DNA from: Owenia fusiformis
Taxonomy: Eukaryota; Annelida; Polychaeta; Sabellida; Oweniidae
Assembly: GCA_903813345.2 (NCBI GenBank)
Contig: CAIIXF020000008.1
Location: forward strand, 36,170,867 to 36,234,866
Length of the DNA stretch: 64,000 nt
Reading direction: 5' to 3'
Both the position numbers and the translations under genes were made by a program. The notes under the pieces are model-generated. The model saw only the letters and a program-made list of their open reading frames with translations. It was not told the origin of the DNA and made no database searches. Shown piece by piece: positions 1 through 64,000 of this stretch (positions are counted from its first letter, which is position 1; each line of letters starts with the position of its first letter).

Positions 1-23
1 AACATGTGAACACAAGACCTAAC

Positions 24-112
24 ATTAAAATAACCAGCAAAATGTCACCACCTGCCCTTTGTTACAGACGCCGAACGCCAATTACCGCCCACAAAAAAGT
101 TGGGAGACTATT
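24..112 (-). repeat. Short copy of GTGGTGACAT hairpin-element family
   Basis: On the minus strand this stretch reads from a TTGTTAATAGTCTCC-like start to GGTGGTGACATTTT, matching the outer parts of the longer copies at 20985-21440 and 49443-49585. The internal tandem core is absent. See the finding on this family. Confidence 0.6.
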
Positions 113-505
113 AACAACATGTAACCACTTGAAAATATTGAATTTCATTGTGTAAAATATGAAAGTATCTTTATTTTTCTATGAATAAAGCAGATGACAG
201 AATATACAAGTCATTTCAAGCATAATAAATGTAGGACAATATGTATAATGCTGTGAAAATAGCTGCCTGGAACCCATCCTGAAAATGACGGATTCATGTA
301 TAACTTGATTAACATTCGCTGCACCATTTTAGTCTTTCAGTGATGGTTTCAATTGATTTCCATAACCACATTGACATTAGATGCACCACTTTCTATCAAC
401 ATGATTGGTTATGTAAATGTTGTCATTTGAATTGCTCATGGTAGCTGAACCCTCAATCACCATAGCAACCATAACTTTTTCTAATGTAAAGATTAATGCA
501 CATTA

Positions 506-697
506 AAACCTGTCTAATTCGAACGCCTCTGGGACCAGTCAGTCGAAAGTGTTTAGATTAGGTGATTGTTCACATTTTAAGGTTTTATCAACAAGTAGGT
601 CAATTGAAGATAACAAACTTGGGTCTGAGAAAAAGTGTTCATATTGAGAAGTGTTTGGATTAGAGAGGTGTTTGGATTTACAGGTTTTACTGTAGCA
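506..697. repeat. Short inverted-repeat element, TACAGTAAAACCTG family
   Basis: Left end reads TTAAAACCTGTCTAATTCGA and the right end, read in reverse complement, TACAGTAAAACCTGTAAATC. The pair forms a degenerate terminal inverted repeat about 190 bp apart. Related copies lie at 7503-7665, 22180-22335, 24430-24615, 34670-34866, 38440-38615, 55128-55225, 59596-59720 and 63850-63915, all carrying AAGTGTT, GAGGTGTTCAGATTAGA and similar phrases. TA-flanked ends with this sequence are typical of pogo/Tigger-like Tc1/mariner miniature elements; the family assignment is inferred. Confidence 0.6.
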
Positions 698-1088
698 TAG
701 CATTTGGATAGAAATGACAACTATATATCCTGAAGAAAATTGATTTAAAAAACACTCCTCTTAGAAATTCAGTATTTCAGTAAAACAGGTCTATCTGATA
801 CTAAATACCTCTCTAATCTAAACATCTGTCAATGTTTATTATTTTTTTAATTTGCCACAGACTAATATGTTAAAATGCCTGAAAATGTGAACAACTACCA
901 ATCCAAACACTCTTGGCTGGTACAAGTGGTGTTTGGTGTTATATATGTTTTACTTAAGTGTTACTTTAATTCTTGGACGGCTGGACACAATATATTCATC
1001 ATTAATTTCTGGTACATTTTGTCAATTTTTTCAGAATTGCTGAATATAGTTTTACTGTTTCTAACTTTGCACCTCTTAGTATTACTAA

Positions 1089-1180
1089 CATTGCATTCAT
1101 TCAACTTTGCTTCTCAAAAGAGAGCTTCGTCTTCAGGTAGTTTATAACTCGACTCTGTGCGCAGGGCACACTAACAATAA
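1089..1180. repeat. Dispersed repeat with AAGAGAGTTTCATCTTC motif
   Basis: A segment beginning TTGCATTCATTCAACTTTGC, continuing through AAAGAGAGCTTCGTCTTC and ending CTCTGTGCGCAGGGCACAC. Similar text recurs at 39786-39845 and 45560-45660 (first half) and at 25312-25362 and 49796-49845 (second half). Terminal structure was not found, so the class is unknown. Confidence 0.45.
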
Positions 1181-2139
1181 GTACAAACAATTTCCCCTAT
1201 ACTACCATACTCCCTCCCATATTATAGATGTAATCTTGCATTCAGCCTTTTGACAAAACCCTACCCATTTACCTCCCTGCGGTTGGATGTTGAGAGGTGG
1301 GGCACATGGAATTAGCAAGGCTACAGTGGTTATACTTATCTGAGACCAAACGGTTATTCTGGATTTCTGGAGATTTTGGCGATGTTCAGTTTGGTGTTCT
1401 TTAAATTTTTCTATATTAATTGGGGCATCAAATTGTCAACAAATACAAAATTTAGTAGATTCTAAACAACTGATTTGAAAATTCCAAAATATGAAAAACT
1501 TATCCACAAAATATAGCCAATAAGCTAAATCTAAGCGAATCAAAATGGTCCAATATGAACATACTCGTATATGTGATATGCTGTAAGGATTTCTGAATTA
1601 TTATGTTGATATTATACATGTGCTCCAAGATGTCTCGAGTCTCTTGACTAACATTGAATCAACTTCATTTAGTCACTGAAATTTCATGGTATGCGTAGAA
1701 TTCGTAATAATAGACATGTAGCTTACACTTAGAATGGCACCAAATGACTATGCTGGTATGAGATTCTAAAAGAACGACATCAAAACACTATAGCAATCAA
1801 CATGCCACTACAGCAGTAAAATTTTGGGTGAATTTGGACATCACCTTTGTTAACAAATTAAAGTGTAACGAATGTTACAAAACCCAGACAGTCTAAAACT
1901 GTGGTTATAAAGTTTGTTGTATAGAAATAGTTGAATGCTTTTTCAACAAAAATAGATAGTAAAAAAGTTCACACATCACCTGAGTTGGTTTGAAAACCTG
2001 ATTTGCTAGATTTTAGTCTGAAATTGTACCTATATAGTATATATCTCCATTTTGGGGTTTTCTTGCTGATAAATATTATTTCAAAGCTAAGTGAGCATTG
2101 TTTTAGCCTGTGAACACCCAAAGAGCAGATCAACTGAAT

Positions 2140-2316
2140 TTATACAAATTTTTCATATTTCTCGAGAGGATAGTGCTCTCTGTAATTCGCAACGTGTTCT
2201 TTCATTTCATTGAACTGCTCTTGTAGATGGGGTGGCATGGTGTCGTAAACATCCTCAAACATGTATTCAGGATTTGGTCGGATCCGCTTGTCGGCTTTAT
2301 GGAAGGCATCAAGAAC
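2140..2316 (-). CDS. BCKDHA: BCKDHA exon 9 and stop
   Basis: Fifty-eight codons plus [43 protein letters not shown] and [18 protein letters not shown]. The end [10 protein letters not shown] corresponds to the mammalian C-terminus HYPLDHFDK, so the protein is complete. Confidence 0.97.
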   Translation of the reverse strand, partial: VLDAFHKADKRIRPNPEYMFEDVYDTMPPHLQEQFNEMKEHVANYREHYPLEKYEKFV

Positions 2317-5300
2317 CTGAAAAGAATAAAAATAAGAGGAATTGGTGCAAAAACTAGACAAGACATTAACATGCAAAATATCATCACTTGCCATTTGATG
2401 CAGACCCTGAACGCCGACCACCAAACACAGATTGTGAAGCATCTTCTACAGAAAAGTTGGAGACTACAATAATATGTCATGACTTTTGGTGGTGACATAA
2501 AAGTTGAAGTCAACCCTCAAACAACAAATATTTGCAAATTGAACTGGGAAAATATTCTTGCAAAGCATTTTACAATAAAATTCTTTCATGCCTCTTTTAC
2601 ATTTGTACATGATTTTGAGGAGATTCAGAACTTAGCTATTGTTAGGTTGACTATTGCAAGTCACTATGAATCCGCTAAATTAAAACCTCACCAAAAAAGT
2701 CTTGAATGACTTGCAAGAAAATATCTTAGATGACCAAATCTCAAGTGCATTCTGACCTGATTAAAATACATTAAAACAAGGCACTAACATGACGGTCAAT
2801 TTCTAGCAAGTTGAAAAAAGACCTTTTGACCTTTTTTTGACCTTGTGGAGGTCATTGAAGGTCAAATATCAAGTCAGATTTGAACTTCTGATAACTTGTA
2901 GATGATTTTGAAAAAAATTGGTTAATTTGAAGCAAGTTGAAAAAAGACCCTTTTGACCTTTTTGGACCTTGAAAACATAATAACAATTCAGATACGTTTA
3001 ATTGCTCTCAGTGGTGGCAATGTCATATTTGAAAACATACTTTATGGGGATTCTCAATAAAAATATGGTTTATGCAAGATTCTAATATGATACATGACGT
3101 CACAAAAGCTAGAAAAATTGATTTACTTGTCTATATTGGAGTATGTATGACCACTAAAATTTATAAATGCAAATAGTTGATTTTCTTGTGTGTCAAATTA
3201 GAATCGTAACAAAGACCTCGATTTTATGATTTATGTCAAATACATGACCTCAAATTTTATTCTGCCCATTGCCAAAGACCTCAATCGATACAGGATTTCG
3301 GTCTTTTAACTTTGAACAGAATAAAAATTTCAGTCATATATTACGCCATTTATCATAAAATCTCAGTCTTTATTCCTTAAATAATTCAATAACATCATCC
3401 TGGTTTGCTTTTATTCCTGTTTTATGGGGCTTCATGTTTTTTTTAAATGTTGCTCTGGGTAAATTCTTTCATCTCACCATTTTTCTAGTTTCTTTTTGAT
3501 AAGATTTGTCTGTGTCATCGCACCACCAGCCCTGATTGGTCATATAGTGACGGAGACGGTTGATTGGATTGTCTCTCTCTTCCCACGTCCTTACTTCATC
3601 CGTTGACCTATAGGCGGAGCTGTCGTCTGATGTACTATGGTGACCAACTCTAAGATATAATAAAAAATTTGGATTAATTATAAATCTTGCTATTATTTTG
3701 AAATAGGGCAAAATCTAACAAAAGACTCCCTTTTCATTAAATGTAAGTTAAACTTTACCAAGAATGCTGAAAAAGTATGTTACCAAAGACAATGAATGTG
3801 AATATAATATTAAATATTAACACATTTACATCAGATGTGTACTTTGTGTACATACACCAAAAGGCAAAAATAAGTATTTACAGTTCTATCTAAATTAATT
3901 TTAAAGCGTTTAAAACGTTTGAATCAAAAACATAATCAAATACTAGATTGAACTTTTTCATATTCACAACTTGAGAACCAAATACACTCTTTTTAAAAAT
4001 ATGGAATCTCACATAATTTTTAATTTCAATTATTTACCTTCTAGCATATTAAAAGTTTTAACAAGCATAAAACAGAAGCATGTGTACTAAACTTAAAAAG
4101 CCCTTGGTTACTAAGATTGACAGATACATTGCATATCAGTTAAAGAATTTCTCACAAAAACTCAAACTTGAAAAATAAGAGCACCAAATGTTGTATATAA
4201 GATAGAAATATGCCAAAAACCCTGCAAAATATGAAAAATACTCTGTTGTTCAAGAGTTTAGTTAATACAACATGCCTTTTCATCTTCTTTTCATTATTTT
4301 TAAAATTGCTACCTATATGTCATTGCTTCAATAAGAACTGGTCTATTGTGTCCGACTGCTACTTCCCTGGCTGCCTTAGTAACATTATACACTGCAAAGG
4401 TGTCATTGCCATCAACCCTCACTGATGCCATGCCATAACCGCTGCCTCTAGATGCTACAATAAATCTTACTTTAAACCACATGCTATGCTCTTGTGCAAA
4501 TGTACACCCTCAAAATGCAATCTGATTTTCGACGCCGTTTCAGTGCCGTTTCGGCACCAAATGGACTGACAAGTCCGGTAGCAAATTTTGGTGTCGAAAG
4601 GTTTCGGTGCCAGAACGGTGTCGAAACGGTGCCGGAACAGTACCAGATTTTTTTGATGCCGTAATGGCGTCAAATTATATTGGCTGTGTAATATGACATG
4701 CACATATCCCGCTGGCCCTTGCATAATTTGGTAAGGTAGGGCAAAAGGTGGGGTAGAATAGGGTGGGGTAGAGTAAAGTGGTGGGGTCCATCGGCAGTTA
4801 GATTCAAATAGAGTAGATCAGTACAAGGTCTTACATATGGCCTATTTAATATTGTTCCTAGGAAATATTTAAATCCAATTTCGTAGTGATTTAGGTACAG
4901 CTAAATTAATAATCCAGGTGACAATGAAAGATGGCATCCTGTGTGTATGTTTTAGGTATTATGGGCCTTTACTGAGCCTACATAATATGCAATACATGGA
5001 CAGAGCACTTCATACATCGGGGTCTAAAAGTCAAAACATCACTAATAGAAATCATAGTGAGCATAAAAAGATCATTTAGAAGCATCGAATCAATGGCAAA
5101 ATCTGAATAATTGAAATATTCACACGTGGACATCACATAACGCACTTCCAATTTTATGATCGATGATTTTTTCAATCAAAAAATATTTATATGAATTTAT
5201 CCGATATCTGTTGAACTATGGTATGTATACTTGTGTTAATTGTTAAAATACAAAATAGGTAGGGTAAAGAATATGTAAAAGCTGTTTGATCTTGTCCCAG

Positions 5301-8300
5301 AAGTAATATTTTGTTACTTTTATAGCATAGAATTCCTTTAAGTGAAACAATTATGACACATGTAGGTAGGTGGCATACAGTGCTAGAATTTAAGAGTGGG
5401 CATTCCAGCAAGGGGAAGCAAAGGATAAAGGGATATTGACTTTTGAGTGAATTTTTGTTTTTATTTTCAAAATATCCCAAATGTTCGCTTTTTAATAAAA
5501 ATGATCTGATTTTTTAAACTTTCTTGTCAATGGCAATAATTCTAAAAATTGGACTTTCCTTTTCAATTCTAATAAATTTTGGTACTTCAAATTACTTTCC
5601 CATTTGATCACTTGATATCCCAGACATTATTTCAGACAAAAAATTTGGGTCTGGAACAGATGCCTCTAACATTTACTCTCTATCCGATACTGCCATTTTA
5701 ACGCTAAAAATAAACTGAATTGTGCAATTTTATTGAAATTGATGAAATCACACATAAGCCTAAAAGTCTATACACATTCATGTTCGTGTAGCATTGAAAA
5801 GCTTTGTTTTTTAATTTGAGCTAGATGAAATACATGTATAGTGTTTATAGACATTAGATTTTACCCTGGTGAAGTTCCATGCATTTCAAATTAAACACAC
5901 ATGTCAGTGTTCTCTTAAAAGATTTTTTTTCAAGTGGGTTCAAGATTCTCATTTTCACAATTCAGACCAAAATTGATCAAATTTTTTTATGATTTCTCTC
6001 ATTTTTATGTGGGTGCAGTTGAATTTTCAGGTGGGTACAAGCCTATTTTTAAAATTTCACTGCATCACTACTGTACATGCACTTAAACTTTGTACTGTAT
6101 GTGCGAGTCAATGTGCAGTCAACTCATGACCATGATCCAGGAAGTCTATGAGAAAATGTAACTGAAGACCAAATAAAGATGAGAAACTGAGATGTATGTT
6201 AACATACCTATTCCATCCCCTCTATACTGGTCAGTTGTAGGTGTCGAGATTGCATATCCATTATTGCGGCTGAAATATAACGAATTTGCATTAAGGAGGG
6301 ACATGGTTAATCACAATGCAAGTAAAATGTTACTATTCTAGTATCAACAAGCCTAAAACAAATCTTCGCAAAAATATATACAGAATATCTGATCATTTTG
6401 AGTAATATAATTCTTATCAATGAGTTGGTATCATCAATATCATTCGCTCATTCGTGTTGATATTTGAAAATCTATGACGCAATAAAATGATATCACAAGG
6501 AATGATCTGATATTGGATTTATCCCAGGATTACAAAAACTGAAAAAAGGGAAATTCATTTATCATACGGATGTGCGACTGATAAAAAATATCAGTAACTG
6601 TGCAGTTGATAAACGATACCAGCTATATATGAGGCTGATAAACGATTTTCAGAAAAATATCAAATGTATCTCCATAACATCAGAAATATCACTGGGTGTT
6701 ATTGTACAGATAATACAATAATATTGGATAATATGATTATACTACATTAAATTCTATTGTCTTTCTTTATTGATGTTGCCATGGTTACGTCATGGAAGAT
6801 GATAACATCCACATCGAAGTTGTTAAATATTCAATAAAAGTCAATATGACCTTAGAAATATTTTCTATCAAAATAAAAAGATCAATATGATTTCTGTGAA
6901 GAAAAATGTTTTCATTTGATATTTTTGGCATATTTAATGTTATATGATAACATGATGATCATGTTGTCCATTATCTAACACAACATGAAAACAATCCAGT
7001 AATGTGCTGCCATAATGTTAGTCTTCAATGCAACTGAATGTTGCGAGAGATATCGCAATTCAAGACAATTTACACAATTAGTATGGATTTAATACAATGT
7101 CAAAATTATCACTGGTATTTCACACAGATATCCAATGACAAATTAAATTAAATGTGAAGTATTTGCCATTACAACAATAAATATTTGTTTATAGAATAGA
7201 AGAAGTTAAATCATCTTCACAATACAATCTCTATTTTTCAGATTTTTATTTTGGTTAGTGAGAAAAAAAGAAGTCAGTAATTTTGGAAAAAATGCAACTG
7301 TTACAAGATCTTTAAAAATGAATTTTTACCAAAAGAATATAACAGGGCATTCCAGAGTGGCTGCAAAGTTGAAGGCAGGATGTGCATCTCCCTCTGATGC
7401 TGCCCCATCTCCAAAGTAACATACCACGCAACGTCCATTCTGGGCTCGTTTGAATGCATATGCAGCCCCTGCAGCTGGAAAAATCATGAGTATTCCAATG
7501 TATACAGTTAAACCTGTATCCTCCAAACACTATTAGGACTGGCCAAAAGTGTTCAGATTAACAGGTGTTCACATTTCAAAGTTTTTCTATCACAGATCAA
7601 AATATGGGACTGACAACAGTGTTCTCATTGAGTGGTGTTAGAACATCAGAGGTATCTCAATATACAGATTTTATTCATATGTATAGAGCTACTATAGTTT
7701 GATAAAACTAATTATGCCCAGAAGATAGAAATTACTGAAAAAATTCAAGTCAGTTAAAATTCAAATAAACTCCCAAAAAAGTAAAAGTAAACAATACATG
7801 CATGTATTTGTAAACTGTCCTTGAGGGGTGAACATTTTTTACAATGTTATGAAATTAACAATATTTACCCTGTCCCTAAGAAGTAAACACAAAATTGATC
7901 AAGTACATGTACCCCCAAAAAATAATATTTACCCTGTGGAAACTGTGTACCCAATGGTGAGGACATAGGGACAAAGTTCAACTCCTTAGATCCATAATGC
8001 ACTGGCATACTGCGGCCTTTCAGCATATCATCAGCATTGGAATAACACTGAGACATAGCTTGGTAGGGTGTGTAGCCTCGCCATGTTAACACACCTAGAA
8101 AATAACAAACATGGATCCATAATGCACTGGCATACTGCGGCCTTTCAGCATATCATCAGCATTGGAATAACACTGGGACATAGCCTGGTAGGGTGTGTAG
8201 CCTCGCCATGTTAACACACCTAGAAAATAACAAATTCAAATGAAGCCTCGCCATGTTAACACACCTAGAAATTAACAAATTAAATGTAGCCTTGTCTGAT

Positions 8301-11300
8301 GTTACAACACAATAGAAATTTAAAAACACCAAGAAATAAACAATTAAAGGTAGCTTCGCTGTGTTAACACACATGGAAATTACTAGGAGTTCTGTATTTT
8401 GTTGTAATGATTCAGTCAAGATTGATATTTTTATTTCATATATTTTACAAGTTAGACTACGCTATAATTTTGTATTGAAGCAAGCTCAGACTGTGATAAG
8501 AATTATGGTTAGTCAACATTTGTGGCTATGCGTTGATTAGTCTTGTAATCAACCACATCCTATAAGTGCTCCCACTCCATCTAAAACCTTTATGCATCTA
8601 TAGGGAGTGACAAAATTGTAAGCAAAATGTATAATTAACTTACACTCTATTCCTTACTACCTCAAATCGAATATTCACCAAATGGATTATAAGAAGTTAT
8701 GTTTTGTTTAGCTTGCATATCTGATTCTCTCTTATAATCACGCAATCCAATTAATCCATTGAGAAACCCGTGAGAACAATGCTTGGCTCACCATTAGTCA
8801 ACATATTGTTCCATATAAGGTCATATTGACAGGGAAAATACAAGAGGAGCTCACCCTACCTCAAACAAATATTAAACTGTCTCCCTATTGCATATCTTTT
8901 ACATTCCTATCCCTATTGCATAATAAGTCATGAAGCCAAGCACCATGGAATTTTAATTAATAGGAAAGTGTTTTGTAAAATGTTATACCTGCTTTCCTGT
9001 ATTGACCAAACACCATGGAAGTTTAATGAATAGGAAAGTGTTTTGTAATACCTGCTTTCCTGTATTGACCAAACACCATGGAAGTTTAATAAATAGGAAA
9101 GTGTTTTGTAAAATGTTGTACCTGCTTCCATGTATTGACCAAACACCATGGAAGTTTAATGAATAGGAAAGTGTTTTGTAAAATGTTGTACCTGCTTTCC
9201 TGTATTGACCAAACACCATGGGGTTTAATGAATAGGAAAGTGTTTTGTAAAATGTTGTACCTGCTTCTCTGTATTGCCCAAACACCATGGAAGTTTAATG
9301 AATAGGAAAGTGTTTTGTAAAATGTTATACCTGCTTCCCTGTATTGACCCAACACCATGGAAGTTTAAAGAATGGGAATGTGTTTTGTAAAATGTTGTAC
9401 CTGCTTCCATGTAGTGACCAAACACCATGGAAGTTTAATGAATAGGAAAGTATTTTGTAAAATGTTGTACCTGCTTCCCTGTATTGACCAAACACCAGGT
9501 CATCATCATTCAAAGCTGCAGAGGAACCTGTCTGTGCCCCTTCTTCACCAAAGTTAGTCATGTAGAAAGATATTCTCCCCTGACGCTGGGAGTCGTACAT
9601 TATTTTATCCATTATTTTTAATGTGACCATGTTTTTGTACATCTTCTTCACCTTGTCTTCATCCAGCTAAAACAGAGAAACTTAAATTGTTGTAATTATA
9701 ATTCAAATGCTTTTTCTTGTTATTTCCACATTTTCAAGGAGGGTTGTAAAAGTATTATGTATTAATATAATATTGTCCTTTGGACTTTCTCATAATCAAT
9801 TCTATAAATGCACTATTTATAGGGCACCTAATGGTGGAGCCATTTCCCCGAAAATGAGGCAAAAGAAGGAACTGTCTGAACAAATGCTGTAAATTAATAC
9901 AAGCATGGACCCTTATAGTGGAATGGATTGGTTCAGATGAATGACAGTTTTCATCTGTCTGACAAAGTGAAAAATATTAAGAAATTGAATACATCAAACG
10001 TCAATCAATCCACAAGGACACACATTTGATTTATCAGCAATGAAACAATAGTAACTCTACCTTTGGATCTTGGGACGGATCAAGTATCTTTCCCTTCTTA
10101 TCCATAAGTCTGTAAACAGGCATTGGTTTATCATTCTCTGGAAAGTTAAAGTCCATGTCTAGTGTATATTCAGCAGTCCTTATCCCAGGGTATTGTGGGC
10201 TATCATCTAAGTGAGCCAGACTTGGATCTACACCCGTTGGTTGGCCTTGACCAGAGGACTGACCAAACTAAAAGCAAATCATTCAAAATTAGAATTCCCC
10301 TTTTCATGAACAAATGTCTTGCGATCTGAAACAGATGATCAAATCCTCTGCTACATGTAAGGGCTGGTGTGAAAAAAGTCACTCCACTTCAGGGAAGGAT
10401 CCAACCCACAACCTCCTGATAACACCTTGATCCTTCATCAGCCAGTATTTGAAAATGTCCACCATCAACTTCAGGAAGTATTTCAAATTACATGTACATT
10501 ACGAGCATTACCAAGTGAAGTTACATCCAGCATCTTTGTATAAAAAACTGGATGTACATACCTTGCAATCTCACTTTGGTAATGTACATGGAAATAGTTT
10601 CTGAAGTTGATTGCGGACATTTTGAAATTTTTGAAAAATCGAATCATTAATATTTTAAGGCTATAAATATGGTCGGTCTTTAACATGATATGGTCGGTCT
10701 TTTACACGTTTTCTTCGAACCCTGTTTTGAGGCTACCAATGGAAAACAACGACTGGCCGGTGGTCGGTATTTTTCATAAACCCATTTTTGCACAATTGTT
10801 AAGGTAACGCTTAAGTTAATCAAAAGTACAAAAAAATGGCAGGCATATTTTTTTGACTAAGTCACTAGATTTTGTTTTCTGTTTTCCTTATATGTGAATG
10901 CATTTCCTGACCTAAAAGAGACATGTCAAAGAAAGCTTCACATTTAAACACATTTTTTTAAACGATGAATTGAAGGTGCATGGGTCCCTAAAGCTAGCAT
11001 GGAGACAGTGAAGTGAGGACAACTTTTTAAAATTTCAAGGAGTAGGATTGCAATGGAGACACATTTGTAAGACTCCAAAATTTCCACAAATCATCTTACC
11101 TTACCAAGGAACACTGAAGGAGCATTAAAATGTGTATTTCATACATTGTTAGAGTATAATAAAGCTCAAACCAAAGTAAATTCTAAATATTTCATGTCAA
11201 CCATTTTGTTTGCTTGGACTATTTTCTAGTCCAAAATAATCCTCACTCATGTATCCATTGTTTACATTTGAAAAACATCAATTATGTATCTATCATGATT

Positions 11301-12141
11301 ATTATACTGTTATATATAAAGTATACTAGTGATAATCCATGCCACTTGGTGAAGTCACAAAAACTTGTAAGAGGATTACAGGAAGTCTAGAAGTAGTTCC
11401 GGCAAGAAAAATGGTGGACATGAAATATTTATCAGAAACTATGGTTTGAGCTTTATCATACTCTTAACAATGCAAGAAGAGCACATTTTCATGCTCCCTC
11501 GATGTTCCTTGGTAAGGTAAGATGATTTGTGGAAATTTTGGATTCTTGCAAATGTTTGACTGTTGCAAGGCTACTCCTTCAAACTTTCAAAAATTAGCCT
11601 CATTTCACGGTCTTAATGTTAGCTTTGGGGACCCATGCACCTCCAATTCATAGTTATAAAAAATGCGTTTAAAAGTGAAGTTTTCTTGACTTGTCTCTTT
11701 AGTCAGGAAATGCATTCACATATAAGGAAAACAGAACACGAAATTGTGTGACTTTGTCAAAAATATATGGCTGCCATTTTTTTGTACATTTCATTAAGTT
11801 AACGGTTACCTTAACCAAACTAACATAAAAATATTAGACTAACAACAACTAAAATTCTGAAGTAATGAAGGAGGAATGATGGTTGCATATCTATAGACTT
11901 TGGGAAATCTCCTCATCTGATTGCCAAATGAGATTGAGATGTGATTTATCATCTGTAAAAATTTGAAGTGAGTATTTAGCTTTTTCGTGCTGACTTTGCA
12001 CCATTATATTCTGCTTGAGGTTAATACCATACTTACATTGGACGATGTGCATATTGGTGCAATTGCAACCAATTCCTGACTAGATATTTTCGAAGAAATA
12101 CTAAAGAAATTCCAAATACACTTTCTAAAGATGACCGCCAT
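2140..12141 (-). CDS. BCKDHA: Branched-chain 2-oxoacid dehydrogenase E1 alpha subunit, nine exons
   Basis: Coding exons on the minus strand: 12141-12037, 10267-10061, 9666-9471, 8094-7933, 7474-7330, 6269-6208, 4454-4313, 3649-3478 and 2316-2140. All introns are GT-AG, phases agree throughout, and the 1368-nt CDS gives 455 residues (human precursor 445). The product is the thiamine-diphosphate-dependent decarboxylase alpha chain of the mitochondrial matrix complex that oxidises the 2-oxoacids of leucine, isoleucine and valine; it works as an alpha2-beta2 tetramer with BCKDHB. Visible hallmarks: [16 protein letters not shown] and [10 protein letters not shown] (exon 3), cofactor motif GDG at about 245-247 with NN at about 274-275, and phosphorylation loop [14 protein letters not shown] with Ser345 and Ser355 at the positions used by BCKD kinase in mammals. 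Odd features: a minisatellite copying the exon 3 donor and a partial exon 4 duplication. Strong amino-acid match to the family; only exon 1 rests on context. Confidence 0.97.
2330..2510 (-). repeat. GTGGTGACAT-family copy in BCKDHA intron 8
   Basis: On the minus strand this shows phrases shared with copies at 24-112, 49443-49585 and 56412-56545: AGTCTCCAACTTTTCTGTAG, TTTGGTGGTCGGCGTTCAGG and the GTCATGACATATTATTG end. It is degraded and lacks core repeats. Confidence 0.5.
2779..2985 (-). repeat. Core units of the GTGGTGACAT family, reverse orientation
   Basis: Two copies, about 127 bp apart, of a unit containing AGCAAGTTGAAAAAAGACC and TTTTGACC/GGTCATTGAAGGTCAAA. Their reverse complement matches the core repeats at 21130-21400 and 33950-34165. 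Confidence 0.6.
3478..3649 (-). CDS. BCKDHA: BCKDHA exon 8, phosphorylation loop
   Basis: Encodes [40 protein letters not shown] and [17 protein letters not shown]. The [14 protein letters not shown] loop carries the two serines phosphorylated by BCKD kinase in mammals, so kinase control is likely conserved. Two AG dinucleotides occur at the acceptor; only the upstream one preserves frame. Donor ATG|GTGAGA. Confidence 0.97.
4313..4454 (-). CDS. BCKDHA: BCKDHA exon 7
   Basis: Encodes [33 protein letters not shown] and [14 protein letters not shown]. This aligns with the family segment ARGPGYGI...RVDGND.FAVYNATK..R. The final arginine codon is split AG|A with exon 8. Donor GTAGCA is weak but the only one that keeps phase. 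Confidence 0.95.
4530..4665. repeat. CpG-rich short repeat cluster
   Basis: A local island of repeated CGGTGCCGAAAC-like words in both orientations (GCCGTTTCGGCACC, GGTTTCGGTGCC, ACGGTGTCGAAACGGTGCC). It is unlike the surrounding AT-rich intron and capable of several overlapping hairpins. Origin unknown. A G-rich imperfect repeat (GGTGGGGTAGA words) follows at 4731-4792. Confidence 0.5.
5905..6075 (+). repeat. GTGGGTGCAAATTTTCAGGTGGG family copy
   Basis: Shares AGTGTTCTC, ATTCTCATTTTCACAATTCA, AAGTGGGTNCAA and TTTTCAGGTGGGTGCAA with copies at 29910-30090 (+), 37505-37660 (-) and 39955-40105 (-). A related degraded block lies at 34190-34330. An interspersed repeat of unknown class in intron 6 of BCKDHA. 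Confidence 0.55.
6208..6269 (-). CDS. BCKDHA: BCKDHA exon 6
   Basis: A 62-nt exon too short to stand out as an ORF. It encodes [21 protein letters not shown]. The NN completes the GDG...NN cofactor motif begun in exon 5. Acceptor TTTCAG and donor GTATGT are both consensus. Confidence 0.96.
7330..7474 (-). CDS. BCKDHA: BCKDHA exon 5, cofactor-binding motif
   Basis: Encodes [34 protein letters not shown] and [22 protein letters not shown] is the start of the thiamine-diphosphate/Mg binding motif. Ends with TG of the cysteine codon completed by exon 6. A short inverted-repeat element ends about 26 nt upstream of the acceptor. Confidence 0.97.
7503..7665. repeat. TACAGTAAAACCTG-family element beside BCKDHA exon 5
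   Basis: Begins TATACAGTTAAACCTGTATC and contains AAAAGTGTTCAGATTAACAG and TGTTCTCATTGAG as in the copy at 34670-34866. Its terminus is about 26 nt upstream of the exon 5 acceptor, so most of the 3' end of intron 4 derives from this element. Confidence 0.6.
7933..8094 (-). CDS. BCKDHA: BCKDHA exon 4
   Basis: Encodes [37 protein letters not shown] and [16 protein letters not shown], matching the conserved block around GKGRQMPVHYG and SSPLATQ in mammals. Entry phase completes GGT with the last base of exon 3; exit phase leaves one G completed by exon 5. The 5' part of this exon plus its acceptor is tandemly duplicated at 8107-8237. Confidence 0.96.
8107..8385 (-). pseudogene. Tandem partial copies of BCKDHA exon 4 with acceptor
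   Basis: At 8110-8237 there is a near-identical copy of the first part of exon 4 and its acceptor (TTTTCTAGGTGTGTTAACATGG on the minus strand). It encodes [20 protein letters not shown] through MPVHYGS and then breaks at GGATCC with no donor. Shorter fragments holding only the acceptor and first 20 or so exon bases follow at 8243-8282 and, more diverged, at 8346-8385. These lie in intron 3 and cannot act as complete exons, but they supply extra 3' splice sites. Confidence 0.85.
8585..8672 (+). repeat. Dispersed repeat shared with the window's right end
   Basis: The phrases ATCTATAGGGAGTGACAAAAT, AAGCAAAATGTATAA and TCTATTCCTTACTA recur in the same order at 63935-64000. Class unknown; the second copy runs off the window. 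Confidence 0.5.
8935..9497 (-). repeat. 70-bp minisatellite made from BCKDHA exon 3 end and donor
   Basis: Eight units of about 70 bp. The unit closest to exon 3 is the real exon end, and seven further copies follow in intron 3. On the minus strand each copy reads TGGTGTTTGGTCAATACAGG, GAAGCAG, then GTACAAC or GTATAAC and a roughly 40-bp intron segment. Donor GT dinucleotides fall at 9470-9469 (real) and about 9400, 9330, 9260, 9191, 9121, 9051 and 8988 (copies). Minus-strand ORFs across here merely read the repeat. Confidence 0.93.
9471..9666 (-). CDS. BCKDHA: BCKDHA exon 3
   Basis: Sixty-five codons plus one base. It begins [20 protein letters not shown] and contains [18 protein letters not shown] and [13 protein letters not shown], all highly conserved in the family. 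The glycine codon is split with exon 4. The last 27 bases and the donor GTACAAC are repeated seven more times immediately downstream (8935-9470). Confidence 0.97.
10061..10267 (-). CDS. BCKDHA: BCKDHA exon 2
   Basis: Sixty-nine codons, phase 0 at both ends. The first half ([16 protein letters not shown]...) is a variable linker. The second half includes [20 protein letters not shown] and DPSQDPK, aligning with the conserved segment of the E1 alpha family that reads PIYRVMD...INPSEDP in mammals. Confidence 0.93.
10803..11810. mobile_element. 1-kb foldback element with TTAA target duplication
   Basis: Flanked by TTAA at 10799-10802 and 11811-11814. Left end GGTAACGCTTAAGTTAA and right end TTAACGGTTACC are inverted. 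The two arms, each roughly 420 bp (10803 to about 11230 and about 11395 to 11810), are inverted copies of each other. For example, TTACCTTACCAAGGAAC at about 11097 mirrors GTTCCTTGGTAAGGTAA at about 11504. No ORF. TTAA duplication points to a piggyBac- or Kolobok-related non-autonomous DNA element. It lies in BCKDHA intron 1. Confidence 0.85.
12037..12141 (-). CDS. BCKDHA: BCKDHA exon 1, predicted mitochondrial transit peptide
   Basis: Thirty-five codons starting [18 protein letters not shown]. There is no acidic residue before Glu23, and the segment has scattered Arg/Lys and many Ser and hydrophobic residues, as expected for a cleaved matrix-targeting sequence. It ends in phase 0 at a consensus donor (AAT|GTAAGT), which matches the phase-0 acceptor of exon 2. 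The ATG sits in AAAATGGC context. Transit peptides are poorly conserved, so the call rests on position, phase and composition. Confidence 0.75.
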
Positions 12142-12150
12142 TTTGAATGA

Positions 12151-12159
12151 TCACGTGAC
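12151..12159. promoter_or_regulatory. TCACGTGAC E-box next to BCKDHA start codon
   Basis: A palindromic CACGTG core with flanking T/A, 10 bp upstream of the BCKDHA ATG. It resembles the M/E-box bound by bHLH-ZIP factors (USF, TFE3/TFEB, MAX). Proximity to a mitochondrial housekeeping gene makes a promoter role plausible; binding is inferred. Confidence 0.35.
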
Positions 12160-12645
12160 GTGAAATAAAAAATCTTAATTTCTTAGGTTTATCAAAATAC
12201 GTCCTTTTTGAGCTTTTCAAATTAATGATTCTCAGAAGATCCTCTAAGTATAACAAAATATTTCATTTTGAAGCACATTCTTTACCGAAATATTAACGAA
12301 TTTAGCAAAATATACAAAAATTATATTGGTACAAATCGTGGTCATGTGACTTGTAAGGTCAGCTGACCTAATTCTGAAATCTAATTGGTTCATAAATTGT
12401 CAACATATATGGATAAAATTATGGAATCCATCTCGAAAAATCTCCTGGAATAAGTTGGATTAATTACAAAGTTAGACTATTTGGATTTTACTTGAAGGTG
12501 TACATATTATGCTGACTGCACAAGGTAGGATATAGAATTGTTATTTTAACCACATCTTGTGTATTTACTGAGATATCGAGCTGTAAATGTAGCCCATAGA
12601 ATTCATTGATTCTGAGTCTGACTGAGACAGAAAGCTGCAGCAGAA

Positions 12646-12773
12646 ATGATGAGATCTATTTTCCAATATCTTTGGTATCTCTTTAGCAAGGGATTTCTTA
12701 TACCATTAAGTTCTTTCATTGAAGACATTGAAGCAAGAGATACAGATTATGATCTTGATCTTAGGGTCAAGGT
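12646..12773 (+). CDS. Possible first exon of an unidentified gene, head-to-head with BCKDHA
   Basis: An ORF starting MMRSIFQYLWYLFSKGFL with an acidic continuation (EDIEARDTDYDLDLRVK). It opens about 500 bp from the BCKDHA start on the opposite strand and remains open to the Mutator-like insertion at 12834. No homologue recognised, no continuation found, and the donor near 12774 (GTTTTC) is poor. It could be chance. Confidence 0.15.
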
Positions 12774-13067
12774 TTTCCAGAGAAGGCCATGGCCTATTTT
12801 CACCTCATCTTCAGACTACATTGCAAATACTACGGCTTTGTATAAAAAACCTCCTACCTCATACCCACCTACCCACATACGTGGGACATGATACAGTCTT
12901 TGAAGGGTTCGATCTTAGTTTATTAAATCTTACTACTTTTTGCAAGGCCTGACTTCGTCGCTAAGATGCTAAATATAAGAGTTAGCTGACGTTTGGGAGT
13001 CTGACTTACCTTCTAAAGGTTAGAACCCGAATCTTAATGAAACCATATCACCTTTGTTCCGTCAACC

Positions 13068-13130
13068 ATGGAGCATTTGCCACAACATCCAAGAGGTAAA
13101 TCATGGACCGAGAAAATGAATGATTTCCTT
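13068..13130 (+). other. ATG-plus-splice-donor segment just inside the MULE left TIR
   Basis: Beginning five bases inside the inverted repeat is ACCATGG (strong initiation context), then 21 codons (MEHLPQHPRGKSWTEKMN...) ending at CTT|GTAAGT, a perfect donor. No family recognised. It may be the first exon of a former MULE gene or a captured host exon. Confidence 0.3.
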
Positions 13131-13707
13131 GTAAGTTCCGGAAGTTTCAATATGAAAAATTACCGAACATATATGAAAACCGAATATTTGTTCGTTGTTT
13201 TCACGATTTACAGGTTCGTATGTTCTTCAATGTTTTGGTCTAAATTATAAAGCATCACCAACAGGTCTTACTCTATTAATCGACTAATACAGCAGACGGC
13301 TCATATTTCTACGTAGCATTTCGTTCAGACAAATAGTGGGACTGTAGATCACGCAGTTTCGTTCGTTGCGTACTTCACTCGAAATTGGTAATTTTATATT
13401 GGCTACTTCACTTAGCTTGGCGGATGTAGAACATTGCTTAATATTCTTTTGCCATTCTTTTAATTTTCACACCAGACATGCTTGGTTGACACGTCAACAA
13501 AGTAAAGTTCAAGGGTCAATGCGTTCAGCGGTGGCGGTAGGCATATATTTTTGTGAGTCATCATGACTCAGGTAGTTTCAAAAAAGTGAGTCACAAGAAA
13601 AAAAGTTGAGTCAAAGCTATAAAAGTGTTTTTCTTGAGTAAAAATGCATACAAAATGTAGAAACCACATACAAAATCTATTTTTTGATTTTGTGCATACC
13701 TTTTTAT

Positions 13708-15355
13708 GTCCCCACCACATAGTGTGGGGCCATATTGTCGGCCTAGGCGCGTCCGTCTGTCTGTCCGTACGTCCGTCTGTCCGTCCGTCCGTCTGTCCGT
13801 ACGTCCGGGAGTTTTCTCCAAAACCGCTACAGATATCACCTTCAAATTTTCAGGGATAACTTATGAGTGCATACAGATGTGGATGAAAAAATTTTAACTC
13901 GATACCTACTTCCTGTCGGCCATTTTGAAGTCAAATGCTAAAATCCTTGTCTGCAAACTTTAAGAAAAACGACTTCAAAGTTGCTTTTAAAACTTTAACA
14001 TCTTGTTCAGCTCACTTCATTCTAGATCTGATTAGGTTTTGGACCTGTTAGCTCAGTCATGTCAGCCATTTTGAATGTCTTAAGAAAAGTTAGCGCTCGA
14101 TAATACTTTGAATCATATTGAATGGTGTTTTTGACTTTTCATACTTTAACTATTTAGTAGCTTTATAAATAATTTCAGATGTACTTTGTTGTAAAAGCCT
14201 ATGTTATTGTTAACAGTAGTTATATGTGATAATTTTGTAAGAAGAAATCAGCAAAAACACATAATCACTTTTTTATTGTCGGCCATTTTGGATTTTCCGT
14301 CCTAAAATCTTGTCTGTGAAGTCTTGTCTACGTGTTTTCAGGTGAACCGTTTGGTGGATCAATTTCAAATTTTCAGGGATGATTCTTAGTATAAAAATCT
14401 AGATCTGATTTGTTTTTTGGCATTCTGGGTAAATGTCAAGGCAGCCATTTTGGATTTTCTGTCCTAAAATCTTGTCTGTAAAGTCTTGTCTACGCGTTTT
14501 CAGGTGAACCGTTTGGTAGATCAATTTCAAATTTTCAGAGATGATTCTTAGTATGAAAATGTAGAACTGATTAGTTTTTTGGCAATCAGGGCAAATGTCA
14601 AGGCAGCCATTTTGGATTTTCTGTCCTAAAATCTTGTCTGTAAAGTCTTGTCTATGCATTTCCAGGTGAACCGTTCTGTAGATCAATTTCAAATTTTTAG
14701 GGATGATTCTTAGTATGAAAATCTAGATCTGATTAGTTTTTTGGCATTCTGGATAAATGTCAAGGCAGCCATTTTGGATTTTCCGTCTTAAAATCTTGCC
14801 TGTAAAGTCTTGTCTATGCGTTTTTAGGTGAACCGTTTGGTAGATCAATTTCAAATTTTCAGGGATGATTCTTAGTGTGAAAATCTACATCTGATTAGTT
14901 TTTTGGCATTCTGTGTAAATGTCATGGCAGCCATTTTGGATTTTCTGTCCTAAAATCTTGTCTGTAAAGTCTTGTCTACGTGTTTTCAGGTGAACCATTT
15001 GGTAGATCGATGTCATATTTTCAGGGATGATTCTTAGTATGAAAATCTAGGAACAGATTCGTTTTTTGACATTCTGGGTAAATGTCAAGGCAGCCATTTT
15101 GCATTTTCCATCCTAAAATCTTGTCTGTAAAGTCTTGTTTACATGTTTTCTAGTTAACTGTGTGACGGATCAATTAAAAATTTTCAGGGGTGGTTCTTAG
15201 TTTGAAAATCTAGAACTGACTAATTTTTGGCATTCTGGGTAAATTTTAAGGTGGCCATTTTGGATTTTCCGTCCTCAAATTGTGTTGGTAAAGTCTTGTC
15301 TACTCATTTTCAGGATAACCATTTGGTGGGATCACCCATTGGTGGGGACATTTTG
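13708..15355 (-). mobile_element. Hairpin/162-bp tandem-core element nested in the MULE
   Basis: On the minus strand: a start near GTACAAAATGTCCCCACC (15355), seven tandem units with a period of 161-163 bp (GCCATTTTGG anchors at about 14282, 14444, 14606, 14768, 14930, 15093 and 15254) plus diverged units to 13900, then a tetranucleotide tract of ACGG/ACAG words (13746-13808), and a terminal hairpin CCCCAC-CACATAGT-GTGGGG at 13709-13728. Order of core repeats, ACGG/ACAG microsatellite and terminal stem-loop matches the pearl-type, Helitron-associated elements of bivalves and other invertebrates. No ORF. Confidence 0.75.
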
Positions 15356-16721
15356 TACACATTTGTGTTCTTGTATTGTACTCTTATAGCACATTAACAA
15401 TTAATTAATTAGGCAATTGCAAGAAAAATGTCACTATTAATCATCTGATTATCTGGTCCAGCGAGTCATGGGTGTGAATGGAGTGGGAGAGGAGTTTCTC
15501 CCTGTGTGGAGTTACACAAATTGGGGTCAAAGCGTTTCATGTTGAAATTCAACATTTTTGCAATAATTCCAAAGTCTAAAACGGCAATATAAGTCCGACC
15601 ACAATACTGGGCATCATTTAAATTGAATACGGTAGAATCTTGTATTTACAGCTGATCAAATGAAACCGAAAGTAGCTTTGTTTTCATACCTAATTTATCA
15701 TCATTACCCCCCTTAATGTGCCATCGACTGGATTTTCATGTGCCCATTATCTATCTTCATAGGATCAGCTTCAGATCTAGTGAATCGAAGATCTTAACTT
15801 GAGGGAGTTAATTGAAAATACTTGGTGAAAACTTACGATAGATCGGTCACTGTGAGCACCATTGATAAACCTACTGCGCATTACATCTGCGCATGCTGAT
15901 GAAGGGGACGGCTCAAGGAAACTTGCTAACTTAGCGAAGGAATTTTGCGAACTTGCGAAGGAAACTAAAGGTTCGTAAATCTAGCGTGTGAACATTCAAG
16001 GGAAGATTTTATGCGGTAATTTAGATAAATATACGATCACTAAAATCCTTAGAAGGGAGTATGAAATTAATAAATTATTGTTCAATGTTATGTTCGTTTT
16101 ATTGCATTTTTGATACGCCCCTAGCAACGTGCTTCACGAGATAAACAAATCGAGGGATCGATCAATGTTTTCAAGTTTATCATTGAATCTGAATCACAGG
16201 GCTTTAAAAATTATAAAAAAATACCGAAATGAGAAAATGATCGGTAGGAAGGAGGCTCGATTGCGCTGAACGAAATGTTAGATTTCCGGAATTAGCAAAA
16301 TTATAAATTTGATCAATCACGTATAGGGATCAATTTAACCAAGTAGTCTACCAAGCGGGTATTTTGCATGTGAAACAAACGTGCGTCAGAAAGACTCGGT
16401 AGACAATGAATATTTGCGTCAGAGTTGCAAAAATGTGAGTAAAAAACGTAAAAAATTGCGTTAACGCCACCTCTGGCGTTATTTCGTGATAACTACAACG
16501 CCTTCCCGAAAGTCAACATTGATGAAAAATGAAAAAGTCGGAAAAGCATAATTTCTATCAAATGCTATGTTTATGCATCATCATCGACGCAACAAAGGTG
16601 ATATGATTTCATTAAGATTCGGGTTCTAACCTTTAGAAGGTAAGTCAGACTCCCAAACGTCAGCTAACTCTTATATTTAGCATGTTAGCGACGAAGTCAG
16701 GCCTTGCAAAAAGTAGTAGTT

Positions 16722-17010
16722 CATGATGAATTATAGATGCATTTGTAACGACCCTTGATAGCAAGTTGCTACTACATCCCAGCTGGGTTCGATTCCTTCT
16801 TGGGGCATCAAATTTAGCTTTTCTTTCAATTTCTTTATCTGGCTTGTTGGACCTATGCTCGCGGTCGTTAGTTATTTATTCCCCCGGGACGCCCTCGGGT
16901 CATTACACATTAAAATGCATCCATGTGCCTTTATTTATGGATCTGTCATCTGTCTAGTCATAAAATAAAGCCGGAATTGTAGAAATGTTAATAATTTGAG
17001 CTATTTTGAG
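16722..17010 (+). mobile_element. SINE-like insertion in the MULE right TIR
   Basis: Comparison with the left TIR shows about 290 bp of extra sequence here. It contains GGTTCGATTCC (16788-16798), a good RNA polymerase III B-box, preceded at a suitable distance by TAGCAAGTTGC, a weak A-box. A tRNA-derived SINE is the simplest reading; no poly-A or short-repeat tail is clear. Confidence 0.45.
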
Positions 17011-17419
17011 ATTTAATAATCTTTAAAATTGAACCCTTCAATGACTGTATCATGTTCCACGTAGGTGGGTAGGTGGGTATGAGGTAGGAGGTTTTTTATA
17101 CAAAGCCAAATACTACAACTGCAATCTGTGCTTTTTTACTGTATAATACGTGTAAATGTATTCCTAAGCAGTAACTTGTGCTGGTTTAGAATTGATTCAT
17201 GTAGCGGGTCTTGGAGGTTGCATTTGTTACAGACTATAGAGAGACTGTGCTAATGCATTGATGTATCGATGAATCGAGGGACTCGGCTAGGTACATTTAT
17301 TTATGAAGAACGATCTGTAGTTTTGTTTATACATGTATGTCTTAAGTGTAACCTTTTAGTTTTTCCCTAGCCTTTGAAGCATAATTTATAGCTGTGATTA
17401 ATTATTGTTGTTATCATGT

Positions 17420-18190
17420 CATGAGATGATATGTCAAAAAAGGAATGTGATATGCAGCAATCTGTGATATGCCAAGACATTGTGAGGTATAGGTGGCAGC
17501 ATATAGCAGGGTATGATAATATGTGTAGCGGTGTATGTGAGTTTAATGTGATACTACATAGCAGGGTATGTTGGAAGGCTAAAATGGTAATGTGTAACAG
17601 CGTATATTAATGAGGTTGAAATGATAATGTGTAGCAGGGTATATTGTAAGGTTAACATGAGAGTGTGTGGCAGGGTATATTATGAGGTTAACACGGTCGT
17701 GTGTGGCAGGGTATATTATGAGGTCATCATGATAATGGGCAGCAGGGCATATTATGAGGTTAATATGAGAGTGTTTGGAAGGGTACATTATGAGGTCATC
17801 ATGATAATGTGCAGTAGGGCATATTATGAGGTTAACATGAGAGTGTGTGTCAGGGTATATTATGAGGTTAACATGATATTATGTGGCAGGGTATGTTATA
17901 AGGTTCAGATGGTAGTATGTAGCAGGGCATATTGTGAGGTTAACATGGTGAATGCAGCAGGGCATATTTTGAGATTAAAGTAATATTGTGTGGCAGGGTA
18001 CATTATGAGGTTAACATGATAATATAGATCAGGGCATATTGTGAGGTTAGTATCAGCGTGTAGCAGGGCATATTATGAGGTTAACATGATAGTGTTTGGC
18101 AGGGTAGGTATATTAAGAGGTTATCATGATGGGAATATTATGAGGTTAACACAGTAGTGTATAGCAGGGCACATTGTGAGGTTATAAAAT
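17420..18190. repeat. Minisatellite, about 36-bp unit
   Basis: Around twenty diverged units of GTGTGGCAGGGTATATTATG, AGGTTAACATGATA. Open frames across it (for example 17621-17983) are repeat read-through with no gene-like composition. Confidence 0.9.
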
Positions 18191-19195
18191 AAATACCCTA
18201 CTCTGTAGTGAGTGAGCACCTACCTATATACTGAAGATTTTTTCTTGGAAAAGAATGTACAATGGTTTTACATATCTAGGGAAATCAAAACAAACAGTAC
18301 TTCAGGTCATTTTGAAATAACTGTTTTAGTATGATGGCCCTGGAATAGTGGTTTACTGTCAAATATAAAATGTGAACCATGGAAAACCTTAAATGCATTT
18401 GGCCAATCAAATCAATGCTTTAGTAAAGAATAGTAAATTGCATAAGGCATCATAAGACAGTGTCAAAGTAATTTATAGGAAACTTATGAATTGGGCCAAG
18501 GGTGTGAGAAATGTTGAACTCTATCGATCAAGGAGGCTTTGGCTATTGTGATAAAATGTCAGGAACGTTAAGTCAATTTCAGATCTTTTTGAGAGATTGG
18601 ATAACTAGGCTAAACACATATTTTCCATTATTGTGTTTAATTGTTTGTGCTAAAATAATTCACACAGAACTTAGTTAATGTTTGCGGGGCTTGAAAATAC
18701 CATTGCCAGTGTAGTTGTTTGCCACTTTAAGACTTCAAAGACAAGCTAACTGGAATTTTCACTAGTGAGTGCTTTGTGCTGTGTTGGAATATTCTTATGA
18801 AATAACCAACAAACCTTGGGTTACCCATTAATTCTAAAATCATTTTCTAAATTGTTCACCCAAGAACATTATTGAAATTCAAACGGTTCAGTTTTTAAAG
18901 CAGCATTATATTCTAGGTAATGGAAAGTCTATTGTTTAGTATACAGCTATCTGATGGGAGCAAATTACTTCCTGGAAATTAGCCAGTAAGTTATTTTGGC
19001 ACTGTGCAAAAATGTTAGTTTGAGCCTTGGTTTGTTCATTGTCTAATTATGAATCTAGAGAATGAAATATCTGACATGAAGGTATCAATTGTTGAAAAAT
19101 ATAATCCCAAAGGGCACAATTGCTCAACTTTTGCTCAATTTTTTAGATTTAAAATGATTATTTGATTCCAGAGAATATAGACCCAGAAAATCTAC
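18190..19195. other. Intergenic, nothing recognised
   Basis: AT-rich DNA with no ORF of note, no repeat structure found by eye and no RNA gene. Confidence 0.5.
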
Positions 19196-19500
19196 ATTTT
19201 TTGCTTATAAGGACAGTACAAATCATGGAACTACATTTTCTGCTACAAATCATGAAACTACATTTTCTGCCTATAAGGACAGTACAAATCATGAAACTAC
19301 ATTTTCTGCTTATAAATACAGTTCAAACATGAAACTACATTTTCTGCTTTCAAACATGAAACTACATTTTCTGCCTATAAGGACAGTATAAATCATAAAA
19401 CTACATTTTCTGCTTATAAATACAGTATAAATCATGAAACTACATTTTCTGCTTATAAATACAGTACAAATCATGAAACTATATTTTCTGCCATAAAGTA
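19195..19500. repeat. Minisatellite, about 38-bp unit
   Basis: About eight units of AATCATGAAACTACATTTTC, TGCTTATAAGGACAGTAC with length variation; a single related phrase also occurs at 28257-28280. Confidence 0.88.
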
Positions 19501-20985
19501 TATACTGTTCATTACTCATTCAGACTCCCACAAAAGATTTTACAACTTGCCAAAACTGTAAAACCAGAGTTGAGGCTAGCTGATAGGGAATAATAGGTAG
19601 TAAATAAACATCAAAATAATACTTGAAAATGCTGGTACTTATCATACAATCATCAACCATCAAAATACATATTTCAGCTCCTAATTGCTCTCATTTCCAC
19701 CTGCATCTTTTCAACACCGATTTACCGATGCTAACTGGTTCTGGTTATATATGGCAGATTGGATTTCTGTTGGTTTTCTCCCATTACAGGTGTTTAATGC
19801 TTTACATTATGCAAGCCATTAGCTTTGGCCATTACTGCATGCAGCGTTCTATTAATGTTCTATAGCTCTTGAAACACAGCGGTTTTTATGTCGATTGGTA
19901 GTATGTTGATGAAGAGGTCTGTTTTAACTGATGTGTGGAGTTACATGAAAATAAATGAATCTGATGAAGTGATTTAATTTCGGATTTAAGGAGTTCTTGT
20001 AGTCCTGAGTAAATCATTTATTTTCACTTACTTTTGCAAATTAATTAACATTTTTGAAGTGTAAATGCGGTAAAAAATGAATTTGTATCTTATGTTATTC
20101 AGCATTATTACCACCTTGCCGGGCCTGTTCTAGGAGTAATAGTACTAGTGCATTTATATATTGACCTGAGCACGGGCCAATAATGAACATAACAGGCCAG
20201 CAATGTTCCCCGGGAATTGTTCATTCAGTGGTAGTCAGTTCTTGCTATTTCAGCCCTGGGTGGTGGTAATAATGCTATTTAACATAATTTCTGCTGGCAA
20301 AATAGTGAAATATTGAACCTTGGGTCTTCGTCCCTCATATAAATGATATCAGAGGTAGAATATTCCAGGTGAGTAGGGTAACAATCTAAATGGGGTAGAC
20401 AGGGGAATTTTGCAATTGGTAGAGTTAACTTGCGAATGAAGATCTAGATCTCTGTGTCATTTTGACATTTGAAATAGTAAAATTCCATAATAAGCTGTTC
20501 TATCTTGTTCATTTCAATCAATACATTCTGCAGAGTATACTATTTATAGGTCTATAGGAAATACATCATCATACATGGTAAGGAGAGTATGAGAATCTAC
20601 TTGTGGTAAAGAGCATAACTACAGGGTGTTCAAAAAGTTCTGATAAAACTATCATCAAATTTTTAATAATTTGATCAATGCAATTTATAATCAAGTTAGT
20701 TGCAAAGACAATTGTGAAAACAACTGACAGGTCTATGATTAGATATACGTTTTAGTGATTCTGGTAGGAAATATTTTACTTTATGGTTTCACCATTAGAT
20801 GGATCAATCCATCATGATAAACCATGAACGCTCAATTCTTCTAAGCCTTGAGATGTTTCTAGTGAAACAGAAAGATGTGATGAGTATCAGAATGGGATCA
20901 ATCTATTCATAACCCCCATCATAACCATTGACTAACCAGATATTAGTTTTAGTACATGCCTCATTGTTAAAACATATGATATATT
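19500..20985. other. Intergenic, nothing recognised
   Basis: No supported gene. The ORF at 19623-19865 is weakly biased and matches no family known to me. GGCCTGTTCTAGGAG and CCCGGGAATTG islands near 20120-20215 are not interpretable. Confidence 0.45.
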
Positions 20986-21440
20986 GTTATGGTCTCTGTT
21001 TTTTTGTGATGGCGATCGGCGCTTGGCGATCGGTGGGTGGCGGTGATCAGGGGGTGGCGATTGGCGTCTAACAAATTCTTAAAATTTCCAATAACTTAAA
21101 TAAATACTGTTCAGACTGACTTCAGAATTTAAGATTTGACCTTCATTGACCTTTTCAAGGTAAAAAAGGTATTTTTTCAACTTGCTTCAAATAACCAATT
21201 TTTTTTCAAAATGGTCTAGTTCTCAAAAGTTCAAATCTGATTATAGATTTGACCTTCAGTGATATTCTCAAGGTAAAAAAAAGTTTGACCTTCAATGACC
21301 TCAGGGTCAAAAATGTATTTTTTCAACTTGCTTCAAATTGATCAATTTTTTTAAAAATCATCTACAAGTTCTCAGAAATTCAAATCTGACTTAAGATTGA
21401 ACTCATAATATTGTGAGCAACTAGGTGGTGACATTTTGTC
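20985..21440 (-). mobile_element. GTGGTGACAT-family element with two core units
   Basis: Plus-strand order: ATATTGTTATGGTCTCTG end, a GGCGATCGGCG-type short repeat tract (21009-21062), then two core units about 147 bp apart (CAACTTGCTTCAAAT at 21177 and 21322), and GGTGGTGACATTTTG at 21424-21438. The same layout, reversed, as the 13708-15355 element but with different sequence, so it is probably a sister family. Confidence 0.65.
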
Positions 21441-22179
21441 ATTTTAAAGCCTTGTCTGTACTTATTGATCACTCTGTAGTACCTATCACTGACAGAATAA
21501 TAATTAGGTTGTATTCTTGAGATTTCACTCTTTGAGTGTTTGTAAATATACTGGTAAGTGAAGTAATTATCTTTACGTAACACTGGTATCAATAACAGCA
21601 ACTCAACACATTAACATACAACTTTCAAAGATAAAACATCCGAAGTGCTTCCTTGTTGCATTGGCTAAATGTGGATGGATTTTGACCCTTTGATACGCTT
21701 ATATGGACTTTGAGGCTAAATTCAGTCTGTACCACATCATTTTAGACTCAATGCTGTATTTTCTATTTTGTGTACTTTTCATGTAGGCTGCAAAATCTTT
21801 AATAAAACTGAACTCAGAACACATATACTGATTTATAACCTTGGGATACTTTTGATATTAAAAAACATACTATAAGTTAGTAGTATTCGTAAGTGTCTTA
21901 TGTAACACTACATACTTTTCAATCAAACATAGTTAGTATTAAATAATATCTGCCTGCAAAGAGGAGGATATACCTATCTCCACTAGAGGTTCACATTTAC
22001 ATGGAGTTAAGGCTCATCTATGAATTCTTGGTTTCATACAACTAAATTATACACCTACACAAATTAAGCTGTTTGTTTTTGTTGTCTTTAACTGGAAGGT
22101 TATGCCATAAGCCTGTAGCTGCTCTTAAGTTAACATGAGGTGAAATTAATTAACACATTTTTGCAATATGGTTATAAAT

Positions 22180-22335
22180 CTGTGTATCCAAACACTTCGA
22201 TAATTTGAACACCTCTCATACTCTTTCAGTCCAAATTTTGTTTGTTACCTCCCATTGACTTCCGTGTTAAATGTCAATGTCATGCTATCCTGAACACTTT
22301 TGGCTAGTCCTAATATTGTTTGGATAAGACGCATA
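22180..22335. repeat. TACAGTAAAACCTG-family fragment
   Basis: Contains AATTTGAACACCTCTC, TGAACACTTTTGGCTAGTCC and AATATTGTTTGGATAAG, in the reverse order of 34670-34866. It appears interrupted by the 22336-22634 element. Confidence 0.5.
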
Positions 22336-22634
22336 GAGGATTGGCTCCCAGAGTGCAACATCGATATTCTGTCCCATATATGGGCATGTCGTGATACAAA
22401 ATTCGAATTCAAACAGCCGCCATTTTGTTCACTTCAACATTTGAATCGTGAATTTTGGTCTTATTTCCCTATGAAAAATTCCAAAACTCACAAGAAATAA
22501 TCGAGATAATGGTTCGAATCTTTTGAACTGTTTATTTTGAATTTATAGTCGGTTTTAATTTCAGAAAATAACGACATTTAGAAGTTTTCATTTTTTGAAA
22601 ATATCGAGTTTGGATACTGGGAGCCAATCCTCCT
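22336..22634. mobile_element. Short inverted-repeat element, GGATTGGCTCCCAG ends
   Basis: Left end AGGATTGGCTCCCAG and right end CTGGGAGCCAATCCT are perfect inverted copies about 300 bp apart. ATCGATATTC near the left mirrors GAAAATATCGA near the right. No ORF of note; target duplication not identified. Confidence 0.75.
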
Positions 22635-23431
22635 TGGATTAGCCAAGATTTACTTGAGTATATAATAAACCCGTCTTCTTAGAAGACCAGTTAAACTGGT
22701 TAGAAATTATTGAATTCAAAGTTTTCTACAATTGTTTTGATAAATTTAGATAAAATAAAAATTGTGTTAATAGTGAGGGGTGGTGTTTTCATTAGAGAGT
22801 ATTATATTTGATGCAAGGGTTTTACCTTTATATGGTAGGTACTAAGGTGTACTTTAATTAAGTCTTGAAGCAAGGAAAGTGATGTGATATTATGAAATAT
22901 AATATGTAATGTTGGGTAATATAACATTTAGCATCCTTAGAGAAAAACCCTGGAAAATCATGTGAAGCATTTTTAGCATCAATCCAGGCTAAAATTATCA
23001 TAAATATGAACAGCATCTTGATACCTCAATTAATCAGGCTAAAAGACACTGCTACACACAAGAGCGTTTAATGAAATTCTGCATGTTGTAAGGTTTAGCC
23101 CATTCTGCTTTAGCAAGAGTCCCTCCTTTATCATCTTATGTCTCATCACTAGCCAGGGATATCACAATAAGTTTAACCCATTCATCCTATTGTGAATCGC
23201 TTTTGGCATAAGCTTACGGAAAATTAATTGTAAGCTTGTGATATATAGACAAGCTTCCTATATAAGCTTACTATGAATTTGGGATAACTTGCTGAGGATG
23301 TCATTGCATGTGTAGATTGACATGTCTCAAGGCATATTCGATTATAGGCTTTATCTATTGAGTCCATCAAAGCCAGTAGATTATCATATAATTGCATAAA
23401 AAGATAACTGATATTACTTTTTACTGGGCAA

Positions 23432-23504
23432 GGTTGGAAGTCTTCTTTCTTAGATATATGATGTTTGTTGGAAGTCTTCTTTCTTAGATATGATGTTTGT
23501 TAAG
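23432..23504 (+). repeat. Two-copy 34-bp tandem duplication
   Basis: GTTGGAAGTCTTCTTTCTTA followed by GATATATGATGTTT occurs twice back to back with a 2-bp difference. Confidence 0.85.
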
Positions 23505-23512
23505 TCACCACT

Positions 23513-23660
23513 AAAAAGTGGTGACATATTGTTATGGTCTCTGTTTTTTTTGACAGTGGTTGGCGCTTGGTGGTTGGCGGTTGGTGATCGGCGTCTGTAA
23601 CAAATAACTTCCAATAACTTAACAAATACTGTTTAGACTGACTTCAATTTTTTTAGTAGT
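23513..23660 (-). mobile_element. Truncated GTGGTGACAT-family element with intact hairpin
   Basis: The hairpin GTCACCACT-AAAA-AGTGGTGAC at 23507-23528 is perfect and is followed by ATATTGTTATGGTCTCTG, a TGGTTGGCG repeat tract and AACAAATACTGTTTAGACTG, as in the copy at 20985. The core is missing. Confidence 0.65.
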
Positions 23661-24429
23661 GTTATGTCAATCTATGACCCATCATTAGCATTTACTTCAT
23701 ACCTGGAGCGAAAAAGTTGGGACTCCAGGACTTATGAAACCTGTCTGCCCCCCCCCCCCCTCTATACATACATGCTAATAAAGGTTTTGGTGCAGACAAT
23801 CATCACATTAGATTGATAATATGAACAGAGACTTACTTGTACAAATCTTCAAATAATCTTATAAATAAACTTATTTCTATAGAAACCATTTTGAATCAAT
23901 TTATCTTCCTCTTATTATGGCCACATATATTGGTTACCCTGCATTTACACTAACTAACTATACCACCCTCTTACTGTAATGGATGATTTACAGTTTTAAA
24001 GCCGATAACATCCTACCAATTTCAAATGTATTTTATTTTTTTGAGTTTGCATGTGAAATGAATATGTTTTTTCAGACTTCATATTCACATTATGTTTTAA
24101 TTTTAAGAGTGTAGATTCACTTAAACTCTTGCAAAGGGTATATGGAAGGCATTAATAGATAAAAGCTGTATTATTCACAGTGAGTAGTGATTGAAGAAAT
24201 ATGTTGCATGAATCATTATCACTTTGAAGATGAAATCCAAGATTTACCTCCCAGGTAAATGTCTGAGTCTTACGTAAAGCTTTTGTGGATTCGTGTAAAG
24301 TACTCCCAGCTTTTGTGAACTCCTGTAAAGTACTCCCGCGTCTTACGAGAACAGGTAAACCTGAATATGAACACCTGTGTAATCTGAAGGCTCTCAATGC
24401 GAATATCCGAAGGCTCTTATTAAATGCAA

Positions 24430-24615
24430 ATATTTTTGGGTTCCATTATCTGTATACGAACACCTCTTTTATCTGAATGCTTCTCAATACAAATACTTTT
24501 TGGTGAACAACTGCCAATATGAACACTTTTGACTGATCCAAGTGGTGTTCAGATTAGCAGGTGTTCACATAGGTGGAACTGTCCCAGAGGTGTTTAGATT
24601 AGACTGGTTACCTAC
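24430..24615. repeat. TACAGTAAAACCTG-family fragment
   Basis: Carries GAACACTTTTGACTGATCC, GTGTTCAGATTAGCAGGTG and GAGGTGTTTAGATTAGACTG. Just upstream, 24240-24430 holds short duplicated phrases (AAGTACTCCC twice, GAAGGCTCT twice). Confidence 0.55.
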
Positions 24616-24829
24616 AAGTCTTGGGAATTATACAGAAAAAGCAGGCTCGATACAAGCCTTGGTACCTGCATCTCTGGATAAATATTAGTCTTGCCTTCTG
24701 CCCTTGTCTAATCCAACCATCTGTCTCTGTCTTAGCAGTGCTCGAACTAGACACGTTTTACTGTTCATTTTTTACAAGTCTTTTTAATCAAGTCAGGAAA
24801 CGTTACTGCAATTTCAGCTCATAGGGATA

Positions 24830-26060
24830 ATGCAAAAAATATGTTTGAAATGAGGGCATTAGAATCATCATTACTGTCTTTGGTTTTATCAGAATTAAAA
24901 AAGATCAGAAACACATTATCTATATAATAATGGTGACTTGTATTTCATGATTGTTCATTACTTTAACAGTGTCAGTCATTAGGATTTCCGGTACATATGA
25001 GAAATTATGTTTTCGAGGGATTACAGTCTTACCTTATTTCTCCAAGGTGTTCAACATTATATTGATTTACCAGATAAAAAAACTGCTACATCATAAAGAA
25101 GGGGATAATCCTGAGTAACAATCATCGTCATCACATAGTTAATGAGCATGCATATAGCATACGTTCCTTCCAGCTTGCTGATTGGTTGAGAAAAGGTCAG
25201 CACGGTAGGATTGGAATGATTTATGAACCAGACTGTAACTTAATGTAATCTAATGGGCACCAGTCATCGGGGCAAGGCTGCTAAAATTGTAATATAGTCT
25301 ATATTAGGGAGAGGGTAGTTTATAACTAGACTCTCTGTGCAGGGTAGGAACCCTAACAAATTATTTTTAGTTTTGATGCTTACATAGTCTTAACGCTCAC
25401 TTATGGAGCTTCTGTGGCTTCTTATGTACTCTTCCAAGTTTTCTGAGACAGGCCTCTTCTACATCTGGAGTTGACCTAGTGCTATCGCCATGGATTGTAT
25501 TTGGTTGCCTAGAACCCCCTCCCATCTTTGAAAACCCTTACAGGTATATATTTGAAGAAATTTAACAAATACAGGGCAACATACTTGGTTCTTGATGTAT
25601 AACAGCAATCTTGAAGCTAGGTATATCATAGTCAGAGATCAGATTAGTTCGACCCATCATTGATGCAATATCCAAAATGCCATGAAGTAACTTTAGTTAT
25701 ATCATGATCAATTGATCCAATTGCTTGATTTAAGTTGAAATTGAGCCAATTTCATGATGGGGGAACATTCAGTCGGACCCCACAGCTTGTGAAATTATTT
25801 GTTTAAGGAACCACAGGTGGTTATGATATATAGTTCAATTGACTTACCATGAATTGATCTTTATGTTACATTGACATCAATTTGGTAAATTCATTGAAAC
25901 ATTATTGAAATTACACACCATTGGGAAAGATCAGTTTCTTATTATTGGTGTGTTTTACGTTTGTTAACCTTCTCATGAAGGTATACTGTACTTTATTTAT
26001 CCAAAAGATAAATCTGATGCTGAGATGTCTATTTCTGTATCAAAATTTCTTGAGCTTAAT
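24830..26060. other. Intergenic, little recognised
   Basis: No gene supported. A fragment at 25312-25362 (GTTTATAACTAGACTCTCTG) matches the repeat at 1089-1180. Confidence 0.45.
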
Positions 26061-26066
26061 TCTTAA

Positions 26067-26667
26067 AGGAATATTCCTTGCCAGACCCTTTCTCTCTTGA
26101 TATGGTAGCTATAATCATATATATAGTTTCCATATTTAGCAAAACATGGGAAAATGTTTTAATATGGTCAATATTGATCATTTAAAAATCTAGTGCTTAC
26201 TTCTAGTGAGCTGCCATCTTTTAAGATTTCTTGCAGGAAGTGATGTCATCAACTCTCAACTTCTATAACCTTGCCAATAACAGTATAGGAAAGTAGCACA
26301 AAATCACTTCTAGACAAGTGATCATTACTTTCTGTGCAAAAATATTTTCAGGGCTTGTCAACTTAGAATAAAAGAAGAGATTTTCAGAAGGATAAATAAG
26401 ATACAAGGTTGAAAAAGAATATTTAGCTGGTTTTGTAATTCTTAATAGCTCCTCACCTAATGCTATATGCAAAGTTGAGAGTCAATGACATCACTTCCTG
26501 TGTGGAATTTTAAAAGATGGCAGCTTACTGGAATTGAGCATCACATTTCTATGTGATCAAATTTGACCATATCAAAACATTTTTGCGTGTTTTGCTAAAC
26601 ATGGCAAGCATATATATGGTTATAGCTACCATATGAGGAGAGAGATGGTTTGGCAAGGAATATTCCT
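26067..26667. mobile_element. 601-bp foldback element with TTAA target duplication
   Basis: TTAA at 26063-26066 and 26668-26671. Ends AGGAATATTCCTTGCCA and TGGCAAGGAATATTCCT are inverted. Arms of about 200 bp stay alignable inward (GCTGCCATCTTTTAA at 26210 with TTAAAAGATGGCAGC at 26511; CAGGAAGTGATGTCAT with ATGACATCACTTCCTG). The end sequence AGG and TTAA site favour Kolobok or piggyBac-like origin. No transposase. Confidence 0.9.
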
Positions 26668-27101
26668 TTAAGTCACACTGGGCCAGATTGTAAAAAAAAG
26701 AAAATTAGATCATAAAAAAGTGTTCCGCATTGGATTCTAGGCTAATTACGGCTCAATGCCACAACACATTCAAAAGAGAGGCTTACTCGTGTATATTCGC
26801 GCCTCAAATTTGAAGATCTGATTCTCCAATTATACTTCATTCTGGCTCGACGTGAAGTGCATTTTTATTGTACCACTTGAGCTACCTTAAATACATTTTT
26901 TTAATTCGGGAGCTACCTTAAACACTACATCATGGAAAGAGAATTCATATTTTCCTTATTATTTATATTTGTACATACACTCCCCTCCATACGTTAATGG
27001 CAACTGAAAGTCCCCTTTTAGATAAAGTATATGTTTTATGATTTTAAAATCATTTCTGTTTGAAACTTCCGATCATATAATTTAAAGGAACCAAATTATT
27101 A

Positions 27102-27284
27102 GCTTGTATTCGCGAATGCAATTAACGCCTGTCGGCTATCAGATTAACCTTATTATTCATAACCAACTCATTTAAATATGAATGGAATAGTGGTAGGTAA
27201 CTTTCATATTTGAACAAGTTTACCATAAAATAGCAGGTTAATCCGGTAGCCATCAGGCGTTAGTTGCATTTGCGAATATAAGGT
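27102..27284. mobile_element. Short inverted-repeat element, TATTCGCGAATGCAATTAAC ends
   Basis: Left TATTCGCGAATGCAATTAAC with GCCTG, right CAGGCGTTAGTTGCATTTGCGAATA. The inverted pairing extends over about 45 bp (GGTTAATCCGGTAGCC with GGCTATCAGATTAACC). Exact boundaries uncertain. Confidence 0.75.
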
Positions 27285-27624
27285 AAGAGGTAAGAGTCAA
27301 AAATTGATAGGCTATGTTGCGCAATCCAATGAAAACTTATGGAGATTATTTTGTACATATACAATCGTTAAATTAATAACATTAACACCAATTAGAGACT
27401 GATGCTAGACTGGTTATCTATCTGTACAAAAGATGAGTAAATGTTATTCCCTTGACGAGTTATATTATAGAATATCGTGAATAACAAATGGCAATGATAT
27501 CGGATCTAATAATGAGAATATTTATAAATAAACAGTGGTAGTAATGACATTAACAAACTGTAGAGAAATACGTATTATTAGAAAACTTGAGGTCATTTAA
27601 GAATAACAATAATAGTGTGAAATG

Positions 27625-27828
27625 CAGGCCTGTAACCATGATTTGCCAGGGGGGTTCTCTTTTTGAGAAATTCCAGAGGGGGGTGCTTTTGACAATTTTG
27701 TACCAAATATGGCCAAAATCACTTAAAAAGTGCTCAGAATGGTGAAAAATAGCATGATTTTAAAAATATTTTGGCAAGGGGATGGGGTTCATCGGATTGA
27801 TCGACCCCCCCCCCAGGCTATGGGCCTG
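27625..27828. mobile_element. CAGGCCC-ended MITE with 5-bp target duplication
   Basis: Starts CAGGCCTGTAACC, ends GGCTATGGGCCTG, flanked by AAATG at 27620-27624 and 27829-27833. Interior has GGGGGG/CCCCCC runs near both ends and GTGCTCAGAATGGTGAAAAA, as in the 46322-46532 copy. Confidence 0.85.
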
Positions 27829-28204
27829 AAATGTATTGTGGGATCCAGAGTCTTATCTCTTTGGAAATAGAAGCTTAAGATATAGAAAGATAAATCAGAA
27901 TGTGCAAAATGAGGTTTGCATAGGATTTTCATTTTCCAATGTATTGATAAAAGGTTTAAGAGGAAATACAGATTTGAAAAGAGTATGATTTTCGTTTGGG
28001 AGATTTGACTGATTCTACGCATTGAAAGATGGTTGCTCCTGATCTAGACTTGATGAATAGCTCAAGATGAATGAATGAATCTGGATGATTGTTACAGTAC
28101 ATCTTGTGAATACACAAGTACCTGTAATGATTAATCTGTTCTATATAGATTTCCATGCTTCAGATCCATCTTACTGGAATCTCCAACCCTGCTCAAGAAC
28201 CAGA

Positions 28205-28250
28205 CTTTCACTCAACTCTTTAAAAAAGAGATAATTCTGTGGTGTAGCCA
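28205..28250 (+). repeat. CTCTTT-AAGAGATAAT stem-loop motif
   Basis: ACTCTTTAAAAAAGAGATAAT followed shortly by AGCCAATGA. One of several similar small hairpins; see the finding for 47476-47530. Confidence 0.35.
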
Positions 28251-28677
28251 ATGAAAATCATGATACTATATTTTCTGCCTCTGCATAAGCAACTATCCTC
28301 TTCACATTCAGACTTACAAAGTACACCAAAGATGCATTTAAGACCATGAAGATCAATCAGAACTGTTTAAAGTACTAATCATTAATGATAGTCAGAGGGG
28401 AGTGTGGTAAGGTGGTAGATATACAGGGTAGGAAATTCCAATATATTTGGATTGAAATTCACCTGCTGTATATAGCTTTCATCCTGATAAAAGATATGGA
28501 TTAATGTACCTGATATGCCTGGGTAGAAGTTGCATAAAATTGGTTCAATTTAGAAACTACATCAAAGCTTTAAACTGAGCGGATATAATACAAGTTCATT
28601 ATATATCAGGTAAAAACCTGGCAGCAATGAATTAAGTTCATGAGGGGGCATTAATAACGATGATAAACTCAGGAGAG

Positions 28678-28805
28678 ATTCAGGGACGGATCTGGAAATT
28701 AAAAGGGGGGGGGGGCAAATTTCAAGTTGGAACAAGTCTTTCAAAAAATTGGCACAAATTTTGAAAATGTAACCATTTTTTTGAAAATTTGGGGCCCATC
28801 TCATC
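28678..28805. repeat. CAGGGACGGATCTGG-family fragment
   Basis: Begins CAGGGACGGATCTGG and has a ten-G run and AAATTTGGGGCCCATC. It resembles the CACTGGCGGATCT copies at 53688-53910 and 63262-63480. The right terminus is not clear. Confidence 0.5.
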
Positions 28806-29905
28806 TGTCAGTGAGCTTAGCCTTACCCTGTCTGCAAAATACATTTGTCTGACCCCTACCCTTGCAGAAAGGATGGACCCCTTCAGCTTTTTAATATTGG
28901 GTACCTCATACCCTGACTGTAAATAAGGCTCTGAATATGGTTAATAAGTATACAATTTAAATATTTAAGGGGTCTTCTTTTTAAAAAAAAGTTATCCAGG
29001 CCCTTTTGTCAGGAGATTGCCCTTGGACATCTTTTGGAAAAATAAGCATCATAGCTATAAAAATGAAGCAACAGAGATGGGAAAAGGTCTCTTTGTGGAA
29101 ACATGTTTTGTTTTGAGGCTACATCAGGGGTCCACATTGAGTACACATGTCATGACATCTTCGGGCTGGACTGCTTTCCAGACACCACTGTTATATCGTT
29201 AGGTTTGTTGCTATTTTCAGAAAAAGCCTATGTGCATGCCAGTTTACCTGTTTGAAAAAATGATGTAAATATAGCCGTGTTAACAGGAATTCTGGTTTCC
29301 AGAGGGCTGTTATTGTCAACTAACTTTATCACGTCTTTTGTATTTTAATCAGTTACCTCGGGAAACAGAGATTGGTTTCTACTGCATGTAGATGAGGAGT
29401 CTTTTACAGGATTGTCATTTGTAACTGTTGAAAGGGTATCTGTCTATTTGTTTCTGTTTACATTTGTGGTATTCTATTCAAGATCAATCAAGATAGGCTT
29501 TTTCTGATATGAAACCATGTAAAATGTAAGGAATTTGACTTCAATCAAAGCTACTCTATATACACATGTAAATCTCATGTCACATTGAATTAATATCTCT
29601 TTGTACATGTATTTACTTTGCCAAAATATTTTATTTTTATGAAATTTATTGAATTCTTAAAAGTCTTATTGAATGTCAAGGAATCTGACGTCCACACCTG
29701 ACATAACATGGAAGACGGGAGTCATTCAGCTTTCAGCTTCTTTGACAGGAATACAAAGGAGGGAATGGATTAAAAGTTAAAATGTCAATTTAATAAATAT
29801 GCTATAGCTGGGAACGTGAGATTTATAATATATGCATGATGCTTTTTCAGATTTTTTCACAAGTCCTCATAAGACCCTGATTTTGATTGCACTTCAAACT
29901 TTGAT
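28806..29905. other. Intergenic, nothing recognised
   Basis: No gene supported; the 61-codon ORF at 29017-29202 has no recognisable family or splice context. Confidence 0.45.
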
Positions 29906-29909
29906 CTAG

Positions 29910-30090
29910 TCAGTGTTCTCCACAGACAGAATTTTCTCTAAAATGGGTGCAAAATTCTCATTTTCACAATTCAGCCCTTTATCAATTTTTATCATTTTCA
30001 AGTGGGTACAAATAGATTTTCAGGTGGGTGCAAACCTGCTTTCACAATCCCAGGTGGGTGCTGCACCCACTTGCTTTAATGCTGGGGAGA
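29910..30090 (+). repeat. GTGGGTGCAAATTTTCAGGTGGG family copy
   Basis: Contains ATTTTCTCTAAAATGGGTGC, TCTCATTTTCACAATTCAGC, CAAGTGGGTACAAATAGATT and CAGGTGGGTGCTGCACCCAC. Same family as 5905-6075. Confidence 0.6.
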
Positions 30091-30109
30091 TAACCCTTTA
30101 GTGTCTAAA

Positions 30110-31112
30110 AATTAGAATATCAATTAGTCAGAAAATTAAATAGTGCCAAGTCTCTGGAGCCCCCCCCCCCCATAGTTGATGATTTTAATACTCATATCAT
30201 CATGCCTGTATTGCATTATACAAGGACAGATGTAGAAAGGATGTGGCTTACCACTACTATATGTGGTAGCCAGAAATCAATCAGTTTTCAAGTCTGATAA
30301 AAGAAATAAAGTACATTCGAGATCGATGAGACTGAAAATGAGAACTTTTTAAATTTCACAGATGATACAAATAAGTATAATATTACATCCTCTGAGATTT
30401 TGTAATTTGCAACATCTCTATAAAGGAGAATTTGGGAGATTCATTTCACGTTTAATAGAGAAAATACTCGTAAATATGTTTTTTGTAGTTGTGGTTTTAT
30501 TCATGAGTTTTTTTCGTTGTAATGTCACGATATATCAAATTATTCTATGCCTTATAAATTAATGTTCTGGAAAAACCTGAAAATGATATGCAATAACATG
30601 TTATTGATTCTCATTTATTCTGACCCCTCTCATTGTTAGAATTCACTGCCTTTTATCAGTTCTTCCCGTTGGATTTTTGGATTCACTCACTCACTCTTAT
30701 CAACTGCTTACATGTGAAAGTTCTCAGGAAAGCATTTGAGTCATATTTGATATTTGTTGTAAATGGCAAGGGAGAGAGGTGAGGTTAGAATAATACTTTA
30801 TGATAACATTCTAAATTAGAAATACCATTAGCAAGTCACACTGTACTTACTTACTAAAACATTCTAAATAATAATTCTGGGAACTCTTCTTTTTTGGCCC
30901 ATGCTGTGGTACTCTAAGATAGGATAGCAGCTATAAATGGATATGGCTCAGACATTGGTGTATGGTCCAGAAATATATTTCCGATAAAATTCTGATAATT
31001 TTTTGAATATTGGGATTATGCAAAATAGAGGTTATTTAATGGGAGGGATGGAGTATGAGTTTTATTTCCCGAGAGTCCCTGGAAAAGTGGATAGAAATCA
31101 GATTATTGTAGA
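30110..31112. other. Intergenic, nothing recognised
   Basis: AT-rich, with a ten-C run near 30160 and a gapped palindrome at 30587-30604 (AATAACATGTTATT). No supported gene. Confidence 0.45.
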
Positions 31113-31113
31113 G

Positions 31114-31717
31114 TAAAACCTCTCAAAGTGGAACACCTTTAGGGTACTTTAGTACCTCTAAAAATGTTCCACAAGTGAGGTGTTATACTTATAGAGGTTC
31201 ATTTAACATTACATCAATTACCCAAATGCGAGTAGGTAGTTACCAGTTTCACCACCAGGTGGCTGATTCGGGTCAATTAACATGGCAGGTATATAAGAAA
31301 GTTCCCTTAAACTTGAATATTATCAATTATAAGTGGCTCAATTTTCATATAACCCTTATTTGTCTAATACTTATACTAATGAAAATATGTCCAGTAAAGC
31401 AAAATATTATCTGTCCACTAAAAGAAAAGATATTTCATTTTTTGTGATTTTATAGCATGGGGTCTATGGGGAATCTCCCCGAGCTAGAAGTCACATTTTC
31501 AAAGAAAAGTAATTTTTCAAAGTTGATAAACACTTTTTAAAACCACATTTCTAGATGTAATTTTACATGTAGATTTCAAATATGATATTACTTTGACTGA
31601 ATTTTGAAGTTTTAATGACGTAAATCAAGATTATTTCTACTCGCATCTGGGTTATTGGTCTTGAGACTAGGAAAAGTGTTCCGTTTCTAGAGGTGTTTCA
31701 CTTTACAGGTTTCACTG
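31114..31717. mobile_element. TA-flanked inverted-repeat element with a nested second element
   Basis: Outer ends GAGTAAAACCTCTCAAAGTG and (reverse complement) CAGTGAAACCTGTAAAGTG sit next to TA dinucleotides, as for Tc1/mariner-type miniature elements. Inside, at 31218-31656, a second inverted pair (ACCCAAATGCGAGTAG and CTACTCGCATCTGGGT) bounds about 430 bp, a diverged inverted copy of which lies at 60850-61140. No convincing ORF. Confidence 0.75.
31252..31263. promoter_or_regulatory. CTCF-core-like motif CCACCAGGTGGC
   Basis: A 12-bp match to the central part of the bilaterian CTCF consensus, located within the nested element at 31218-31656. The reverse-oriented copy near 60855-60870 keeps only a degraded form. 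Function is inferred from motif alone. Confidence 0.2.
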
Positions 31718-32559
31718 TATTTTAATATGAGGCCATTTGGCTGTAGACCTGATGCTTCATTTAGCCATGGAGAACTACAGTAGTAGAAACAGGTGAAATA
31801 ACATTTCCAATAATCACATTTTTCTACACCTAGAGGTAAATGTCATGGTCATTCCTTACAAAAACAAACACTTTGTAAAATGTTTAGATGGTCCCTTACA
31901 ACGGATTCTCATGAACTTCTATTGTTGTTCATTGTCTTGATTAAACCATAGCGAGGATTATGACAGTGGAAAGATACTAAATAATGGGGCCTAGGGACCT
32001 AGGAAATGAATGTAGAATAATAATGGGGTTTTAATGAGAATTTTGATACTGGAGAGAAGTACTGGAATGAGAATGGAAATAGGTTGATGAAGGGCACAAT
32101 CATCATTCAATTCTCCATTTCGCTGTTCGCTCTTTGAATCAGAACGTTCGCATATATGGTGCATATATGTACTCAAAAAGGACAAAATTTGATTGGTCAA
32201 TATTTTTCAACGATGCATTTCGTGTAGCTATTTGTGAGACCCGAAAGTTCTAAATCAAATTAATTACGCAATTTTGTTTTTACACCCGCAAGCTAAATAA
32301 AAAAATGACACCATCGGAATTCTTCTTCTTTGTCATTGAATTAATAGTCAGTATACCAGATTTAATCAATAAAAGATTATACAATTAACAACAAAATTCG
32401 GAAACGAGTATGTAAGATTTGCTTTCGAACCACTAAACTTGACCTAGATAATAGCGACGTGTCTTCTTTGGTCAAATGCTCAGTTGTTTGTGGGTTTTCA
32501 ACGTAACTCTATAATGTAATATGAAGATGAGTACTTTTATTCAGTTGTTGCATCGATGT

Positions 32560-32960
32560 TACAGTTTGTAGTGCGGTAATATTGGCATGAACGTGTTGAA
32601 AGTCGAATGGAATTGCTTTTTCCAATATGGCGACTAGTCACGTGACTTCTTCTCTTCCGGAATATACTCCCATTTTCAATCATTGTTTTCACCCCGTTAG
32701 GAGCCAATAAAATGAAAAAAAATATATGTTATATAAAGATTATTAAAAGACTAATTGTTTCTGATAGTTTGTTTTCTCCGATCGCATGGAGATTCGATCG
32801 AAAATATCGCTTGAAAAATGGGTATGAAAATCCCCATGTTAAACCAACGGGGAAAAACAAGGTAGAAAAATTTTGTTCCCCCGCGAACTGCATCATGGGA
32901 AATATTTTGACCTTATAAGGAAAAACTTTCGCGCCATCTTTATTAGAGATTCAATACTAC
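32560..32960. promoter_or_regulatory. Promoter-like, CpG-containing region upstream of PLCB4-like gene
   Basis: In an AT-rich background this stretch gathers CAATATGGCGACT (YY1-like), TCACGTGAC (E-box, 32638-32646), CTTCCGGAAT (ETS-like), AATGGGTATG, GCATCATGGGAA and TTTCGCGCCATC (E2F-like). The first coding exon of the PLCB4-like gene is preceded by a splice acceptor (38245), so a non-coding 5' exon must lie upstream. This is a candidate place for it; no donor could be fixed. Confidence 0.25.
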
Positions 32961-33136
32961 CGAATCCGCGATTTTAAGAATTTTATCTGATTCTCAGAAT
33001 AGAATTGAGGCTTGATTTACAAATGTATCTGTGAAATCTACCCTGATTGTATATCAGGCTCTTAATTATAGGAGAAATAAATATAGATTGTAAGTTACTG
33101 TTTTGAAGCTGATAGAATTTTATTAACCCCAAAAGT

Positions 33137-33675
33137 CACTGCTACCCACCTAATTACACAGACGTATCGTCGGTGTATCATGGCGGAACTTCCTCCGGGA
33201 CTAGGTTTCGGTAAGATTCTTTTATTTCCCATATACACCTCCTTATAATTCACGTTGTAGATAATAATTTGGCTCGAAGTTAAGGAAGATAGTCTAGTTT
33301 GAGAATGTGTCGATGGTTTTAGGTTTTATATGTTAACAAAGACACAATTCACGTATTTAGTCCCTCGCTTTTCTTACACTGACGAACGACCAATATCTGT
33401 GTAATATTGGCAATATTAATGCCGATCGTCAGTGTAAGAAAAGCGAGGGACTAAATACGTGAATTGTGTCTTTGTTAACATATAAAACCTAAAACCATCG
33501 ACACATTCTCAAACTAGACTATCTTCCTTAACTTCGAGCCAAATTATTATCCACAACGTGACTTATAAGTAGGTGTAAATCGGGAAATAAAAAAATCTTA
33601 CCGAAACCTAGTCCCGGAGGAAGTTCCGCCATGATACACCGACGATACGTCTGTGTAATTAGGTGGGTAGCAGTG
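33137..33675. mobile_element. 539-bp palindromic element with 249-bp arms and 5-bp target duplication
   Basis: Arms 33137-33385 and 33426-33675 are near-identical inverted copies around a 40-bp loop. Ends CACTGCTACCCACCTAATTA and its inverse are flanked by AAAGT at 33132-33136 and 33676-33680. Each arm carries TATCATGGCGGAACTTCCTC then CGGGACTAGGTTTCG|GTAAGA: an ATG in good context, ten codons (MAELPPGLGF) and a splice donor, once on each strand (33180-33210 and 33632-33602). No transposase. Class unknown; a 5-bp duplication with CAC-starting ends occurs in Transib, but this is only suggestive. Confidence 0.85.
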
Positions 33676-33949
33676 AAAGTAGCTGTTATGACTTTTAATG
33701 TAAGAAAAATTATGAAATCGATGCTTCTGGTTATACTTGTAAAAGTGTGAAATTTAGTGCTATTTTGATTGACTCAGATTGATTCTGAACTTCTATATTC
33801 TCAGTATCTGATTGGTTAAAGGGTTACGATAAGATTACCGTATAAAAATAATATGGTGGCTCCAGGTGAGTGAATTATCAGTCTTGATAGTCTATTTCCC
33901 ATTTTTTGATGATTTGGCCTAGAAAGGCCCTCTGGATTTACCAGTGAAA

Positions 33950-34165
33950 AGTATCTCAAAAGTTCAAATGTGACTATAGATTTGACCTTCAATGATATTC
34001 TCAAGGTCAAAAAAGACTTGACCTTCAATGACCTACTCAAAGTCAAAAGAGTATTTTTCAACTTGCTTCAAATCGACCAATTTTTTTTCAAAATCATCAA
34101 CAAGTTTTCAGAAATTCAAATCTGACTAAGATTGAACTCATAATATTGGTAACATTTTGTCACGT
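33950..34165 (-). repeat. Partial GTGGTGACAT-family element (core only)
   Basis: Matches the core at 21225-21440: TTCAAATGTGACTATAGATT, TTGACCTTCAATGA, CAACTTGCTTCAAATCGACC, TTCAGAAATTCAAATCTGAC, TGAACTCATAATATT. It ends in a degraded GGTAACATTTTGTCAC. Confidence 0.65.
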
Positions 34166-34189
34166 TAACGCCTAATGTTTGACAGGGTG

Positions 34190-34330
34190 CTAACTGCTAA
34201 AACATATCTCATTAGTTATTATAGAATTTATAGTAGGGTGCAAACAAATTTTAAACAGGTGCAGCACCTAATTGCAGGGTGCAGCATTTAGTTGGAGGGT
34301 GCAGTACCTAACTGCAACACCCAATTAGCA
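34190..34330 (+). repeat. GGTGCAGCACCTA short repeats
   Basis: A degraded block of AGGGTGCAG/GCACCTAATTGCAG words related to the GTGGGTGCAA family at 29910-30090. Confidence 0.4.
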
Positions 34331-34669
34331 GTACTGTACTAATTTTTGTTTTCATTCATAAAAAAAACAAAAAACATTAATTTAACCATATACAATAAAA
34401 TTTGACCTAGGGAGGCTTTGAGACAGTTCTGCAGCCAGATATTTATTATTAATCTTAATGGGCCTATACGTCTATTGTTCTCTTATCATGAATTCTATAG
34501 CTATTTATGAGTATTAGTTCTGAACATAAATACAATTATGTAAAAGGTAGTCTTGTATCAAGCTCTTGTGACCCCAGGGACTTGAAGCAAGACTATGAAG
34601 AATCCTCAGAGGTATGAATTTTTTATAATCAGTTGAACTTAAGAATACAGGACTCCATGTACAAAAGTT

Positions 34670-34866
34670 GTACAGAAAGCCTGTCTAATCTGAACACTAT
34701 TGGGACGGACCAAAAGTGTTTGGATAATGAGGTGTTCTATTCACATTTCAATATTTTTTTAATATGTGAGTCAATGAGAGATAACAAAATCAGGACCAAG
34801 AAAAAGGTGTTCACATTGAAAGGTGTTTGAATTAGAGAAGTGTTCGGATATACAGGTTTTACTGTT
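34670..34866. repeat. TACAGTAAAACCTG-family element
   Basis: From AGCCTGTCTAATCTGAACAC to GTTCGGATATACAGGTTTTA. Both ends are recognisable and this is the best-preserved copy of the family in the window. Confidence 0.65.
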
Positions 34867-34869
34867 GAT

Positions 34870-35740
34870 GTATCTTAATTGAAACTTAGCTGCATGTATT
34901 TGTTAGCTATGATTTCAAGGGTTTCACTAGAATTTCTCACAACAGGCTAAATGAATGAAAACAACAGGCAAAATTAATGGAAATCATAAATTTAACATGG
35001 AAAATGTGAAAAGTCCCTTAAAACAACAGGTAATTTTGTGAAAACAACAGGTGGAAATTGCCTGTTGCCTGCTGCTAATGAAACCCCTGGATTTGATGTA
35101 TTTAGGAATTCAAATTCAGATTCATCAGAGTCTATCATAACATAATGGCAAAGGCATTAAATATCCCATCTTTATTCAAATCTTTCTATCGGGCTTATGG
35201 AACCTACAGTCGAAAGAAGTTCTAAATACAAAGAAATAACCCCCCTCAAACTTGATGGGAGATTGCAGGCTTGATGTAGAACATACCATTAATTGTAATA
35301 TGAAGACTCTGGAAAATTAATATACTGATGAAAGAGCTTGTCTGACCTACTGGAGGATTTACATAATGAAAAACTCTGCTTACATAAAGTCTGATCAAAA
35401 GTTGTCATATTTTACATCGTTCTACATCGGTCTCTTTCCTCATTTGCGTAAATTGTTACTCAATCTTTATTTCATTCAATGGTGCTGATTTTATTTTATA
35501 TTCAGCGTCCTGTTTATTACTAGAATATAGAATTAAAAGGTGTAAGCTCACTTTGGCTTTCGTATTGATAATTTTGGGTCTCTCTACATATAATGGTGAC
35601 ACTCATTGTAGGATCCAGTCTCTTCTACCCCTGGGGATCTCTCACATGCTAAATGGATAAAGAGAGACTCTGATGAATCAGAATAGGTGACACTGATTGT
35701 CTCGCTTGTGAATTTACTAAAACTTTATACCATATATCGA
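34870..35740. other. Intergenic, little recognised
   Basis: Contains ACAACAGG words repeated five times at 34940-35065 (local reiteration) but no gene or clear element. Confidence 0.4.
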
Positions 35741-35744
35741 TCCA

Positions 35745-36125
35745 GGCCATAAATGGTTGTGATATACCATTTGAAATTCCTCAGAATATTATGTACCATT
35801 TTATGCCCAATGTTGATTTAAGACCATTCTGATAGATATATACCATTTGAAAGAGCTGGGAATATTATATATCAGTTTATGCCCTATTTTGATTTAAGCC
35901 ATTTCTGATTGTGATGTACCATTTGAAAGAAATGGGAATATCATGTACCACTTTATGCCTCATGGATTTAATCCCTGTCTGGTTGTGATATACCATTCGA
36001 AAGAACTGTGAGTATCATATATCGGTTTATTCCTCTTATCATTTTGATCTATTTGGTTGTAACATACTATTTTAAAGAGCTGGCATATACCAGTTTATGC
36101 CCTATTTGGACATAAGCCTTATTTG
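35745..36125 (+). repeat. Diverged tandem repeat, about 70-80 bp unit
   Basis: Five or so units built on GGTTGTGATATACCATTTGA, AAGAACTGGGAATATTATAT and CAGTTTATGCCCTATTTTGA. Confidence 0.8.
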
Positions 36126-36305
36126 GATACATCCATTTAGTAATTATGAGCCTTTATAACTTTCTTGGAATTGGATATATTTAGAATACAATATCTCATA
36201 ACTTAACATGCTATTATGTCATTAGATGTTATCAGTCGTATATCTGAGATCCAATTGATGACCTTGCATCTATTTTCTGGTAATTCTCAGATTCAGATAA
36301 GATGT

Positions 36306-36415
36306 CAGGCCCATGGCCGAGCAACCCCCCCCCCTCCTCCCTTGCCAAGAATGCCTTCAAAATCATGCAGTTTTGCACCAGTTTGAGCACTTTTAAGTCT
36401 GACTACAGGTCTGGA
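36306..36415. repeat. Half copy of the CAGGCCC MITE
   Basis: CAGGCCCATGGCCGAGCAAC, a ten-C run, AAAATCATGCAGTTTTGCAC and TTTGAGCACTTTTAAG match the left half of 46322-46532; the right end is missing. Confidence 0.7.
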
Positions 36416-36419
36416 GGTG

Positions 36420-37500
36420 CTCCATGCAAAATATATGTTTGACCAAATATCTCCTAAAAGCCCTTGGTATTGGCTGGTTTGGCTGAAAAAGTTATTTTTT
36501 ATATTCATATTTGTATACCACCTGACCTTATATGCCTTATCCGAGATACACTGCGATTGATTAAGTGCTAATAGTGCTAACAGAATGCTGGGTAAAAAAT
36601 GAGCATGAGACTAAAGGTCAATATATTAGGTTTGCATTGGTATCTTGCTATGTCTTATTGGATAATCGCTGGTATGAGTCTGTAACGAGTCAACAAAGTT
36701 CATGCCTCAAGTAAATTCCATGGAAACGGAAACAAAATAATTTGTGAGACTATAGAGACCATTTTCCATCATATCCATTATATAAAAATATTTGAGAAGC
36801 TGAAATTGTATGGGACATTATCAAAATGCCTTTTGTTCATTCGTTTCAAGTCATAAATCTGACATTTTATTTTCCTTTCTAATGGTAGATAAAATTTGAA
36901 TGGAAAGTAATTGTCTTTGTATGTGTCCATTAAAGTTTGCTGAACTATAGTATTATAGACGTGTTGTTTTGTTGTGGAGTTGGAGGTTTCCTTTTGTTTT
37001 TATTGTTGCCCCTTGTGCAATGTAATTCTTCAGAAATTATGATGTAACATCATCGGCATTTATAAAGAAATTAAGCAATGATGTCTACATGTAATATGAT
37101 ATTGAAAAATATTGACTGGTATTTCTTATATTAGAAGGGATTTATTGTGCAGAAACGTGTCTATAACAAAATCAATAACATCCATCTGAGAACTTGAGTA
37201 ATTCTTCAATATTAAGAAGGCAGTTATATTATATATATACCACTGGGAGAGATTTATGTCTCATCGACTCCTATTGCCTTTAATGTAGGAACATTAAGTA
37301 AGCGATAAAACATAGCATATGAATACACTTAAGGCTGTAGATCAAGAAGATGGAATTTTAAGGTATATCCTTTGATATTCTCTAAACTCTCGTCTCGCAT
37401 CACCTCAATTGAATGATTAGGATCACCGTGTTAGTTTGTGCTTGGTAATCTGCATAAGGGGAATCACAGTTGTTATATAGTGCTAGGACCATCCAATAGA
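36420..37500. other. Intergenic, nothing recognised
   Basis: AT-rich DNA with no supported gene or repeat structure. Confidence 0.45.
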
Positions 37501-37504
37501 TCAA

Positions 37505-37660
37505 TAGGGGCTGTGCATATTTCTCCTTGCACCCACCTGAAACTCCATTTACACCCACTTGAAAATGAGAAAAATCATGAAAAATGGGCATATTTTGACC
37601 AATCTCAGTGTGAATTGTGAAAATGAGAATGAGAAAATAATCCCGAGGAGACCACTGCAT
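37505..37660 (-). repeat. GTGGGTGCAAATTTTCAGGTGGG family copy
   Basis: Reverse-oriented copy with TTGCACCCACCTGAAA, TTTACACCCACTTGAAAATG and CAGTGTGAATTGTGAAAATG. Confidence 0.6.
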
Positions 37661-37876
37661 CAAACTATGTCATGTTGGTCCATATAGATCTTCTGTTATA
37701 TTCATGCATGGTTAAACCTAAGATTCATTTACTAAGAGATTAATTTATGATGAGATAGCATCTTTGATTACCAAGGTATATAGTTTTCATGAATCTAACT
37801 AGTAAACAAGTATGATGAGACAGTGGATTGAATTTACATGTATAGATTAACATCATTACCAACAGAAAGAACAAAA

Positions 37877-37990
37877 CAGGTCCGAAGCCAGGATTTACCA
37901 AGGGGGGTTCAGTTTTCAACAATTTCCAGAGGGGGTTCACATTTGACCACTTTGGCCAAATTTCCTCCGAACCCTGCGAATCCCTTTGTT
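37877..37990. repeat. Half copy of the CAGGCCC MITE
   Basis: CAGGTCCGAAGCCAGGATTT, AAGGGGGGTTCAGTTTTCAA, CCAGAGGGGGTTCACATTTG and CCGAACCCTGCGAA match the outer parts of 46322-46532 with the middle deleted. Confidence 0.65.
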
Positions 37991-38262
37991 CTTTGATAGA
38001 CATAAAAGAGATAATGAGGGGCAGCAAATAGGATGTAAGCAACATCATTGGTATCAACATTTGATACCATCATTGTACTTTATTTTGTCTTGCCCTCAAA
38101 CATCCCCCTCAAGCGAAGTTGATTTGGACCAGCCCCCCTGGTTTAGAAACTTAACACAAGGCTTCATTTTATTCTTGTTCATTGTATATATACCAGTATA
38201 ACTTCTTTTGCAGATGATTATATGTATTTTCTTTTGTATTTTAAGGTTGGTGAAGGGGTGCA

Positions 38263-38364
38263 ATGGCCAACACCGTTTACCAAGCAAAGGCCTATGACTT
38301 TAAGTGGCAGACTGAAATCCCTGATGTTTTGCTGAAGGGGGCATACTTCAACAGATGGGATGAG
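38263..38364 (+). CDS. PLCB4: PLCB4-like coding exon 1
   Basis: Thirty-four codons, MANTVYQAKAYDFKWQTEIP through FNRWDE, ending GAG|GTATGT. The exon itself begins at 38246 after TTTTAAG, giving a 17-nt 5' UTR piece. The start is about seven residues longer than human PLCB4. Confidence 0.9.
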
Positions 38365-41300
38365 GTATGTGTACATGTTTATCTTCCTTATATATAAGTG
38401 GGTACTCAGTGGAGTGACCACTCTAGGCATGAAATAGCATATACAGTGAAACCTTTCTAGTCTGAACATTACGGAGCCTTGCCAAAAATGTGCCCTGTCT
38501 AGCAGGTGTTTACATTTCAAGGATTTTTCAACAAGATAGTCAATGGGATATGAGAGAAAATGTTCTTATTGAGAGGTGTTCAGATTAGAGAAGTGTTCAG
38601 ATATAGGTTATACTACACATGCATTTTATTTGAAATTTAGCTATAAAGCTATAATCTCGTCATCGAAGCTTAAATCATTCATGTGCATCCTCCTAAGCAG
38701 GTATCCAGAATCCGTACCTCCTTCTTCCCCCTGCTATAGCCAATTTGGAAGCCCCTGATCAGATTGCGAGTTCTTAATTGGGGAAATGCGAACTGTTTAT
38801 TACAGGGGGTAAAAAGAAAGAATATATTCTGGATTTTGAAGTCCTGTGATCGGAGGGTGTAATGTGAAGCTCAGACAATTGCTGTCTAAAACTTTGTGTC
38901 GAGTATCCCATATGGGAATTTTGAACTTATAATGGAAGAAAGTAATAGATAAGGCTATGATAGGATTTTGGACATTTTGCCCTGCTTTTGTGAGAAATTA
39001 CCATTGGGGAGTGACCAACCACTTAAGGCGTAATATTCAAGTCTATCATTCATCCGAACCACAAGGGATGCATATTAATGCATTGTGGTTTCAACAGAGG
39101 TCTCTTATTTCTTCTTTAGCGGAGAGAGGGTCAGATAATGAGAGTGCCCTGATAGAACAGAATACCCCTCTGGATCAGATTGCCCCGAAAGTATCCCAAA
39201 AGATCAGAATTCTCAAACACATTTACTTTGAATTAAGCATGAACTTAAAACAAGCCAAGATACAAATAAAAGGAATATCTGTATTATAGAATCTAAACAT
39301 ACGTCAAAAAAGCAATTCGTGTCTGATTGATGAAGAGTAAAATTAGCTCCATAATGGAATAAACTAAATAAATATAGAACTACTCAGACGCAATTCCCAA
39401 AGTGTATCTAAGGTATTCATTGAATACATGCATCATAAAAATGGCTTACTTCAAAGGCAGCTTAGTCTTATTAATCTCAATGGAATACATATTTTCATAA
39501 TGCGATAAAACTTTTTTTGCATGAATACCAATATTCTTTGATTCTGTGTAATTTAATAGTGTCTTTAATAGAATTGATAGTGACAAGTGAAATATACATG
39601 AATTTTATTAGAATATAGGCTATTTTTTTATGAAAGCTATGACAGTTATGACAAATTAAGATATTCGTATGCATAAATATTAAGGTTGACTCAAGTTAAA
39701 ATGAATAAATAATACGTAAGATCATTTTCACCTCATTTTCACCTAACGTGACATAATAAAAAGACTGGGTCTTTGGCTTTACAATTTACATTTGTTCGAA
39801 TTCACTTCTTAAAAGAGAGTTTCATCTTCACTCTTTCAGTTTAAAAAGTATTTTGATAGTATATCTTATTTAAAGATAGAGACCTGGGAATGGGTGTTGA
39901 AATAAATAGTAATTCCTCTGAAAATTCTCAGATTTGACTGTAGATTTGTATACAGGGCCAGATTGTCTTTAAACTGAAAATCTGTTTGTACCCACTTGGT
40001 AATGGAAAAATCATGAAATATTGGCATATTTTTTGGACAAGATTGTGAAAATGACGCACGCAATTCTGTAGCCACTTGAGAAAAAATTCTGGAGAAACCC
40101 TGCATCTTTAAGGCATGTAGAGAAATATAGTTTCATACATTCCGCTGGTCATTCCACTGATATTAGCAAGCAAATAATTTATTGCATTAATAGACCTAGT
40201 ATTACATATAATTATGAAAACATATTATGAACTTAACCTAATAATATTGACAGCTGTTCAATAAGAAATGAAAAATTGAGTTGAGGAAATGAAATCAGCC
40301 GCTGATTTACAAGATACAAAAGTACATAACTCAATTTTTTCCAGTATACAACGGCAACATTTCCTCTTTTCAGATTTTTAAGGCTTAGTAGAGTTAATAA
40401 TCTTTCTTCAGGAAGTTTTGACCTTTTTAATCATGATGTTCCTTCAATAAGTGTTGACAGCATGTATAAGATAACTACCTCATTATGGATAAAGTGTCAA
40501 GGTTCTATTTTTCAATACTTGCAGAGAAGACATTTTGAGAAGACATTTTGATAAGTTATATGACCTTAACTACGTAAAACTCTTTGAAAGAATGTTAGAA
40601 TTTACCCGACACTCTTTGAATAAGTGATGAATTTCTCAGCTGAACCAATCAGAGTCTTGCATTTCATGAACATGTCATTATTAATCGAAATTGACAAATC
40701 CCACACTTAAATTGAATTGTGCTGGTAGTTTTTCTCATTAACAATTTGTGAGCAACCACCCAGCCAGTAGTACAATAATTTTGGAAAGGTGAGTCAGTCC
40801 TTGATTCTCAAAAGCGAGTTAGAAGAAAATATTATGATCTAGTTAATATATTGTCACTTGATTGTGTTATCATTTGTCATTTATCATTATCCTATTATCA
40901 TTTATGAGAAAGCCACAGAGGAATAACATGTACATGAAAATATATTGAAATTCAAGTTTCTGAATTAGCTCTTAACCAATAAATGAAGTAGGAATTGCTA
41001 GCTCTGGGAGTAGAATTGATAGATATGGAATCCTCAGCATGTGAATTTAGAAAATATCCTGTACTAGGTATTTCTTTCAGGTCATGACTTTTTCCCTCTT
41101 CTATCTCTAACATTGTTCAAACCATTTGATTTTCTGATCAAACCATTTGATTATCTGATGAAATCATTTGATTATCTGATGAAATCATTTGATTTTCTTA
41201 TCAAACAATTTGATTTTCAGAATTTGATATTCTGATCAAACCATTTGATTTTCTGATCAAACCATTTGATATTCTGATCAAATCATTTGATTTTCGGATC

Positions 41301-44300
41301 AAACCATTTGATTTTGAGGATCAACCATTTGATATTCCGATCATACCATTTGATTTTGAGAATCAACCATTTGATATTCCGATCATACCATTTGATTTTC
41401 TAATCAAACCATTTGATTTTCTGATCATACCGTTTAATATTCTGATCAAACCATTTGATCTGCTGGCAGTTCTTTCTCGTGCAGAATATTGAATCCATCT
41501 TTTATTCAAAGACTTCATTTAGACCAAGGATGTATTGACTTTTTTGTACTTGTTTTATATTTTAAAATATGGCCAGCATCTTGTGGTTGAAAGCTCTGCA
41601 TGACTGAGACAGTAAGCTTAAGTCATGATTCAAGCAAAAGCATTGCAATAGTGTGCAATCTTTTATCTTGATCAATGAAGCTTCAGTTCTTCAGCCTCTA
41701 TACATTGAGGAGTCAAAGATAGGAATTTTCACTCATGTAGAGTTCTAATCCCCATACATAATAAAACTGCTATATATATTGAATCAATTGATCTCTTGCT
41801 TGAACCAACTGTGTATTAAGCCTACAAACTGCATGCTGGCATTATATTGTATGAGAGATACATCAACTTGGATACCCTGAGATCATCTCGTAATATACAC
41901 TCTCCTCTTACTATGAACAATCAGGGACTCAGGATAGTTTGGTGTTTAACCAATGAGAGGACTTTGATAGCATGTGTACCTATAGGGAGCTGTTTATGAT
42001 GGATGACAGATTCTGATTGGCCAATGGACATGCATGGTTCAGATGTTTATTAAAATATGAATGTTAAGAGTGCGAGAGGGATTTATACAGTCTTTCAAAG
42101 GGTAAAGCAGGTACTGCTAGAGAGTAGAATCTTCAATTCATGTATAGGGAACTGTCTGTTTCTGAGTGATGACAGATTCTCGATGCATACTTCAGATTTT
42201 TAATAAGATATAAATGTTAAGAGTGCAAGGGGGATTTATATGATATTCTGTGAAGAATTGAGATTAAATATGGATGGATGGGTGGGTTGTGCCAGGTGCC
42301 TGATTGTGCTAAAACACAATATGAATATTCCTAACCAGTAGCAACTTTTGTACAGGAAGTAGCCTCACGTTGTAACTGTTTTACCCCAGCTAGTAGGGAT
42401 CGTATTTCACCTTTTTTCAATGCAACACCGTCCAAATCCTCACTACTCATGTTGATAAGTGAAGAAATGTTGTCAAATCCTTCTGACAAGAGCCACTTTT
42501 GAGAGTCTTCTGTTATTTCAGAGAATTTAATCCACTTATCAAACTCAAATTTTTCCATGATGAGCTTAATTTTACTAACTATTACTAACAAAGATCAGCT
42601 TATTTGCAAATAAAGAGAAAACTACTGAGTAATTCCATATCACATGGCCTGAATTTTTTACTTCATATCTCAAAATAGTTGACTATGTCCCTGGCCTAGA
42701 ACATGAGGAGGTTGTGCCAGGTGCCTGATTGTGCTAAAACACAATATGAATATTCCTAACCAGTAGCAACTTTTGTACAGGAAGTAAAAAATTCAGGCCC
42801 CCCCCCCTCCCACCCTTTTGTCATATTATACATAAATGTGTAGTTGCATCATTAGTTCCACAAGTTAATTGATGTTTTCTGCTTTATAAATAGGGATAAT
42901 ACTGTGTTGACATAATGTCATGTGTTGTGAGTTTTATTTGTTAATATGTGTGTGTTTAAAGAAATAAAGTTATGATCTCTTAGACCCAAACACTGGTGTT
43001 AATAGTTATTATAGGAAGAAAGGATTTAAACAGTCTTTCAAAGGGTAAAGCAGGTACTGCTAAAGAGTGGAATCTTCAATTCATGTATAGGGAACTGTCT
43101 GTCTCTGGATGACAACAGATCCTGATAGGCCATGCATAGTTCACATTTTCAATTAAATATAAATGTTAAGAGTGTGAGAGGGATTTATAAGTCTTTCAAA
43201 GGGTGAAGTAGGCACTGCTAGAGAGTGGAATCTTCATTATTCATGTATGTCTCTGAGTGATGCCAGATTCTGATGGGCTGTGCATAGTTCAGATTTTTAA
43301 TAAAATATAATTGTTAAGAGTGCAAGGGGTATTTATACAGTCTTTCAAAGGGTAAGTCTTAGCAGGCACTGCTAGAGAGTGGAATCTTCATTATTCATGT
43401 ATGTCTCTGAGTGATGCCAGATGCTGATGGTCCATGCATAGTTCAGATTTTTAATAAAATATAAATATTAAGAGTGCAAGGGGGATTTATACAGTCTTTC
43501 AAAGGGTAAAACAGGCACTGGTAAAGAGTGGAATCTTTATTATTCATGTATGTCTCTGAGTGATGCCAGATTCTGATAGGCTTTGCATAGTTCAGATTTT
43601 TAATAAAATATAAATATTAAGAGTGCAAGGGGGATTTATACAGTCTTTCAAAGGGTAAAGCAGGCACTGGTAAAGAGTGGAATCTTTATTAATCCTAATC
43701 TTTTCCCAGAGCTCAATGGCCATGAAACTCCCACTTGTGCATGTTATGAGATAAGACTGTTTGCTACCTTGTCAGTTCCATTCAATAATATTCAATAAAT
43801 GGGTTTAATGGCTCTTACTGTTTTTTTAACATCCCACTGATCTCTCAGAATTCCAGAAATAGCTTACAGCAAACTTTTAGCTGTAGAAATAATTGAACAT
43901 TTCATATTAAGGCCAAGAGAAAAATAGATGTGTTTCTGGTCACTTGTAGGTTGAACCAAAATTTTAGGAAACTAGAATTAACCCAGCTCTGTTTCTTGTA
44001 ACTATATTTGTATTTTATCAATAAAAAATCTGAATCAGTCTATGTTTCGAGGGCAGTCAATTCAAAAGCATTTTCCCTGTCAGTCAATTTTTGCTTTTTC
44101 TGGAAATGCATACCATGTACCACAATACATAATATTATTATATCACTATCTAGCTAGCGACAGTATGATTGGTCAAAACCGGGTCACATGTCGTGGGATA
44201 TGTGGCGATATTCAATGGCAATGCTAATCAGATAAGACAACCGTGAGATATCTAGCGATATCCCACGCTCCCGGGAATTTTCAAAGAATTTGTTTTCGTT

Positions 44301-47300
44301 CAGTGTAAATAATTTAGTTCAGTGTAAGTCAAAATGGCAGACGAACCGAGTAGATTCAATGTATTTCAATGTTAACCTATGACTAAATAATATTAGGGAT
44401 GTTTAGCTAGACAGTGATATAATAAAACAAATATTTCACTCTATTTTCAGTGAATACCTGTAGCACTTTCACAAAGTGATATTCCACTTGCCCTTCGGGC
44501 TTCAATAGAGAAATATTTGTTCAATATTTCTATTTGAAGAAGGAGACTAAAAAGAAAATCTGGCGTGGTACTAGGCAGTCTAATAAAAACTGATATATCA
44601 AGAGCCTTGTGTGATGAGAAACATGAATATTTTTTTCTTAGCCTTGTCTCTAAAGATTCAGAAGTTCAGATTCGAATATTTTTAGGGTTAGAATGCATGC
44701 ACAATAAAACATATATATATGCATATGAATACCATTGCAGAATTAAATCATTTCTGTTTCATTATTTGTGATATGAGTCTATGGAAAGCCTCTGCAAAGC
44801 GTTTAAATTCCTATTTCCTATTCTTGGAAGGTGGTTCTCGTAGGGTCTTCTCTGACCATCCTTTTTGCAGTACTTTTCATTTGGTAGATTTGGTTAGTAG
44901 GCCAAATTCCTGCTGTATTTTAATGTTTGCCTCGTTCCCTATTAGATTAACCTCTTGAATCAAGGCAGGTTCTAAAATTGGTTGAAACCAGAGAATTTTT
45001 CATTTTGCCACCTTTTGACATTTTACTACATACCTATACAACTTTAGATGCTCAACTTCGTAAAATGAGATGGCAGAGATCATTTCTACACATTCGAAAA
45101 AATTTGTGTAAATTGGATGAAAATTGTTCAAATAAGTGCAATTTTAGTGAAAAGTTTTGTGACGGATTTTCTTGTTACTCTTGGTTTCAAGCTCATTTCT
45201 GAGGTGACGAGAAGTCTCGTCATTCCAGGTAGTCAAGATGTTAATAAAGCACCTTATGTAAAAACATAGAGCCATTACCGAGCAGTCTTTATGGAAAACC
45301 TCTACAAAGCCTTTAAATATAATACCTTTACTTATGTAAAATTATAGATCCAGTACCAGCAGTTTTCATTTGTGTAACATTACAGCACATATGCTGGTAC
45401 ATTGATGATTTGAACATGTTTTCTAATAGCAGAATCGGTTAATCACATGTTTCCCATAAGCCCTCAGTTCTCCTGTATTACTTAAAGTTATGATGACTTA
45501 ACTCTGTCTACCCTTTCTCATTTGCCTCATCTTTGTGTACTAGGCTCTTACATTCAGGTACCCTTTGCATTTGTTCGACTTCTCTTCTAATAAGAGAGTT
45601 TCATCTTCACTCTTTCAGTCTGCAATAAATCTCTGAACTCACCGAGTGAATCAGAGTTCGTCATCGAAATATGGACGACTTTCTATGTCTGGTCAATTTC
45701 CCTGACGTAATCACATAATTATTATGATAATTATTATTTCTTCTCAGATGTTGATAGTGAAAAATATGTGATGAGTATCAGAATGGTGAAGGGCTGTCAT
45801 ACAAACGCTTTCAGCAAAACAAATTTATTTTTATGCATTTATTTTTTTTATAATGTTATGATTGGATGATGCAGCAGTGTATTAAAATGAAACCCAAATA
45901 TTCTATTACATAATACAGGTATGCTATTCTGGTTACCATTCATCTTAGCACTGATTGCTTCGATTGCACCTGCTGCCAATTGCTGGCATCCCAATGATTT
46001 GATCTTAATGTACACTATTATTCATTAGTATGTCTTATCTTAATTGTAGGAATACTCTATTGGGCAATGACATAAAATATCATCCAGATTCATTTTGCAA
46101 AAGGAAATCTAAAGACTGATGACCATCTCTGAAGGAACTGTGCATTTAAGTCCCATTTTTATTATTTTAAAAAGTTCACATTATTGAATATTTTTGACGA
46201 TGTATAAACTTCAGACTTCTGTGTCATCTCTAAAGAGAAAATTGTCACTGTTTCCATTTTGAAACATTTTTTCAAGACTGGACAAACATACATACCTATG
46301 ATATAAGACAGAGATACAAATCAGGCCCGTAGCCAGGGGGGGTTCGCAGGGTTCGGGCGAACCCCCCCCTGGCCAAAAATTCTTTCAAAATCATGCAGTT
46401 TTTCACCATTTTGAGCACTTCTCTTGTGATTTTAGCCATATTTGGTGACAAAATTGTCAAATGTGAACCCCCCCTGGAAATTTTTGAAAACTGAACCCCC
46501 CCCCCCCTTGGCAAATCCTGGCTACGGGCCTGCAAATGAGCTAGATACAGGATAACATAGAAGATATGAATTAGCTAGATAAACTAGATAGAGATATAGA
46601 TTAACAATATAAAGGTTTAGAAGTGAGACTGGTCGAAAATGAATTGCAATACGAGATCATATACCCTTATCTGGCACCGGATTTTAAAAAAGGCAGAGTA
46701 TTTCAAACAATAGAAAGAATGATGAGAAATGATTTAAGTTGCCAATATTATGCATCCAATTTTTGTTTTGATCACATCCAACTGATCACTATATAAAAAT
46801 GAATGTTAAAAATGTAATGATTCATGATATGAATATTTAGAGGTTATGTCACTATGACGTGAAATATGCCTGAGTTCTCCCAATATAGGCCGACCTTGGG
46901 AGGCTCTATATTTGGGCAAGAACGAAGGCATATTTCACGTCATAGTGACATAACTGATGTATTACATGCCTTTGTTCCCATGGTTACTTTGTATCAATGA
47001 CGTGACGTCATGATATTATCATGGTTATTAAAGAAATCTAATATCAAAACGAGGTAAGCGGGCTATATCGGGGTAATCGGGCAATATCGGTGGATATAGC
47101 TCGCTAACTTTCCCATTGACTTCCATACAAATGCTTCGCTAGGTATGTAATACGTATTTATATATGCCCCTTTGGGATGTATTTTCATGTAATATATAAA
47201 GGATTGCAAGGTGCTATGTTAAATATATAAGAAATTGAATTGACTCCAGCTATGCCACTTAATTATATAATCTTATTAGATCACAGATTGCTTAATACGT

Positions 47301-50300
47301 TACACTAATCAAGTTATCAATATTTATTATGTTAAAAGTTATCAGTTGATGCCACGGTCACATGTGATTAGTATTTTGCGACATGCGCTGATGTAGAAGA
47401 TTGGAGCAAATGTGACCATAGCATTTCTTATATCGGAACATACCCTTTTCAATCATTTGATTTCGATTATTTTTAAAGAGAGCATTATCTAGACTCTTTC
47501 AGTTTGAGATAATCTACTAGTTAACCCTTAACCAATCAGAATAGGTCAATCAAAACCCAGTTATCCAATCCGATTTGCAGTTACAGTAATTTATGTCTTC
47601 ATACTAAGCTGACCATTTATTTAATATAAAAACACCATAAAATGCCATTGCTATTCAAATTCATATATTTTTTTTTTAAAGTATAGTAGGATATTATGTT
47701 GTAGGCCTAAGGGTTATCAAAACCTCTGTATTATCATAAAATAAATGAGCCTTTGGCAAATCTGTCATACATTACAATACAAATATTTATTTTACATTTT
47801 TTTATGGATTGACAATACATGTCATACATCATAATAAGGTCAATATAAGTAAATTATCTGTTAGTGCAACTTTGTTCTCAAGATAAAATAGATTTATCCC
47901 GTACCAGGACTATAGTCCTGAGAACGTCTTATTCTTTTGCCTGTACGATTACAACATGGGAAAATTTTCTACGCTTCTTACACTTAAGATACCCATTTCA
48001 ATAGATTCCTTGGTATTTTAACATTCTTTTCGTGTTGTTGAATCCAGGATTGTCTGGGTTTATCGGCAGAACAAAGACATTTTCGTTTTTGATCGCAATA
48101 TTTGTGTGTAATTTAACTTATTTCAACCGTCAAATTCTTCCATTTATTGGTTATCTGGGCCACTTCCGGGTCAGTCAAACGGGGAATCCCCTTTTAATCC
48201 AACCGCCATCTTGGAAAGTGATGGAATATCTCTCGATGGAAAAGAAAAATCTTCCCATTCTGCTGATACACCCAAATAATTGTGGATTCAACTACACGAA
48301 AAGAATGCTAAAATACCCGGGAATCTATTGAAGTAGGTATCTTAAGTACAGGGTGACCGGAAAAAAAGGAGACCATTGAAATAGGCAATATCTCCTAAAA
48401 TAGACTAGTGACATCAATGAAATTTTGCATACATCAGGACAGTTCTATGGAAATTTGTTCCTGAAAGTGTCAATACAAGCAGTCAACTGGTTCAGGAGCT
48501 ATGATCATTTACATAACATGCTCCAAATAGGCGCAATTGAGACCAACGCAGAGCTGGATACATTTGGCAAATACCCTTACATATTCCGACCTTGTTATGG
48601 CATTACATTTAGCATTTATTGCCACCTTTAGGTCAGCAATTGTCTCAGGATTGTTTTGGTACACATTGTCTTTCAAATTGCCCCACAAAAGGAAATCAGG
48701 TGGATTCAAATTTGAGGTGTATGGAGACGAAGCTTATCTGACCTATGGCTTCTGACTCAGTGGTCCCACTCAGTTACAGTATCATCCTAAGGAGGTTTTG
48801 GGCAGCCCTTGGTTTCCATATGGGATTTAATTGTGCCATATAGTGGTTTTAGTAACATGGCACTATGCCCAATACCTAAAGTGACTCTTAAGATTGGGTA
48901 AATCAGCACTTTGGCAACAGGATGATGAACCACATGTCAGATAACCCTTCATTGCCATTACAGCCTAGACTTGAATCCTGCTGATTTCTTTTTGTATGGA
49001 TATTTGAAAGACAATCTATACCAAAACAATCCTCAGACTATTGTTGACCTAAAGAAGGCAATCACTGCTATATGTAATGCCATAATAATGCCATAGAGGG
49101 CAGAACATGTAAGGGTAGTTTGCCATATGAATCCAACTCTGCGTTGGTCTCAAATGTGCCTATTTGGAGCATGTTATGTAAATGATCATAGCTCCTGAAC
49201 CAGTTGAATGCTTGTATTGAAACCTTCAGTAACAAATTTCCATATAACTGTTCCAGTGTATGCAAAATTTCATTGATGGCACTTGTCTAGTTTAGGAGAA
49301 ATTGATTACTTCAATGGTCTCCTTTTTTTCCGGTCACCCTGTATAAGGGGCATAGATAATTCTCCCAAATTGTAATCATACCGGCAAAAGAATGAGCTCG
49401 TTACAGGACTATAGTCCTGGCACAGGATAAAAATAGATAGGTTTCACCAGAAGTGGTGACATATTGTTACAGTCTTTTGTGGATGGTGTCTGGCGGTCAC
49501 TATTCAGTGGTAGGCACTCGGTTGTTGGTATTTTTCAGTTGGCATCTGTAACAAATGGTAGGTGATGACATTTTGCATGTTAATGCCTTGCTTCTTTTAA
49601 CTAAAATTTCAAAATACAATAGAGTTTGTCACGTAGGCCTAAGACAAGTCAAGACAACCGCTTTGCAGCTATAATTATCACTTATTATTACCTTTTGAAA
49701 CAATTGTCACCTGAACTTTTCACGACATATGTATTGTCTTACAAATAGAAGAACCCCTCTTGAATAAAGTGTATTCAACGTTATATAACACTACCCTTTG
49801 CATTCATTGAAGAACTAGACTCTGCACATCGGGTAATATAACACACATGATTTCGTAATAGCATTGTTGATCTATTAGATATTAATCCGACACAAATCGG
49901 AGAATTGAAAGTTTTGATGAATGAGATATCTAATCTTCAATAATAACTGCAAATCGTGTGTGTATATGTAAAAATTGAGCAGAAACAATTCAATAGGCAG
50001 AGTTTTATTTCCAGGCAGAAACTTGAGTTAAATGCCATGTTCTTTGTTGGAGAAGATAAACAATAGGCTGGAAGGCATTTACACCTTATTGGGTGGTATT
50101 GAATACTTGAAGCTTTTGCATAGAGGTCTTCTATCTCTTATACACATCTATTTGGTGGTATTGAATACTTGAAGCTTTTGCATAGAGGTCTTCTATCTCT
50201 TACACACATCTATTTGGTGGTATTGAATACTTGAAGTTTTTGCATAAAGGTCTTCTATATCTACTATACACATCTATTTGGTGGTATTGAATACTTCAAG

Positions 50301-53300
50301 CTTTTGCAGAGAGGTCTTCTATCTCTAATACACCCTTTGGATTGTATTGAATAATTAAGTTTTTGCATAAAGGTCTTCTATCGTACACATCTATTTGGTG
50401 GTATTGAATACTTCAAGCTTTTGCAAAAAGGTCTTCTATCTCTTATACGTATCTATCTGGTGGTATTGAATATTTGAAGCTTTTGCATCGAGGTCTTCTA
50501 TCGTACAGATCTATTTGGTGGTATTGAATACTTCAAGCTTTTGCATAGAGGTCTTCTATCTCTTATACACATCTATTTGGTGGTATTAAATACTTGAAGC
50601 TTTTGCGTAAAGGTCCTTTATCTCTTACACACGTCCATTTGGTGGTAGAGGTCTTCTATCTCTAATATACATCTATTTGGTGGTATTGAATACTTGAAGC
50701 TTTTGCATAGAGGTCCTTTATCTCTTACACACGTCCATTTGGTGGTAGAGGTCTTCTATCTCTAATATACATCTATTTTGTGGTATTGAATACTTGAAGC
50801 TTTTGCATAGAGGTCTTCTATCTCTTACACACGTCCATTTGGTGGTATTGAATACTTGAAGTTTTTGCATAGAGGTCTTCTGTCTCTCACACACGTCTGT
50901 TTGGTGGTATTGAATACTTGATGCTTTTGCATAGAGGTCTTCTATCTCTTACACACGTCTATTTGGTGGTATTGAATACTTGAACCTTTTGCATAAAGGT
51001 CTTCTATATCTACTATACACATCTATTTGGTGGACTTGAATACTTTAAGTTTTTGCATTGAGGTCTTCTATCTCTTACACACGTCTATTTGGTGGTATTG
51101 AATACTTGACCCTTTTTCATAAAGGTCTTCTTCTATCTCTAATATACACCTAATTGGTGGTATTGAATACTTCAAGCTTTTGCATAGAGGCCTTCTATCT
51201 CTTACACACGTCTATTTGGTGGTATTGAATACTTGAACCTTTTGCATAAAGGTCTTCTATATCTACTATACACATCTATTTGGTGGTATTGACTACTTTA
51301 AGTTTTTGCATAGAGGTCGTCTATCTCTTACACACATCTATTTGGTGGTATTGAATACTCCAAGCTTTTGCATAGAGGTCTTCTATCTCTTACACACATC
51401 TATTTGGTGGTATTGAATACTTTTTGTATGGTGAATTACTAGTACTTCAATCTTTTGCATAGAGTTCTTCTATCTCTTATAAATATCTATTGTGTGGTAT
51501 TGAATACTCCAATTTTTCTTTTAGAGATCTTCTGTATCTAATGCTTATTAGATCAAATCCGGTGAAAAAAAATCAATTCATATAGATGTAAACCATATAT
51601 AACACAAATTTGTATCTCCCTGCATTTAGGGAATACGATATTTATTAATTATTAGATTTCAGCCAATATATCATAGTCATGGAATAATTTATTGATAATA
51701 TCAAAATAAACAAATAACATGTTTTAATAGATGTTAACAACATATACCTCTTTGGTAAGTATATGTCCTGGGAATTGGTGATGCAAATATAATGAATGGT
51801 TTTGTACTCTTTCAAATATAAAAGAGCTTTTTGTACTCTTCGAATAAGAGATAATCTTTTGTTATAGCTCTTGATCTAACCAATCCGAATACTTCAAATA
51901 TGGTTGATAATAATCTTATTACCCAAATCAAAAAAGCATTTGCTGATTTAATACTCTCATAATTATCCAGCAATCGTTTCACATATTGAAGCTCATTAAA
52001 GGCCATGGGAGCTACTTTTTAGGTCATTTAGAACTTGTTGGCTGCATCAGAACAATGCCTTTTTAGGTCATTTAGAACTTGTTGACTGCATCAGAACAAT
52101 GCCTTTTTAGGTCATGTAGAACTTGCTGGCTGTATCAAAACAGTCCCTTTTTAGGTCATGTAGAACTTGTTGGCTGTATCAAAACAGTCCCTTTTTAGGT
52201 CATTTAGAACTTGTTGGCTGCATCAGAACAGTATCTTTTTAGGTCATTTAGAACTTGTTGGCTGCATCAGAACAGTATCTTTTGAGGTCATTTAGAACTT
52301 GTTGGCTGCATTAAATAGTACCTTTTCAGGTCATTTAGAACTTGTTGCCTGCATCAAAACAGTACCTTTTGAGGTCATATAGAACTTGTTGGCTGTATCA
52401 AAACAGTCCCTTTTTAGGTCATGTAGAACTTGTTGGCTGTATCAAAACAGTCCCTTTTTAGGTCATTTAGAACTTGTTGGCTGCATCAGAACAGTATCTT
52501 TTTAGGTCATTTAGAACTTGTTGGCTGCATCAGAACAGTATCTTTTGAGGTCATTTAGAACTTGTTGGCTGCATCAAAACAGTACCTTTTGAGGTCATTT
52601 AGAACTTGTTGGCTGCATTAAAACAGTACCTTTTGAGGTCATTTAGAACTTGTTGGCTGCATTAAAACAGTACCTTTTGAGGTCATATAGAACTTGTTGG
52701 CTGCATCAAAACAGTATCTTTTGAGGTCATTTAGAACTTGTTGGCTGCATAAGAACAATGCCTTTTTAGGTCATTTAGAACTTGTTAGCTGCATCAAAAC
52801 AGTATCTTTTGAGGTCATATAGAACTTGTTAGCTGCATCAAAACAGTATCTTTTGAGGTCATTTAGAACTTGTTGGCTGCATCAAAACAGTACCTTTTTA
52901 GGTCATATAGAACTTGTTGGCTGCATCAAAACAGTATCTTTTGAGGTCATTTAGAACTTGTTGGCTGCATAAGAACAATGCCTTTTTAGGTCATTTAGAA
53001 CTTGTTAGCTGCATCAAAACAGTATCTTTTGAGGTCATATAGAACTTGTTAGCTGCATCAAAACAGTATCTTTTGAGGTCATTTAGAACTTGTTGGCTGC
53101 ATCAAAACAGTACCTTTTTAGGTCATATAGAACTTGTTGGCTGCATCAAAACAGTCCCTTTTGAGGTCATATAGAACTTGTTGGCTGTATCAAAACAGTA
53201 CCTTTTGAGGTCATTTAGAACTTGTTGGCTGCATAAGAACAATCCCTTTTTAGGTCATATAGAACTTGTTGGCTGCATCAAAACAGTCCCTTTTGAGGTC

Positions 53301-56300
53301 ATATAGAACTTGTTGGCTGTATCAAAACAGTCCCTTTTGAGGTCATCTAGAACTTGTTGACTGCATCAAAACAGTTGTCCTCTTCAGCCCTTAATAGGTT
53401 CTGGCACTATGGGCATTGGTTTAAAATGGTTTTTACTAAATGATGAAACACCATTTTGGGGTTTTATAACAGTTTTCTCATTAGATAGTTTCTTCATCCT
53501 ATTGTAGCCCTTCGAGCTTTTAATTAACTAAATGTCAACAGCAAATGAGTTAGAATCTCTGTGGAGAGAAGTATCATTTTACAAAGTCTTTGACCTCAAG
53601 ACTTAATTTCTTTTTTTAATCCCACTTAAGCAAGGTTGTGCTAAACCAAAATGATCCCCTCCCAGTATATGAAGATCTTCCGGTTCCACTGGCGGATCTA
53701 CCCCTCCCCCTCCCTAGGATGGACCCAGGAAAAATTTAGAGGGCCTTTTTAGGCATTACTGGGCAAATACAAGACCAAATAATCAGGAAAATGGGCCTTA
53801 AATTTTTGAAAATGTTGGTCAATTTTTGTTTTTTAAAGGGCCCAATGTTTTTTCCCAAATATATTTTCAGACTTGAAATGACCCCTCTTGGTAGTTTTCA
53901 AATCCACCCCTGAGTTACTATGATCTCCCTTGTTGAATTATATTTTAAGAGGGTACTCAATCTTAATATTGTACCCAGTTTAGTCAAATAATAGTTTTTC
54001 TTTATCCAAACAGGGGCAAACAGGTTTTTCAACAAGGTCACATGTAATTTTCTAATTTTCACCACAGTGCAGCACCCAGTATTTCAAACAATGGAGAGAT
54101 GTGAATTGTGGAATAAGCAAACACAAACATACATTGTACTGTAGATAACTGCAAGGTGTATCTAATGATTGGCTCACTGCTGATATGTAAGAGTAGAGCT
54201 TCATGGATTGATTACATTCTGAAGAAAGCAAGCTATTTAATTCTGAACTGGCTTTCAACATAACCTGAGGAAATCGTTAGATAACCTTTCTAACTGAGTT
54301 TCGATGACAGACATGTTTTCATTTAAGGAATCTAGCTGGTGGAATTGGAAAATGATCAAAACCAGCCATTGATTCGATACCTTAATGATGAACCATAACT
54401 TTTTAATTTTGGACTTGTTATGGTTTGTAATCATAAGGGTAAAGGACATGTGTTAAGGAGAAAATGTGATTTTTTATGAGGGATTTCGAGTGAAAAGTAC
54501 TACTTCCTCTTTGCGAACAATAATAATTGAAGTTTTGAGGAGGTACAAAATACAAAATAGCTGAACAAATATAATTTATGATTCAACTTATTTTGATGTT
54601 CATTTGGCCAAAATTTGATTAATACCAATTACTTCAGATTTATAATTTCTCGAATCAGTAGGGAAATTTCTGTTATGATTTCAATATGACCTTTGACCAT
54701 TTTACTATCCTTTGACCATTTTACTGTCCTTTGACTATTTTACTGTCATCTGTGACTGCATGTATTACCCTGTGACCTTTGACAATTTTACTGTCATCTG
54801 TGACTGCATTAATTTCCCTGTGACCTTTGACCATTTCACTGTCATCTGTAACCATTTGCCTGTGATAGAGTTACCATTTACATTGGTAGAAGGCCAAAAG
54901 AATTCATTGTTTGTTTACAGAGAAACTAAGCTGTACCAAAGATGATGCAGCTAGCTATCAGGCTATATGATAACAACAATATTCAATTTTCTTAATTATT
55001 TCAGGATACATTCTCAGTTGAGGGTCGGTGTTTTGTCCGTGTTGACGAGTATGGCCACTTCATCTATTGGAAGAGTGAGGGGAGGGTAAGTAGACCAGTA
55101 CAATGAAATAATATGTCAGTGTACTGTGCAGTAATATCTCTTCAGTAGAACACCTTCGGAACACATCAAAATAATGATCCATTTGGGAGGTGTTCTACTA
55201 ACAGAGTGTTCTACTGTAAACTTTTTTACTGAATTTATAAACTTATGAGAGGTGAAGCACTATATATTTAATTTTTTATAATCAATTTGTTATTATTAGA
55301 AAAACTATAGAGGCAAGTAATATTGAATAGTTTAGTTGTTTTGATACGAATATCTGTGCAATATTTTCTACACAAATCATTTTGTTGAAAAAATTAAGTA
55401 AAATCTAATGCAAATAACAGCAACAGTTTAAAGCATGTTTCTTTTAGATATGAAAACTTAATTGTAAAATGTTATGTTCCAGGAGGGCCAGGTGATAGAA
55501 TGCAGTCAGATCTCAGACATCAGATCCAGTTATTCCCCCAAGGTAAGTTCTGCTTGAAGTGAACCTTAACGATTTAACAGTTCGCGAAATGTTTTATTTT
55601 TTTATTTCTTGAATTTTTTGTTTTGTTTTGGAGTTGTTTTAAAAGTTTCATATTACATTGTACAGAAAATTTTTTGTACTATATATCTACCCAGTCTTTT
55701 CTGTAACAATTGTTACATTTTGACATCTTTCATGCTAATTCCTTGTTGATTTCAGTATGCAATATCATGGTACAAAATGAAACGATTTTCACACCTGTGC
55801 CAGTAATGAAATGGCCTTGTACTACTTCATGGTACATACAAAAGGAAAGCGATTACATGATGTTGAATTCAATATGAAACATGATTTGGCGCCTAAAGGG
55901 ATGATATTTAATCAAACCCTGACCTAAGTGCACTTTATTTTGCCTTCAGTATGAATACAGGAAAACAAACATCGGTCCAAGTTACATCAATATACAAACA
56001 TGAAATGCAGGCATATTGCATTGTTTGGATCAATGGATATAATTGAAAATTCCAATTTTCGAGTACTGTAGATACACTTAATTTGACGCTACTTAATTTG
56101 GCAGATTTGCTCAATTTCGGGACTGAGCTCATAGATCTGGGAATAAACATTTCAAATCCATGTGTTCTGCTTACAGTAAGTCGTGCTATAGCAACACATG
56201 ATGAAACTTTTAAATAAGAATACTTACACATTCCAAGTGAAATACTTGCAAATTCCCAAAAGAGATCTGAAAAATGGCACATTTTTATTTGGTGGATGTT

Positions 56301-59300
56301 ATCCATCAAAAATTAAAATGGTAGCCAAATTAACTGTAACTACAGCAAATAAATAGACTTTCAATTTCAGTTCAATTCAAAACCTAAGACTTCAAAAATT
56401 ATTTATCCCCTATTATGTCACCACCAGAAGTGATTTAGTTTCCAGCTTTTTGTGGACAGTGTTCAGCAGTTGGTGTTTGGTGGTAGGCATTTGGCAGTTG
56501 GCATTCAGTGTCTGTAACAAATGGCAGGTGGTGACATCTTGATTGTAAATGCCATATGTAAACTTAAAATGATGCATCAGTTCTATTTTAAAAAAACTCA
56601 ATAATGTCTCTAAAATGCAAATAATTTTCGCTAAACTTGATCTTTATTTGAAGTATTAATAAATATGTATAATAGAAGGTTTGATGTTTTTATTGATTAA
56701 CATATAATGGGTTACAGAATAGGGCATGGAAGTCTTCTTCAATGAAAGTACCAACTAATCCACGTTCCTCATTTCATCATAATCCTGGTACAGGCCCTAA
56801 AAGTCCCCAAGGTGTTTTGCGGCAGTTGTCGTATAATGAAACTTATCGCTATTCACACTTGTTTCATGTGAGTATATATGAGTTAAGAAAGCACTATACC
56901 CCTTAAGATGGTTAAGAAAGCACCAGTCTAAGCAGCTAAGGAAGGAAATCCTCCGATCACAGGGCTTCAAAATCCAGAATATATTCTTTCTTTTTACCCC
57001 CTGCGATAAGCAGTTAGCATTTCCCTGATTAAGAACTCGCAATCTGATTGGCTGTCGCAACACTGTGACAGAAATCATGTATAAGTCATTGCGCATAATT
57101 AGATCATGTGATTCAGTTTAATCGGGCGCTTCCAAATCGGTTATAGCAGGGGGAAGAAGGAGGTAAGGATTCTGGATACCTGCTTAGGAGGATGAGGAAG
57201 GAACAAAATCTTACTTGATATCACCTTCTGAAGAAAATTTAAAAAATCTCACAAAGACCTATAAACGTCAGATTTAAGAAAGCAACCTTCTCCAATATCT
57301 TGATATTAAGAACCCACAAGCCCTTATTTCCCAACAAACACACCCTCGGTCCTTTGAAAAGAACACAAAAATTCAAATCCAGCAATGAGGCAAATTTGGC
57401 ATTTGTATGAGCTACTATTCCCCTCTCAAGCAATTCGAAACCTTCTACAATTAAGCATATGGTTTAGTTAAGAAAATACCTGACAATTGAAAGGGACACC
57501 CTTGTTGAGAAAGTCTACCCCTTGAAATATAAATGCACCCTTTGATGATGATTTCTGGTTTTAAATTGGATATTTCGAACATACCTTCTGAAGAAAACTA
57601 AATGCATGTTCCTGATCAAGGAGATATTACTTAGTGTATCTTGCTAAATTACGTGTCTATTAATAATTTCTCAGCCTGTGATTGTCTAGCTCATCTCCTC
57701 TCAATGTTTTTATAAGATCGTTTGAAATAATATTGTCAGGAAATTACACCCGTTTCAAAGAAATACAATAAACTTAATCATTTTGTTTGAATTTTTTTGT
57801 CAGAAATTTAATTCATACTGTAATTGTAGAAATAACGCCCCCCTCCTTCTCACCAAATACTAGGTGGCTATCTCAAGTTACCAAACCAGATGTGAGGGGG
57901 AAACATGCTCCATAACAATATACTTGGGAATTAAAAAATTACACCCCCTTCATATCAAATATTCAGATATACATGTGTATTTATGAATAGAGAAATTGCA
58001 TCAAATTCAAATGAAAAACTGGTATATTTATGAACTAGGAAAATACCCCCTTCATATCAAATACCGAGATATTTATTAAGAAAATCACACCTCCTTTATA
58101 CCAAATACACCAACATTTAAGAAATTGCACCCCCTTTTACACCAAATACCAACATATTTGTGAATACCAATGAATTTACAAAATCAGACATTGCACCCAT
58201 TCTCCCATACCATATACTGATATTCCTGATTTAAGAAATGACACCCACATCAAAGCAATGCCAATTTGCTTAATGATTTAAGAGATCATACCTGTTATAA
58301 ATCAATACCACAATCAGTGACTTGTCCCAGTAGGAATAGCATCATCTTTTTAACTAAATAAAATTAGATATTTATTAAATTTGTGTACTCTATCTTCACC
58401 ATTTTCTTGTAAACAGTAGATAGTTGTCTGTCTGAATTTCTGAAAATACCCTTGCCAGACCTTATTCAAAACTAAGACCAAATTCCCTGTTCCTATTTAG
58501 CATTTTTTACCTGTGGTGTACCTGTTCTGCATCAGCATTTAATTGATTAGCCCATATGTAACATGGTATGATTATTTCTGGCATTTAGACCCTTGCAGGA
58601 ATGTTAAGCAGATTCTCTCCCGAAAAGCAACCAGGTAACCAGATTTTCCTTCTTTTTTACTCTATAAAAATGTAAGAATATTTGTCAATATGAGAAAATG
58701 GTAAAATTCTAAATAAGCCAAGAAAGGGATTTTGACCATTGGGGGTTTGGCTTTATCAAGCAAGCACCGCTAAACAAAAAGAAATTTGTATTGGCCTTAC
58801 CCTAAATGAAGTGCCTGTCTCACCATTTTGAATAATATGGGTACTTTATATCTATGTGATTGTATTCTTGTCTTCAGTTATTCCTTTTTATTAAGCCTTG
58901 ATACAAGAGAAAATATTCTCTGGGATTTAATGGTCCGATAAGAACCATAATGGTCACCTGAGATAATATGGTCTCCTGGTATTATGGTAAGTAAATGGTA
59001 CCATAGGATTAAATGGTACTCTTACCCAGAGATCTGATGGTACCTTGGGATGGTCCCTTGGGATATAGTTGGTACAATGAGATTTTATTGTCGATCCCTT
59101 GTCTGCAGTATTATTTTAGGTTAGTGTTTTTCCAGGAAGCAAATTATCTTTCATAGATAATGTAAATATGTTTATTAATAGGACATCATGCAATAGCCTG
59201 ACTATACCTGATATAATATTCCATGTTAATATACATTATCAAGGTTCTCACCGGGAAATTTTAAGATCCTGGATTTTTTGCGATATCATGACTGTCTCTT

Positions 59301-61673
59301 CCCCATGTGAGATCAGAGATATCCTCTTAGTATACTTTTCATATATTATCTTCCTATTTTAATTACAGTATACATTTCTAAAAGGTTTCTGACTCCCTAT
59401 TTCTTGTTTGTATCCAATTTTGTGTATTTTTCAAAGAGTTTTACCACGAAAAATGTGACAAAAATGTAAAATTGGACTCCGGAAAAAACACTTTAGACTC
59501 TGGCAAAGCTATTAGACTCTGGAGCAAGAGGGTCTAAAGACATTAGACTCTGGAGAATCACCGAAGAATATCCGGAGTCTAAAATTATCTGATTATAGTA
59601 AAACCTGTCTAATTTGAATGGTTGAAAGGTTTTAAGATTAGCAGGGTTTTCAGGGTTTTTATATGTGACCAAATTGGAGAAAAAATGTTTAAATTGGGAG
59701 ATGATCAGCTTAGATAGGCATTACATCATGGGAATGCTCATAATGAGAAGGAGGGAGTGGGGAAGGGGGTAGGGGAGGGGGTGTGGGTAGGGAGGTATAG
59801 AGGGATATTTTCTCCTGTTCCCCAACTTGATGATTATTCTTAAAGGAATATTGTTCTCTTTGATCCAATTTTTGTCCAGGCACATTGCTTTCAATATTTT
59901 ACATCAACAGTGATGATTGATTGGATGCACTTCAGCAGGAGATTGATATTTTCCCTTTTAATCAATCTTGTCTTACTACTGAGGAATAATCCTGAATGAA
60001 GCAGAACTTATAATTAATGGAGCTGGCCAGTACCAAGAGCTAGTTGTTCTGGTAATCTTTAGAGATATCTCTGTCAATATATAGATCAATTACAAAAACA
60101 TACTGTATTGTCTCTTAAAGTTGCATATAAATACATACCTTATATTTACCTCTAAGATCTTTAGCTTCACGTGTGCAAAAACATTTTTGAGAAATATGCT
60201 GGATGATTGTGGGTTTGTGATATAAAAAACAAATGTTAAAGGCTTTGTTGCTCTTTAGATATATATCTTATGATAAATTGATTAACAATGTATAAAACTT
60301 TGAGATGTTTTATTTTCTGGCTAGCTGGTCCTTTATGACATTGAAACATGAGGAAGTTATTCCAATGTTATTAATATTTTATGCTTCATCTAACAGACTG
60401 AGTCTGCATTAAAACTCAGTGTGTCATATCATAGAATGCAGGCCCATAGCCAGTAAAGTGAACTAAGGGTGTTCGGTTTTCAAAAATTCCAGGGGATTCA
60501 CATTTGATAATTTTGGCCCAAAATCGATTGAAAAGTGCTTAAAATACGAAAAACTGCATGCTTTTGAATGATAAGATGAATAGAAGCAATCTTGATTTTG
60601 ATTTTCATCATGAAATATTCTAAATTTAGTAAAAGTGATATCATATTTGAAAGATGATACCATATTTGTTAGATGAAATTTTTTTTTTAATATTATCATT
60701 ATATTTTAATTTTGACTGCAATTGTATAAGCATGTTTGTATGTGTGTGCCACTGTTTCAAAAGCGATTACAATAAATAAATAAAAAAATAGTTAAGTTAA
60801 GGTGAATTTTTTGTATGTCTACCATGTTCTCTGTTCCCAATTATCCACATGGCGGTGAAACTGGTGAAAATCTCATAGGTTTATTTGCCTATTTTGTGTC
60901 AAATACAAATACATGAATGCAATAGACAAGATGCGAGTAGAAATAATCTTTTACGCCATTAAAAATTCATAATTGATGTCATATTTAGAATCTACATGTA
61001 AAATGACATCTAGAAATGTGGTTTTGAAGAGTTGTTCAACTTTGAATTTAATTTTCTTTGAAAATATGATTTCAAGTTCGGGGAGATTCCCCATAGACCA
61101 CATGTTGTAAAATAACAAAAAGTGAAATATCTTTTTTGTATTAGGCAGATAACATTTTAAAAGTATTTTGCAGGCTTAGTCTGCATAGGTTGACGTATAA
61201 ATTATATAATGTGAAACTATATTTATATACTTATAATTGGTAGTAATTAGTATAAATACTACATATATTATCACAAACATACTTGTAATAAGTAACATAA
61301 ATTATACAAATTACGTATTATCTCAATTTATGCCCCACAAGTGTAGGTGACAAATGACATCATATGCAATTATATATATATATTCTTTTATATTTACTTT
61401 CTGACTAATATACACTCCCTGACATGCACATGTAACAAACCATATGTACACTTCTTAGATTGACTTTAAGTAAAAAATGTATTTACATTTGCATCGATGC
61501 ATTCCCAGGCATATAATTTAAAACTCTATTTCCAGGATCCAAAGATCGCCGCTGACCTTGACCCTTGTTTCCTTGGTAACCTTGGTGATCGTACAGTAAC
61601 AGTTTGTAGTGGGCTGGACCTTGTGAATATATTTTACTCTCATTTTGTCGCTCCAGAACCTGAAATAGCCAAG
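38263..61673 (+). CDS. PLCB4: Phospholipase C beta, PLCB4/norpA type, 5' four coding exons (partial)
   Basis: Coding exons 38263-38364, 55005-55085, 55483-55542 and 61536-61673, all phase 0 with consensus GT-AG introns, give 127 residues; the gene continues past 64000. The enzyme hydrolyses phosphatidylinositol 4,5-bisphosphate to IP3 and diacylglycerol at the plasma membrane downstream of Gq-coupled receptors; the norpA orthologue drives fly phototransduction. The visible part covers most of the N-terminal PH domain. YDFKWQTEIPDVLLKGAYF, VRVDEYGHFIYWKSEGREGQ, VIECSQISDIRSS and DPKIAADL...VTVCSGLDLVNI follow mammalian PLCB4 (YEFNWQKEVPSFLQEGAVF..., EGQVLECS, DPKILAAL, CVCSGTDLVNI) far better than PLCB1-3. 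The catalytic X/Y barrel, C2 and C-terminal coiled coil lie outside the window. Start: first ATG after a splice acceptor (38245), so at least one non-coding 5' exon lies upstream. Confidence 0.92.
38440..38615. repeat. TACAGTAAAACCTG-family element in PLCB4 intron 1
   Basis: Begins TACAGTGAAACCTTTCTAGT and ends near GTGTTCAGATATAGGTTATA, about 75 bp downstream of coding exon 1. Confidence 0.6.
38698..38862 (+). repeat. ATCCAGAAT-ended repeat, inverted partner of 56945-57190
   Basis: TATCCAGAATCCGTACCTCC, CTTCTTCCCCCTGCTATAGC, GATTGCGAGTTCTTAAT, GGGGGTAAAAAGAAAGAATA and TGTGATCGGAGG recur in reverse complement at 56945-57190, where about 75 more internal bases are present. Ends ATCCAGAAT/ATTCTGGAT are inverted, so this is a small inverted-repeat element. 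Confidence 0.75.
38870..39950. other. PLCB4 intron 1, little recognised
   Basis: The 110-codon ORF at 38957-39289 has no recognisable family. A fragment at 39786-39845 matches the AAGAGAGTTTCATCTTC repeat. Confidence 0.45.
39955..40105 (-). repeat. GTGGGTGCAAATTTTCAGGTGGG family copy
   Basis: Reverse-oriented degraded copy with CTGAAAATCTGTTTGTACCC, ACTTGGTAATGGAAAAATCA and TTGTGAAAATGACGC. Confidence 0.5.
40110..41110. other. PLCB4 intron 1, little recognised
   Basis: AT-rich; includes a weak copy of the CTCTTT stem-loop motif at 40605-40670 (ACTCTTTGAATAAGTGATGA ... ACCAATCAGAGT). Confidence 0.4.
41115..41465. repeat. Minisatellite, about 22-bp unit
   Basis: About sixteen units of CAAACCATTTGATTTTCTGA with substitutions and 1-3 bp length changes. 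Confidence 0.93.
42285..42361. repeat. 77-bp direct duplication, copy 1
   Basis: Identical to 42710-42786 by eye (GGTTGTGCCAGGTGCCTGAT to TTGTACAGGAAGTA). A 19-bp perfect inverted repeat (GGCCTGAATTTTTTACTTC at 42646-42664, inverse at 42781-42799) overlaps the edge of copy 2. Confidence 0.93.
42331..42591 (-). CDS. Small ORF with SAM-like helical domain, function unknown
   Basis: An 86-codon intronless frame; the likely start is the internal Met12 (MEKFEFDKWIKFSEITEDSQ). The sequence has the spacing of a sterile-alpha-motif fold: FDKWIKFSEI, WLLSEGFDNISSLINMSSED, LDGVALKKGEIRSLLAGVKQ, LQREA. Hydrophobic positions alternate as in five short helices, and composition looks coding. SAM domains mediate protein-protein contacts, but no partner can be inferred. 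It lies antisense inside PLCB4 intron 1, in a segment flanked by a 77-bp direct duplication (42285-42361 and 42710-42786) that includes its own C-terminal codons. Could be a retrocopy, an element-encoded protein or a captured exon. Confidence 0.45.
   Translation of the reverse strand: MLVIVSKIKLIMEKFEFDKWIKFSEITEDSQKWLLSEGFDNISSLINMSSEDLDGVALKKGEIRSLLAGVKQLQREATSCTKVATG
42710..42786. repeat. 77-bp direct duplication, copy 2
   Basis: Second copy, followed by AAAAATTCAGGCCCCCCCC, where copy 1 is followed by the SAM-like coding sequence. Confidence 0.93.
44135..44425. mobile_element. 291-bp inverted-repeat element, TTATTATATCACT ends
   Basis: Left TTATTATATCACTATCTAGC and right GCTAGACAGTGATATAATAA are inverted with one mismatch. 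Interior has GTGGGATATGTGGCGATATT mirrored partly by TATCTAGCGATATCCCACG, and AAAATGGCAGACGAACCGAG, a well-placed ATG with 13 codons before a stop. No donor. Confidence 0.75.
44430..46316. other. PLCB4 intron 1, little recognised
   Basis: No supported gene. ORFs at 44565-45202 are unconvincing. A copy of the AAGAGAGTTTCATCTTC repeat lies at 45560-45660. Confidence 0.4.
46322..46532. mobile_element. CAGGCCC-ended MITE, intact, 5-bp target duplication
   Basis: Ends CAGGCCCGTAGCCAGG and its exact inverse, flanked by CAAAT at 46317-46321 and 46533-46537. Interior is symmetric, with C/G runs beside each end. Related copies: 27625-27828 (intact), 36306, 37877 and 60443 (partial). An abundant low-complexity family whose translation mimics proteins in automatic annotation. 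Confidence 0.92.
46844..46965. repeat. Long hairpin with CRE-like motifs in both arms
   Basis: TTATGTCACTATGACGTGAA plus ATATGCCT is repeated exactly in inverse at the right end (28-bp perfect stem). The stem continues imperfectly through ATATAG to a short loop around 46900. Each arm has TGACGTGA, and a full TGACGTCA lies at 47003-47010 just outside. Confidence 0.85.
47476..47530 (+). repeat. CTCTTT-AAGAGATAAT stem-loop motif
   Basis: AAAGAGAGCATTATCTAGAC, TCTTTCAGTTTGAGATAATC, then ACCAATCAGAATAGG. Comparable blocks are at 28205, 40605, 51805-51900 and 62264-62345. Confidence 0.4.
47894..49430. mobile_element. Inverted-repeat element with 8-bp target duplication, interrupted
   Basis: AAATAGAT occurs at 47886-47893 and 49431-49438. 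Ends TTATCCCGTACCAGGACTAT and (reverse complement) TTATCCTGTGCCAGGACTAT start arms of about 180 bp: left 47894-48080; right 48262-48348 plus 49342-49430, split by the nested element at 48349. Matching landmarks include ATTCTTTTGCC and GATTACAA, CTTAAGATACC and ATTCTTTTCGTGT. Eight-bp duplication suggests hAT-like or Merlin-like origin. No transposase ORF. Confidence 0.88.
48349..49341. mobile_element. Tc1/mariner-like foldback made of two inverted transposase 3' ends
   Basis: TA duplication at 48347-48348 and 49342-49343. Ends CAGGGTGACCGGAAAAAAAG and its inverse. Both arms hold a decayed transposase C-terminus reading outward: minus strand from about 48709 (NPPDFLLWGNLKDNVYQNNP, QTI/ETIADLKVAI) and plus strand from about 48970 (NPADFFLYGYLKDNLYQNNP, QTIVDLKKAI). 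The motif NP.DFFLWG.LKD.VY.NNP is characteristic of mariner-type DDE transposases. Arms extend to about 48750 and 48927, so nearly the whole element is a palindrome with roughly 180 bp of spacer. No complete catalytic domain remains. Confidence 0.88.
49443..49585 (-). mobile_element. GTGGTGACAT-family element, short
   Basis: CACCAGAAGTGGTGACATAT, TGTTACAGTCTTTTGTGG, GTAGGCACTCGGTTGTTGG, GGCATCTGTAACAAATGG, then GGTGATGACATTTTGC. Both ends present, no core. Confidence 0.65.
50091..51545. repeat. Minisatellite, about 62-bp unit, over 20 copies
   Basis: Unit: ATCTATTTGGTGGTATTGAA, TACTTGAAGCTTTTGCATAG, AGGTCTTCTATCTCTTACAC. Some units are deleted to about half length (50630-50760), and blocks such as 50580-50690 and 50700-50810 are near repeats of each other. 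In PLCB4 intron 1. Confidence 0.95.
51805..51900 (+). repeat. CTCTTT-AAGAGATAAT stem-loop motif
   Basis: TGTACTCTTCGAATAAGAGATAAT followed by ACCAATCCGAATACTTC. Same motif order as at 47476-47530 and 62264-62345. Confidence 0.4.
52010..53375. repeat. Minisatellite, 44-bp unit, about 30 copies with higher-order structure
   Basis: Unit: TTTAGGTCATTTAGAACTTG, TTGGCTGCATCAAAACAGTA, CC. Variants (CATTTAG, CATATAG or CATGTAG; GCATCA or GTATCA) recur in ordered blocks. A five-unit, 220-bp block starting at 52741 is repeated exactly at 52961. Confidence 0.96.
53688..53910. repeat. CACTGGCGGATCT-family element
   Basis: Left end CACTGGCGGATCTACCCC, right end CAAATCCACCCCTG: imperfect inverted pair. 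Interior GGGCCTTTTTAGGCATTACT, GGGCCTTAAATTTTTG and AGACTTGAAATGACCCCTCT match 63262-63480. Confidence 0.65.
54690..54865 (+). repeat. Short tandem repeat, TGACCATTTTACTGTC unit
   Basis: CCTTTGACCATTTTACTGTC is repeated with 18-bp and then about 60-bp spacing (CATCTGTGACTGCAT). The plus-strand ORF here merely reads the repeat. It lies just upstream of PLCB4-like exon 2. Confidence 0.85.
55005..55085 (+). CDS. PLCB4: PLCB4-like coding exon 2
   Basis: Twenty-seven codons: DTFSVEGRCFVRVDEYGHFI then YWKSEGR. Acceptor TTTCAG, donor AGG|GTAAGT. PH-domain beta strands. Confidence 0.92.
55086..55482 (+). other. PLCB4 intron 2
   Basis: 397-bp intron with a short TACAGTAAAACCTG-family relic at 55128-55225 (CAGTAGAACACCTTCGG; GGTGTTCTACTAACAGAGTG). 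Confidence 0.6.
55483..55542 (+). CDS. PLCB4: PLCB4-like coding exon 3
   Basis: Twenty codons, EGQVIECSQISDIRSSYSPK, nearly identical in its first half to PLCB4 EGQVLECS. Acceptor TTCCAG, donor AAG|GTAAGT. Only 60 nt, so invisible to ORF length filters. Confidence 0.93.
56412..56545 (-). mobile_element. GTGGTGACAT-family element, short
   Basis: ATGTCACCACCAGAAGTGAT, GTTTCCAGCTTTTTGTGG, TTGGTGTTTGGTGGTAGGCA, GTCTGTAACAAATGGC, AGGTGGTGACATCTTG. Confidence 0.65.
56945..57190 (-). repeat. ATCCAGAAT-ended repeat, fuller copy
   Basis: Reverse-complement partner of 38698-38862. Ends at ATCCAGAATATATTC (56981) and GGATTCTGGATACC (57180), with the extra interior CTGATTGGCTGTCGCAACAC. Confidence 0.75.
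57480..58330. repeat. Degenerate tandem repeat rich in CACCCCCTT
   Basis: Irregular units of about 50-60 bp built on AAATTGCACCCCCTTTTACA, CCAAATACCAACATATTTGT and GAATTTA. Clearest at 57900-58250. Confidence 0.65.
58925..59100 (+). repeat. Diverged ATGGTACC tandem repeat
   Basis: Words GGATTTAATGGTCC, ATAATGGTCACCTG, ATATGGTCTCCTGG, AAATGGTACCATAGG and TGATGGTACCTTGGG recur every 20-30 bp. Confidence 0.6.
59470..59590. repeat. TTAGACTCTGG repeat cluster with inverted ends
   Basis: AATTGGACTCCGGA at the left and TCCGGAGTCTAAAATT at the right are inverted. Between them TTAGACTCTGG occurs three times, one of them spaced by GGGTCTAAAGACA. Confidence 0.65.
59752..59802 (+). other. Potential G-quadruplex tract
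   Basis: More than six runs of at least three G separated by 1-7 bases on the plus strand (GGGAGTGGGGAAGGGGG, TAGGGGAGGGGGTGTGGG, TAGGGAGG). It would be present in the PLCB4 pre-mRNA, intron 3. Confidence 0.6.
59810..60440. other. PLCB4 intron 3, nothing recognised
   Basis: AT-rich intron with no supported ORF or repeat. Confidence 0.45.
60443..60575. repeat. Half copy of the CAGGCCC MITE
   Basis: CAGGCCCATAGCCAGTAAAG, TTCGGTTTTCAAAAATTCCA, GGATTCACATTTGATAATTT and AAAAACTGCATGCTTTTGAA match one side of 46322-46532. Confidence 0.65.
60845..61145. repeat. Inverted copy of the nested element at 31218-31656
   Basis: GATGCGAGTAGAAATAATCT, AATCTACATGTAAAATGACA, TCTAGAAATGTGGTTTTGAA and GGGGAGATTCCCCATAGACC are the reverse complement of 31440-31656. 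Confidence 0.75.
61536..61673 (+). CDS. PLCB4: PLCB4-like coding exon 4
   Basis: Forty-six codons: DPKIAADLDPCFLGNLGDRT, VTVCSGLDLVNIFYSHFVAP, EPEIAK. Matches the PH-domain end of PLCB4. Acceptor TTCCAG, donor AAG|GTGAGT. No further exon was found before 64000. Confidence 0.94.
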
Positions 61674-63255
61674 GTGAGTTAACAGATCTAAATAAAGGCC
61701 TCTTTCTAGTATTATTCCATGTGTTTTCAATGCTCATTTGTGCTGTCTTGAAGGTACTTTGGAAATAACATCCATGGTCAGTACAACATAAAGGGATGTT
61801 ATTACAAGAAATCTTGGTTTAATTGTGTTGGATGAAGACTCTATCCCATGTTGATCCTCATCACATCTTTGTGCCTTCGACTAGAGAGGAGCTATTAGAA
61901 GGTCATGATTTCCCATGATGCCCCTAGCCCTAATCTTAAGATTCAGGGCATCAGTAATTCCCTAAAAATTACTTTAACAGTAATTATTAAAGAGTAGACA
62001 TGTTATAGATGGACTATGTGTTAATATTCATCCATTTGTGATCATTGTTGTTTCAATGTTACACAAAATTATGTCAATATTTATCTTCAACTTCAGCTCA
62101 GTTTTGCTGAGGCATCTGTTTCTTGTTGGGTGGAATACAGCCATATTATACACCCTTCCCCATTGTTGGACTTTGTTTTCCCTCTTTAGATTAGAGATAC
62201 CGCTTTGATCAAAATATGTTCTCAAATTCAGAAAATCACTAATCCACGTTTTTGCTATAAAGAGCATTATCCTTTCAAAAAGTTGGATTTCTTAGACTCT
62301 TTCAATAAGAGATAATTCTTTCATCGAGCCTTACCAAAGCAGATTACCCTAATTAAAATTGAGCTTGTCGATCAGACCTGCAGTCGCAGAATTATTTCAT
62401 TCCTTTCAAAGTAGCTGGCATATATTTCTTATGTAAACTCCTATTAAATACCATTAATGATTCATTTTGGATCATTAAGATTGTAACTCATCAGAACTGT
62501 AAATTATCTATCTTAGTAAGAGGACAATAATTCCTACTTGCTCCAGGGCTTCAGGGTATTGGACTTTTCTTGAGCATCACAATTACATTGTAGGAAGTAT
62601 TCTGCCATCTCAAGGGAGAACCTTCTCAATCCTCTTATATGTCATCTTTTCTAGGGCATCACAATGACATATCAATTGTTATAAGTATTCTGCTGCTCTG
62701 TCAAGGGAGAACATCTCAATCCTCTTATATGTCATCTTTCTACTCTCAGGCCAGAGTAATTAGATACTTTGTTTATCATTGATTTCAGTTTTAGTAGGAA
62801 AGAAATTAAAGCAATTTTCAAAGCCTCAAAGAGTTGCTTATGTCTAATATGATATGTGCCAAAATATTGCGAATGCAAATATCTAATAATGTATTATCCG
62901 TACTGCATAGGCATTATCTATTGAGCTGTTTAAGATTCTCGTAGAAAGTTTAGTAAGGATACACTAAACATATTAGTTATTTATTTTAGCCTTTCATGTC
63001 TTGTTCATGTCTCGGTCTAAGCAGATAGACTATTCAGATGCGATTAAATGTAAGCAGTAAGTCCTAGATTAGGGGAGAGGTCTGTTTTAATTGAAAGTGT
63101 CAAGTCCAAGATTATATTTATAAAGCAGACTGTAGTAGAATATAAAACAGTTCTACTTAGATATGCTTGGATAGTTGATTTAATATTAGATCATGGCCAG
63201 ACTGAATTCTAGATCTTCAAATCTTGCTTCTGTGAACCCCATTTCATGTACATAT
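61674..63255 (+). other. PLCB4 intron 4 (start)
   Basis: No further PLCB exon seen. Contains a CTCTTT-AAGAGATAAT block at 62264-62345 and a two-copy repeat of TCTGCCATCTCAAGGGAGAA-type sequence at 62575-62745 (CAATCCTCTTATATGTCATC twice). Confidence 0.5.
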
Positions 63256-63261
63256 CTCATG

Positions 63262-63480
63262 CACTGGCGGATCTTGGGGGCCCCCCCTTAGGTGGGCCCA
63301 GAAAAAAACCGGGCCAAAAAAGCCTTAAGGCCCCAAAAAGTAGGCCTTTTTCATCATTACTGGGCCTTGTAAGGCCTTATTTTTTAATTCCAGGCCAAGT
63401 TTTGAAGAAAATGGGCCTCAAATTTGGGCCCACTTTTGGGTTTTAGGGGCCCAAATCTTTTTTCACGCAATCGCAGGAGT
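63262..63480. repeat. CACTGGCGGATCT-family element, right end absent
   Basis: CACTGGCGGATCTTGGGGGC, GGGCCAAAAAAGCCTTAAGG, GGCCTTTTTCATCATTACTG and AATGGGCCTCAAATTTGGGC. The encoded LADLGGPPLGGPRKK frame is an artefact of the repeat. Confidence 0.65.
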
Positions 63481-63934
63481 TTTTTTCTCTGACTTGAAAT
63501 TTGGGCCTCTCCCATTGTTGGTTGGTTCCCAGATTGGCTCCTGCTCACTTCATTCTTTCTATTGATGAAGAAGAAGGATAGTAGAGGGGAGGGGGGTCTA
63601 TTTTTTTTTAATATGTACGTGCTAGGACTAGATGTATATGCAGGGTTGTTTAGAATACATAAAAACCCATGTCTTGAAACTTATGCTTAGATATATTATC
63701 TCAAAAATTGCAGCAATAATACATCAAGTGATCCTCTTCATTTTACCCTCTACCAAATATTCATCTTTCCATCACGTCATTAATTATTAAATCTACAGGA
63801 GAGGACATAATTTTGGTGAATAAACTATAATATGCATTCATTGTATACAGGAAAATCTGTCTAATTATTTCCAGCCAAATGTTTTCAGATTAGCATTCCT
63901 TCACATTTGAAGGGCATTTCTTAAAGGCAGAATC

Positions 63935-64000
63935 AGATCTATGGGGGTGACAAAATTACAAGCAACATGTACAACTGACCTACCAATCTATTCCTTACTA
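63935..64000 (+). repeat. Dispersed repeat shared with 8585-8672, cut by window end
   Basis: ATCTATGGGGGTGACAAAATT, AAGCAACATGTACAACTGAC and ATCTATTCCTTACTA are in the same order as at 8585-8672. Confidence 0.5.

Follow-up and report, generated by a model that had tools for sequence, protein, structure and literature searches.

The window analysed here, the whole stretch of 64,000 bases, is eukaryotic and probably of animal origin, and it contains frames of a probable dehydrogenase gene, several foldback elements, and a 539-bp near-perfect palindrome. Two of 10 tested frames match the Pfam family E1_dh, both on the minus strand (9328–9666, E 6e-15; 3472–3714, E 4e-15). Frames at 2140–2445 and 10034–10267 gave no E1_dh match. 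From their sequences, we read these four frames as probable exons of a branched-chain 2-oxoacid dehydrogenase E1 alpha gene. A search of the window against Rfam at gathering scores returned 0 matches.

Of the 28 inverted pairs in the window, the 25 longest were inspected, and three foldbacks other than the 539-bp palindrome stood out. With three such neighbours in the same 64 kb, palindromic elements are common here. Two are flanked by TTAA. The first of these (10803–11810, within 10799–11814) is ~1 kb long, with GGTAAC.. ends and arm pieces that are 81%–87% complementary, and is presumably of piggyBac/Kolobok type, judged by its target site duplication (TSD). The second (26067–26667, within 26063–26671) is ~600 bp long and has AGGAATATTCC ends and arms that are 84% complementary. 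The third is a compound foldback (47893–49431), in which an element at 48349–49341 with CAGGGTGACCGG ends and TA flanks is nested in a second inverted repeat. Its frames resemble the end part of a Tc1/mariner-type transposase; one of them, 48512–48733 on the minus strand, matched no Pfam family.

Architecture and composition of the palindrome

The palindromic element occupies positions 33137–33675, starts with CACTGCTACCCACCT, and ends with AGGTGGGTAGCAGTG. A left arm (TIR) of 249 bp (33137–33385, plus strand, starting CACTGCTACCC) and a right arm (TIR) of 250 bp (33426–33675, minus strand) enclose a unique loop of 40 bp (33386–33425). The 5-bp TSD, AAAGT, is flush with both ends of the palindrome (33132–33136 and 33676–33680), and the flanks beyond it are not mirrored. 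An earlier note on this DNA had described a 539-bp palindrome with 249-bp arms, a 40-bp loop, and flanking AAAGT. All of this was confirmed except the length of the right arm, which is 250 bp. With the flanks joined, no matching empty site was found within the 64-kb window. The right flank includes a piece of another dispersed repeat (33954–34148, 21131–21413, and 2794–2960), whose pieces are 74%–89% identical.

Folding as single-stranded DNA gave −296.4 kcal/mol, compared to −50.75 (sd 5.14) in 100 shuffles (z −47.8), and the palindromy is far beyond chance. An alignment of the two arms spans 250 columns and contains six differences, comprising five substitutions and one 1-base indel. All six fall inside columns 83–124 (42 columns; 33219–33259 and the mirror positions), just inside the potential splice donor described below, and the remaining 208 of 250 columns are identical. 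Clustering of this kind has a P value of 0.0005 under random placement. One possible cause is conversion that evened out the arms elsewhere, and another is that they were already unlike when the element formed.

A 10-bp motif, TACACNGACG, has six exact matches in the 64,000 bases, and all are inside the element. The number expected in the window is 0.08, and none of 100 shuffles reached six. Near either end of the element, two copies form an inverted pair separated by 3 bp, and a further copy flanks the loop on both sides. The left subterminal pair consists of TACACAGACG (33155–33164, plus) and TACACCGACG (33168–33177, minus), and the right subterminal pair of TACACCGACG (33635–33644, plus) and TACACAGACG (33648–33657, minus). 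Copies of TACACTGACG mark the inner ends of the left arm (33375–33384, plus) and the right arm (33427–33436, minus). Since one arm duplicates the other, the number of independent copies is three, and the motif was picked after inspecting the element. Even allowing for both, the array is far beyond chance. It is a feature absent from the earlier note and new here. Symmetric repeats of this sort are typical of transposase-binding sites, and we consider these copies to be putative sites of that kind.

The element also stands out in base composition, with a CpG o/e of 1.31 compared to 0.41 for the window. This value is reached by 40 of 3,120 windows of 539 nt placed outside the element (20-nt step, mutually overlapping, none touching the element), with a maximum of 1.71 at 15940. 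The three other foldbacks have ratios of 0.29, 0.06, and 0.41. Along the arm, the ratio is high throughout (1.15, 1.36, and 1.38 in three parts). The left arm has 12 CpGs, every one of them kept in the right arm, which has one more via the indel. CpG content and its retention between arms fit a young insertion, or one with lower exposure to CpG decay. GC content is 51% in the first 80 nt of the arm, a level reached by 1.2% of 80-nt windows (the element's own included).

A mirrored start-exon signature

Each arm carries one potential start exon, and both face inward. On the plus strand (33180–33210), an ATG at 33180 with A at −3 and G at +4 opens ten codons (MAELPPGLGF) that are followed by one base and a potential donor, GTAAGA, from 33211. 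The same letters occur in mirrored form on the minus strand (33602–33632), with the donor from 33601. The earlier note had pointed to an ATG in good context, MAELPPGLGF, and GTAAGA in each arm, and these are present as letters on both strands. Judged from the letters, a function as an exon is possible. A TATAAAA word at 33481 faces outward and was dismissed as not meaningful, as there are 34 such words in the window on both strands.

We give roughly even weight to the reading that the signature is a product of chance in an ordinary foldback MITE with no coding past, which is compatible with the explanation preferred below. The strict signature was defined as R at −3, G at +4, 5–60 open codons, and GTAAG. 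It was found in 1.9% of 20,000 random 250-nt pieces of the window, on either strand and with pieces overlapping the element included. When the start context is dropped, the rate rises to 0.11 (GTAAG) or 0.19 (GTRAG) per 250 nt per strand. Start codons with the signature number eight with GTRAG and six with GTAAG in the whole window, two of each being the element's mirrored pair. The feature was picked after looking, and the mirrored second exon adds no evidence because the palindrome copies everything. In addition, the open frame runs on past the donor, by 12 codons in the left arm and by 24 in the right, and splicing is therefore unnecessary to explain the signature. Against chance, the strict form is uncommon, and the potential exon segment has a GC content of 58%, compared to ~34%–35% regionally. 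This composition leans toward a non-random origin, but the preceding 43 bp of the element, motif pair included, also have 49% GC. Unlike the palindromy, the exon signature alone is weak and not far beyond chance. The mirrored exon may be a chance product or what is left of the start of the parent transposon's gene.

The earlier note had instead proposed two functional origins, a captured host promoter and first exon carried by an amplified foldback element, or an element selected to donate a 5' exon, and no positive evidence emerged for either. Capture would fit the GC-rich first 80 nt of the arm and an ATG with A at −3 and G at +4 that is followed by a good donor. However, a search for a host gene starting MAELPPGLGF found nothing in PDB sequences up to E 10 and nothing in the papers searched, and the high CpG ratio spans the whole arm. 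Only 43 bp separate the outer end of the element from the ATG, a short stretch in which to carry a promoter and 5' leader. The subterminal motif pair stands just 2 bp away, and this proximity suggests that the ATG is part of the element and not grafted into it. We therefore regard capture as quite unlikely. Donation of a 5' exon by selection faces the same weak signature and the same 43 bp before the ATG. Its fullest form would be a family whose two TIRs share a functional promoter facing inward, a start codon, and a splice donor. Every copy would then offer a start exon on both strands and could begin chimeric host proteins with MAELPPGLGF at any insertion site; this we consider quite unlikely. 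Should copies start spliced chimeric transcripts on either strand, the element would be a symmetric exon-donating transposon. If the exon is real, the parent transposon's own 5' end is preferred over both readings because it is a simpler explanation.

Probable origin as a foldback MITE

The element is very probably a non-autonomous palindromic (foldback) TIR DNA transposon, a 539-bp MITE with a 5-bp TSD that was mobilised in trans by the transposase of a parent. Transposition is indicated because the TIRs (249 and 250 bp) are flush with the AAAGT duplication on both sides. Near-identical arms and a symmetric motif array that occurs nowhere else in the window support the same reading. On these grounds, the proposal in the earlier note of an inserted foldback element is upheld. 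The element is short and lacks a transposase of its own. For the longest frame overlapping it (33528–33773, minus strand, 81 aa), neither Pfam (E ≤ 0.1) nor PDB (E ≤ 10) yielded a match. A recent insertion is the best explanation of its present state.

As a foldback MITE, the element would have moved by cut and paste, with transposase supplied in trans by a parent element not seen here. The arms would correspond to the parent's end or ends, either as long TIRs that remained after internal deletion or as one end duplicated in inverted orientation via faulty gap repair. If the ATG segment is an exon at all, it would mark where the parent's own gene begins, with no capture from the host. Some observations count against the MITE reading. 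A single copy is known, within the 64-kb window, which also has no empty site matching the joined flanks; the CACTG...CAGTG ends fit no superfamily consensus fully; and the clustered arm differences are unlike even decay after insertion. As a MITE, the element would be ordinary genome content. Palindromes are also a known product of inverted chimeras and missed hairpin adapters, but an assembly or sequencing artefact is highly improbable here, as the symmetry ends exactly at the 5-bp direct duplication with unmirrored flanks, the two arms are unlike at six columns, and a 40-bp loop lies between them.

Searches for copies and comparison with known transposons

Comparison of the element with the 64-kb window by blastn identified no second copy, the next best match being 20 nt long (E 0.10). 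A stretch of 18 nt at 23042–23059 (CACTGCTACAC) resembles the element end together with its AAAGT side at chance level (E 1.2). Further copy searches covered collections of viral, prokaryote, phage, and plasmid sequences. Negative results there, as in PDB sequences, carry little weight for animal genomes. In IMG/VR, a 25-mer and a 26-mer of the element had 0 matches each, and the paired subterminal motif had 0 matches. A 14-mer of the element end was found in 104 IMG/VR stretches, although words this short are expected by chance and the count comes without a shuffle control. Comparison of the element with those 104 stretches by blastn produced 218 pieces, all ≤34 nt (best E 0.12). Phages and plasmids gave no blastn match up to E 0.01, and a 20-mer of the element end had 0 matches in prokaryote genomes. 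A 21-mer of the exon was found in three bacterial contigs, in which the likeness stops at 22–27 nt. These were rejected as chance matches, since the likeness ends at or just past the fetching pattern and the E value of 4e-6 applies to three stretches only.

The 5-bp TSD and CACTG...CAGTG ends could reflect a hAT5 or Transib-like transposase. Ends of hAT elements have the form CAGNG, Transib elements have a 5-bp TSD and the end form CACWRTG, and Mutator elements have a 9-bp TSD. The element starts with CACTG, one base off the hAT form, and its first seven bases (CACTGCT) agree with the Transib form at five of seven positions. The TSD of Transib type is 5 bp and GC-biased, whereas AAAGT is 5 bp and not GC-rich, at one site only. 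Assignment to the Mutator family was rejected, given a TSD of 5 bp and not 9 bp. A 5-bp TSD is given for hAT5 in the available text of PMC12730594 (citing Kapitonov and Jurka 2007), and the element has the same TSD length in its one insertion; no transposase was seen in the element for this comparison, and hAT5 has 0 mentions in the main text of PMC6004678. The same excerpt of PMC12730594 describes CA..TG ends and 2–5-bp TSDs for a CMCT group, with which the element shares its CA..TG ends. For ProtoRAG, an excerpt of PMC8289069 gives a 5-bp TSD and the end CACTATG. The element resembles Transib and ProtoRAG in TSD length and in its first triplet, CAC, and CACTGCT agrees with the ProtoRAG end at four of seven positions. 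With agreement at four or five of seven positions, the end is not heptamer-like, and assignment to the Transib family was rejected.

Foldback elements are a known kind of element, and the claim in the earlier note that this architecture belongs to no described family was too strong. Very long TIRs are shared with foldback-like elements such as Galileo, as described in part of PMC4168063. In Caenorhabditis, inverted-repeat MITEs have been co-opted as host promoters (PMC9757741); the available text claims no donated start exon, and the element here is known from its sequence alone. Among the literature matches listed, titles and the starts of abstracts revealed no fitting exon-donating or palindromic element, an absence that is unproven. 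In maize MuDR, the ~215-bp TIRs include a binding site for the transposase along with inward-facing promoters that serve two convergent genes, and transcription starts at ~+165, near the TIR inner end (excerpt of PMC3440606). In contrast, the ATG of the element lies 43 bp from the outer end, and no sequence relation to MuDR is shown. If the exon is real, MuDR as described in that excerpt would be the nearest known parallel, and the mirrored exon would be a by-product of identical ends.
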